A stretch of 39,255 nucleotides of DNA from Kiloniellaceae bacterium (GTDB lineage: Bacteria > Pseudomonadota > Alphaproteobacteria > Kiloniellales > J153). The notes beneath the pieces were generated by a model. It was not told where the DNA came from, ran no database searches, and saw only the letters and a list, made by a program, of their open reading frames with translations. Each line of letters opens with the position of its first letter. The first letter of the stretch is position 1. Both the position numbers and the translations under genes were made by a program. The stretch lies in NCBI GenBank assembly GCA_021776055.1, contig JAJFGP010000182.1:1-39255 (forward strand), written 5' to 3'. This document shows, one piece after another, positions 1 to 39,255 of the stretch.

Positions 1-603
1 CTCCAAGACCGGCTGGATTTAGTGATAAACGAGCGAGCCGTTGCTTACGGAAATGGCGAACACCCTAAGCATCGCCTGATGGCGTACCACGACTTTTTCG
101 TCGAGCGTATCCCCGCCGGAAACACCGTTCTGGATATTGGCTGTGGGTACGGTGCGGTCGCGCGTAGCATCGCGCAACGTGTACGCGATGTCGAAGTGAC
201 TGGCATTGATCTAGACCAAGCCCGCCTTGGTCAAGCCATTGCAGCAAAAAATCCAGAAAATCTAAAATTTGTTCTGGGTGATGTGCTCAAGGACCTTCCT
301 TCGGGTCATTGGGACGTGATCGTTCTGTCCAATATTTTGGAACATGTTGACCAACGTGTCGACTTCCTTAGGGACGTGATCGCTAAAACGAACGCAGGAA
401 AATTACTTGTTCGCGTGCCTCTTTTCGAGCGCCATTGGCATAATCCTCTACGAGCCGAACTGGGCGTCAACTATTTCTCCGATTCCACACACTTTGTTGA
501 ACACACGCTCAAGCAGTTCGAGGATGAGATCATGGCGGCCGGCCTTAAACCGGTCGAGATCGTTTTGCGCTGGGGTGAGATTTGGGCCGACTGTCGGCCA
601 TGA
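1..603 (+). CDS. Class I SAM-dependent methyltransferase (probably 5'-partial)
   Basis: The reading frame is open from base 1 to the TGA at 601-603. The first possible start inside the window is a GTG at 22, but the frame continues upstream of it without a stop and no ribosome binding site precedes it, so the gene probably begins outside the window. Counting from the GTG, the SAM-binding motif I is VLDIGCGYG at about residues 35-43, followed by an acidic motif II (VTGIDLD) and a motif near VIVLSNILEHV. This is the usual Rossmann-like methyltransferase layout. The substrate cannot be read from the sequence. Its stop overlaps the start of the following glycosyltransferase (ATGA), so the two are probably translationally coupled and act in the same glycan or surface-polysaccharide pathway. 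Base composition is lower in GC than the window core (for example 24/60 GC in bases 241-300). Confidence 0.8.
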   Translation, partial: LQDRLDLVINERAVAYGNGEHPKHRLMAYHDFFVERIPAGNTVLDIGCGYGAVARSIAQRVRDVEVTGIDLDQARLGQAIAAKNPENLKFVLGDVLKDLPSGHWDVIVLSNILEHVDQRVDFLRDVIAKTNAGKLLVRVPLFERHWHNPLRAELGVNYFSDSTHFVEHTLKQFEDEIMAAGLKPVEIVLRWGEIWADCRP

Positions 604-1490
604 AAGATTCCCACGGCCGCTCTCAGACTCCGGTAATCAGCGTCATCCTTCCCTGCTACAATGCCCACGCCTATCTCGGCCGCGCATTGGATAGTATCCG
701 CGCCCAAACCTTCCGAGATTTTGAAATTATCGTCATCAATGACGGTTCAACAAATCCGGACACACTTGCCTATTTGCAGACTCTTGGCGACGACGTGAGG
801 TTGGTTTGCCAAGAAAATCTGGGGTTGCCGGGAGCCCGCAACACGGGCTTTCGTGAGGCTCTTGGCGCGTATGTGTTGCCTCTCGACTGCGATGATTGGA
901 TCGAGCCGACGTTCTTGGCCAAAGCAATTGCTCTTCTTGAGGCCGATCCCGATCGGGCTTATGCGTTCGCACATATCGCCTTGGAAGGAAATGAGGCAGG
1001 CGTCCTGAGAAAAACCTACAACTTCTTCGAGCAATTATTCTTGAATCACGTTCCCTACTGCATTTTCATCCGCAAACAGATTTGGCAGCAAGTCGGAGGC
1101 TATGACGAGTCTATGAGGCGAGGTTGCGAGGACTGGGAGTTTAACTTGCGCCTTGGCATTTCCGGCTTTTATGGCCTAGCCGTCCCCGAGCCTCTTTTCC
1201 ACTATCACGTCAGCACGACGGGAATGCTGCAAAGCCTGACATCGAATCTCTATGCAGAGATTTGGTCGGGGATACAGGAAAAGCATAAGGGCTCTTACTC
1301 GCTTGGCTCTCTCACACGGGCCTGGGTTAAATGGCGCAGGGCCCCCTGCAACCGCTCTCTACCCCTATATTTCATTTATTATCTGGCCTATTTGGCCCTT
1401 CCCCGATCGATCTTCATGGCTCTCTATCGGCGGCTTTTGTCCTTCTCACGAGCAACCCGCATTCGAGCCGCCGCCAACTCAAACGGCTAG
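600..1490 (+). CDS. Family 2 glycosyltransferase
   Basis: A GT-A fold glycosyltransferase of about 296 residues, starting at the ATG at 600 that overlaps the upstream TGA (ATGA). A TTG 18 bases further upstream is also in frame but less likely. The N-terminus shows the GT2 nucleotide-sugar binding pattern (ISVILPCYNA, then VINDGSTNPDT), a QENLGLPGARNTG segment, and the metal-binding DxD-type region LPLDCDDW. The middle carries GCEDWEFNLRLG, which resembles the ED catalytic-base region of GT2 enzymes. A hydrophobic, aromatic C-terminal segment (LPLYFIYYLAYLALP) suggests membrane association. Donor and acceptor are unknown. Together with the preceding methyltransferase it looks like the end of a surface glycan gene cluster lying to the left. 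Confidence 0.88.
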   Translation: MKDSHGRSQTPVISVILPCYNAHAYLGRALDSIRAQTFRDFEIIVINDGSTNPDTLAYLQTLGDDVRLVCQENLGLPGARNTGFREALGAYVLPLDCDDWIEPTFLAKAIALLEADPDRAYAFAHIALEGNEAGVLRKTYNFFEQLFLNHVPYCIFIRKQIWQQVGGYDESMRRGCEDWEFNLRLGISGFYGLAVPEPLFHYHVSTTGMLQSLTSNLYAEIWSGIQEKHKGSYSLGSLTRAWVKWRRAPCNRSLPLYFIYYLAYLALPRSIFMALYRRLLSFSRATRIRAAANSNG

Positions 1491-1567
1491 CTGCTCCCTT
1501 TTCCCTATTTAACAAGGAATGCACCGGCGTACGAGTTGAGTAAAGGTGAGGTAAGACCGCGGCAGTT

Positions 1568-1641
1568 TGGCTGGGGCGGGAGGGTTCGAACCTCCGATCA
1601 CGGGATCAAAACCCGATGCCTTACCACTTGGCTACGCCCCA
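1568..1641 (-). tRNA. tRNA-Gln (anticodon TTG)
   Basis: Read on the minus strand, the sequence folds as a 74-nt tRNA with encoded CCA. The acceptor stem TGGGGCG pairs with CGCCCCA, followed by the discriminator G and CCA. The D arm contains AGCCAAGTGGTAAGGC, the anticodon loop TTTTGAT carries TTG (Gln), and the T arm has the canonical GGTTCGAACC. It lies only 22 bases downstream of the stop of the large transporter gene on the same strand, so it is either processed from that transcript or has a promoter inside the 3' end of that gene. Confidence 0.95.
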
Positions 1642-1663
1642 TTTGCCGTCGGCGGCGAGCAAC

Positions 1664-4600
1664 CTAGCGCTGTTCCTCCTGTGCCGCAACGACCACGCTG
1701 GGGCTCAGGGAATAGGCCCAGCCCAGGGCCAGGCCCCAGGCGATCCACAGCAGCTCGCGGGCGCGCCGGACCACGGCTACCACCAGCCCCAAGGTCGGAA
1801 CACCGGTCAGGGCGCCGTATAAAAGGAACAGCACGCCCTCGGTCACGCCCAGGCTGCCTGGAATAACAAAGGCGGCGGCGCGCACCAGTTGTGCCATGGC
1901 CTCGATCAGCCAGATATCGCTCAACGGCAACGGATGCCCGAGGAACCACATAATCACATAGAGTTCAGTCATACCGATCAGCCAATTGAGCAAGGCCAAT
2001 AGCCAAGCGCCGACAAAGCGCCCCCGGCAGTCGCCATAGAAATGGGCGAAACGGTCATCTACGTCCTGGATATGGACCAAGACGCTTTCCAGGCGCCGAC
2101 CGATGCGCCGTTGGGCCAACCAACCCGCTAGCCGGCTGGCCGTTCGCCAACGCTGCACAGCGTAAAAACCGCCTACGCCGAGGGCCAATGCCAGAAGGCC
2201 GGACCCGGCAACCCACCGGTAGAGCGCCGGCAAATTTTCCGCGGCAAGCACGAAGGCAAACCCCACCGCCGCGAATGTTACCAGGGCCAACAGGTTGACG
2301 GTCTTGGCAATAACCAGCGACGCGCCGCTTTCCCGGTAGCTAATACCGTGGAATTTCTTGAGCAGAAACGCCTTCACCGGCTCGCCGCCTATCGAACCGG
2401 CGGGAACGACCAGATTGAACGCCTCGCCCACCATGCGCACCTTCCACAGTCGGTAGAGCCAATCAAGATTGAGCCGGGCGCTGGGCAACATCAGATGCCA
2501 GGACGCGGTGTCTACCAAGAAGGCCAGAAAAAACACCGCCCCGACCGCCAGCGCCCCGGTGCCGCCAAGCTGAACCAGACGACGCCACAAATCCGCCAAG
2601 TCCGCCTGGGTGGCGATAAAGCCAAGCAAACCGAGTCCGACAAACAATGCCAATACGCGGACCAGCGTGCGACCGGCGGGCCTGCTCTTGCCACCGGCCG
2701 AGCCACCCGGGAAGGTCGCCAGAAGTGCTGGCAATACGATGAGCGTACAAACCAGCGACAGGCATATGGCAATGGTCAGCAGGATGCCCATGCCGGCGGT
2801 TCCGCGGTGGCTGGACAACGCCAGAGCGCCGAACGAGCCAATGGTGGTGAGCGCACTATAGAGCACGGCGCGCGGTGTACTGGTCGCCGTGAGGCTGCTG
2901 CCGCTGGCCCCGCGTCCGCGCACGACAATATGAATGGCGCCGGCAACCCCCAAGCCAAAAAGCAACGGCAGAACGATGACGTTGGCAAAGTTGAATGGAA
3001 CGGCCAGAAGCACGGTCGCCGCCACTGTTAGCGCAGCGGCAAGAAGTAACGGTGCTAACACCAGCGCCGTTTCACGCAGGCTGCGCAGGATTACAAGCAG
3101 CAACAGGACGATCAGTGAGACGGCATAAATCGCCGCTTCGGCAAAGGCCCGGACAACCGCTCGCCCGGCTTCGGTAATGGTAATTGGCGGACCGGTGGCG
3201 GCGGGTGCTATCCCGGTCACCGCATCAACGAAACGGCGGCGCCGATCCGAATCGTGCAGGTTTCCTTCCGGCACCACATCGACCAATGCACGCCCGTCGG
3301 CGGCGACCATGCGTGCCTGTACCTGCGCCGGCAGATCCTCGAGCGTAACCGGCCCGGCCTGTAGTGCCTCGTCAAGATCGTCCAGGCGTTGCGGTAGGCC
3401 ACTCAGGAGAACTCGCTGCAACTCGGCGATGGCCGACTCGTCGCTGCCGAGCCGATCCAAGGCAGTGGCAAACCGGGCAGCGCTGGCGCGCAACGATGCA
3501 GGCGCCTCATCCAGACTCTTACGTAGCCCCGATAGCACTTGGGCAAGTTCCAGCGGTGTTGGCGGCGCCGGGTGTTCTTGGGGTACTAGGATAGGTGTCA
3601 AAAACAGCGCCATGTCGTCGACGATCGCGAGTTTTTCGTCCTGAACCTGCGGCACGAGGTCGGCCAGGGTCGTCGCGCTTTCCACCTCTGGTAGTTCATC
3701 AAGCCGCGCCGCCAAACGCGCGCCCTCCGACAAGTCCGATGCAAGCACCTGGGCCCGATATGGCTGCAAACGCGGATCGTCGAGCAGATCAAGAAGCGTC
3801 GCCACGGACTCCGTCTCAAGGTCGCGCAAATTCAGCGGATCGTCATCGAACCAAACGAAAGGCGCTGATGCCGCGGCACCCAGACCCAACACAAGCGCCA
3901 CACCGACGACCCATCGTCGATGGGTAACCACCGCGCCTTGTAACCAGTCCCCGGCGCGGTTGCGTGGCAGCGCCAATCCTGGCCGCAACGGAAATAGGAC
4001 CAGGATCGCCGGCAGAATCGTCAAGTTGGCAAACAAGGCGATAAACATGCCGACCCCGGAAATGAGGCCGAGTTCAGAGACCCCGCGGTAGTCGGTGGGC
4101 AGGAACGAAAAAAATCCGATCGCCGCGGCAACGGCGCAGAGTGCCAGCGATCCGCCCACGCCACTGGCCGCATCGGCCAGCGCTTGACCAGGCGCGCGCT
4201 GTGCCCGCACTTCGTTGCTGCTCCCATCCAGCGCCTCGCGATAACGCAAGGCGAAGTGAATTCCAAAATCGACACTAAGACCGATAAACAGCACCGCAAA
4301 GGCAACCGAGATCAGGTTCAACTCGCCGATTGCCAGGGTTGCAAAACAGGCGGTCCAAACGAGGCCCATGACCAACGTCAGTAAGGTGGCCGCGACCAAC
4401 CGCACCGACCGCAGGGCCATGGCAAGCAGACCGGCCACCAGCAACGCCGAGATCAGCCCGACCAACCCCATGCTGTCCCGCAGGGTCTCCAGTTCTTCTT
4501 GGAATAGGACGGGCGAGCCGGTTAGGCGCACACGCACCCCGTGCGCTTCATCCAACTGCATATCCACGGCAAGGCGGCGCACTGTCTCGATCGCCGTGGC

Positions 4601-5326
4601 CGCGGGCGACAATGAACCGAAATCGAGAACAGGCTGCACGGCGATGAAACGGCGTCTTGTCTCCGGCGTCGGCGCCTCGTCCGCAAGCAACTCGTGCCAG
4701 GATAGCGGAGTGGCGACGCCGGACCCGGCGCGCGCATCGGCCAGCGATTCAACCGCCGCCGCCATTTTGTCCAGGGCCGGCGCTACAGCGGCCCGCGCGG
4801 TTCCGCTTCCCGCGTCATCCGTAAGCGCCTGAGTCAGCACCCCGGCCAAACCGCGCAGGGACGGGTCTTCGCTCAATGCCGAGAGCAACGGCTGTGCCTC
4901 CGCCAAGCGGTCGGAGAGCGCTTGTAACTCGACGATATCCAAGTACAGCAGGCCGTTGCGGCGGAAAAAAGGATCGCCTTCCGCAAAAAACACCTCGCGG
5001 AACACCTGCGAGCGCGCGGCCATGCCATCGGCCAGTGCCATGGCTGCGTCTGCCGCCAGGTCCGCGGTATCGCCATCTATGACAACGATCAAGGTGTCGC
5101 TCAGTTGCGGAAAGGCGCGCGATAACACCGCATCGTGGCGGCGAAACGGCAGCTCCGGCGAGAGCATGTCCGTGGTGCTGGTATTAATGCCGATCTTGGC
5201 GATCGTAACGTAGCCGGCCCCACCGGTCGCCAGCACCGCCAAGACAAGCACCAACGGCGCGATGCGCTCGACGAGGCGAATCCATCGGGCCAAGAGGTGT
5301 CCCACGCGCACAGCGGAGAAAATCAC
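1664..5326 (-). CDS. HpnN-like hopanoid RND (MMPL) transporter fused to HpnL/LPG-synthase-like membrane domain
   Basis: A 1220-residue polytopic membrane protein with a GTG start. Residues 1-873 match the size and layout of HpnN, the RND-superfamily transporter that moves hopanoids toward the outer membrane. There is one N-terminal TM, a large periplasmic domain (about 45-270), five TMs containing the MMPL-type segment FIGLSVDFGIHFALRYRE, a seventh TM, a second periplasmic domain, and a second TM block with LLFGLGVAGAIHIVVRGR. After a Gly-rich linker (GGSAGGKSRPAGR, residues 874-886) comes a full-length domain of about 330 residues of the lysylphosphatidylglycerol-synthase TM / HpnL family, recognisable by GEAFNLVVPAGSIGGEP and IPGSLGVTEG. 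HpnN and HpnL are normally separate proteins; here they share one frame with no stop. A divergent CDP-alcohol phosphotransferase lies 215 bases away. The RND assignment is firm; hopanoid as substrate is inferred from family, since no hopanoid biosynthesis gene lies in the window. Confidence 0.85.
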   Translation of the reverse strand: MIFSAVRVGHLLARWIRLVERIAPLVLVLAVLATGGAGYVTIAKIGINTSTTDMLSPELPFRRHDAVLSRAFPQLSDTLIVVIDGDTADLAADAAMALADGMAARSQVFREVFFAEGDPFFRRNGLLYLDIVELQALSDRLAEAQPLLSALSEDPSLRGLAGVLTQALTDDAGSGTARAAVAPALDKMAAAVESLADARAGSGVATPLSWHELLADEAPTPETRRRFIAVQPVLDFGSLSPAATAIETVRRLAVDMQLDEAHGVRVRLTGSPVLFQEELETLRDSMGLVGLISALLVAGLLAMALRSVRLVAATLLTLVMGLVWTACFATLAIGELNLISVAFAVLFIGLSVDFGIHFALRYREALDGSSNEVRAQRAPGQALADAASGVGGSLALCAVAAAIGFFSFLPTDYRGVSELGLISGVGMFIALFANLTILPAILVLFPLRPGLALPRNRAGDWLQGAVVTHRRWVVGVALVLGLGAAASAPFVWFDDDPLNLRDLETESVATLLDLLDDPRLQPYRAQVLASDLSEGARLAARLDELPEVESATTLADLVPQVQDEKLAIVDDMALFLTPILVPQEHPAPPTPLELAQVLSGLRKSLDEAPASLRASAARFATALDRLGSDESAIAELQRVLLSGLPQRLDDLDEALQAGPVTLEDLPAQVQARMVAADGRALVDVVPEGNLHDSDRRRRFVDAVTGIAPAATGPPITITEAGRAVVRAFAEAAIYAVSLIVLLLLVILRSLRETALVLAPLLLAAALTVAATVLLAVPFNFANVIVLPLLFGLGVAGAIHIVVRGRGASGSSLTATSTPRAVLYSALTTIGSFGALALSSHRGTAGMGILLTIAICLSLVCTLIVLPALLATFPGGSAGGKSRPAGRTLVRVLALFVGLGLLGFIATQADLADLWRRLVQLGGTGALAVGAVFFLAFLVDTASWHLMLPSARLNLDWLYRLWKVRMVGEAFNLVVPAGSIGGEPVKAFLLKKFHGISYRESGASLVIAKTVNLLALVTFAAVGFAFVLAAENLPALYRWVAGSGLLALALGVGGFYAVQRWRTASRLAGWLAQRRIGRRLESVLVHIQDVDDRFAHFYGDCRGRFVGAWLLALLNWLIGMTELYVIMWFLGHPLPLSDIWLIEAMAQLVRAAAFVIPGSLGVTEGVLFLLYGALTGVPTLGLVVAVVRRARELLWIAWGLALGWAYSLSPSVVVAAQEEQR

Positions 5327-5541
5327 AGGAGAACCACAGTCGGCTGGCCAGGAACGGTTTTTGCGGAACGGTCTGGTTTGTATATCCGGTGTGGGCGTTT
5401 TACAACGGTCACCAACGAATCTTGCCGGCAGTTCCCGGTTCCGCTACTGATTCATCCCATCCCGACGCGAAAATTTGAATTGGCCGAACCATATATGATG
5501 CCCGTGACCTACCCTAGCCGATTTACGTGGGCGGCGCTGTC

Positions 5542-6192
5542 ATGACGACGACACCGTACGATCAAAGAATTGCCCGCGTCATGGTCCGGCCGCTGGCGAA
5601 AGTCGGGATAACGCCGAACCAGGTGACCGCCTTCACGCTGGTATTGGCGCTTGCCGCCGCTTGGTTGTATGCACTCGGCGATGCCGGGTTGGCGCATTGG
5701 GCGGCGGGGATGTTCGTTCTCGCCCGTTTTCTGGACCATTTCGACGGCGAGTTGGCACGTTTGACCAACAAGACGTCGCGCTTTGGCTATTACTTCGACT
5801 ATGTCACCGGCGGCGTGAGCTACGCGGCGCTCTTCTTCGGGATCGGTTTCGGTCTTACGGACGGTTTTCTGGGCTATTGGGCAATTGGCCTTGGCACTGC
5901 CGGCGCCATTGCCTCGTTGCTTTCCATGCTCCTCAATCTCGGCCTCGATTCGCGCATGGAGTTCGCGGAGGGCGACCGAGTCGGGTATCCAAGTTACGGG
6001 GGATTTGAGCTTGAGGATGGAATCTATCTGATCGCCCCCATTACCTGGCTTGGCTGGATGCCGGAATTTTTCGTCGTGGTCGGAATTGGCTCAACTGCTT
6101 ATTGCGTATGGACGCTCAGCCGCCTGGTAGGACTGCGACGGGCACCGGCAACACACGACACGCAACCGGGGTCAGGACCCGGCGCCGCGTAA
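5542..6192 (+). CDS. CDP-alcohol phosphotransferase homologue lacking the last motif Asp
   Basis: A multi-TM protein of 216 residues from the ATG at 5542; an in-frame GTG at 5527 is the alternative, and neither has a clear ribosome binding site. ATG is preferred because the N-terminus then aligns with the neighbouring paralogue. It has the CDP-alcohol phosphotransferase signature D65-x2-D68-G69-x2-A72-R73-x8-G82-x3-D86-x3-X90. In active enzymes position 90 is an aspartate regarded as the catalytic base; here codon 90 is GGC (Gly). The other metal and CDP ligands are intact, so it may bind CDP-alcohols without normal catalysis, use another base, or have a new role. It is divergent from the HpnN-HpnL fusion gene and converges with the intact paralogue, overlapping it by 21 bases. 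Confidence 0.82.
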   Translation: MTTTPYDQRIARVMVRPLAKVGITPNQVTAFTLVLALAAAWLYALGDAGLAHWAAGMFVLARFLDHFDGELARLTNKTSRFGYYFDYVTGGVSYAALFFGIGFGLTDGFLGYWAIGLGTAGAIASLLSMLLNLGLDSRMEFAEGDRVGYPSYGGFELEDGIYLIAPITWLGWMPEFFVVVGIGSTAYCVWTLSRLVGLRRAPATHDTQPGSGPGAA

Positions 6193-6777
6193 GAGGCTGC
6201 GGAATTTAGCCAACATCAGAAGAGCGAAGCCCGGAGCGCCAACGGCTGCTGCCAGCAAGAGCCAATCGGCCCCGCCAAACCATACGGCGAGCGGCAGAAT
6301 CAGCATCGCATCGTCCGGATCGAATCCGCCTACTCCCCCCAGTTCACCAGCCCGCGCGCCGTGAAGATCCTCCAGCCGGACAATCAGCAATAGGATCGCC
6401 GCAATCGCCGCACCGGCGGCAAACCCCATAGGCGAGGCCCAGACGCCAAACATACCGTCCCGCAAGCCAACGCCCAGGCCCAGAAACGCCAAGGCGTTCG
6501 AGACGGAATCGCTGACCAGGTCATAGGTATGGCCCCACGGACTCGTCTTGCCGCTTAGCCGCGCCAGCTCGCCGTCGGCTCGGTCCAGAAACATAGAAAA
6601 AAGGAAAATGCCCGCACCCCACTGGCGCCAGACCTCGTCGCCATGGGCGAGGGCGCCCGCCGCGGCAAATCCCGCCACCAGACGAAGGGTTGTGACGTGA
6701 TTGGGCGAGAGGCGAGTGGTCGCCAGCGGCCGGACGGCTAGGCGGACCACCCGGTGAATCCAGGTGTTATGGCTCAT
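6172..6777 (-). CDS. CDP-alcohol phosphotransferase family membrane enzyme
   Basis: A 201-residue membrane protein with the complete CDP-alcohol phosphotransferase motif D65-x2-D68-G69-x2-A72-R73-x8-G82-x3-D86-x3-D90, in perfect register with the convergent neighbour that has Gly at position 90. Family members transfer a phospho-alcohol from CDP-alcohol to an acceptor alcohol (phosphatidylglycerophosphate, phosphatidylserine, phosphatidylcholine or phosphatidylinositol-phosphate synthesis). The sequence does not reveal the acceptor. The frame extends upstream to 6825, but the ATG at 6777 (MSHNTWIH...) is chosen because it matches the paralogue's N-terminus and leaves a normal family length. 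The two genes look like an inverted duplication in this lipid-related block. Confidence 0.85.
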   Translation of the reverse strand: MSHNTWIHRVVRLAVRPLATTRLSPNHVTTLRLVAGFAAAGALAHGDEVWRQWGAGIFLFSMFLDRADGELARLSGKTSPWGHTYDLVSDSVSNALAFLGLGVGLRDGMFGVWASPMGFAAGAAIAAILLLIVRLEDLHGARAGELGGVGGFDPDDAMLILPLAVWFGGADWLLLAAAVGAPGFALLMLAKFRSLLRGAGS

Positions 6778-6928
6778 GCGGCGGGAGCTTATAGCAAATC
6801 TCGCAGATGTGGACCCCCCAGCCACACCAGGAACAAATCATGAATAACGGCCCCATTGCGCCCCTCGCACCGAATCGCCGATGTGGCCTGATCGTCCAAT
6901 GAATCAAGTTGTTAGCGGGAAATTACCA

Positions 6929-6943
6929 TTAATCCGTAGTTAA
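6929..6943 (+). promoter_or_regulatory. CtrA-like box (TTAA-N7-TTAA)
   Basis: TTAA at 6929-6932 and TTAA at 6940-6943 are separated by exactly seven bases, the CtrA consensus spacing; the second half lacks the final C of TTAAC. The site lies 16 bases before the first candidate start (6960) of the peptidoglycan-binding gene and 43 before the second (6987). Two CcrM-type GANTC sites lie close by, at 6872-6876 and 6901-6905. Assignment is by consensus only. Confidence 0.5.
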
Positions 6944-6959
6944 TCTCTCATGCGGCAAA

Positions 6960-7895
6960 ATGCCGCTTCCTGCTTCAGACAGTGAGATGGGCACCTTGCG
7001 CTACAAGAACGGCAAACCCGTGAAGTCAAAGCGTGTCGGCAAAAAGCCGGCCGCGGCCTCGCCGCGCGCCAGCCGTAAGGCCACGCCGCAGTCGAGCCCG
7101 GCTCAAGAATCGCCTGCCGCCAAGGCGGTCGAACCGACGCCGACCAAGCGCGAGCGCCGCCGGGTGACCACGCCGCCACCTCTTTCGACGGGCGCTGCTG
7201 CTGCCGCGCCGCAAAACTCAGCGGAACACGGGCCCACCGGCCCAACCCTGTCTGGCGCGGCCAGTGCTGTTACCGGCGAACGGCGGCGGTGGTCGGACCG
7301 GCCGGGCCCGGCGACCAACACCAGCGAAGCCAAGCGCAGTGAATCCGGCGACTCTGGTGAAACGCCAGTGCGCGCCAACAAGCTGATGCCGACCAACGCG
7401 GTGCATCCGACGGAAAGGCGCATCAAGCGGCGCATGCACAAGAACGGCGCGCTCGTCGCCGCTGCCGGCGCCGCATTGCTAGGCGTATTGATCCTCAGCA
7501 ATCAGAGCGAACCGCCCGAGCTGGTCCTTAGCGATCGGCAGATAGCCTCGCGCCTGCCAGCGGGCCAGGATTGGCAAAGCGACACCACAGCACCCGCGTC
7601 CGAAGCCGCCAGCCGCGCCGGCATCCCCGATAGCGACAGCCCTCGGGTCACCGCGCCCGCACCGCCCGTAGCCCTAACCGATGGGCTGAGCGCCGGCGAA
7701 ATCATCGAAATGGAACGTATGCTCGGCCGCCTGGATCTGGCTGCTGGCACACCTGACGGCATCATCGATGGCGACACCACTCAAGCCATCCGCCTATACC
7801 AACAGATTGCCGGTCTTCCTGTCGACGGCGAGGCATCGCCGGATCTGCTCGCCGACATGCGCGAAGTGGTGAAGATTCTCGACAGCAGTAACTAG
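6960..7895 (+). CDS. Peptidoglycan-binding domain membrane protein with long disordered N-terminus
   Basis: The encoded protein has 311 residues. The first 155 or so are rich in Pro, Ala, Lys, Arg and Ser and look disordered and basic. A single TM follows (about residues 163-180, GALVAAAGAALLGVLIL), then a linker. The C-terminus carries a peptidoglycan-binding (PG_binding_1) repeat: EMERMLGRLDLAAGTPDGIIDGDTT followed by an AIRLYQ helix (about 245-300). The topology suggests a cytoplasmic basic tail and a periplasmic domain that touches the cell wall. The start could be the ATG at 6960 or the ATG at 6987 (MGTLRYKNGKPVK); neither has a strong ribosome binding site. A CtrA-like box precedes it, suggesting cell-cycle control. 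Its stop overlaps the ispE stop by three bases (convergent). The exact role is unknown. Confidence 0.75.
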   Translation: MPLPASDSEMGTLRYKNGKPVKSKRVGKKPAAASPRASRKATPQSSPAQESPAAKAVEPTPTKRERRRVTTPPPLSTGAAAAAPQNSAEHGPTGPTLSGAASAVTGERRRWSDRPGPATNTSEAKRSESGDSGETPVRANKLMPTNAVHPTERRIKRRMHKNGALVAAAGAALLGVLILSNQSEPPELVLSDRQIASRLPAGQDWQSDTTAPASEAASRAGIPDSDSPRVTAPAPPVALTDGLSAGEIIEMERMLGRLDLAAGTPDGIIDGDTTQAIRLYQQIAGLPVDGEASPDLLADMREVVKILDSSN

Positions 7896-8767
7896 GCCAT
7901 AGTCCGACCCAGGACAGGCGCCGCGGCAACCCACCACGTTGACCTTTGCTCTCCGATCATAGCGGCGGCGGCGCGCGCCGACGCCGGATCGGCATAGAGA
8001 CCAAAGCATGTCGCCCCGCTTCCCGACATACGGGCCAGGAGACAGCCATCGGTCGCCTGGAGCACCGCCAGCACATCGTCGATCTCGGGCGTCAAGCATC
8101 GCGCCGCCGGTTCCAAATCGTTGCGGTACATAGCCAGCCGCGCCGCTAGGTCCGTGGCCTCGGCAATCGGCTCGGTCCAAGGCTGCGGCGGCGAAAAATT
8201 ACCCTCGCGGGCGGCAAAGACGGCGCCGGTCGCCAATGCTCGGCCCGGATTAGCCAAAACCAGCCAAACCGGCGGCAGGTCCGGCACCGGGGCGATACGC
8301 TCGCCAATTCCTGAAACATAGCTGGGTCCGCCGGCCAGGCAGACCGGCACATCGGCGCCGAGGCCAAGGCCAACCTCGCTCAACAACGCCGCATCGCCGG
8401 CGCCCCAGAATTCAACCAGACCGAGGAGCGTAGCCGCCGCGTCGGCAGAGCCACCGCCAATACCGGCCGCAACGGGCAGGTGCTTATCCAGACGGATATG
8501 GGCGCCATCGGCAATGCCAAGGCGCCCCCGAAGCGACCGCGCCGCGCGCAGCACCAGGTTGTCCTCGTCCGCACTTCCGGTTGCGGCAATCGCCGGCGCG
8601 AATGGACCCGTTATCGAGAGTGTTAGGTCGGCGGCGGGGGTAAACTCCAACGTGTCACCGACTCCGGCGAAGGCCACCAAGCTTTCCAACTCGTGATAGC
8701 CGTCGGCACGGCGTCCAGTGATATGGAGGGTCAGGTTGACCTTGGCCCAGGCGAGGCACCGGTGCAT
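7892..8767 (-). CDS. ispE: 4-diphosphocytidyl-2-C-methyl-D-erythritol kinase
   Basis: IspE phosphorylates CDP-ME to CDP-ME 2-phosphate in the MEP isoprenoid pathway, using ATP, in the cytoplasm. The 291-residue length is typical. The GHMP-kinase ATP-binding loop is PVAAGIGGGSADA at residues 98-110. The N-terminal AKVNLTLHITGRRADGYHELESL (about 8-30) carries the conserved Lys9 and substrate-binding residues. GADVPVCLAGG and the late RMSGSGATCFGLY segment are also family hallmarks. It starts 31 bases after the stop of the TPR lipoprotein gene on the same strand, so the two are likely co-transcribed. Isoprenoid supply fits with hopanoid and quinone metabolism elsewhere in the window. Confidence 0.96.
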   Translation of the reverse strand: MHRCLAWAKVNLTLHITGRRADGYHELESLVAFAGVGDTLEFTPAADLTLSITGPFAPAIAATGSADEDNLVLRAARSLRGRLGIADGAHIRLDKHLPVAAGIGGGSADAAATLLGLVEFWGAGDAALLSEVGLGLGADVPVCLAGGPSYVSGIGERIAPVPDLPPVWLVLANPGRALATGAVFAAREGNFSPPQPWTEPIAEATDLAARLAMYRNDLEPAARCLTPEIDDVLAVLQATDGCLLARMSGSGATCFGLYADPASARAAAAMIGEQRSTWWVAAAPVLGRTMA

Positions 8768-8798
8768 CGGGGCGATTATCTAGTGCGCATCGGCAAGA

Positions 8799-10565
8799 TC
8801 AGATGTCTTTTCCTGAATCTTTCAGGCCGTTTTGAATCTTACCTTCGATTGTCGGCACCGTGTCCACCTCGGGCTCCAGGCTCAAGGCACGGCGCCACTG
8901 GAAGCGTGCCTCTTGGTGGCGGCCGACGCGCCAGTAGATGTCGCCCAGGTGGTCGTTGATGACCGGGTCTTGCGGCCGCAGTTCGACAGCGCGTTCCAGA
9001 AATTGCACCCCTTCCTGATACTCGCCAAGGCGGTAGTGAACCCAACCCAGGCTGTCGACGATGAAACCGTCATCGGGGCGCAACTCAACAGCGCGCGCAA
9101 GCATGCTTTTGGCTTTGTCGAGATTGAGCTTTTTCTCGACCCATGAGTACGCCAGGTAGTTGAGGACAAATGGCTGGTCGGGCTCGAGTTCCAGGGCGAA
9201 CAGCAAATCCTTCTCCGCCCGCGACCATTTCGACAGCCGCTCGAGGGCGATGCCACGGAAGTAAAAAAGGCTCCAGTGACGGCGATCCGGTGCGTCAAGG
9301 CGCGCCTCCGCGCGGTCATAGGCCGAGGCCGCCTCTGCAAAACGCTCCTTGCTGCGAAACAGGTTGCCAAGACGGTACAAAGGCTCAAAGCGCGCCGGGC
9401 GGGCGACCGCCAACCTTTCAAGCTCCACCGCCGCCTCGTCTACCCGCTCCAAGGTCTCCAATTCCTCGGCAATACGTAGCCCGGCCATCCAGGAGAATGG
9501 CGATTGGGTCGGAATTTCCCGGTAGACGGCAATGGCGTCGGCACCGCGCCCTTGGCCTTGCAGCACTTCGCCAACGAGAATGCGCGCAATCTCGAAATCC
9601 GACTTCAGCCACAAAGCCAGATGCGCATGCACCAAGGCAATCTCTTCCGCCCGCTCTTGCGAGAGCAGACTGGCCAGGTTGAACAGGGCCTCCGCCATAC
9701 CTTCTGCCGGCGTGGCGACCGATGGTTGCGGCTTGCCGCCGGTCGCAAGGCGCTCAAGGGCAACCTCGAACAATGTCGAATCCGGGGTGCGTTCGAGCAT
9801 GCTTCGGTAAAGTTCCGCGGCGCGGTCCACATCGCCTATGCGTTCGAAGAAATTGCCGACGACCCAGGCCAAACGCAGGGTCGGCCTGCCGCTGGCCTCA
9901 AGGACTTCCTCATAAGCAACCTTCGCCGCATCTACCTTCCCGGCCACATCGTTGATCAGCGCCACGTGCAGACTGTAGAACACACCGAAGCCATTGCGAT
10001 TACGCAACGGCGCCGCACGCTCGATAGCCGCATCGAGATCGCCCTTGGCAACCTGCACCCAGGACAACAAAAGCGGTGCGGTAACCGTATTCAGGCCCTT
10101 TTCCGGCAACTGAGTAAGGAAATCCTCCGCCTCGTCCATGGCCCCGCGCGCGGCGGCATCGACGGTAAGGGTAAGGCCAGCCAATCCTTGATCCGGATTC
10201 GCCGAGCCGATGCGCCGCGCCAACTCCACCGCCTCGGGCCGGCGCCCGTCCGCCGCGTTGAGCACGAAGGCGCGCTCGAGAAGTTGCTCGTTTTCCGGGT
10301 CCGAGGCCAGCGCCTGCAGCATATAGTCCGCGGCGCTCGATATATCTTGCTGGCGCCCGGCATGAAGGCCGGCCAAATAAGCTCCGAACGGCGAACTCGG
10401 CTGCGCGGTAGCGTCCGTGCTCACATCGCTGGACGCCGCGGCGAGACGAAGGATGGGGGGGGGTGGCGGCGACTCGGCAGCAAGCTCGGTAATCTCGGCA
10501 CACCCGGGAAGCAGCATGACCGCGCCCATCAATACCGACCATGCCGTATACATCTTGGACCGCAC
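8799..10565 (-). CDS. Tetratricopeptide-repeat lipoprotein
   Basis: A 588-residue protein with a lipoprotein signal peptide and lipobox (VMLLPGC, Cys at residue 22), followed by a Pro-rich linker and TPR-type helical repeats over most of its length. The clearest repeats are near the C-terminus (ALELEPDQPFVLNYLAYSW, AVELRPDDGFIVDSLGWVHY, AVELRPQDPVINDHLGDIYW). The GTG start at 10565 is well supported by AAGGAGGG seven bases upstream; an ATG four codons later is the alternative. It is probably anchored in a membrane facing the periplasm and acts as a protein-protein scaffold. It sits directly upstream of ispE, but nothing in the protein points to isoprenoid metabolism. Specific partners are unknown. 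Confidence 0.85.
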   Translation of the reverse strand: MRSKMYTAWSVLMGAVMLLPGCAEITELAAESPPPPPILRLAAASSDVSTDATAQPSSPFGAYLAGLHAGRQQDISSAADYMLQALASDPENEQLLERAFVLNAADGRRPEAVELARRIGSANPDQGLAGLTLTVDAAARGAMDEAEDFLTQLPEKGLNTVTAPLLLSWVQVAKGDLDAAIERAAPLRNRNGFGVFYSLHVALINDVAGKVDAAKVAYEEVLEASGRPTLRLAWVVGNFFERIGDVDRAAELYRSMLERTPDSTLFEVALERLATGGKPQPSVATPAEGMAEALFNLASLLSQERAEEIALVHAHLALWLKSDFEIARILVGEVLQGQGRGADAIAVYREIPTQSPFSWMAGLRIAEELETLERVDEAAVELERLAVARPARFEPLYRLGNLFRSKERFAEAASAYDRAEARLDAPDRRHWSLFYFRGIALERLSKWSRAEKDLLFALELEPDQPFVLNYLAYSWVEKKLNLDKAKSMLARAVELRPDDGFIVDSLGWVHYRLGEYQEGVQFLERAVELRPQDPVINDHLGDIYWRVGRHQEARFQWRRALSLEPEVDTVPTIEGKIQNGLKDSGKDI

Positions 10566-10710
10566 TAATCTGCCCTCCTTCGGGCTTATCTAAGCGCCGT
10601 TGCCCGCCCACAGCAACGGGCGAATCTGCTCTTGGCGGCTGCTTTCCCCCAAATTGATACGCCACGCCCGTGCAAGCAAGGGCGAAGCGGCCTCCTAAAG
10701 CCGGTTATCC

Positions 10711-12363
10711 CTACATATTGGGATAGTTCGGCCCCCCGCCACCTTCCGGCGTTACCCAGGTGATGTTTTGCTCCGGATCTTTGATATCGCAGGTTTTACA
10801 GTGCACGCAGTTCTGGGCGTTGATCTGTAGCCGCGCGTTGCCGCCGTCCGCATCGCGAATAATCTCGTATACTCCCGCCGGGCAATAACGCTGCTCCGGC
10901 GCGTCATACAGCGCCAGATTGTGCGCCACCGGCACATTCGGGTCGGTCAGGCGCAAGTGAACCTGCTGATCTTCTTCATGGTTCGTGCCCGAAAGGAAGA
11001 CCGACGAGGGTTTGTCGAAACTGACAACCCCGTCCGGCTTCGGATAGTCGATTTTCGGGGCCTCGGCGGCCGGCCGTAGGCTGCGGTGGTCGGGCTCGCT
11101 ATGGCGCAAAGTCCACGGCGCGCGGCCACCCAGCAACTTGAGATCGAGGCCGGCATAAAGCATGGAACCATAGAGGCCCCAGCGAGCAAAGGCGGGGCGG
11201 AAGTTACGCGCTTTGTGCAATTCCTCGTAAATCCAAGATCCACGCACTTTCTCCGGATAGCTCGCCAGTTCGCCGTATCCCGCATCGCCGGTCGAAAGGG
11301 CCTCATAGACCGACTCGGCGGCCAGCATGCCGCTTTTGAGGGCATTGTGGCTGCCCTTGATCTTGGGCACGTTGAGCATGCCCGCGGCACAGCCAAGCAA
11401 AAGCCCGCCGGGGAAGACCAGTTTCGGCAAGGCTTGCACCCCGCCCTCGTTGAGGGCGCGGGCGCCGTAGGCAATACGCTTGCCGCCGGCGAACATGGGC
11501 CGAATCGCCGGGTGCGTCTTAAAGCGCTGGAACTCGTCGAACGGCGATAGGTGCGGGTTCTTGTAATCCAAGCCGATCACATAGCCGATCGCCGCCTGGT
11601 TATCCTCCAAGTGATAAATGAAGGAGCCGCCCCAGGTCCGGCGGTCCATCGGCCAGCCCGCGGTGTGCATGACCAGGCCCTGGCGGTGCTGCGCCGGATC
11701 CAGCTGCCAAAGCTCCTTGAGGCCAATGCCATAGGTCTGCGGGTCCGCGTCCTCGCGCAGCGAGAAGCGTTGCATCAGGGTCTTGCTCAGCGACCCCCGG
11801 CAGCCCTCGCCAAACAGCGTATATTTGGCGCGCAGTTCCATGCCGGGCTGATAGGTCTCTTTTTTCGTGCCGTCCTTGGCTACCCCCATATCGCCGGTAG
11901 CCACACCGCAGACACGCCCGGCATCGTCGTAGAGGACCTCAGCGGCGGCAAAGCCGGGAAAAACCTCCACGCCCAGCGCCTCCGCCTGCTCGCCCAACCA
12001 GCGACACAGGTTGCCCAGCGAGACGATGTAGTTGCCGTGATTCTGGAACTGCGCCGGCATCAACCCGACGGGCAAGCCGTAGGCCCGCGTCGCCGTGAGC
12101 AGCTTGAATTTATCCTCGCCCACCGGCGTGTTCAGCGGTGCGCCCTTGTCCTTCCAGTCGGGGATGAGCTCGTCCAGGGCGCGCGGCTCGAAGACGGCGC
12201 CGGAGAGAATGTGGGCGCCTACCTCGGAGCCCTTTTCCAGCACGCAGACGGAGATCTCGTGGCCACCCTCAGCGGCCAGTTGCCGCAGCCGGATCGCCGC
12301 TGCCAGGCCCGATGGTCCGGCGCCGACGATCACGACGTCGTAATCCATTGACTCCCGTTCCAT
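10711..12363 (-). CDS. Electron transfer flavoprotein-ubiquinone oxidoreductase (ETF-QO)
   Basis: A 550-residue membrane-associated flavo-iron-sulfur enzyme that passes electrons from ETF (fatty acid, amino acid and choline oxidation) to the quinone pool. The N-terminus holds the FAD-binding VVIVGAGPSGLAAAIRLRQL. Central segments such as GSEVGAHILSGAVFEPRAL and FPGGLLLGCAAGMLNVPKIKG are characteristic. The C-terminus has the [4Fe-4S] ligands: a Cys in RYCPAGVYE and the cluster CVHCKTC at 519-525. The start at 12363 keeps the ERESM leader seen in related alphaproteobacterial enzymes; an ATG at 12348 is the alternative. The RquA-like methyltransferase lies 155 bases upstream on the same strand, with an unusual AT repeat between them. 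Confidence 0.96.
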   Translation of the reverse strand: MERESMDYDVVIVGAGPSGLAAAIRLRQLAAEGGHEISVCVLEKGSEVGAHILSGAVFEPRALDELIPDWKDKGAPLNTPVGEDKFKLLTATRAYGLPVGLMPAQFQNHGNYIVSLGNLCRWLGEQAEALGVEVFPGFAAAEVLYDDAGRVCGVATGDMGVAKDGTKKETYQPGMELRAKYTLFGEGCRGSLSKTLMQRFSLREDADPQTYGIGLKELWQLDPAQHRQGLVMHTAGWPMDRRTWGGSFIYHLEDNQAAIGYVIGLDYKNPHLSPFDEFQRFKTHPAIRPMFAGGKRIAYGARALNEGGVQALPKLVFPGGLLLGCAAGMLNVPKIKGSHNALKSGMLAAESVYEALSTGDAGYGELASYPEKVRGSWIYEELHKARNFRPAFARWGLYGSMLYAGLDLKLLGGRAPWTLRHSEPDHRSLRPAAEAPKIDYPKPDGVVSFDKPSSVFLSGTNHEEDQQVHLRLTDPNVPVAHNLALYDAPEQRYCPAGVYEIIRDADGGNARLQINAQNCVHCKTCDIKDPEQNITWVTPEGGGGPNYPNM

Positions 12364-12472
12364 GGCTCCGGCCCCCCGCTGTCATCGCCAGCCAGCCCCC
12401 GGCTGGGTGCGAGCGCCTAGACATAGTACAGATGATAGGCCACAGCCAACGCGAATCCATCGCGTGGGGCGG

Positions 12473-12502
12473 GTATATATTGAGTATATATTGAGTATAT
12501 AT
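12473..12502. repeat. Three copies of GTATATAT at 11-bp spacing
   Basis: GTATATAT begins at 12473, 12484 and 12495, with TTGA between copies, giving an 11-bp tandem period. The first two units are identical (GTATATATTGA) and the third ends in CGG. The tract is AT-rich in a GC-rich setting and lies 110 bases upstream of the ETF-QO start and 17 bases downstream of the methyltransferase stop. Repeats one helical turn apart suggest an operator or a bendable promoter element. No known regulator is assigned. Confidence 0.85.
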
Positions 12503-12518
12503 CGGGTGTATTCGCGGT

Positions 12519-13241
12519 CTAGATCAGGCGACTCGCGACGGTTTTTTGATACATACCGGCGAAATAGGTTTGCTTGGACCAGGAGAATGCCTCCGGCTCG
12601 CCGGCAAAATCGCTGACCTCGCGGCCCCACAGGGCCTTGGCGAACGGCTCCAGGGTTTCGAATACCAGATTCATGACGGGTTTCAGGGGGTGTGCTCCGT
12701 GCGGCCGATGGTAGTCGACGAAAATGACCTTGCCGCCGGGGACGACACTGCCCAGCAGGGCGTCGATGACCTTGCGCTTATAAGCATCCGGCAACTCGTG
12801 CAGCAGGAAGAAGCAGCACACGGCATCATAGTCACCGCCTAGATTGGCGGCATCGCGAACGCAGGCCCGCGCATTCGGAAACGGCTTCAGCTTGCGCCGG
12901 CAATTGGCAACTTGCAAAGGTGCTACGTCCGCCACGTGTAGGGTGCCGGCCGGGCCCACATGAGCGGCAAGGCGCGGCGAGAAATCGCCATAGACGCAGG
13001 CCGGCTGCAACACGCGCGTACCGGGCAACACCTCGGCCAAGGTGGCGCGCAGAAGCTTGCGATAGTTACCCCACAAGATCGCCGAGACAATCCAGGGCCG
13101 ATCGAGCAAGAGCAGATTGCGCGGGTTCAGATAGGCCCACGAATAAACCTCTTCGAGATAGGCTGGGACGCCGGGGACGATTTCCCGCAAACGCAGCGAC
13201 GGGTGCCCGGCCCTATCGATTGCAAGGGGCTTGTCGGTCAT
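12519..13241 (-). CDS. RquA-like SAM-dependent methyltransferase family protein
   Basis: A 240-residue protein from the ATG at 13241, which has an AGGGGGG-type ribosome binding site about ten bases upstream; the open frame extends to 13358. It resembles RquA, which converts ubiquinone to rhodoquinone using SAM. Family-like features are YLEEVYSWAYLNP, IVSAILWGNYRKL, the atypical nucleotide-binding segment ACVYGDFSP (81-89) where methyltransferases usually have DxGxGxG, VDYHRPHGAHPLKP, and LEPFAKALW. It could instead belong to a sister group of UbiE-like methyltransferases that do not make rhodoquinone; the sequence alone does not settle this. It lies upstream of ETF-QO and behind an FNR-type box, both compatible with low-oxygen quinone chemistry. 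No gene symbol is given because of this ambiguity. Confidence 0.6.
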   Translation of the reverse strand: MTDKPLAIDRAGHPSLRLREIVPGVPAYLEEVYSWAYLNPRNLLLLDRPWIVSAILWGNYRKLLRATLAEVLPGTRVLQPACVYGDFSPRLAAHVGPAGTLHVADVAPLQVANCRRKLKPFPNARACVRDAANLGGDYDAVCCFFLLHELPDAYKRKVIDALLGSVVPGGKVIFVDYHRPHGAHPLKPVMNLVFETLEPFAKALWGREVSDFAGEPEAFSWSKQTYFAGMYQKTVASRLI

Positions 13242-13353
13242 TGTGCTGTGCCCCCCTGCCAGGCTGATTGAAAAAGCTTTCTCGCGGCGGTGCTTCATCA
13301 TGTACCAGATTGCAGTGACGGTCGATGCGGAACATGTTGGCCTCGCCCCCTTC

Positions 13354-13411
13354 GCCATACCGCCTCATATTTAGTGTCAAAAAGCGTTTGCGTGGCAATG
13401 ATGTAGATCAA
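13354..13411 (-). promoter_or_regulatory. FNR/FixK-type box with candidate promoter upstream of the RquA-like gene
   Basis: On the minus strand 13411-13398 reads TTGATCTACATCAT, nine of ten specified bases of TTGAT-N4-ATCAA. Downstream are TTGACA (13380-13375) and TATGGC (13359-13354) as possible -35 and -10 elements, with a short 15-base spacer. The box centre would be near -58, close to the class I activator position. The implied leader to the ATG at 13241 is about 105 bases. The box is clear; the promoter elements are tentative. Confidence 0.5.
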
Positions 13412-13504
13412 GGGTCCGTTGTCCATGCGCCACGCAATTCGACATCGACAGCATAAAGCCCGCACTCAATCCCGTCCTCGGACAAGACGTTCTTTCAGAC
13501 TCGA

Positions 13505-14071
13505 TCACTCGGTCAATATCGGACGCAGATCAACTTCGCGGTGGACGAGATTGTAGTGGCACTCGATACAGGTTTCCTTGTTCTTGAGGGCATTGGTATG
13601 GGCCTTTTGCCCGCGCTTACGTTTCGGCTTGATCTCGGTTTCGATGTGGCAGGTCCGGCAGGGGGCGCTGTCGTATTCCATCAGCGCGTCACGCACGCTG
13701 TATGCCTTTTTGCCGATGGGCGTCACCTCAGCCGGAAAGCGCGCCCTCTTGATATCCCGGGGGCGGCCCAAAAGGTCGGTTCCGTCCAGGTAATGGGTGA
13801 AGACAAAGGCCGAATTCACCAATCCCGTGGCCACATGACAGTCGACGCAAAGGGCATCGCCGCCTTCTGGCGTCGCGGGGTGCCGTTTGGATGGCGAGTT
13901 TGCCTCACGAAAATCGTATTCCGAGTTGGTATGGCAGCCGAGGCACGCGAACTGGCTGGCAACGACCGTGCGCGTAATCGGCTCAAACGCCAGCGCAATG
14001 CCGATTGCGACCGCAACCACGATAGCAGTGGTTATGGCAGCGCGTCGTGAAACAGATTTGGGAACCTGCAT
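13505..14071 (-). CDS. NapC/NirT-family tetrahaem cytochrome c (quinol dehydrogenase type)
   Basis: A 188-residue protein with one N-terminal TM anchor (about 11-30) and four CxxCH haem c sites: 43-47, 75-79, 138-142 and 168-172. This is the layout of NapC/NirT proteins, which take electrons from membrane quinol and hand them to periplasmic reductases. The start at 14071 is preferred because AAAGGCG precedes it; the open frame runs back to 14218. It follows the EB_dh-like cytochrome gene by 100 bases on the same strand, with a strong hairpin between, and is probably part of the same operon. No nitrate, nitrite or TMAO reductase catalytic subunit lies nearby, so the terminal partner is unknown. 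Confidence 0.88.
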   Translation of the reverse strand: MQVPKSVSRRAAITTAIVVAVAIGIALAFEPITRTVVASQFACLGCHTNSEYDFREANSPSKRHPATPEGGDALCVDCHVATGLVNSAFVFTHYLDGTDLLGRPRDIKRARFPAEVTPIGKKAYSVRDALMEYDSAPCRTCHIETEIKPKRKRGQKAHTNALKNKETCIECHYNLVHREVDLRPILTE

Positions 14072-14126
14072 TTCGCCTTTTCCGACTTCTGGTGGTGAAA
14101 TGGTATCAGAGGTATTGGCCAGCGGC

Positions 14127-14155
14127 ACCCGGCCGGCCACACAAACCGGCCGGGT
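14127..14155. other. GC-rich 10-bp stem hairpin between the two cytochrome genes
   Basis: ACCCGGCCGG (14127-14136) pairs perfectly with CCGGCCGGGT (14146-14155) around a nine-base loop. On the plus strand it is followed by TTTT, but no plus-strand gene ends here. In the minus-strand transcript it lies between the EB_dh-like stop (14172) and the napC-like start (14071) with no U-tract after it. It may be an mRNA stabiliser or a partial terminator that sets the ratio of the two products. Confidence 0.6.
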
Positions 14156-14171
14156 TTTATCCGCGTGACGG

Positions 14172-15500
14172 TTACTTGATCTGGACCGACTGAATGTCCG
14201 CCTCAGCACCAACTCCAACGGTCAACGGCCAGGAAACGTGGTGTCCCCGGGTCGTGATATTGTCGTCATGGACGGCGAAGCCAAAGGTATAGACGCCGCC
14301 GACCTTCATGATCTTGTCGTCCTGAGGATTGCCGGTATCCAGCTTGCGGGTCCACAGCACCGTCCACGTGCCATCCTTCCAGGTCCCTTGGACGTCGCTA
14401 TTATCGGCGGCCGAGCCCTCTGCACCCGCGCGGGTGAGGTAGTATTCAGGGATCATATCCCCTTCCTTCCAGCCGGCATTGGGATCAAAGGCGGCTGCGT
14501 TCTCCTCGGCAATGAGCGAGCTCGGCTTCGAGGTATCGCGAATCTCGTCCAAGGTCCGCGATTTGAAGCCAACCTTTGTTTCGTCGAACATGTACTTTGG
14601 CTGCTTCGCCGCCTTGTCCCAGTTTTTGCTGAACATCTTCTTGCCGGAATCGAACAAGCGGTATTCCAGCACATAGCCGTCATCGGCCATGTTAACCGGG
14701 TTCGAACGATGGCCACGCCACTGCACGAGATCGACGAAACCGCCGCTCGCCTTGATCTGCGCGATCTCCTCGGCCGATTTAGTCTTATCCCAGGACAGGT
14801 TGCTATCGCTGCGCGAGGCAGGCAGATATTTGCGAACGTCCTTCTTTTTTAGGCTCTTTCCCAGTAACGGATGTGCCTTGACGCTATCCGTCGGGGCAAG
14901 ATCCTGCATGTCGCGCATGCCATCGTGGCAGCTAAGCCAGCAGCCCTGTTCGGCGAACATGGGCACCGATCCGTCGTCGATCATCATCGACAGGCGGTCT
15001 TCATAAATGGCCGGCTGCCCCTCGCCCCACACTTTCTTGTGCAACTGCGGCCAACCGAGTGCCTTCCATTCCTTGCCATCATACTGCCAATGCGGATGCG
15101 CGCTACCGGGGTAGGGATTGCGCGTCTTCCACTGAAAGCGAAAGTACAGGTTGTCGCTATCGTGGGCAGCTTGCACCGCCAAATCGATGACCGCCTGCTT
15201 GCCCTCGATCGGATTGGGCTCCAGCCGCTGGCCGCTAACGATCAGCTCTCCGATTTCCTGTTCCTCGTCCTCGTGGCAGGAAATGCAGCTATCACCCTTC
15301 TGAGTCTTCCGGTCCGCCCGCTTGTGTTCGGAGCTTCGGAGCCACTGGTAACTGGACTGCCCAGGATAGAATAATTTCACCGTCTTTGCCGGAACGCCGG
15401 ACCAATCGTTCGGCGGCGCTGCCATCGTAGGCAACGTGAGAGTTGCCACCGAAGCAATTACCGCGCCGACGATCAAAAACCGCCAATGTGATCGTGTCAT
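14172..15500 (-). CDS. Ethylbenzene-dehydrogenase-like (EB_dh) periplasmic cytochrome
   Basis: A 442-residue exported protein. The ATG at 15500 is chosen because AGGGGAG lies eight bases upstream and a Sec signal peptide follows directly (hydrophobic core about 8-25, likely cleavage after TMAA); the frame itself extends to 15587. One classical haem c site is CISCH (72-76). A second is CWLSCH (187-192), a C-x3-CH motif, verified in the DNA (TGC TGG CTT AGC TGC CAC). The remainder, including DNLYFRFQWK and the C-terminal GGVYTFGFAVHDDN, resembles the haem-binding gamma-subunit fold of ethylbenzene and dimethylsulfide dehydrogenases. It pairs with the downstream NapC-like protein. There is no molybdenum catalytic subunit, so the electron acceptor or substrate is unknown. 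An FNR-type promoter lies upstream. Confidence 0.78.
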   Translation of the reverse strand: MTRSHWRFLIVGAVIASVATLTLPTMAAPPNDWSGVPAKTVKLFYPGQSSYQWLRSSEHKRADRKTQKGDSCISCHEDEEQEIGELIVSGQRLEPNPIEGKQAVIDLAVQAAHDSDNLYFRFQWKTRNPYPGSAHPHWQYDGKEWKALGWPQLHKKVWGEGQPAIYEDRLSMMIDDGSVPMFAEQGCWLSCHDGMRDMQDLAPTDSVKAHPLLGKSLKKKDVRKYLPASRSDSNLSWDKTKSAEEIAQIKASGGFVDLVQWRGHRSNPVNMADDGYVLEYRLFDSGKKMFSKNWDKAAKQPKYMFDETKVGFKSRTLDEIRDTSKPSSLIAEENAAAFDPNAGWKEGDMIPEYYLTRAGAEGSAADNSDVQGTWKDGTWTVLWTRKLDTGNPQDDKIMKVGGVYTFGFAVHDDNITTRGHHVSWPLTVGVGAEADIQSVQIK

Positions 15501-15555
15501 GAGATTCTCCCCTGTCACGGCCGAGCTAAGGCCGGTAAATACCAGTTTCATGACC

Positions 15556-15599
15556 TTTATATGATGGAGGTGTAGTCGAGCGGCCATGATCTAAATCAA
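15556..15599 (-). promoter_or_regulatory. FNR/FixK-type class II promoter of the cytochrome operon
   Basis: The minus strand at 15599-15586 reads TTGATTTAGATCAT, again nine of ten bases of TTGAT-N4-ATCAA. TATAAA (15561-15556) lies downstream at a distance that puts the box centre at about -42 to -44, essentially the class II FNR position (-41.5). Transcription would start near 15551, about 50 bases before the ATG at 15500 and its GGGGAG ribosome binding site. The site also lies 42 bases before the divergent uracil-DNA glycosylase gene. Confidence 0.62.
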
Positions 15600-15640
15600 C
15601 AGTCGGTTGTCGACACGAAGCGTGGTGATAGACTGGTCGC

Positions 15641-16459
15641 ATGCAAACTGACCGTGATGAATCGCTTGCTGCCCTAAACTGGTTGATCCAGGCCGGCGCC
15701 GACGAGGCGATCGGTGATTCTCCCCGCGACCGCATGGCGCCACCGCCCCCCGCGCCGCCCCCCGCGCCGGCCGAAACGGCACCGCGCGTGTCGGCGGTCC
15801 CGGCCGGAGACGGCGCGTTGATTTCAAACGATGCGGCGCTGGCCTCGGCGCAGTCGTTGGCAAGAGCCGCCGCCACTTTGGACGATTTGCGGGCGGCGCT
15901 GACGACCTTCGACGGCTGCCCTTTGAAGCAGACAGCGATGAACCTGGTCTTCGCCGACGGCAATCCGCAGGCCAAGGTCATGGTGATTGGTGAGGGTCCC
16001 GGCGCCGAAGAAGACCGGCAAGGTCTGCCCTTCGTCGGTGTCTCCGGGCAATTGCTCGACCGGATGCTGGCCTGCATCGGTTTGGACCGCACCACGGCCT
16101 ACATCACCAACCTGCTGTTCTGGCGACCGCCGGGCAACCGGAGCCCCACGCCGAGCGAAATCGCCGCCTGCCTGCCGTTCGTCGAGCGGCATATCGAACT
16201 GGTCGACCCCAATTATCTGCTCTTCGTCGGCGGTATTTCGGCCAAGACCCTGCTTGGGCGCCGCGAGGGCATCCTGAAGCTGCGCGGACACTGGGCCCAC
16301 TACCAGCACGTTGGCCTGACGCGGCCAATCCCGGCAATGGCCAGCCTGCATCCCGCCTACCTGCTGCGTCAGCCGGCCCAGAAACGCCTGGCTTGGCGCG
16401 ACCTTCTAGCTCTGAAGGCAGCAATACGCTCGGGCAAGGATCCCCTGCTCGCCAGTTAA
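15641..16459 (+). CDS. Family-4-like uracil-DNA glycosylase lacking two canonical Fe-S cysteines
   Basis: A 272-residue base-excision repair enzyme that removes uracil from DNA. It has a Pro/Ala-rich N-terminal tail (31-55). The catalytic motif region [17 protein letters not shown] starts at residue 118, and the DNA-binding region [15 protein letters not shown] lies near the C-terminus. Typical family 4 enzymes ligate a [4Fe-4S] cluster through a CxxC pair, a Cys in CRPPGNR, and one in the AACxPF segment. Here only C93 and C177 remain; the positions corresponding to the other two are F90 and W161 (FWRPPGNR). Other alphaproteobacterial glycosylases of this type may share the trait. The start ATG at 15641 has only a weak upstream GGTGA. 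It is divergent from the cytochrome operon. Confidence 0.87.
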
Positions 16460-16573
16460 GTATTAACGCGATCTTCACCCGTACCGCCGATTCTGGCGGT
16501 AACGGCGCGCGGACGCCTTGTTGCCCCGGCCGCGCGTGTTGGGTAACGTGAGTATTGCTTCAGGGGGGCGTTC

Positions 16574-18427
16574 GTGAAAATGGCTCGAATTGCCCGCAAG
16601 CGTTTGTCGCTAAGCGGGCTCGCCATATTATTGACCGTTTCGGTCCTGGCCACCGTAACACCGGCCGCGGCCGAGCCAACGCCATCCGTACAGCGGGTGG
16701 CGCGGTCTACCGTGGACCTGCCGGCGGTCCTCTCCGATACGGATGTGCTGCTTTACCGCGACATCTTTGCCCTGCAGAAACAAGGCAAATGGAAGGCTGC
16801 GGACAAGCGGATAGCGACGCTCGCCGACCGGCGGCTGCTCGGCCATGTGCTCGCACAACGCTATCTGCATCCGACCGCCTACCGGTCCAAATACACTGAG
16901 TTGCGGGATTGGCTAGCCGACTACGCCGACCATCCGAACGCCCGCCGGATCTACAAGCTGGCACTCAAGCGCCGTCCGGCGAACTACAAAATGCCGCGCG
17001 CGCCGATCGCCCCACGGTTCAGCACGCCACCGGCCAGCGCCAGCCGCGAGGGCCCCTATCGCTCAACCAAGAAGCTAAACCGGTCCGACCGGCGCAAGGC
17101 GCGGCAAATCAAACGGCAGATACGGCGCAATGTCTTACGCACCCGTCTGACCGCCAGCGAAAAGCTGCTGGCCAGCCGGAAAACCAAGCGCCTTCTCGAT
17201 CAGGTCGAGATTGACGACAGCTATTCAGATATCGCCGCCGCCTGGTTCTATTATGGCGAAGATCAGCACGCTTACGACATTGCCGACGCGGCGGCACGGC
17301 GGTCCGGCGAATTGGCGCCGATGACGCACTGGTCAGCCGGACTGGCCGCATGGCGCCTGGGGCGGATCGAGGAGTCGGCCTGGCATTTTTCGCGCCTGGC
17401 CCTATCGGACAAGGTATCCAGATGGAACGCGGCGGCGGGCGCCTATTGGGCGGCCCGGGCCAGCCTGCGCTTGCGCAACCCGGCGGGCATGAGCGAGTGG
17501 CTGACCCGCGCGGCCCGTTATCCGCGCACTTTCTATGGCCTGATGGCGCAACGGGCGCTAGGTCAGCAGCCGACCTTCGATTTTCATGTACACCCCCTGG
17601 ACAAGGCCGCGTTGTCGCGCCTGGAATCGGCACCGGATGCGGCGCGAGCCATGGCCTTGCTGCAAGTCGGCGAGCGCCGCCGTGCCGAACTTGAGCTACG
17701 CCGGCTCAACACCTGGGCTGATGTCGAATTTACCAGCGCCCTGCTCGCACTAGCGGAGCGCGCCGGTATGCCGGAGTTGGCCTTCCGCATCGGCCGGCGG
17801 CTGGCGGACTCGGACCATCCGGTTGCCGATAGTGGGGCGCTCGATGTGGCGCTCTATCCCATTCCGCCGTGGCAGCCGCGATCGGGTTTCACTGTCGACC
17901 GGGCGCTGGTCTATGCCTTGGTCCGCCAGGAGTCGGGCTTCAATCCGACGGCCAAGAGCCCTGACGGGGCGCGAGGCCTGATGCAACTGTTGCCGAGCAC
18001 GGCCAGCTTCATCGCCCGCGACCGCCGCCTGCGCAGCCGCAAGAACCGGCAGCTTTACGATCCGGCGACGAACCTGGATTTGGGTCAGCGTTACATCGCG
18101 CATCTGCTGGAGAATCCGGTGGTGCAGGGCGACCTGTTTCGCCTCACGACGGCCTACAATGGCGGGCCGGGTAATCTGAACAAGTGGCAGCGGCGCATGG
18201 ATTTTCAGGGCGATCCGCTGCTTTTCATCGAGAGCTTGCCCTCCCGCGAGACGCGTTTGTTTATCGAACGGGTCTTGACCAATTTCTGGATTTACCGCAT
18301 GCGTCTGGGGCAGCGGGTACCATCGCTGGATGAAATCGCCGCCGGCGACTGGCCGCGCTATGTCGCCCTCGACCGCGAACCGCGGGATCTAGCCAGGAAT
18401 ACAACGACCCCCAATGACGCGTATTGA
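16574..18427 (+). CDS. Soluble lytic murein transglycosylase (SLT family)
   Basis: A 617-residue periplasmic enzyme that cleaves peptidoglycan to 1,6-anhydromuropeptides. The GTG start at 16574 has a GGGGGG ribosome binding site four bases upstream; an ATG two codons later is also possible. A signal peptide (hydrophobic core about 12-30, AAA cleavage region) is followed by a long alpha-helical superhelix domain as in E. coli Slt70. The C-terminal lysozyme-like domain contains the catalytic Glu at about residue 453 (VRQESGFNP), GARGLMQLLPSTA, LGQRYIAHLL and TAYNGGPGNLNKW, all hallmark motifs. It overlaps the start of moaB by 14 bases, so translation is probably coupled although the functions are unrelated. 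Confidence 0.93.
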   Translation: MKMARIARKRLSLSGLAILLTVSVLATVTPAAAEPTPSVQRVARSTVDLPAVLSDTDVLLYRDIFALQKQGKWKAADKRIATLADRRLLGHVLAQRYLHPTAYRSKYTELRDWLADYADHPNARRIYKLALKRRPANYKMPRAPIAPRFSTPPASASREGPYRSTKKLNRSDRRKARQIKRQIRRNVLRTRLTASEKLLASRKTKRLLDQVEIDDSYSDIAAAWFYYGEDQHAYDIADAAARRSGELAPMTHWSAGLAAWRLGRIEESAWHFSRLALSDKVSRWNAAAGAYWAARASLRLRNPAGMSEWLTRAARYPRTFYGLMAQRALGQQPTFDFHVHPLDKAALSRLESAPDAARAMALLQVGERRRAELELRRLNTWADVEFTSALLALAERAGMPELAFRIGRRLADSDHPVADSGALDVALYPIPPWQPRSGFTVDRALVYALVRQESGFNPTAKSPDGARGLMQLLPSTASFIARDRRLRSRKNRQLYDPATNLDLGQRYIAHLLENPVVQGDLFRLTTAYNGGPGNLNKWQRRMDFQGDPLLFIESLPSRETRLFIERVLTNFWIYRMRLGQRVPSLDEIAAGDWPRYVALDREPRDLARNTTTPNDAY

Positions 18428-18956
18428 TGACAGCAAACCGTTCCTACCGGTCAACATCGCCGTCCTGACCGTCTCCGATTCCCGTACTCTTGAAGACGAC
18501 AAGTCCGGCCGCACGTTGGCCGAGATGATCGCCGCCGACGGGCACACCGTGGCGCACCGCGAGATCGTACGCGACGAGATCGCGGCCATTACCGCCTGTC
18601 TGCGCACCCACATCGCCGATGCCGCCGTGGACGTGGTGATTAGCACCGGCGGTACCGGTGTGACCGGCCGCGACGTGACGCCCGAGGCGTTCAAGCAGGT
18701 GTTGGAAAAAGAGATCGAGGGCTTTGGCGAGATGTTCCGCTGGCTGAGCTATCAGAAGATCGGCACCTCCACCATGCAAAGCCGCGCCATCGGCGGCGTT
18801 GCCGGTGGTACCTACCTTTTTGCCCTACCCGGCTCTCCCTCCGCCTGCCGCGACGGTTGGCAGGATATTCTGCGCCACCAACTCGATTCGCGCCTGCGGC
18901 CATGCAACCTGGTGGAGTTGATGCCCCGCCTCATGGAGCATCTGAAGGGCGACTAG
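18414..18956 (+). CDS. moaB: Molybdenum cofactor biosynthesis protein B
   Basis: A MoaB/MogA-family protein of 180 residues that acts on molybdopterin (adenylylation) in molybdenum cofactor synthesis. It has VLTVSDSRTLEDDKSG near the N-terminus, the conserved STGGTGVTGRDVTPEAF loop in the middle, and the late ALPGSPSACRDGW motif. Length is typical for MoaB. The start overlaps the 3' end of the transglycosylase gene. A molybdenum enzyme would be a natural partner of the EB_dh and NapC proteins nearby, but none is encoded in this window. Confidence 0.94.
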   Translation: MTRIDDSKPFLPVNIAVLTVSDSRTLEDDKSGRTLAEMIAADGHTVAHREIVRDEIAAITACLRTHIADAAVDVVISTGGTGVTGRDVTPEAFKQVLEKEIEGFGEMFRWLSYQKIGTSTMQSRAIGGVAGGTYLFALPGSPSACRDGWQDILRHQLDSRLRPCNLVELMPRLMEHLKGD

Positions 18957-19145
18957 GCTCAGGACTCATTCATCAGAGCCAGAAGATAATTGTGTTGAGC
19001 CAGCAATTATCAGGCATGGGCAGGTCATCAGCTTTGCTTGAACCACGACTTGCGCAAGTTTGGAGTTCCAGTGACAACGAATGGCTGTTTTGCGGACAAA
19101 GCAGACATTTCATGACAAATCTGTCGCCGTATGTTACCCGGCTCT

Positions 19146-19877
19146 ATGCGCACTTCCTACGATACCATCGGTGTCAATTATTCTGATCTCAGGAAACCTG
19201 ACTCCCGGATTGAGATGGTGATCGGAAGGGCTCTGGGATCGGCAAAAACTGTCCTGAATGTTGGAGCCGGAACGGGTTCGTATGAGCCCACCGACAGGAA
19301 AGTTACGGCTATCGAGCCTTCGGTGGAAATGATCCGACAGCGTGGTACCTCAGCAGCTCCGGTTATTCAGGGTTATGCAGAAGACTTACCTTTCGACGAC
19401 AATTCCTTTGATGCGTCGATGGCGATCCTGACGGTTCACCATTGGGCCGACAAAGAAAAGGGCCTCAGAGAGATGCGTCGCGTGACGCGGGGCCAAGTCG
19501 TCCTACTTACATTCGACCCTTCGCATCGGGGGTTCTGGCTTGCGGATTACATTCCGGAACTTGTGGCGTTGGACGAGGAGCAAATGCCAAGGATGACAGA
19601 TTATGAGGAGTGGCTTGGGTCAGTAGAGATTTCGGCCGTTCCAATTCCGCATGACTGTACTGACGGTTTCTTGTGCGCCTATTGGCGGCGGCCTGCGGCC
19701 TATCTCGATCCCAGAATTCGGGCCGCCATGTCATCCTTCTGGGTGGTAGACAACATATCTGAGGCGTTGAAAAAACTTGCGAGCGACCTGGATACCGGTG
19801 CATGGGAGCAGCGGTATTCTAAACTGCTCGACCTCGATGAGTGCGACTATGGCTACCGCCTCGTCACGACGAAATGA
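19146..19877 (+). CDS. SAM-dependent methyltransferase (class I)
   Basis: Starting at the ATG at 19146 (MRTSYDTIGVNYSDLRKPD) the protein has 243 residues; an in-frame ATG at 19131 is the alternative. Motif I is TVLNVGAGTGSYEP, motif II VTAIEPSVEMI, then EDLPFDDNSFDASMAILTVHHW, as in UbiE/Methyltransf_11 proteins. The substrate is unknown. The gene and its upstream 190 bases are less GC-rich than the surroundings (bases 19201-19260 are 32/60 GC), and it is flanked by genes of unrelated function, so lateral acquisition is likely. It converges on the DUF2064 gene. Confidence 0.82.
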   Translation: MRTSYDTIGVNYSDLRKPDSRIEMVIGRALGSAKTVLNVGAGTGSYEPTDRKVTAIEPSVEMIRQRGTSAAPVIQGYAEDLPFDDNSFDASMAILTVHHWADKEKGLREMRRVTRGQVVLLTFDPSHRGFWLADYIPELVALDEEQMPRMTDYEEWLGSVEISAVPIPHDCTDGFLCAYWRRPAAYLDPRIRAAMSSFWVVDNISEALKKLASDLDTGAWEQRYSKLLDLDECDYGYRLVTTK

Positions 19878-19969
19878 CACGCTCTTAAGATCGAAAGTCT
19901 CACCCAAGTTAAAGATCCGTTTTGGGCTCGAAGCGGTCGCGACGCTTCACCGATTAACAGACCCTGTGC

Positions 19970-20560
19970 CTAGGTTCCTTGCCGCCAGCGGCGCAGATCG
20001 GCGCCGGTATCCACATCCTGCAATTCTTCCAAAAAAGCTACGCGTGCAAGAGATAGATTGGCCAAAGTGTCCGATAGGGCGTGCGGGCTCGACCAGCGCA
20101 CGCCGGCAAACGGGTCGCGCCGCGCCGGGCGGCGGCGGGCGCCGATCAGCCAATAGCCGCCATCGCCGGCCGGCCCGAATACCCAGTCATGATCGCCGAG
20201 CAACGCAAAGGCGCGGGCGATGTGCGCCGGCCCAAGATCCGGAATGTCGGAGCCGACGATCACCACCGGACCTGGCGGCAGGCCTTGGAAAAGCCGCCCC
20301 ATGCGCGCGCCTAGGTCACCGCGGCCCTGTGGGATCACCTGCCATGCCGCCGGCCATGGCCCCCGCAGCGCCCGGTCGGGTGTTACCGCCAGCCAGCAAC
20401 GCCAGCGCCCGCCGCCGCGCAGGCGGCGGGCTAGTGCGACGAGCCCGTGCCGATAGAATCGCCACGCGGCCAGCGCCCCCACGTCACGCGCCAAACGCCG
20501 CTTCACCGCCCCCAATCGCGGGGCGCGCGCCATGATGACCACATGCCGCGCCGACCGCAT
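19970..20560 (-). CDS. DUF2064 / TIGR04282-type nucleotidyl-glycosyltransferase-like protein
   Basis: A 196-residue GT-A fold protein. The N-terminal HVVIMARAPRLGAVKRRLARDVG matches the signature of the family named 'arsenosugar biosynthesis glycosyltransferase' TIGR04282 (DUF2064). The mid-part has PVVIVGSDIPDLGPAHIARAF and GPAGDGGYWLIGAR. The start ATG at 20560 overlaps the stop of the upstream gene (TAATG), so the two are translationally coupled; the frame extends upstream to 20647 but that would overlap the neighbour heavily. The arsenosugar label comes from co-occurrence with ArsS and ArsM in other genomes; no such gene is present here, so the biochemical role is open. Confidence 0.85.
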   Translation of the reverse strand: MRSARHVVIMARAPRLGAVKRRLARDVGALAAWRFYRHGLVALARRLRGGGRWRCWLAVTPDRALRGPWPAAWQVIPQGRGDLGARMGRLFQGLPPGPVVIVGSDIPDLGPAHIARAFALLGDHDWVFGPAGDGGYWLIGARRRPARRDPFAGVRWSSPHALSDTLANLSLARVAFLEELQDVDTGADLRRWRQGT

Positions 20561-21264
20561 TAGCCGTACAGTCGACGCAGAATACGCGGCGGCACACCGG
20601 CAAAATAGAGCGCAAGAATCGATAGATTGCGCAGCGGCCGCAACCACCAGCCCCCGGCCCGATAACGCTCCGCCGATGTTTTGGCCGCCACCTCCAGATG
20701 CACCAGGCGATCACGACCGATGCGGCGGACAAAATCCACATCCTCCATGAGAGGCAGCGGCCGATAACCGCCCACGTCGCGATAGAAGTCGGCACCGATC
20801 AACAAGCCCTGATCGCCGTAGGGCAGGCCAAGGGTGCGTCCGCGCCAGCGCGCCAAACGCTCGATCCGCCGCGCCCGCGGGTACGCATCATCAAGCTCTA
20901 AACGAAAGACCGCGGCCTGCGTCTTGTTGGCGGGATCGGCAATGAACGCCGTGGCGGCCTCCGCCCACCCTGGGGCAAGCACCGTATCCGCGTGCAGGAA
21001 CAGCAGCCATGGCCCAACCGCGCGCGCGGCCCCGGCCACAAGTTGCGCGCCGCGCCCGGCCGGCCCGACCAACACCTCGGCCCCGGCGGCTTCGGCTCGC
21101 CGAACCGTGAAATCCGTGGACCCGCCATCGGCCAACAGAATCTCGCGCACTAGTCCGGTGCGACGTCCCTCATCCAAGGCGGTTAGCACGGCGGGCAGAG
21201 TGCCAGCGGCATTGCGGGCCAGAATGACGATACTCAGCAGAGGTGTGTCCATGACCCGCGTCAT
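20560..21264 (-). CDS. TIGR04283-type family 2 glycosyltransferase
   Basis: A 234-residue GT2 enzyme: LLSIVILARNAAGTL at the N-terminus, LLADGGSTDFT, the DxD-like LLFLHADTVL, and LPYGDQGLLI plus LMEDVDFVRRI further on, ending with a hydrophobic LRNLSILALYFAGVPP. It matches the TIGR04283 partner of DUF2064 proteins. An ATG four codons in (MDTPLL, 21252) could be the real start. It is transcribed together with the DUF2064 gene and is divergent, at a distance of 49 bases, from a phosphotransferase. Donor and acceptor are unknown. Confidence 0.86.
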   Translation of the reverse strand: MTRVMDTPLLSIVILARNAAGTLPAVLTALDEGRRTGLVREILLADGGSTDFTVRRAEAAGAEVLVGPAGRGAQLVAGAARAVGPWLLFLHADTVLAPGWAEAATAFIADPANKTQAAVFRLELDDAYPRARRIERLARWRGRTLGLPYGDQGLLIGADFYRDVGGYRPLPLMEDVDFVRRIGRDRLVHLEVAAKTSAERYRAGGWWLRPLRNLSILALYFAGVPPRILRRLYG

Positions 21265-21313
21265 AGCACAACCAGCCTTTCTTCGGATATCTACCCCGTG
21301 ATACCGCTAGAAC

Positions 21314-22399
21314 ATGAGTCACGGACCTGACCTCGAAGCGCTTGCCGCCGCCGTTGCGGCGTTGCCCGGTTATGCGGAGATCACCCGTGCCGATCTCTCG
21401 CCGATGGCGGTCAAAGGGCTGGCCCATGACCATCTGGCCATTCGCGGCCGGGAACAAATTCTGCGCGTGCCCAAGCAAAGCCAATTTGCCCTCTCCGCCG
21501 CGGACAACCTGGCCTATCAGGCCGCCTGTTTCGCGCGTGTGGCCGCATCGGGGCACAGCCCGCGCCTATACGGTGTCATCGATCCGGCGCCGCGCGTGCC
21601 CATGGGCGCCCTTGTTGTCGCGCACATCCATGGCCGCCCGCCGCGCCTGCCCAACGACTTGCCGGCGCTGGCCGAGGCCATGGCGGCGATCCATTCCCTG
21701 CCGCTGCCTACAACCGCCGCGCGGCCACCCTTGGCCGATCACACCGATCCGGTCGGCGGGGCTATGGCCGAGATCGGGGCACAGGCACGCCTGCTCGACG
21801 AAGCAGCATTGGATCCCGCGGCGCGCGCCGAGATCGACGATGAGCTGGCCTGGGCCCGCGATTTTCAGCGGCAGGCAAGCGCCCGCTCCCAGCCGGTTTC
21901 CCTGGTGCTCACCGACACCCATCCGGGCAATTTCCTGATCGAGACAACCGGCCGCGCCGTCATCGTCGATCTGGAGAAGGCGCTTTACGGCTCGCCGGCG
22001 ACCGATTTGGCGCACGCCACGATCTACTCGTCCACGACCTGGGACCCGGATACCTGGGCCGATCTGAACCCGGCACAGGTGGCCGGGTTTTACCGGGATT
22101 ATCTTAGCCGCGCCGCGCCAGCATTGGCCGAGGCGTTGCGCCCGTGGTTGATCCCGCTGCGCCGGATCACTCTATTGCGCGCCATAACCTGGTGCGCCAA
22201 ATGGCAAGTTCTGCACGGCCGCGCCGGCACGCGCGGCAAGGAAAATGCCGACAGCACCGAGGATTGGTCGGCGGAAAACAGCGATCCGGTCCTGATCGCC
22301 CACGTCGCCGGCCGCGTTGCCGAGTACCTGACCCCCGCCACCCTGCGCCACATGCGCGCGGAGTGGCTCGGCAAGCCAAGTGTGGACGAGCTGATTTGA
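21314..22399 (+). CDS. Aminoglycoside-phosphotransferase-family (APH/choline kinase-like) kinase
   Basis: A 361-residue protein kinase-like fold. The catalytic loop is VLTDTHPGNFLI with the Asp and Asn of the HxDxxxxN-type motif, and the metal-binding Asp is in VIVDLEKALYG. The N-lobe has QILRVPKQSQ with a candidate ATP-binding Lys. The family phosphorylates small molecules such as aminoglycosides, choline, homoserine or sugars; the substrate here cannot be inferred. The gene is divergent from the GT2/DUF2064 pair, which suggests a shared metabolite pathway, possibly a phosphorylated sugar. It probably does not confer antibiotic resistance, given its chromosomal setting and matching high GC. 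Confidence 0.8.
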   Translation: MSHGPDLEALAAAVAALPGYAEITRADLSPMAVKGLAHDHLAIRGREQILRVPKQSQFALSAADNLAYQAACFARVAASGHSPRLYGVIDPAPRVPMGALVVAHIHGRPPRLPNDLPALAEAMAAIHSLPLPTTAARPPLADHTDPVGGAMAEIGAQARLLDEAALDPAARAEIDDELAWARDFQRQASARSQPVSLVLTDTHPGNFLIETTGRAVIVDLEKALYGSPATDLAHATIYSSTTWDPDTWADLNPAQVAGFYRDYLSRAAPALAEALRPWLIPLRRITLLRAITWCAKWQVLHGRAGTRGKENADSTEDWSAENSDPVLIAHVAGRVAEYLTPATLRHMRAEWLGKPSVDELI

Positions 22400-22410
22400 C
22401 ATGATTATTT

Positions 22411-22425
22411 GTTCTTGTTTCGTTC
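22411..22425 (+). promoter_or_regulatory. Alphaproteobacterial LexA (SOS) box
   Basis: The sequence GTTC (22411-22414), seven bases, GTTC (22422-22425) is an exact match to the GTTC-N7-GTTC direct-repeat operator of alphaproteobacterial LexA. It lies 24 bases before the ATG of the radical SAM gene at 22450, a normal position for repressing that promoter. Confidence 0.75.
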
Positions 22426-22449
22426 TATTCCATTCGCTAATCTGGCCGG

Positions 22450-23574
22450 ATGGTCGATGTTCTTCCCGATCGGGCGCGTAAAGGGCGCGGGGCTGTCAGC
22501 AACCAGTCGGGTCGCTATGAAGCGCACCAGCGGGTTGCCATCGACGATGGATGGGCCCGTGAACTCGATGGCCAGGTGGCCGGCCATCGGTTAGCCGTGG
22601 AGATTGACGACGAGGCACTGCCGCCGATGGCCACGACGGTGGGAACCGATGCCAGCCGCACGGTCATCGCCCGCAACACCTCGCCGGACCTGCCCTTCGA
22701 CCGCTCCATCAACCCTTACCGAGGCTGCGAGCATGGCTGTGTCTATTGCTTTGCCCGGCCAACGCACGCCTGGCTGGGTCTTTCGCCCGGCCTCGACTTC
22801 GAGACGAAGCTATTCGCCAAGCCGGACGCGCCGCGCCTGCTGGAGATCGAGCTGGCCAAGCCGTCCTATCGGCCGGCAACCATCGCGCTCGGCACCAATA
22901 CCGATCCGTACCAACCGATCGAACGGCGGTTGGAAATTACCCGTGGCATTCTCGAGGTGCTGCTACGCGCCCGCCATCCGGTGGCCATCGTCACCAAGTC
23001 GCAACTGGTACTGCGCGATCTGGATCTGCTCGGCGCCTTGGCCGCGGCGCAGCTAGTTCAGGTCATGGTCTCGGTCACGACCCTGGACCCGGTGCTGGCC
23101 CGGCGGATGGAGCCTCGAGCTACCGCACCGGCCCGGCGTATCGAAACCATTCGCGCCCTCAACCGCGCCGGCGTGCCGGCGAGTGTCATGACGGCGCCCA
23201 TGATCCCCGGCCTCAACGACGACGAGTTGGAGACGATACTCGAGGCGGCGGCCGACGCCGGCGCCCATACCGCCAATTACGTGCTGCTGCGCCTGCCGCT
23301 GGAGATCAAGCACCTGTTCCTCGAATGGCTAGCGGCGCACTATCCGGAGCGTAAGAGCCGTGTCATAAGCCTTCTGCGCGAGGCGCGAGGCGGTAAGCTG
23401 TACGATTCCGCCTGGGGCACGCGAATGAAGGGACGCGGCGTTCATGCCGAGTTGCTAGCGCGCCGCTTTGCGTTGGCTTGCAAACGTCTGCATCTGGAGA
23501 AAACCGGTTGGGAACTGGACAACAACGCCTTTCGCCGCCCAATGCTAGCGGGGGAGCAGTTGCATTTGCTGTGA
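22450..23574 (+). CDS. PA0069-family radical SAM protein (SplB/photolyase-like)
   Basis: A 374-residue protein with the radical SAM cluster motif CEHGCVYC (C93, C97, C100; Cx3Cx2C). The N-terminal RKGRGAVSNQSGRYE and the stretch NTSPDLPFDRSINPYRGCEHG are signatures of the PA0069 family, which is distantly related to spore photoproduct lyase. ATIALGTNTDPYQPIER, VTKSQLVLRDLDLL and AGVPASVMTAPMIPGLND complete the partial TIM barrel. The exact reaction is unknown. A LexA box directly upstream strongly suggests induction by DNA damage and hence a DNA-repair role. The start ATG at 22450 lies 50 bases after the phosphotransferase stop. Confidence 0.9.
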   Translation: MVDVLPDRARKGRGAVSNQSGRYEAHQRVAIDDGWARELDGQVAGHRLAVEIDDEALPPMATTVGTDASRTVIARNTSPDLPFDRSINPYRGCEHGCVYCFARPTHAWLGLSPGLDFETKLFAKPDAPRLLEIELAKPSYRPATIALGTNTDPYQPIERRLEITRGILEVLLRARHPVAIVTKSQLVLRDLDLLGALAAAQLVQVMVSVTTLDPVLARRMEPRATAPARRIETIRALNRAGVPASVMTAPMIPGLNDDELETILEAAADAGAHTANYVLLRLPLEIKHLFLEWLAAHYPERKSRVISLLREARGGKLYDSAWGTRMKGRGVHAELLARRFALACKRLHLEKTGWELDNNAFRRPMLAGEQLHLL

Positions 23575-23669
23575 GGGCGGGTGGTGCAAAACAGAACAAT
23601 CTGACTTGAACGAAGGTCGCTCCGCATGGGACGCTGCCGAAGCCAATTATCGAAGGAGCCTGCCTAAAA

Positions 23670-24284
23670 ATGATTGATCAGCTCATAATAATTGTCGGCC
23701 TGACCATCCTCGTGATGATCAGTCCCGGTCCCGATATGGTCATCGTGGCGCGTAATACGATGCTGGGCGATCGAGGCGATGGCCTGCTGACTTCGGCTGG
23801 CGTTCTCACGGGCAACTTGGTTCATATAACGTATTGCGCCGTTGGAATCGGGTGGCTGATCTCACAGAGTATTTTGGCGTTTAGTGTGCTGAAGTACGCA
23901 GGAGCGGCCTACTTAATCTATCTTGGGATTATGAGCATCAGGGCAAAAACAACGCCGCTTCAATCGATCTCCACGGGAACGCGCGGCGGCGGCAGAGGAT
24001 ATTTTCTTCAAGGGTTTCTGAACAATATTTTGAACCCAAAAGGCACCCTCTTTTACCTCGGTGTATTCACCGTTGTCATTGATCCGCAAACGTCGATTGG
24101 AGAAACGGCCGTGCTGGTTATCACCATGATGCTCGTCAGCGCGGCATTTTGGCTTTTGTTTGTGTTCATGCTCGACAGAAAAACGGTTCGCGAGTTTTTC
24201 GATAAGAGCCAGAAAGCGGTCAATCGTATTTTCGGCGCCCTGCTTATTATGCTTGGGATCAGGGTCGCTTTTTTGGAAAGATAG
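23670..24284 (+). CDS. LysE/RhtB-family amino acid exporter
   Basis: A 204-residue inner-membrane protein with six predicted hydrophobic segments. The N-terminal VMISPGPDMVIVARNTMLGDRGDG is the diagnostic LysE/RhtB motif, followed by KYAGAAYLIYLGI and GFLNNILNPKGTLFYLGVF. Family members export amino acids such as threonine, homoserine or lysine; substrate not readable here. The ATG start has GAAGGAG about nine bases upstream. The gene is AT-richer than its surroundings (for example 23/60 GC in bases 24001-24060), in line with recent acquisition. Confidence 0.9.
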   Translation: MIDQLIIIVGLTILVMISPGPDMVIVARNTMLGDRGDGLLTSAGVLTGNLVHITYCAVGIGWLISQSILAFSVLKYAGAAYLIYLGIMSIRAKTTPLQSISTGTRGGGRGYFLQGFLNNILNPKGTLFYLGVFTVVIDPQTSIGETAVLVITMMLVSAAFWLLFVFMLDRKTVREFFDKSQKAVNRIFGALLIMLGIRVAFLER

Positions 24285-24360
24285 CCCTCAAAGGCCCGAC
24301 AGTTGCAAAGCGGACCCTTTTTGCATCATCGGATACGCGAAGTACCAAGGAGATAGCATT

Positions 24361-24945
24361 GTGAGAGAACTCGCTATTTTGACATTCGTAACGCTCGATG
24401 GCGTGATGCAGGGGCCCAGTTCTCCGGAAGTAGACCCTTCGGGTCAATTTACGCGCGGTGGTTGGGCCGCGGATTATTGGGAAGATGTCATGGCTCAGGT
24501 AAGACAAGAGGCCATGGCGAAGCCCTATGACATTTTGTTCGGCCGGAAGACCTACGAACTGTTCGCAGCCCATTGGCCCAATGCCGGTGATGACAATCCA
24601 GTCGCCAAAATGATGAACAATGCGACGAAATATGTCGCGTCATCTACCTTGACCACGCTGGAGTGGAAAAACTCGACCCTCCTAACAGGCGACATAGTCT
24701 CGGAGGTTTCTCGGCTCAAGGAACAAGACGGCCCCTTGCTACAAATCCACGGCAGTTGGCAGTTGATTCAGACCCTTCTTGCACACGAGCTGATCGATGA
24801 GTTTCGGCTGTGGACCTTTCCTGTCGTCGTGGGTTCGGGGAGGCGCCTGTTCGATCAGGGCACCGCGCTGACACAATTGAAGCTCGTTAAGACAGCCCCA
24901 TGCGTGAATGGCGCGGTGATGAGCATCTACCGGCTTAACCAGTAG
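24361..24945 (+). CDS. Dihydrofolate reductase / RibD C-terminal-like reductase
   Basis: A 194-residue protein of the RibD_C/DHFR-like fold, probably NAD(P)H-dependent. The GTG at 24361 is chosen because AAGGAG (24347-24352) lies eight bases upstream and the protein then begins with the typical VRELAILTFVTLDGVMQGP strand; the open frame extends far upstream into the LysE gene. Later segments ILFGRKTYELFAAHWP, LLQIHGSWQLIQTLL and LIDEFRLWTFPVVVGSGRRLF are characteristic. Function in vivo is unknown; such proteins are widespread. The gene has an intermediate GC content and, with the LysE gene, forms an AT-richer insert ending at the inverted repeats at 25011. Confidence 0.87.
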   Translation: MRELAILTFVTLDGVMQGPSSPEVDPSGQFTRGGWAADYWEDVMAQVRQEAMAKPYDILFGRKTYELFAAHWPNAGDDNPVAKMMNNATKYVASSTLTTLEWKNSTLLTGDIVSEVSRLKEQDGPLLQIHGSWQLIQTLLAHELIDEFRLWTFPVVVGSGRRLFDQGTALTQLKLVKTAPCVNGAVMSIYRLNQ

Positions 24946-25010
24946 TCCAAGACTGAGATACGCCCCGCCCCCGCGTTGACCCGAATCGAGCCATAACGTT
25001 AAGCGCACAG

Positions 25011-25069
25011 GCTAGTGTCCCGAATCTGAAATTCGATGCATCGAATTTCAAATCCAAAGGGACACTAGC
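25011..25069. repeat. Nested inverted repeat (11-bp outer stem, 24-bp inner palindrome)
   Basis: GCTAGTGTCCC (25011-25021) pairs perfectly with GGGACACTAGC (25059-25069). Inside lies a perfect 24-bp palindrome at 25027-25050, centred on ATGCAT. It has no T-tract, so it does not look like a plain terminator. The ends carry the same CTAGTGT as the second hairpin 10 bases away. This could be a dispersed palindromic element or MITE remnant. Confidence 0.9.
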
Positions 25070-25078
25070 TATTTGAGT

Positions 25079-25111
25079 CTAGTGTGACGCTTCCAAAGTT
25101 CGTCACACTAG
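25079..25111. repeat. Second inverted repeat sharing CTAGTGT ends
   Basis: CTAGTGTGACG (25079-25089) pairs perfectly with CGTCACACTAG (25101-25111) over an 11-base loop. The outer seven bases (CTAGTGT/ACACTAG) match those of the preceding repeat. It ends 25 bases before the antiporter start codon, so in the mRNA it could fold in the 5' leader. Confidence 0.9.
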
Positions 25112-25136
25112 GGCGTTTAGGTGGTAGATTCGGGCG

Positions 25137-26471
25137 ATGCAGGAGTACGGTCAAAGTCTGACGGGTCTGGCCATTGTCGCCTTGGCCGCGTTGGTCTGTG
25201 GCGCGGCGATGCATCGCCTGAAGCAGCCGCCGGTCATGGGCTATATTCTGGCCGGGGCGATCCTCGGCCCGACCGGCGTCGGGCTGGTTGAAAACCGCGA
25301 ATTCATCTCCCTGCTCGCCGAGTTGGGCGTGCTGATGTTGCTGTTCCTCATCGGCATGGAATTATCGCTGCGCGCCGTGCGCGATGTTTGGCGCGTCGCC
25401 TTGGTCACCACCGCGGCGCAGATTCTGGCCGGCGTGTTGGCCATGTCGGCCCTCGGCGCACTTTTAGACTGGCCGCTGCCGCGCACCCTTCTGCTTGGCT
25501 TCGTGGTCGCCCTGTCGAGCACCGCGGTCGCCATCAAAATGCTCCAGGAAATCGGCGAGCTGCGCACCCGCACGGGACAAATCACCATCGGCATCCTGGT
25601 CGCCCAGGACCTGGCGGTGGTCCCCATGATGCTGGTCATCGGCGCTTTCCGCGGCGGCGGTGAGTTTGGCCTGGAGGCGCTGCTCAAGATTGCTCTGTCG
25701 ATCGGCTTCCTGGCCGCCCTTATCGTCTACCTGCTACGCCGCCAGCGCCTTCGCCTACCCTTCGCCAAGGCCGTCGGCAATAACCCCGATTTGATTCCTC
25801 TGGCCGGGCTTGGCTTCTGCTTCGGCGCCGCCGCCCTGTCCGGCCTGCTCGGCCTCTCGGCCGCCTACGGCGCTTTCCTCGCCGGGCTGATCATCGGCAA
25901 TTCGACCAGCCGTCGGGTCATGATCCATCACACGGCGCCCATCCAGGCGATCCTGCTGATGGTCTTCTTTCTCTCCATCGGCCTGCTGATCGATTTCGCC
26001 TATATCCTGGATAATCTCGTCACCGTGCTCTTGATCGTCGCCTTTGTCGCGGTGCTGAAGACCGGTCTCAACATCCTGGTCATCGGGCTCCTGGGTCAGC
26101 CGTGGCCGCGCGCCATTCTCACCGGCGCCTTGCTGGCGCAACTCGGCGAATTTTCCTTCGTTCTTGCCGCCCTCGGGCTAGAGGCCGGTGCGATCGAAGA
26201 CGGAACGCATCGCCTGATCGTCGCTGTCACGGTTCTCTCCCTGCTCGGCAGTCCGTTCTGGCTGGAGACAGCGCGGCGCCTGCACCGCGTCGCTCTGCTG
26301 GGCGTTACCTCCGGGCGCGAGACGATGCGGGTGACTTTCGGCTCCGAAGCCACGGCGCTTGTCAGTTCGGCCGGGCGCGCCAAAATCTTGCTCGCGCGCT
26401 GGGCGGGTGCTCTATGGCAGCGTGGCACCGAGTGGCGACAACCGCGCCGCAAGGATCCACCCCCCAAATAG
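25137..26471 (+). CDS. CPA2-family (KefB-type) cation:proton antiporter
   Basis: A 444-residue inner-membrane protein with about 12 TMs. The N-terminal HRLKQPPVMGYILAGAILGPTGVGL and LLAELGVLMLLFLIGMELSL are classic KefB/RosB motifs; the exchanger core shows VVALSSTAVAIKMLQE and GILVAQDLAVVPMMLV, with the ion-binding Asp in AQDLAV. The C-terminus is short and basic and has no Rossmann TrkA-N domain, unlike glutathione-gated KefB/KefC. It probably exchanges K+ or Na+ for H+ and may serve pH or K+ homeostasis. The start lies just after the hairpin at 25079-25111. The rnhB ATG follows 25 bases after the stop, so co-transcription is possible. Confidence 0.93.
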   Translation: MQEYGQSLTGLAIVALAALVCGAAMHRLKQPPVMGYILAGAILGPTGVGLVENREFISLLAELGVLMLLFLIGMELSLRAVRDVWRVALVTTAAQILAGVLAMSALGALLDWPLPRTLLLGFVVALSSTAVAIKMLQEIGELRTRTGQITIGILVAQDLAVVPMMLVIGAFRGGGEFGLEALLKIALSIGFLAALIVYLLRRQRLRLPFAKAVGNNPDLIPLAGLGFCFGAAALSGLLGLSAAYGAFLAGLIIGNSTSRRVMIHHTAPIQAILLMVFFLSIGLLIDFAYILDNLVTVLLIVAFVAVLKTGLNILVIGLLGQPWPRAILTGALLAQLGEFSFVLAALGLEAGAIEDGTHRLIVAVTVLSLLGSPFWLETARRLHRVALLGVTSGRETMRVTFGSEATALVSSAGRAKILLARWAGALWQRGTEWRQPRRKDPPPK

Positions 26472-26496
26472 AGAAGCACCGAATAGGTGGCCCCCA

Positions 26497-29050
<2,554 letters not shown>

Positions 29051-29187
29051 TATCCACCTTGTTCCAATGACGGGAAACTTTGGAAATGGCGCGAGGGACT
29101 TCCTCAAAACGCCTTGTGGCGGTTTCCTGCCGCGTCCGGCGTTGAAACACAGGCTAGCGAACATAGGTTAATGCCGCAACAAACGGC

Positions 29188-29946
29188 GTGCCCCATCATG
29201 CGGCGGTGCATCAGGACCTTACATCGACAGCAGCCGCGCCGTGCCTGCCCCGCAAACAACAGGCATGGGCCCTGACTTGTCTCGAGCTGGCAGACTACGT
29301 TCCGCTCGGTGGCGACGAATTATCCCGGCTGATGGCCATCGCGCAACCCATGGAAATCGGTGGAAATCGGGCCTTATTCCTAAGTGGCGAGGCGGCCGAC
29401 GGTGCTTTCCTAGTCATCACAGGCGCGGTACGCGCCTTTCGATTGCTGCCGGACGGGCGACGGATGATTACCGCGTTCATGTTCGGGGGCGATTTTCTGG
29501 GCTTTGCCGTCGGCGGAAGGTACGAATTCGCGGCGGAGGCTATCACACCCGCCCGTCTTTGCCGCTTTTCCCGGCGCCATCTCAACGCCTTGCTCGACGA
29601 CTGCCCGCGACTGAGGAACACCCTGCTTCACCTCGCTACCGAGGAGTTGCGCCTGGCCCAGGACCACATGGTTCTGCTTGGCTGCAAGAGTGCGACGGAA
29701 AAGCTCGCGTCGTTTCTTCTCCATCTGGCACGGCGTAACGCGCGTGGCGGCACGCAGGCCAACCCAGCCCTGGTACCGTTGCCGATGGCCCGAAGCGACA
29801 TTGCCGACCATCTCGGCTTAACCACCGAAACGGCTAGCCGCGCCCTTACACAGTTGCGAGCAAAGGGTATGATCGATCTTCCGACCCCGCGCAGCGTCGC
29901 TCTGCTGCGCCCCCACGAACTCGCTATGCTTGCCGGCGGCGGGTGA
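29188..29946 (+). CDS. FixK/FNR-like transcriptional regulator
   Basis: A 252-residue Crp/Fnr protein with a GTG start (29188; an in-frame GTG at 29206 is the alternative and neither has a clear ribosome binding site). The sensor domain includes LFLSGEAADGAFLVITGAVRAFRLLPDGRR, and the HTH is MARSDIADHLGLTTETASRALTQL. Its E-x2-SR recognition helix (ETASR) is the type that reads TTGAT-N4-ATCAA sites, such as those at 13398 and 15586. The N-terminus has only C19 and C31, not the FNR Cx2Cx5C pattern, so oxygen sensing through a [4Fe-4S] cluster is unlikely and a FixK-like role fits better. It lies 138 bases from the divergent Crp/Fnr gene. Confidence 0.88.
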   Translation: MPHHAAVHQDLTSTAAAPCLPRKQQAWALTCLELADYVPLGGDELSRLMAIAQPMEIGGNRALFLSGEAADGAFLVITGAVRAFRLLPDGRRMITAFMFGGDFLGFAVGGRYEFAAEAITPARLCRFSRRHLNALLDDCPRLRNTLLHLATEELRLAQDHMVLLGCKSATEKLASFLLHLARRNARGGTQANPALVPLPMARSDIADHLGLTTETASRALTQLRAKGMIDLPTPRSVALLRPHELAMLAGGG

Positions 29947-29976
29947 CGCCGCCCGCCTGAACGCCGGCGAACTCAC

Positions 29977-31068
29977 CTAATTATCAGCCACCAGAGCGTG
30001 CGCCACGGCTTTGCGCATGAGCGTGGGTAGGGCCAGACCGTCCAGTTCCTCACGCCGCACCCAGAGTCCCGCGTTGTTATCGGTCGCCGATCCAGCCCAA
30101 ACGACCAGTTCCAGATGAAAATGGGTAAAAGTGTGGCGAACGATCCCCGGTAACGGCCGCCAATCCGCCCGCACCGGCGCCGCCGTGCGGGCCTCGGCCG
30201 GGGGCCAATCGGTCTCGCGCCAATCGGTCGACGGCAGTTCCAGCATGCCGCCAAGCAACCCGCGCGGCGGCCGGCGGCGCAGCAGAATCGCACCGTCCGA
30301 CCTTTCGATCCAGAAGGCAACGCCCCGACGGGTCGGACGCGGGGCCTTCGCCGCCTGGCGCGGCAGGGTATCGGCGATACCCGCGCTCCGCCCGGCGCAC
30401 CCCTGCCTCAATGGGCACAGATCGCAGCGCGGTGCCCGAGGCAGACACACGGTCGCACCCAGATCCATCATTGCCTGAGCAAAATCGCCATAGCGGAAAT
30501 CCGTTGGCGAATCGGCGGGCAGCAATCCCGCCGCCAGGTCTCGCAGGTGAGCCTTGGCAGCGGGCAACGGCGTTTCCACGGCAAACAGGCGGGCAACCAC
30601 CCGCTCCACGTTGCCATCGACGACGCTGGCCCGCTGGCCGAAGGCGATGGCGGCAACCGCGGCCGCCGTATAGGGCCCGATACCGGGCAATTGGCGTAAC
30701 CGCGCCTCGTCATCAGGAAAGTCACCGGCAAAATCGCGGCAGATGACTTGGGCACAGCGATGCATGTTGCGGGCTCGGGCGTAGTAGCCCAACCCCGCCC
30801 AGGCATCCAACACCGCCTCCACCGGTGCCGCGGCCATATCCGCAACCGTCGGCCAACGTTGTAGGAAAGCGCGGAAATACGGCCCCACGGTTGCAACCGT
30901 CGTCTGCTGCAACATAATCTCGGATAGCCACACCCGGTACGGATCCGGGCGTTCGGCGCCACGCACCCGCCACGGCAGATCGCGCCCATACCGGTCGTAC
31001 CAAGCCAACAGGCGGTCGTGCCTTGGCGCTTGCAGTTTCCGGCGATCCAGGGTTGTTCCCTTGCCCAT
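29977..31068 (-). CDS. mutY: A/G-specific adenine DNA glycosylase
   Basis: MutY removes adenine mispaired with 8-oxoguanine. The ATG at 31068 with GAGGTGGGG immediately upstream gives 363 residues; the open frame runs on to 31449 but that would cross the divergent DciA-like gene. Visible residues: catalytic Glu50 in VWLSEIMLQQT, the helix-hairpin-helix QLPGIGPYTAAAV, catalytic Asp151 in VVDGNVERV, and the [4Fe-4S] ligands C208, C215, C218 and C224 (Cx6Cx2Cx5C). A C-terminal NUDIX-like MutT-type domain with PRGLLGGMLELPS recognises 8-oxoG. It is divergent from the DciA-like gene by 72 bases. Confidence 0.97.
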   Translation of the reverse strand: MGKGTTLDRRKLQAPRHDRLLAWYDRYGRDLPWRVRGAERPDPYRVWLSEIMLQQTTVATVGPYFRAFLQRWPTVADMAAAPVEAVLDAWAGLGYYARARNMHRCAQVICRDFAGDFPDDEARLRQLPGIGPYTAAAVAAIAFGQRASVVDGNVERVVARLFAVETPLPAAKAHLRDLAAGLLPADSPTDFRYGDFAQAMMDLGATVCLPRAPRCDLCPLRQGCAGRSAGIADTLPRQAAKAPRPTRRGVAFWIERSDGAILLRRRPPRGLLGGMLELPSTDWRETDWPPAEARTAAPVRADWRPLPGIVRHTFTHFHLELVVWAGSATDNNAGLWVRREELDGLALPTLMRKAVAHALVADN

Positions 31069-31140
31069 CCCCACCTCTATACTCCGCCTACTCGATACGA
31101 GATACTCGATACCTGGCCAACAAGGAAAGTATCCCAGCGG

Positions 31141-31653
31141 ATGGCTAGCAAGAGTGACGAAAGCCGCACCCCCGCCCGACGGCGTGGCGGTATGCGGGTC
31201 CTGGCCGCGACGTTGCCGGCGATTACCCAGCGCGCGCTGGGACGGCGCGGATTCGCAGAGGGCGGCTTGATCGCGGAATGGCCAAGCATTGTCGGTGCCG
31301 CCATCGCCGCCCGCTGCCAGCCGGCCAAGCTCTCCCTGGCCCGGCCCGGCCGCCGGCAGGACGGCGCCCTGATGCTCCGCGTCGAGCCGGGATTTGCGCT
31401 CGAATTGCAGCACCTTGCGCCACAGATCATCGAGCGCATCAATGGCCACTATGGCTATGCCGCCATTGCCCGCCTGACCTTTCAGCAGGGGCCGCTCAGG
31501 GCGTCCCGACGCCAGCCACCGCCGCCCTTGCGCCGGTTGGGCGCCGCCGAGGAAGCCGAGCTACGGCAGCAGGTAGCGACCGTGGAGGACGAGGAGCTGC
31601 GCGGCGCCCTGGAGCGCCTGGGCCGGGCCATGCGCCAACGTGCCGGCCAGTGA
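31141..31653 (+). CDS. DUF721 / DciA-like protein
   Basis: The protein has 170 residues from the ATG at 31141, preceded by AAGGAAAG at a rather long distance. The N-terminal part RVLAATLPAITQRALGRRGFAEGGLIAEWPSIVGAAIAARCQPAKL is the DUF721 signature; the domain relates to DciA, which helps load the replicative helicase DnaB. LMLRVEPGFALELQHLAPQIIERINGHYGY is the rest of the conserved domain. The C-terminus is charged and helical. The order mutY / DUF721 / DsbA-like / smc is a conserved alphaproteobacterial arrangement. The DciA function is inferred from domain family only. Confidence 0.85.
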   Translation: MASKSDESRTPARRRGGMRVLAATLPAITQRALGRRGFAEGGLIAEWPSIVGAAIAARCQPAKLSLARPGRRQDGALMLRVEPGFALELQHLAPQIIERINGHYGYAAIARLTFQQGPLRASRRQPPPPLRRLGAAEEAELRQQVATVEDEELRGALERLGRAMRQRAGQ

Positions 31654-31738
31654 TTTTCGGGGGCGAAAAGTCGCGACGACAGCGCTTGTGAATCGGCTGT
31701 CGCCTGAGTAGCATGCACAACATATGGTAGGTCATGAT

Positions 31739-32377
31739 ATGAAACGTCGGCAGATACTGTTGGGTTCTCTCGCTGTAACAGCTTTGGCTATCCCGCTTGT
31801 CGCAGGGATTGACGGGGGGATCGGCGGCTCGGCCCATGCGCAATCGGTGGAGATTTTCCCGGACGACCGGATTCTCGGCGCGGCCGAGGCGCCGCTCACG
31901 ATTATCGAGTATTCCTCGCTCACGTGCCCCCATTGCGCGGCCCTGCACGAAAATGCTCTGCCGCGCATCAAGAAAACCTGGATTGCCGATGGCCGGGCCA
32001 AGCTGGTGTTCCGGCACTTTCCGCTTGATGGGCTGGCCTTGCGCGCCGCGGCGGTGGCCAACTGTATCGACGGCGAGCGTTTTTTCGGCTTCCTGGACTT
32101 GCTGTTCCAAACCCAGCAGCGCTGGGCTCGGGCTCAGGACCCGATACAGGCCATTAGTCAAACGGCGCGCCTTGCCGGCATGAGCCAAGCCCAGTTCGAT
32201 GCCTGCGTCGCCGACGAAGCCGAAATGGACAAAATCCTCGCGCGCCGCCAGCACGGCGGCGAGACATTCAATGTGGAATCGACCCCCACCCTGGTCGTGA
32301 ACGGCCGGAAGGTAGAGGGCGCCCGTAGCTTCGAGGAATTCGACGAGATATTCGCCAAGATCGCCGCGGGATCGTAG
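31739..32377 (+). CDS. DsbA-family thiol:disulfide oxidoreductase
   Basis: A 212-residue exported thioredoxin-fold protein. The start at 31739 (MKRRQILLGSLAVTALAI) gives a signal peptide with twin arginines; the residues after them are only partly Tat-like. The AHAQS region is the likely cleavage site. The active site is CPHC (63-66) in YSSLTCPHCAALHENALP, with the cis-Pro in VESTPTLVVNG. FRHFPLDGLALRAAAVANC is typical of the DsbA/Com1-like group. It probably oxidises or isomerises disulfides in the periplasm, and may support the cytochromes or other envelope proteins. It is immediately upstream of smc (29 bases) and probably co-transcribed. Confidence 0.92.
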   Translation: MKRRQILLGSLAVTALAIPLVAGIDGGIGGSAHAQSVEIFPDDRILGAAEAPLTIIEYSSLTCPHCAALHENALPRIKKTWIADGRAKLVFRHFPLDGLALRAAAVANCIDGERFFGFLDLLFQTQQRWARAQDPIQAISQTARLAGMSQAQFDACVADEAEMDKILARRQHGGETFNVESTPTLVVNGRKVEGARSFEEFDEIFAKIAAGS

Positions 32378-32406
32378 CCGGCTAGACGAAAGGGGATAGA
32401 GTACAC

Positions 32407-35400
32407 GTGGTACGTTTTACCAAGCTGCAACTGGCTGGCTTCAAATCATTCGTCGATTCGACGGAGTTGCTGGTCGAGCCTGGCGTAACCGGCATTGTCG
32501 GGCCAAATGGCTGCGGCAAATCCAATTTGGTCGAGGCGCTACGCTGGGTTATGGGCGAAACATCGGCCAAGCGCATGCGTGGCGGCGAAATGGACGATGT
32601 GATCTTCGCCGGCAGTGCCTCGCGGCCGTCGCGCAACCTGGCGGAGGTAATCCTCAACCTCGACAACGCGGACCGGACGGCGCCGGCCATGTTCAACGAC
32701 CACGATCATCTAGAGGTCGTGCGCCGGATCGAGCGCGGCTCCGGATCGAGCTACCGGGTCAACGGCAAGGAAGTACGCGCCCGCGACGTACAGTTGTTGT
32801 TCGCCGACTCGGCGACCGGCGCGCACTCGACAGCGCTGGTTTCGCAAGGCCGCATCGGCGCCTTGATCAGCGCCAAGCCGACCGACCGCCGTACTATTCT
32901 AGAGGAAGCCGCGGGCATCACCGGCCTGCATTCACGCCGGCACGAAGCGGAATTGCGGCTGCGCGCCGCCGAGACCAACCTGGAGCGTCTTGACGACGTG
33001 ATTGCCGCCCTCGAGGCACAGCACCAAAGCCTGAAAAAACAGGCCCGCCAAGCCACCCGGTACCGCAACATCGCCGACCAGATTCGCCGCACCGAGGCAC
33101 TTGCTATCCATCTCGAAGCCGAGGCCGCGCGCCAAGAATTGACCACGGCGCGGGAGCGCTTGACGGCAGCCGAAGGCGATGTAGCCAAGCACACCCAGGA
33201 AACGGCCGGGCGCGCCACCACACAAGCCGAGGCCGCCGCGACCCTGCCCGATCTGCGCGCCGCCGAAGCAACCGCGGCCGCGGCTTTGCAGCGCTTACTG
33301 GTGGATCGCGACAACCTGGCGCGCGAGGCGGCTCAGGCAACCGCGGCAAAGGAACAGGCTGAACATCGGCTGAGTCAACTAGAGGGCGATCGATCACGGG
33401 CCCAGGCGTTGGCCCGGGACGCCGCCGAGGCGCGCGAACGCCTGGACGCGGAGCGTGTGGCACTGGAAACGGCGACGGCGGAAGAGGAATCGACCGCTCA
33501 GGCGGCGCAGTCGGCCCTGGCCGAGACGTCGGATACCACCGCCGAGCGCGAAACGGCCCTAAGCGCCCTGGCCGAAAGAATCGCCGCCGATGAGGCACGC
33601 GCCGCCGCGCAAACCCGGCGCCTCGCCGAGCTTGACCAACGCTTGACCCGACTGCGGACGCAAGCGGAAACCGCGTCCCGCGAACGTGAGGCGTTGGCCG
33701 CCGAGCGGATATCTGACGACGGCTTGCAGGCAGCCGAGATTGCCGTACAAGCGGCGGAGGCGGCGCTGGAAAAAGGCCGTACCGAGTCGGAAAACGCGGA
33801 GGTCGCGCACGGCAAGGCGCTAGCCCGGCACGGCACGGCGCGCGAGGCATTGCAGCAAGCCGAAGCCGCGCGCGCCAAGCTTGAAGCGGAAGCAGCGGCC
33901 TTGACCGCGATTCTTGAGCCGGCATCGGGCGGCGATTGGCCGCCTATCGAAGATGCGGTCTCGGTTGAGGCCGGTTACGAGGCGGCTCTCGGTACGGCAT
34001 TGGGCGATGATATCGCCGCCTCCATGGAGGCGGATGCCCCGGCGCATTGGGCGACGCTGCCGCCTTATAGTCCCGCCGCACTGCTGCCCAACGGCGCCGA
34101 ACCCCTTAGCGCCCGGGTGCGTGGACCGGCGGCCCTGGCACGCCGGCTGTCGCAGATCGGCGTCGTCCCCGATGCAGCGACCGGCGCCCGTTTACAGCCT
34201 TTGCTTGCGCCTGGCCAACGTCTGGTCACGGCCGATGGCGCGCTTTGGCGTTGGGACGGGTTCACGGCCAAGGCCGACGCACGTACCGCCGCCGGCAAAC
34301 GGTTGGCACAACGGAACCGTCTGAACGAGCTACGGACGATCCTAGCCGAGGCGGCAAAGACCGCCGCCGAAGCCCGCGCCGAGCACGACACGGCTCGCAC
34401 CGAATCCGAGACCAGCGCCGCCGCCGAGCGGGCGGCCCGCGCCACCGTCAGCACCGCCTTCGGCGATCTGAACACGGCCCGTCAAACCCATAGCACGCTG
34501 GTTCAGCGCGCCGCCGGTCTGGTCTCCCGCCTTGCGGCGCAGGAGGAAGCGGCCCACCGCATCGCCACGGACATCGCCGAGAGCGAATCGGCCCTGGCCG
34601 CCGCCCGCACCGAGGCAAGCCAACTGCCCGATCTGGCGGCGGATCGCGCCTCTCTGGACCAGTTGCGGGCGGATCTAGCCGAGAGTCGGCGCGAGTTGGC
34701 GCAACGGCAAAGCGCGGTGGACCGTCTGGCGCGCGAAGCCGAGACGCGCGTCAACCGTCTGGCCACGATCGCGGACGAGAAATCCTCCTGGGCCCGCCGC
34801 AGCAGCGAGTCTGAGCAGCATATCGCCGAGTTGGAAGAACGCTTGCAGGCAACCGTCCAGGAAATCGATGTTCTAGCGGCGCGGCCGAGGGAATTGGCTG
34901 AAAAGGGCGAAGCCCTGGCGACCCACATCGAAACGGCCGAACAGCGGCGCAAGGACGCAGCCGATGCCCTGGCCGTGGGCGAGACCAGCCTGAATGTGGC
35001 GGACCGCGAATTGAAGGCGGCGGAACACGTGCTGGCCCAGGCGCGTGAGGACCGGGTGCGCGCCGAAGCCGCAGTCACCCAGGCCGATATGACCCTAAAC
35101 GGCATTGTCGAAAAGGCGCGCGACCGCTTGCAATGCGGGCTCGATCAGCTGCTGGAAACGGCCGCGTTCGATACCAACAAGGAGTTGCCGGCACACGCCG
35201 ATATCGAGGCGAAGCTACATCGCCTGACCCGCGAGCGCGACAACATGGGACCGGTCAACCTGCGCGCCGAGGCGGAAGCCAAGGAATTGGACGAACAGAT
35301 CACCGGCATGCAGACCGAGCGGGCCGATCTGATCGCCGCCATCGGCCGCCTGCGGCAAGGCATTTCCAGCTTGAACCGCGAGGGGCGCGAGCGGCTGCTG

Positions 35401-35871
35401 GCCGCCTTTACCCAGGTGGACGCGCATTTTTCCGAGCTTTTCGTCCGCCTGTTCGGCGGCGGCCGAGCGCATTTGAAGCTAACCGGCTCCGACGATCCCC
35501 TGGAAGCCGGCCTGGAAATCCTGGCAAGCCCCCCGGGCAAACGGATGCAGATCATGTCCCTGCTTTCCGGTGGCGAGCAGGCGCTAACAGCTCTTTCCCT
35601 GCTTTTTGCGGTCTTCCTGACCAATCCGGCACCGATCTGCGTCCTCGACGAGGTGGACGCACCGCTTGATGATGCCAACGTCGACCGATTTTGCACCTTG
35701 CTGGATGAATTAAGCCACGGCGGCGCCACCCGTTTCCTGGTGATCACGCATCACCGCATGACTATGGCCCGGGTGGACCGCCTGTTCGGTGTGACCATGG
35801 CCGAGCGCGGTGTCAGCCGCCTGGTTTCGGTCGATCTGGGCATCGCCGAGGGCCTGCGCGAAAGCGCGTGA
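32407..35871 (+). CDS. smc: Chromosome segregation ATPase SMC
   Basis: A 1154-residue condensin subunit that organises and segregates the chromosome. The GTG at 32407 follows AAAGGGG with normal spacing. The Walker A motif GPNGCGKSN is at residues 32-40. Two long coiled-coil arms (about 165-500 and 650-990) flank a hinge at about 503-640 (GDWPPIEDAVSVEAGYEAALGTALGDD). The C-terminal head has the signature LLSGGEQALTALSLLF near residue 1053 and Walker B ICVLDEVDAPLDD near 1078. Length is normal. ScpA and ScpB partners are not in the window. It follows the DsbA-like gene as in many alphaproteobacteria. Confidence 0.98.
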   Translation: MVRFTKLQLAGFKSFVDSTELLVEPGVTGIVGPNGCGKSNLVEALRWVMGETSAKRMRGGEMDDVIFAGSASRPSRNLAEVILNLDNADRTAPAMFNDHDHLEVVRRIERGSGSSYRVNGKEVRARDVQLLFADSATGAHSTALVSQGRIGALISAKPTDRRTILEEAAGITGLHSRRHEAELRLRAAETNLERLDDVIAALEAQHQSLKKQARQATRYRNIADQIRRTEALAIHLEAEAARQELTTARERLTAAEGDVAKHTQETAGRATTQAEAAATLPDLRAAEATAAAALQRLLVDRDNLAREAAQATAAKEQAEHRLSQLEGDRSRAQALARDAAEARERLDAERVALETATAEEESTAQAAQSALAETSDTTAERETALSALAERIAADEARAAAQTRRLAELDQRLTRLRTQAETASREREALAAERISDDGLQAAEIAVQAAEAALEKGRTESENAEVAHGKALARHGTAREALQQAEAARAKLEAEAAALTAILEPASGGDWPPIEDAVSVEAGYEAALGTALGDDIAASMEADAPAHWATLPPYSPAALLPNGAEPLSARVRGPAALARRLSQIGVVPDAATGARLQPLLAPGQRLVTADGALWRWDGFTAKADARTAAGKRLAQRNRLNELRTILAEAAKTAAEARAEHDTARTESETSAAAERAARATVSTAFGDLNTARQTHSTLVQRAAGLVSRLAAQEEAAHRIATDIAESESALAAARTEASQLPDLAADRASLDQLRADLAESRRELAQRQSAVDRLAREAETRVNRLATIADEKSSWARRSSESEQHIAELEERLQATVQEIDVLAARPRELAEKGEALATHIETAEQRRKDAADALAVGETSLNVADRELKAAEHVLAQAREDRVRAEAAVTQADMTLNGIVEKARDRLQCGLDQLLETAAFDTNKELPAHADIEAKLHRLTRERDNMGPVNLRAEAEAKELDEQITGMQTERADLIAAIGRLRQGISSLNREGRERLLAAFTQVDAHFSELFVRLFGGGRAHLKLTGSDDPLEAGLEILASPPGKRMQIMSLLSGGEQALTALSLLFAVFLTNPAPICVLDEVDAPLDDANVDRFCTLLDELSHGGATRFLVITHHRMTMARVDRLFGVTMAERGVSRLVSVDLGIAEGLRESA

Positions 35872-35936
35872 CCAGAGGACCCAAATAGGGCGCGCCAAGA
35901 CCTCGAAAAGGGCCGAAATCGGCGCCTCTCATCGCC

Positions 35937-35965
35937 TTGACACACCTACAAGCGCTCACTATGGT
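35937..35965 (+). promoter_or_regulatory. Sigma-70-type promoter of the ATP synthase F0 operon
   Basis: A perfect TTGACA (35937-35942), a 17-base spacer and TATGGT (35960-35965, four of six to TATAAT) lie in the smc-atpI intergenic region. The expected start of transcription is near 35972, about 70 bases before the atpI ATG at 36043. Confidence 0.6.
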
Positions 35966-36042
35966 GCGCGCGATCTTGGGCCTGAAAGCGGCCTTGGATG
36001 GGGAATTTGAGATCGGGGGATATTCGAAAGGGGCGCGCGCTC

Positions 36043-36384
36043 ATGAGCGATGAAACGCCCCCATCATCCCGGAAAGATCTCGGCACGCGGATCCGTGAGG
36101 CCAGGGCGAAACGGTCCAGTGAAACGGACCAGGCCGGGCAGATATCTCGCGGTGCCGGTTTATCGCTTGCTCTTCGTCTGACGATGGAGCTGGTGGTCGG
36201 GTTCGCCGTCGGCGTTGGCATTGGGTTCGGGTTGGATTATTGGCTTAACACCTTACCGCTGTTTCTGATCATTTTCTTCTTTCTCGGGGCCGGAGCCGGG
36301 ATGTTGAACGTTTACCGGATAGCGACTGGCGCGGGCCAGAGTATCGGCTACAAAAAGCCCCCGCCCGATCAGAACCAGGGATAA
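36043..36384 (+). CDS. atpI: ATP synthase protein I (AtpI-like)
   Basis: A 113-residue membrane protein from the ATG at 36043 (MSDETPPSSRKDLGTRIREA), with AAAGGGG upstream; the frame extends to 35998. A charged N-terminal region is followed by two TM segments (LALRLTMELVVGFAVGVGIGFGLDYWL and FLIIFFFLGAGAGMLNVYR), the AtpI/Atp-synthase-I layout. AtpI assists assembly of the c-ring and possibly Mg2+ uptake. It leads the F0 operon and is 24 bases from atpB. Confidence 0.9.
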   Translation: MSDETPPSSRKDLGTRIREARAKRSSETDQAGQISRGAGLSLALRLTMELVVGFAVGVGIGFGLDYWLNTLPLFLIIFFFLGAGAGMLNVYRIATGAGQSIGYKKPPPDQNQG

Positions 36385-36408
36385 GCTTGGACAGAACGAG
36401 AGCATCAC

Positions 36409-37143
36409 GTGGCAGCCGAAGAACATAGCCCCCTAGCGCAATTCGAGATCAAACCCTTGCTGTCGTTGCAAGTGGGCGATCTCGATCTGTCGTATACTAA
36501 TTCGGCACTGTTCATGACGATTACGCTGGTCCTTGCCTCGTCCTTTCTGCTGCTGGCGACGCGCCGCAGCGCGCTGATTCCCGGCCGCTGGCAGTCGATG
36601 GCCGAAATCAGCTATGAATTCGTGGCGAACATGATTCGCGACAACGTGGGTCAGGAAGGGCGGAAGTATTTCCCCTTTATCTTCACCCTGTTCATGTTCG
36701 TGCTGTTCGGCAACCTGTTGGGTATGATCCCGTACAGCTTCACCTATACGAGCCACATCGTCGTCACCTTTGCCATGGCCGCAGTGGTCTTCATCGGCGT
36801 GACGGCAATCGGCTTTAAGAAACACGGCCTGCATTTTCTCAGTTTTCTGATGCCAGCGGGCGTTCCCATTTTCATGGCGCCGCTGATCATCCCGATCGAA
36901 ATCCTGTCTTATTTCACGCGCCCCGTCAGCTTAGCACTTCGCCTGTTCGCGAACATGACCGCCGGGCATACCATGCTGAAAGTGTTCGCCGGGTTCGTGA
37001 CCTTGCTGGGCGTCTTTGGCGTCGTGCCGCTGATGCTTGTGGCCGCCTTGACCGGATTGGAACTGATCATCGCCTTCTTGCAGGCATACGTCTTTACGAT
37101 CCTAACTTGCGTCTACCTCAATGACGCGCTGCATTTGCACTAA
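36409..37143 (+). CDS. atpB: ATP synthase F0 subunit a
   Basis: A 244-residue polytopic inner-membrane subunit that forms the proton half-channels against the c-ring. It starts at GTG 36409. The essential arginine lies in PVSLALRLFANMTAGHTMLKV; FLQAYVFTILTCVYLNDALH near the C-terminus is also highly conserved, as is the FGNLLGMIPYSFTYTSHI segment. Length is typical. It is part of the atpI-B-E-b'-b operon; the F1 genes are not in the window, as usual for alphaproteobacteria where F0 and F1 operons are separate. Confidence 0.97.
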   Translation: MAAEEHSPLAQFEIKPLLSLQVGDLDLSYTNSALFMTITLVLASSFLLLATRRSALIPGRWQSMAEISYEFVANMIRDNVGQEGRKYFPFIFTLFMFVLFGNLLGMIPYSFTYTSHIVVTFAMAAVVFIGVTAIGFKKHGLHFLSFLMPAGVPIFMAPLIIPIEILSYFTRPVSLALRLFANMTAGHTMLKVFAGFVTLLGVFGVVPLMLVAALTGLELIIAFLQAYVFTILTCVYLNDALHLH

Positions 37144-37159
37144 TACCAAGGAGTGAGAA

Positions 37160-37387
37160 ATGGAAGTCGAAGCCGCAAAATTGATTGGTGCCGGCCTCGC
37201 CGTCGTCGGACTGGGTGGCGTTGGCGCGGGTATCGGGAACATCTTTTCCTCGATGATTTCCTCGGGCGCGCGTAATCCGTCCGCTATTCCCATGGTGACG
37301 CTGTATATGTGGATCGGCTTCGCCTTGGTCGAGGCGGTCGCGCTGTATGCGTTGCTGATCGCGCTCTTGCTCATGTTCGTCTTCTAA
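37160..37387 (+). CDS. atpE: ATP synthase F0 subunit c
   Basis: A 75-residue hairpin of two TM helices that forms the rotor ring. The first helix has the glycine-rich GAGLAVVGLGGVGAGIGNIF, the polar loop contains ARNPSA, and the second helix carries the proton-carrying Glu (residue 59) in IGFALVEAVALYALL. An AAGGAGTGAGAA ribosome binding site precedes the ATG. Length and sequence are typical of alphaproteobacterial c subunits. Confidence 0.98.
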   Translation: MEVEAAKLIGAGLAVVGLGGVGAGIGNIFSSMISSGARNPSAIPMVTLYMWIGFALVEAVALYALLIALLLMFVF

Positions 37388-37420
37388 GCAAGACGAAGCC
37401 AGTAGCGCGAGGGCCTGCCG

Positions 37421-37912
37421 ATGCCCCAATTCGATACGTCGACGTTTCTGCCGCAGTTGTTCTGGTTGGCGATCATCTTCGTCATCCTGTTCGCCGTTAT
37501 GCGGCGCCATGCCTTGCCGCGGATATCCGACATACTGGAAGCGCGGCAGTTGCGGATCACCAGCGACCTTGAGAAGGCAGGCGGCCTGAAAGAGGAAGCA
37601 GATCAGGTAATGGCGGACTACGAGAAGGCGTTGGCGGAGACACGGGCCCAAGCAACCGTCCTCATCAAGCAAGCCGGCGAAGAGATGGCGGCCGAAAGTA
37701 CCCGGCGCCTGCAAGCCATCGCCGTTGACTTGGCGGCGAAAACCAAAGCCGCCGAGGCACGCATCGCCACTGCCAAGGACGAAGCCCTCGCCGGCCTCAA
37801 AGCCGTCGCCGCCGATACGGCACAGGCAGCGACCGCGAAGCTCATTGGCATCGAGCCACGGACCGAACAAGTGCAGCAGGCCGTGACCAAGGCAATGGGA
37901 GGGCACGGCTAA
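37421..37912 (+). CDS. atpF2: ATP synthase F0 subunit b'
   Basis: A 163-residue peripheral-stalk subunit: one N-terminal TM (FLPQLFWLAIIFVILFAVM), then a long charged alpha-helix. The PQFDTSTFLPQLFWLAIIFVILF start is typical of the b' subunit (also called AtpG or AtpX in some genomes) found in photosynthetic bacteria and alphaproteobacteria, where b and b' form a heterodimeric stalk. Its TAA stop overlaps the ATG of the next gene (TAATG), so the two stalk subunits are translationally coupled, which helps keep equal amounts. Confidence 0.95.
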   Translation: MPQFDTSTFLPQLFWLAIIFVILFAVMRRHALPRISDILEARQLRITSDLEKAGGLKEEADQVMADYEKALAETRAQATVLIKQAGEEMAAESTRRLQAIAVDLAAKTKAAEARIATAKDEALAGLKAVAADTAQAATAKLIGIEPRTEQVQQAVTKAMGGHG

Positions 37913-38394
37913 TGTTTTCTAGCCCGGAATTCTGGGTTGCCGTCGCCTTCGTCATCTTCGTGGCCGCCGTATTCCGCCCCATGAGCCGCCAGGTCGCCGC
38001 CGCACTCGATGCACGGGGTACGCGAATTCGGACCGAGATCGAGGAAGCCCAGACCCTGCGCGAAGAGGCACAGAAACTACTCGCCGATTCCAAACGCAAG
38101 CATCGCGATGCGATCAAGGAATCCGAGGAAATTCTAGCGCATGCCAAGGTAGAGGCCGAGCGCCTGCGCGAACAGGCACAAGCGGACATGGACGCCGCTT
38201 TGCGTCGGCGCGAACAATCGGCCATGGACAAGATCGCCCAAGCCGAGGCCAATGCGTTGCGGGATGTGCGTAACCAGGCTGTTGAAGTCGCGCTAGCCGC
38301 AACCGCCAGCCTCATCGCGGCTAATCTGGATCACGAGAAACACGCCGCCATTGTCGACCAATCTATCCGCAACGTGGCCGATAAGCTTCGCTAA
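37912..38394 (+). CDS. atpF: ATP synthase F0 subunit b
   Basis: A 160-residue stalk subunit with an N-terminal TM (SPEFWVAVAFVIFVAAVFRPM) and a long helical domain rich in Glu, Ala and Arg (ALDARGTRIRTEIEEAQTLREEAQKLL), ending in the conserved ASLIAANLD region that binds F1 delta. The start overlaps the b' stop codon. It is the last gene of the F0 operon; no obvious terminator is visible in the 234 AT-richer bases that follow. Confidence 0.96.
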   Translation: MFSSPEFWVAVAFVIFVAAVFRPMSRQVAAALDARGTRIRTEIEEAQTLREEAQKLLADSKRKHRDAIKESEEILAHAKVEAERLREQAQADMDAALRRREQSAMDKIAQAEANALRDVRNQAVEVALAATASLIAANLDHEKHAAIVDQSIRNVADKLR

Positions 38395-38628
38395 GCGGGC
38401 CGTCTAACCGTCACCTTCCCTCACTAGTTGTATTTATCTTCTCCGTGCAATCATACATTGATGCGGCCGCTATTTCTGCGCCGACAAGTGTTTGATTAAT
38501 CTCCAGTTTACCAATACCCCCCATCCTCAAAGTCAATTAGGACCGATCCCGGTATCCCATCGCAGTACGCCTTCCTCAAAGTGGAGCGCACACGCGATCG
38601 TGATCTCGGGATAAAGAGGACCGAGGTT

Positions 38629-39255
38629 ATGTCCGATCCGACCGCGCCGAGCGGTAATACGCCTCTAGCGAAACTCAACGCGACTCAGATCGCTGAAATC
38701 CTGCGCCGTCACGGCCGCTTTCTGGCCAGGGAAACGGGCGGCATGCGCGCCGCGCTGCACTTCTATGACCTTTCGGGTCACGATCTGAGCAACTGCGATC
38801 TTTCGGAAGCTGATCTGACCGGCATTAAGTTGAGCCAAGCGCGCTTGATGGGCGCATCGTTTCGGCGTGCCAATCTCTTTTGCGCCGATCTGCGTATGGC
38901 CAACCTCAGCCATGCCGATTTCACCAAGTCCGATCTGCGCGGCGTGTGCATGCGCGGAGCCGAGCTTTCGGATGCCATACTGGTCGGGGCCGACATTCGG
39001 GCCGCCTCTCTTGCCAAGTACGATGGCAAAGGCGAGATGCAGTTTGTCGAATTCGAGGAAACACCATCCCAGCTTGCCGCCATCGTCGCGAAACGCGCTG
39101 ACATGACCGGCGCCAAACTCTCGGACTCATTTGTATTGCAGGCGGATCTAACCGACGCCGTCCTGGACAATGCGGACCTGCGGGGCGCCGATTTGCGCAA
39201 CTCGGTCATGATCGGGACGAGCCTGTCCGGCACGGACCTTAGCGGCGCGAAACTC
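38629..39255 (+). CDS. Pentapeptide-repeat protein (3'-partial)
   Basis: From the ATG at 38629 (GAGG ribosome binding site a few bases upstream) the frame stays open for 209 codons to the window edge. After an N-terminal helix (AKLNATQIAEILRRHGRFLARE) the protein shows A(D/N)LxX-type pentapeptide repeats: about residues 52-130 (LSEADLTGIKLSQARLMGAS, ANLFCADLRMANLSHADF) and again from about 164 (ADMTGAKLSDS, ADLRGADLRNS), separated by a non-repeat insert of about 30 residues with VEFEETPSQLAAIVAK. Such proteins form a right-handed beta-helix; functions range from gyrase binding to signalling. The role here is unknown and the C-terminus is outside the window. A near-CtrA site (TTAA-N7-TTTAC) lies at 38496-38511. 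Confidence 0.85.
   Translation, partial: MSDPTAPSGNTPLAKLNATQIAEILRRHGRFLARETGGMRAALHFYDLSGHDLSNCDLSEADLTGIKLSQARLMGASFRRANLFCADLRMANLSHADFTKSDLRGVCMRGAELSDAILVGADIRAASLAKYDGKGEMQFVEFEETPSQLAAIVAKRADMTGAKLSDSFVLQADLTDAVLDNADLRGADLRNSVMIGTSLSGTDLSGAKL

Follow-up and report, generated by a model that had tools for sequence, protein, structure and literature searches.

An HpnN-type hopanoid transporter fused to an HpnL-like domain of predicted flippase fold in a Kiloniellaceae bacterium

HpnN, a pump with an RND core, is known to send hopanoids to the outer membrane. Their passage across the inner membrane ahead of this export is a standing question, as is the role of HpnL-type proteins, and the gene fusion described here bears on both. 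The role of hpnL was listed as not established in a 2025 study of alphaproteobacterial hopanoids (PMC12583986), and we found no function for HpnL in the literature searched. A better understood relative in fold is MprF. In the Rhizobium tropici protein, subdomain 1 is the flippase core, with a pair of half-membrane hairpins and a gate of Glu280 and Arg304 (PMC8131360). The Pseudomonas aeruginosa MprF scrambles lipids promiscuously and without an energy source (PMC11980842). Finally, a study of Roseomonas notes a linkage of hopanoid and phosphonate genes, and proposes an unknown terpene-phosphonate as their product (PMC8776678).

The window, as we call the whole stretch of 39,255 nucleotides analysed here (contig JAJFGP010000182.1), comes from a draft genome of 3.72 Mb in 183 contigs that is 99.8% complete. 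It carries a gene in which hpnN runs on into a second membrane domain (Table 1). The gene starts with GTG and has 1220 codons with no internal stop, as the initial annotation had claimed in calling it a single-gene fusion with an uninterrupted frame. The N-terminal half is a full-length HpnN-type transporter, again as claimed: it scores 967 bits against the NCBIfam model TIGR03480 (cut-off 751.85) over residues 12-870, and its fold matches the solved HpnN structure 5khn_A with a Z of 49.0 over 828 residues (rmsd 3.7). With the narrower HpnN equivalog NF052374 the score is 711.9 bits against a cut-off of 1100, and we do not claim membership at that level. The VDF motif of the RND core includes Asp353, to which we assign a proton-relay role from what is known of the RND family. 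The Pfam scan of the whole protein gave MMPL and LPG_synthase_TM and found no aminoacyl-phospholipid synthase domain; the protein ends at residue 1220, just past the transmembrane domain. Since the genome has no second HpnN over the cut-off and no second match of the TIGR03476 type, the fused gene is not a spare copy.

The C-terminal half is a complete membrane domain of the LPG_synthase_TM type (PF03706, 108.2 bits against a gathering cut-off of 33.4), in agreement with the initial annotation, and it also exceeds the cut-off of TIGR00374 (56.5 bits against 43.2). The annotation had gone further, naming HpnL as the partner and proposing a search of the two halves against the HpnN, HpnL and PF03706 models. 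The first and last of these gave scores above their cut-offs, but the HpnL model TIGR03476 did not (145-150 bits against 195.65); the assignment thus holds for the superfamily and fails for HpnL proper. In a tree of 50 sequences the domain belongs to a separate clade of 35 rows with support of 100/100; the HpnL proteins that exceed the TIGR03476 cut-off are among the rows outside it. The score and the tree together rule out classical HpnL as the identity of the domain. We name this clade HpnLx. Several genomes hold both HpnLx and a classical HpnL. The fusion is a variant of known families whose partner is not HpnL proper.

The AlphaFold2 model of the HpnLx domain is confident, with a mean pLDDT of 89.9. 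Its best fold matches are six MprF entries with Z values of 18 to 21, the next unrelated entry having a Z of 5.6. The aligned span of MprF is approximately residues 30-350; for the predicted model the values are Z 21.2 over 302 residues (rmsd 4.7) with 9j8s_A, and Z 20.8 over 289 residues (rmsd 4.0) with 6lvf_A. At the sequence level, a profile of HpnLx matched nothing in the PDB, and the likeness to MprF came to light only in the fold comparison. The model has two pairs of short helices, which are located at the two conserved motifs of the domain. Both motifs had been quoted in the initial annotation and are present in the protein. E1163, in the second motif, precedes R1187/R1188 by 24-25 residues. 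By analogy, this pair may correspond to the Glu280-Arg304 gate of MprF.

The linker is the region of lowest pLDDT in the model of residues 11-1210 (mean pLDDT 89.3, pTM 0.71). The models do not fix the packing of the two domains against each other. The RND core, with its even number of transmembrane helices, ends on the cytoplasmic side. The 14-TM domain of MprF, whose synthase is cytoplasmic, starts in the cytoplasm (PMC8131360). As the RND core ends where the MprF domain begins, the join is possible with both topologies kept. A separate HpnLx made from an internal start is unlikely: the sequence around the linker has neither ATG nor GTG in frame, and the TTG codons that it does have lack a clear ribosome-binding site.

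Table 1. Features of the fused gene and its conserved neighbours (positions in the window)
Feature	Position	Strand	Remarks
Fused gene, hpnN + HpnL-like domain of predicted flippase fold	1664..5326	-	1220 aa, one open frame
HpnN domain, residues 12-870	2717..5293	-	TIGR03480 and fold match
Codon of Asp353, VDF motif of RND core	4268..4270	-	aligned with Asp344 of 5khn
Linker, residues about 873-886	2669..2710	-	hpnN end / hpnLx start in relatives
HpnLx domain, residues 889-1200	1727..2662	-	PF03706; predicted MprF subdomain 1 fold
GEAFNLVVPAGSIGGEP motif, residues 967-983	2378..2428	-	first re-entrant hairpin region (predicted)
IPGSLGVTEG motif, residues 1155-1164	1835..1864	-	second re-entrant hairpin region (predicted)
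CDP-alcohol phosphotransferase, type B	5527..6192	+	PF01066 46.6 bits, cut-off 22; conserved neighbour
CDP-alcohol phosphotransferase, type A	6172..6825	-	PF01066 52 bits, cut-off 22; conserved neighbour
ispE (isoprenoid precursor kinase)	7892..8767	-	347.6 bits, cut-off 204; neighbour conserved in the family

For the neighbourhood we compared the window with 80 hpnN loci of public genomes. Distant relatives commonly have the order phosphotransferase A, phosphotransferase B (on the other strand), hpnN, phosphotransferase C, hpnLx and hpnM. In the family of the window, phosphotransferase C is not found between hpnN and hpnLx; the two genes are directly adjacent, and fused in three genomes. Among the 62 loci with enough flanking sequence, a phosphotransferase lies within 3 kb in all 26 that have HpnLx no more than 3 kb from hpnN, as against 8 of the 36 without it (Fisher's p 1e-10, a value uncorrected for the shared descent of these related loci). 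One cluster of open reading frames (c28), which runs opposite to the phosphotransferase genes and overlaps them, was left out because we take its members for shadow ORFs. In the window, type A has the complete DxxDG..AR..G..D..D motif, and type B has Gly for the fourth Asp. The complete motif is absent from all 27 type B copies, 22 of which have Gly at that place, the other 5 being altered or truncated. Type B may be an inactive partner, or may work differently.

The genome has a hopanoid gene set. Its squalene-hopene cyclase scores 794 bits against 431, HpnA, B, C, D, E, H and M are over their cut-offs, and HpnG is just below (174 against 187). The physical link between export and a second function that the initial annotation had read from the gene is supported by a true fusion in a genome with hopanoid genes. 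A nucleotidyltransferase gene adjoins hpnA and is of the same type as those in the clusters of relatives. Another contig encodes a PEP mutase-NTP transferase fusion, with phosphonopyruvate decarboxylase directly after it; the mutase carries EDKxxxxxNS, the signature of true PEP mutases (PMC6697681). Members of this nucleotidyltransferase family are able to activate 2-aminoethylphosphonate (AEP) with CTP (PMC6697681). The ends of two contigs of this assembly (G000:C126 and G000:C75; loci L156 and L163) overlap inside the squalene-hopene cyclase gene, where they share 891 bases at 94% identity. This suggests that the assembly holds two strains and that the hopanoid cluster continues from one contig to the other.

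Phosphonate genes are also found in relatives. PEP mutase and/or phosphonopyruvate decarboxylase occur at 9 of the 19 HpnLx loci with long upstream sequence, as against 1 of 28 loci without HpnLx. In the examples tested, the relatives' PEP mutase-NTP transferase, phosphonopyruvate decarboxylase and AEP transaminase are over their cut-offs, and many of the same HpnLx clusters include HpnA, IspH, HpnH and squalene-hopene cyclase. In one locus (L044, 5082-8580) much or all of the AEP pathway, namely PEP mutase-NTP transferase, phosphonopyruvate decarboxylase, AEP transaminase and a PhyH-type hydroxylase, sits inside the hopanoid gene cluster; similar arrangements are seen in L053, L063, L070, L075, L092 and L110. 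Three genomes of the sister genus g281 have no PEP mutase over the cut-off and keep HpnLx and the phosphotransferases. AEP therefore cannot be a universal head group, and genera may differ in the one they use. In the literature searched we came across no phosphorus-bearing hopanoid.

To the reading that the fused gene encodes one inner-membrane protein joining two consecutive steps of hopanoid trafficking, flipping and export, we give roughly even chances. The neighbouring CDP-alcohol phosphotransferases would attach a head group, possibly AEP, to a hopanoid on the cytoplasmic side. HpnLx would then move the polar hopanoid from the cytoplasmic side to the periplasmic leaflet, from which HpnN would extract it with proton-driven force. 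A candidate for carrying it on toward the outer membrane is HpnM, of the MlaC family. Probably the cargo is a hopanoid with a phospho- or phosphono-head group. Because the P. aeruginosa MprF scrambles without an energy source (PMC11980842), HpnLx may likewise scramble, and HpnN may give the direction. A narrower version, in which HpnLx is a dedicated flippase for unreported phospho- or phosphono-hopanoids, the phosphotransferases supply their head group, with AEP wherever PEP mutase occurs, HpnN exports them, and flippase and exporter form one machine, we put forward tentatively and with some doubt.

A lost stop or a frameshift in a mis-assembled draft contig could imitate a fusion, and such an error would fit a draft in so many contigs and the two separate genes that are usual in relatives. 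A search for the same fusion in relatives, as the initial annotation had advised, turned up two further genomes. The one from the same genus (G416, locus L035), separately assembled and 84% identical, has the same uninterrupted frame and a linker of equal length. Between it and the window, dN/dS comes to 0.13 for the N-terminal half and 0.11 for the C-terminal half, with 0.33 for the linker of 14 codons; both halves are therefore under selection inside one open frame. In the other, likewise separately assembled and from another genus of the family (G415, locus L087), the genes are fused across an intact junction with a linker that differs from the window's, the gene itself being broken by contig ends. 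Given the same frame, the equal linker and the purifying selection in a separately assembled genome, the fusion is not a sequencing slip, and we consider an artefact hardly credible.

The function of the second domain could also be read otherwise. HpnLx could be a lipid-binding or assembly subunit that has no flippase activity and loads substrate, regulates the exporter or acts as a scaffold, the fusion serving only to fix stoichiometry. Similarity of fold does not show function, no HpnL-type protein has been characterised in the literature searched, and HpnN can work without HpnLx, which is not found near hpnN at 36 of the 62 adequately flanked loci. The conserved re-entrant hairpin motifs, the conserved E...R pair with the spacing of the MprF gate, and a match to MprF far above background nevertheless speak for flippase activity, and we think a non-flippase subunit unlikely. 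Alternatively, the halves could act on different lipids, HpnN on hopanoids and HpnLx on a phospho- or phosphonolipid that the CDP-alcohol phosphotransferases would make, with the fusion a by-product of the operon and little coupling between the two. CDP-alcohol phosphotransferases usually make glycerophospholipids or related lipids, and a fusion forms readily where the ends of two genes overlap, as those of hpnN and hpnLx do at an ATGA junction in L037 and L039. This division of labour is improbable in our judgement: HpnLx lies beside hpnN, and within the hpn cluster in several genomes, and the open frame is kept across two genera, in one of which purifying selection was measured.

The fusion would have originated when adjacent, overlapping hpnN and hpnLx genes were brought into one frame. 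In G413 and in g281 the genes are separate neighbours, as they are in the remaining relatives of the family that have both; in L038 they overlap or lie close together, depending on the start codon. The initial annotation had stated that HpnN and HpnL are separate proteins in known systems. HpnN and an HpnL-like protein as neighbours are not new here: unfused, and either adjacent or one gene apart, they are common in Rhodospirillales-like alphaproteobacteria. In a tree of the joined N- and C-terminal halves, G415 groups with the relatives in which the genes are separate, and the hypothesis that all fused genes form one clade is rejected (p-AU 0.020). Therefore, either two fusions occurred, or one fusion was followed by a later split. 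No other fusion was found elsewhere in the phylum among 398 sampled genomes, 48 of them with HpnN over the cut-off. A long open frame in G756 (1232 aa) was rejected as a fusion; it extends upstream only, and the HpnL-like gene is in another frame. Outside the family of the window, L006/L168 (G292:C376) is a near-fusion: hpnN and hpnLx share a reading frame, and one TAG is all that separates the two matches as a stop. The literature searched has no report of this fusion; the architectures in UniProt and InterPro were outside the search and may list it without comment.

In the reading that we prefer, flipping followed by export, the presence of a pump and a flippase-like domain in one protein suggests that the two steps work together. 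By joining an MprF-like flippase fold physically to an exporter, the natural fusion provides a single protein with which to test the idea. The constant CDP-alcohol phosphotransferases and the frequent phosphonate genes point to polar hopanoids not yet described. Such lipids would be of interest to membrane biology, and also to geology, where hopanoids serve as biomarkers.

In closing, we compare the fused protein with the systems closest to it. It resembles HpnN (5khn, 5khs, 6wu0) in its full-length RND fold, its score over the TIGR03480 cut-off and the hopanoid synthesis genes of its genome, and differs by a second, C-terminal membrane domain of about 330 residues; delivery of hopanoids to the outer membrane is predicted for it from this likeness. 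HpnLx shares with HpnL (TIGR03476) the PF03706 superfamily, relatedness over the whole length and the hopanoid gene context, whereas it scores below the HpnL cut-off, forms its own clade, is tied to hpnN and the CDP-alcohol phosphotransferases, and is fused here. With MprF (6lvf, 9goe, 9j8s) it shares the predicted fold of subdomain 1, two predicted re-entrant hairpins and a similar E...R spacing; unlike MprF, it has neither the second TM subdomain nor the aminoacyl-phospholipid synthase, and is joined to an RND pump instead. The Roseomonas clusters, as far as the available text of that study describes them, likewise link PEP mutase genes to hopanoid genes, but there the linkage concerns hopene cyclase and terpenoid genes and does not include HpnN, HpnLx or the CDP-alcohol phosphotransferases (PMC8776678).
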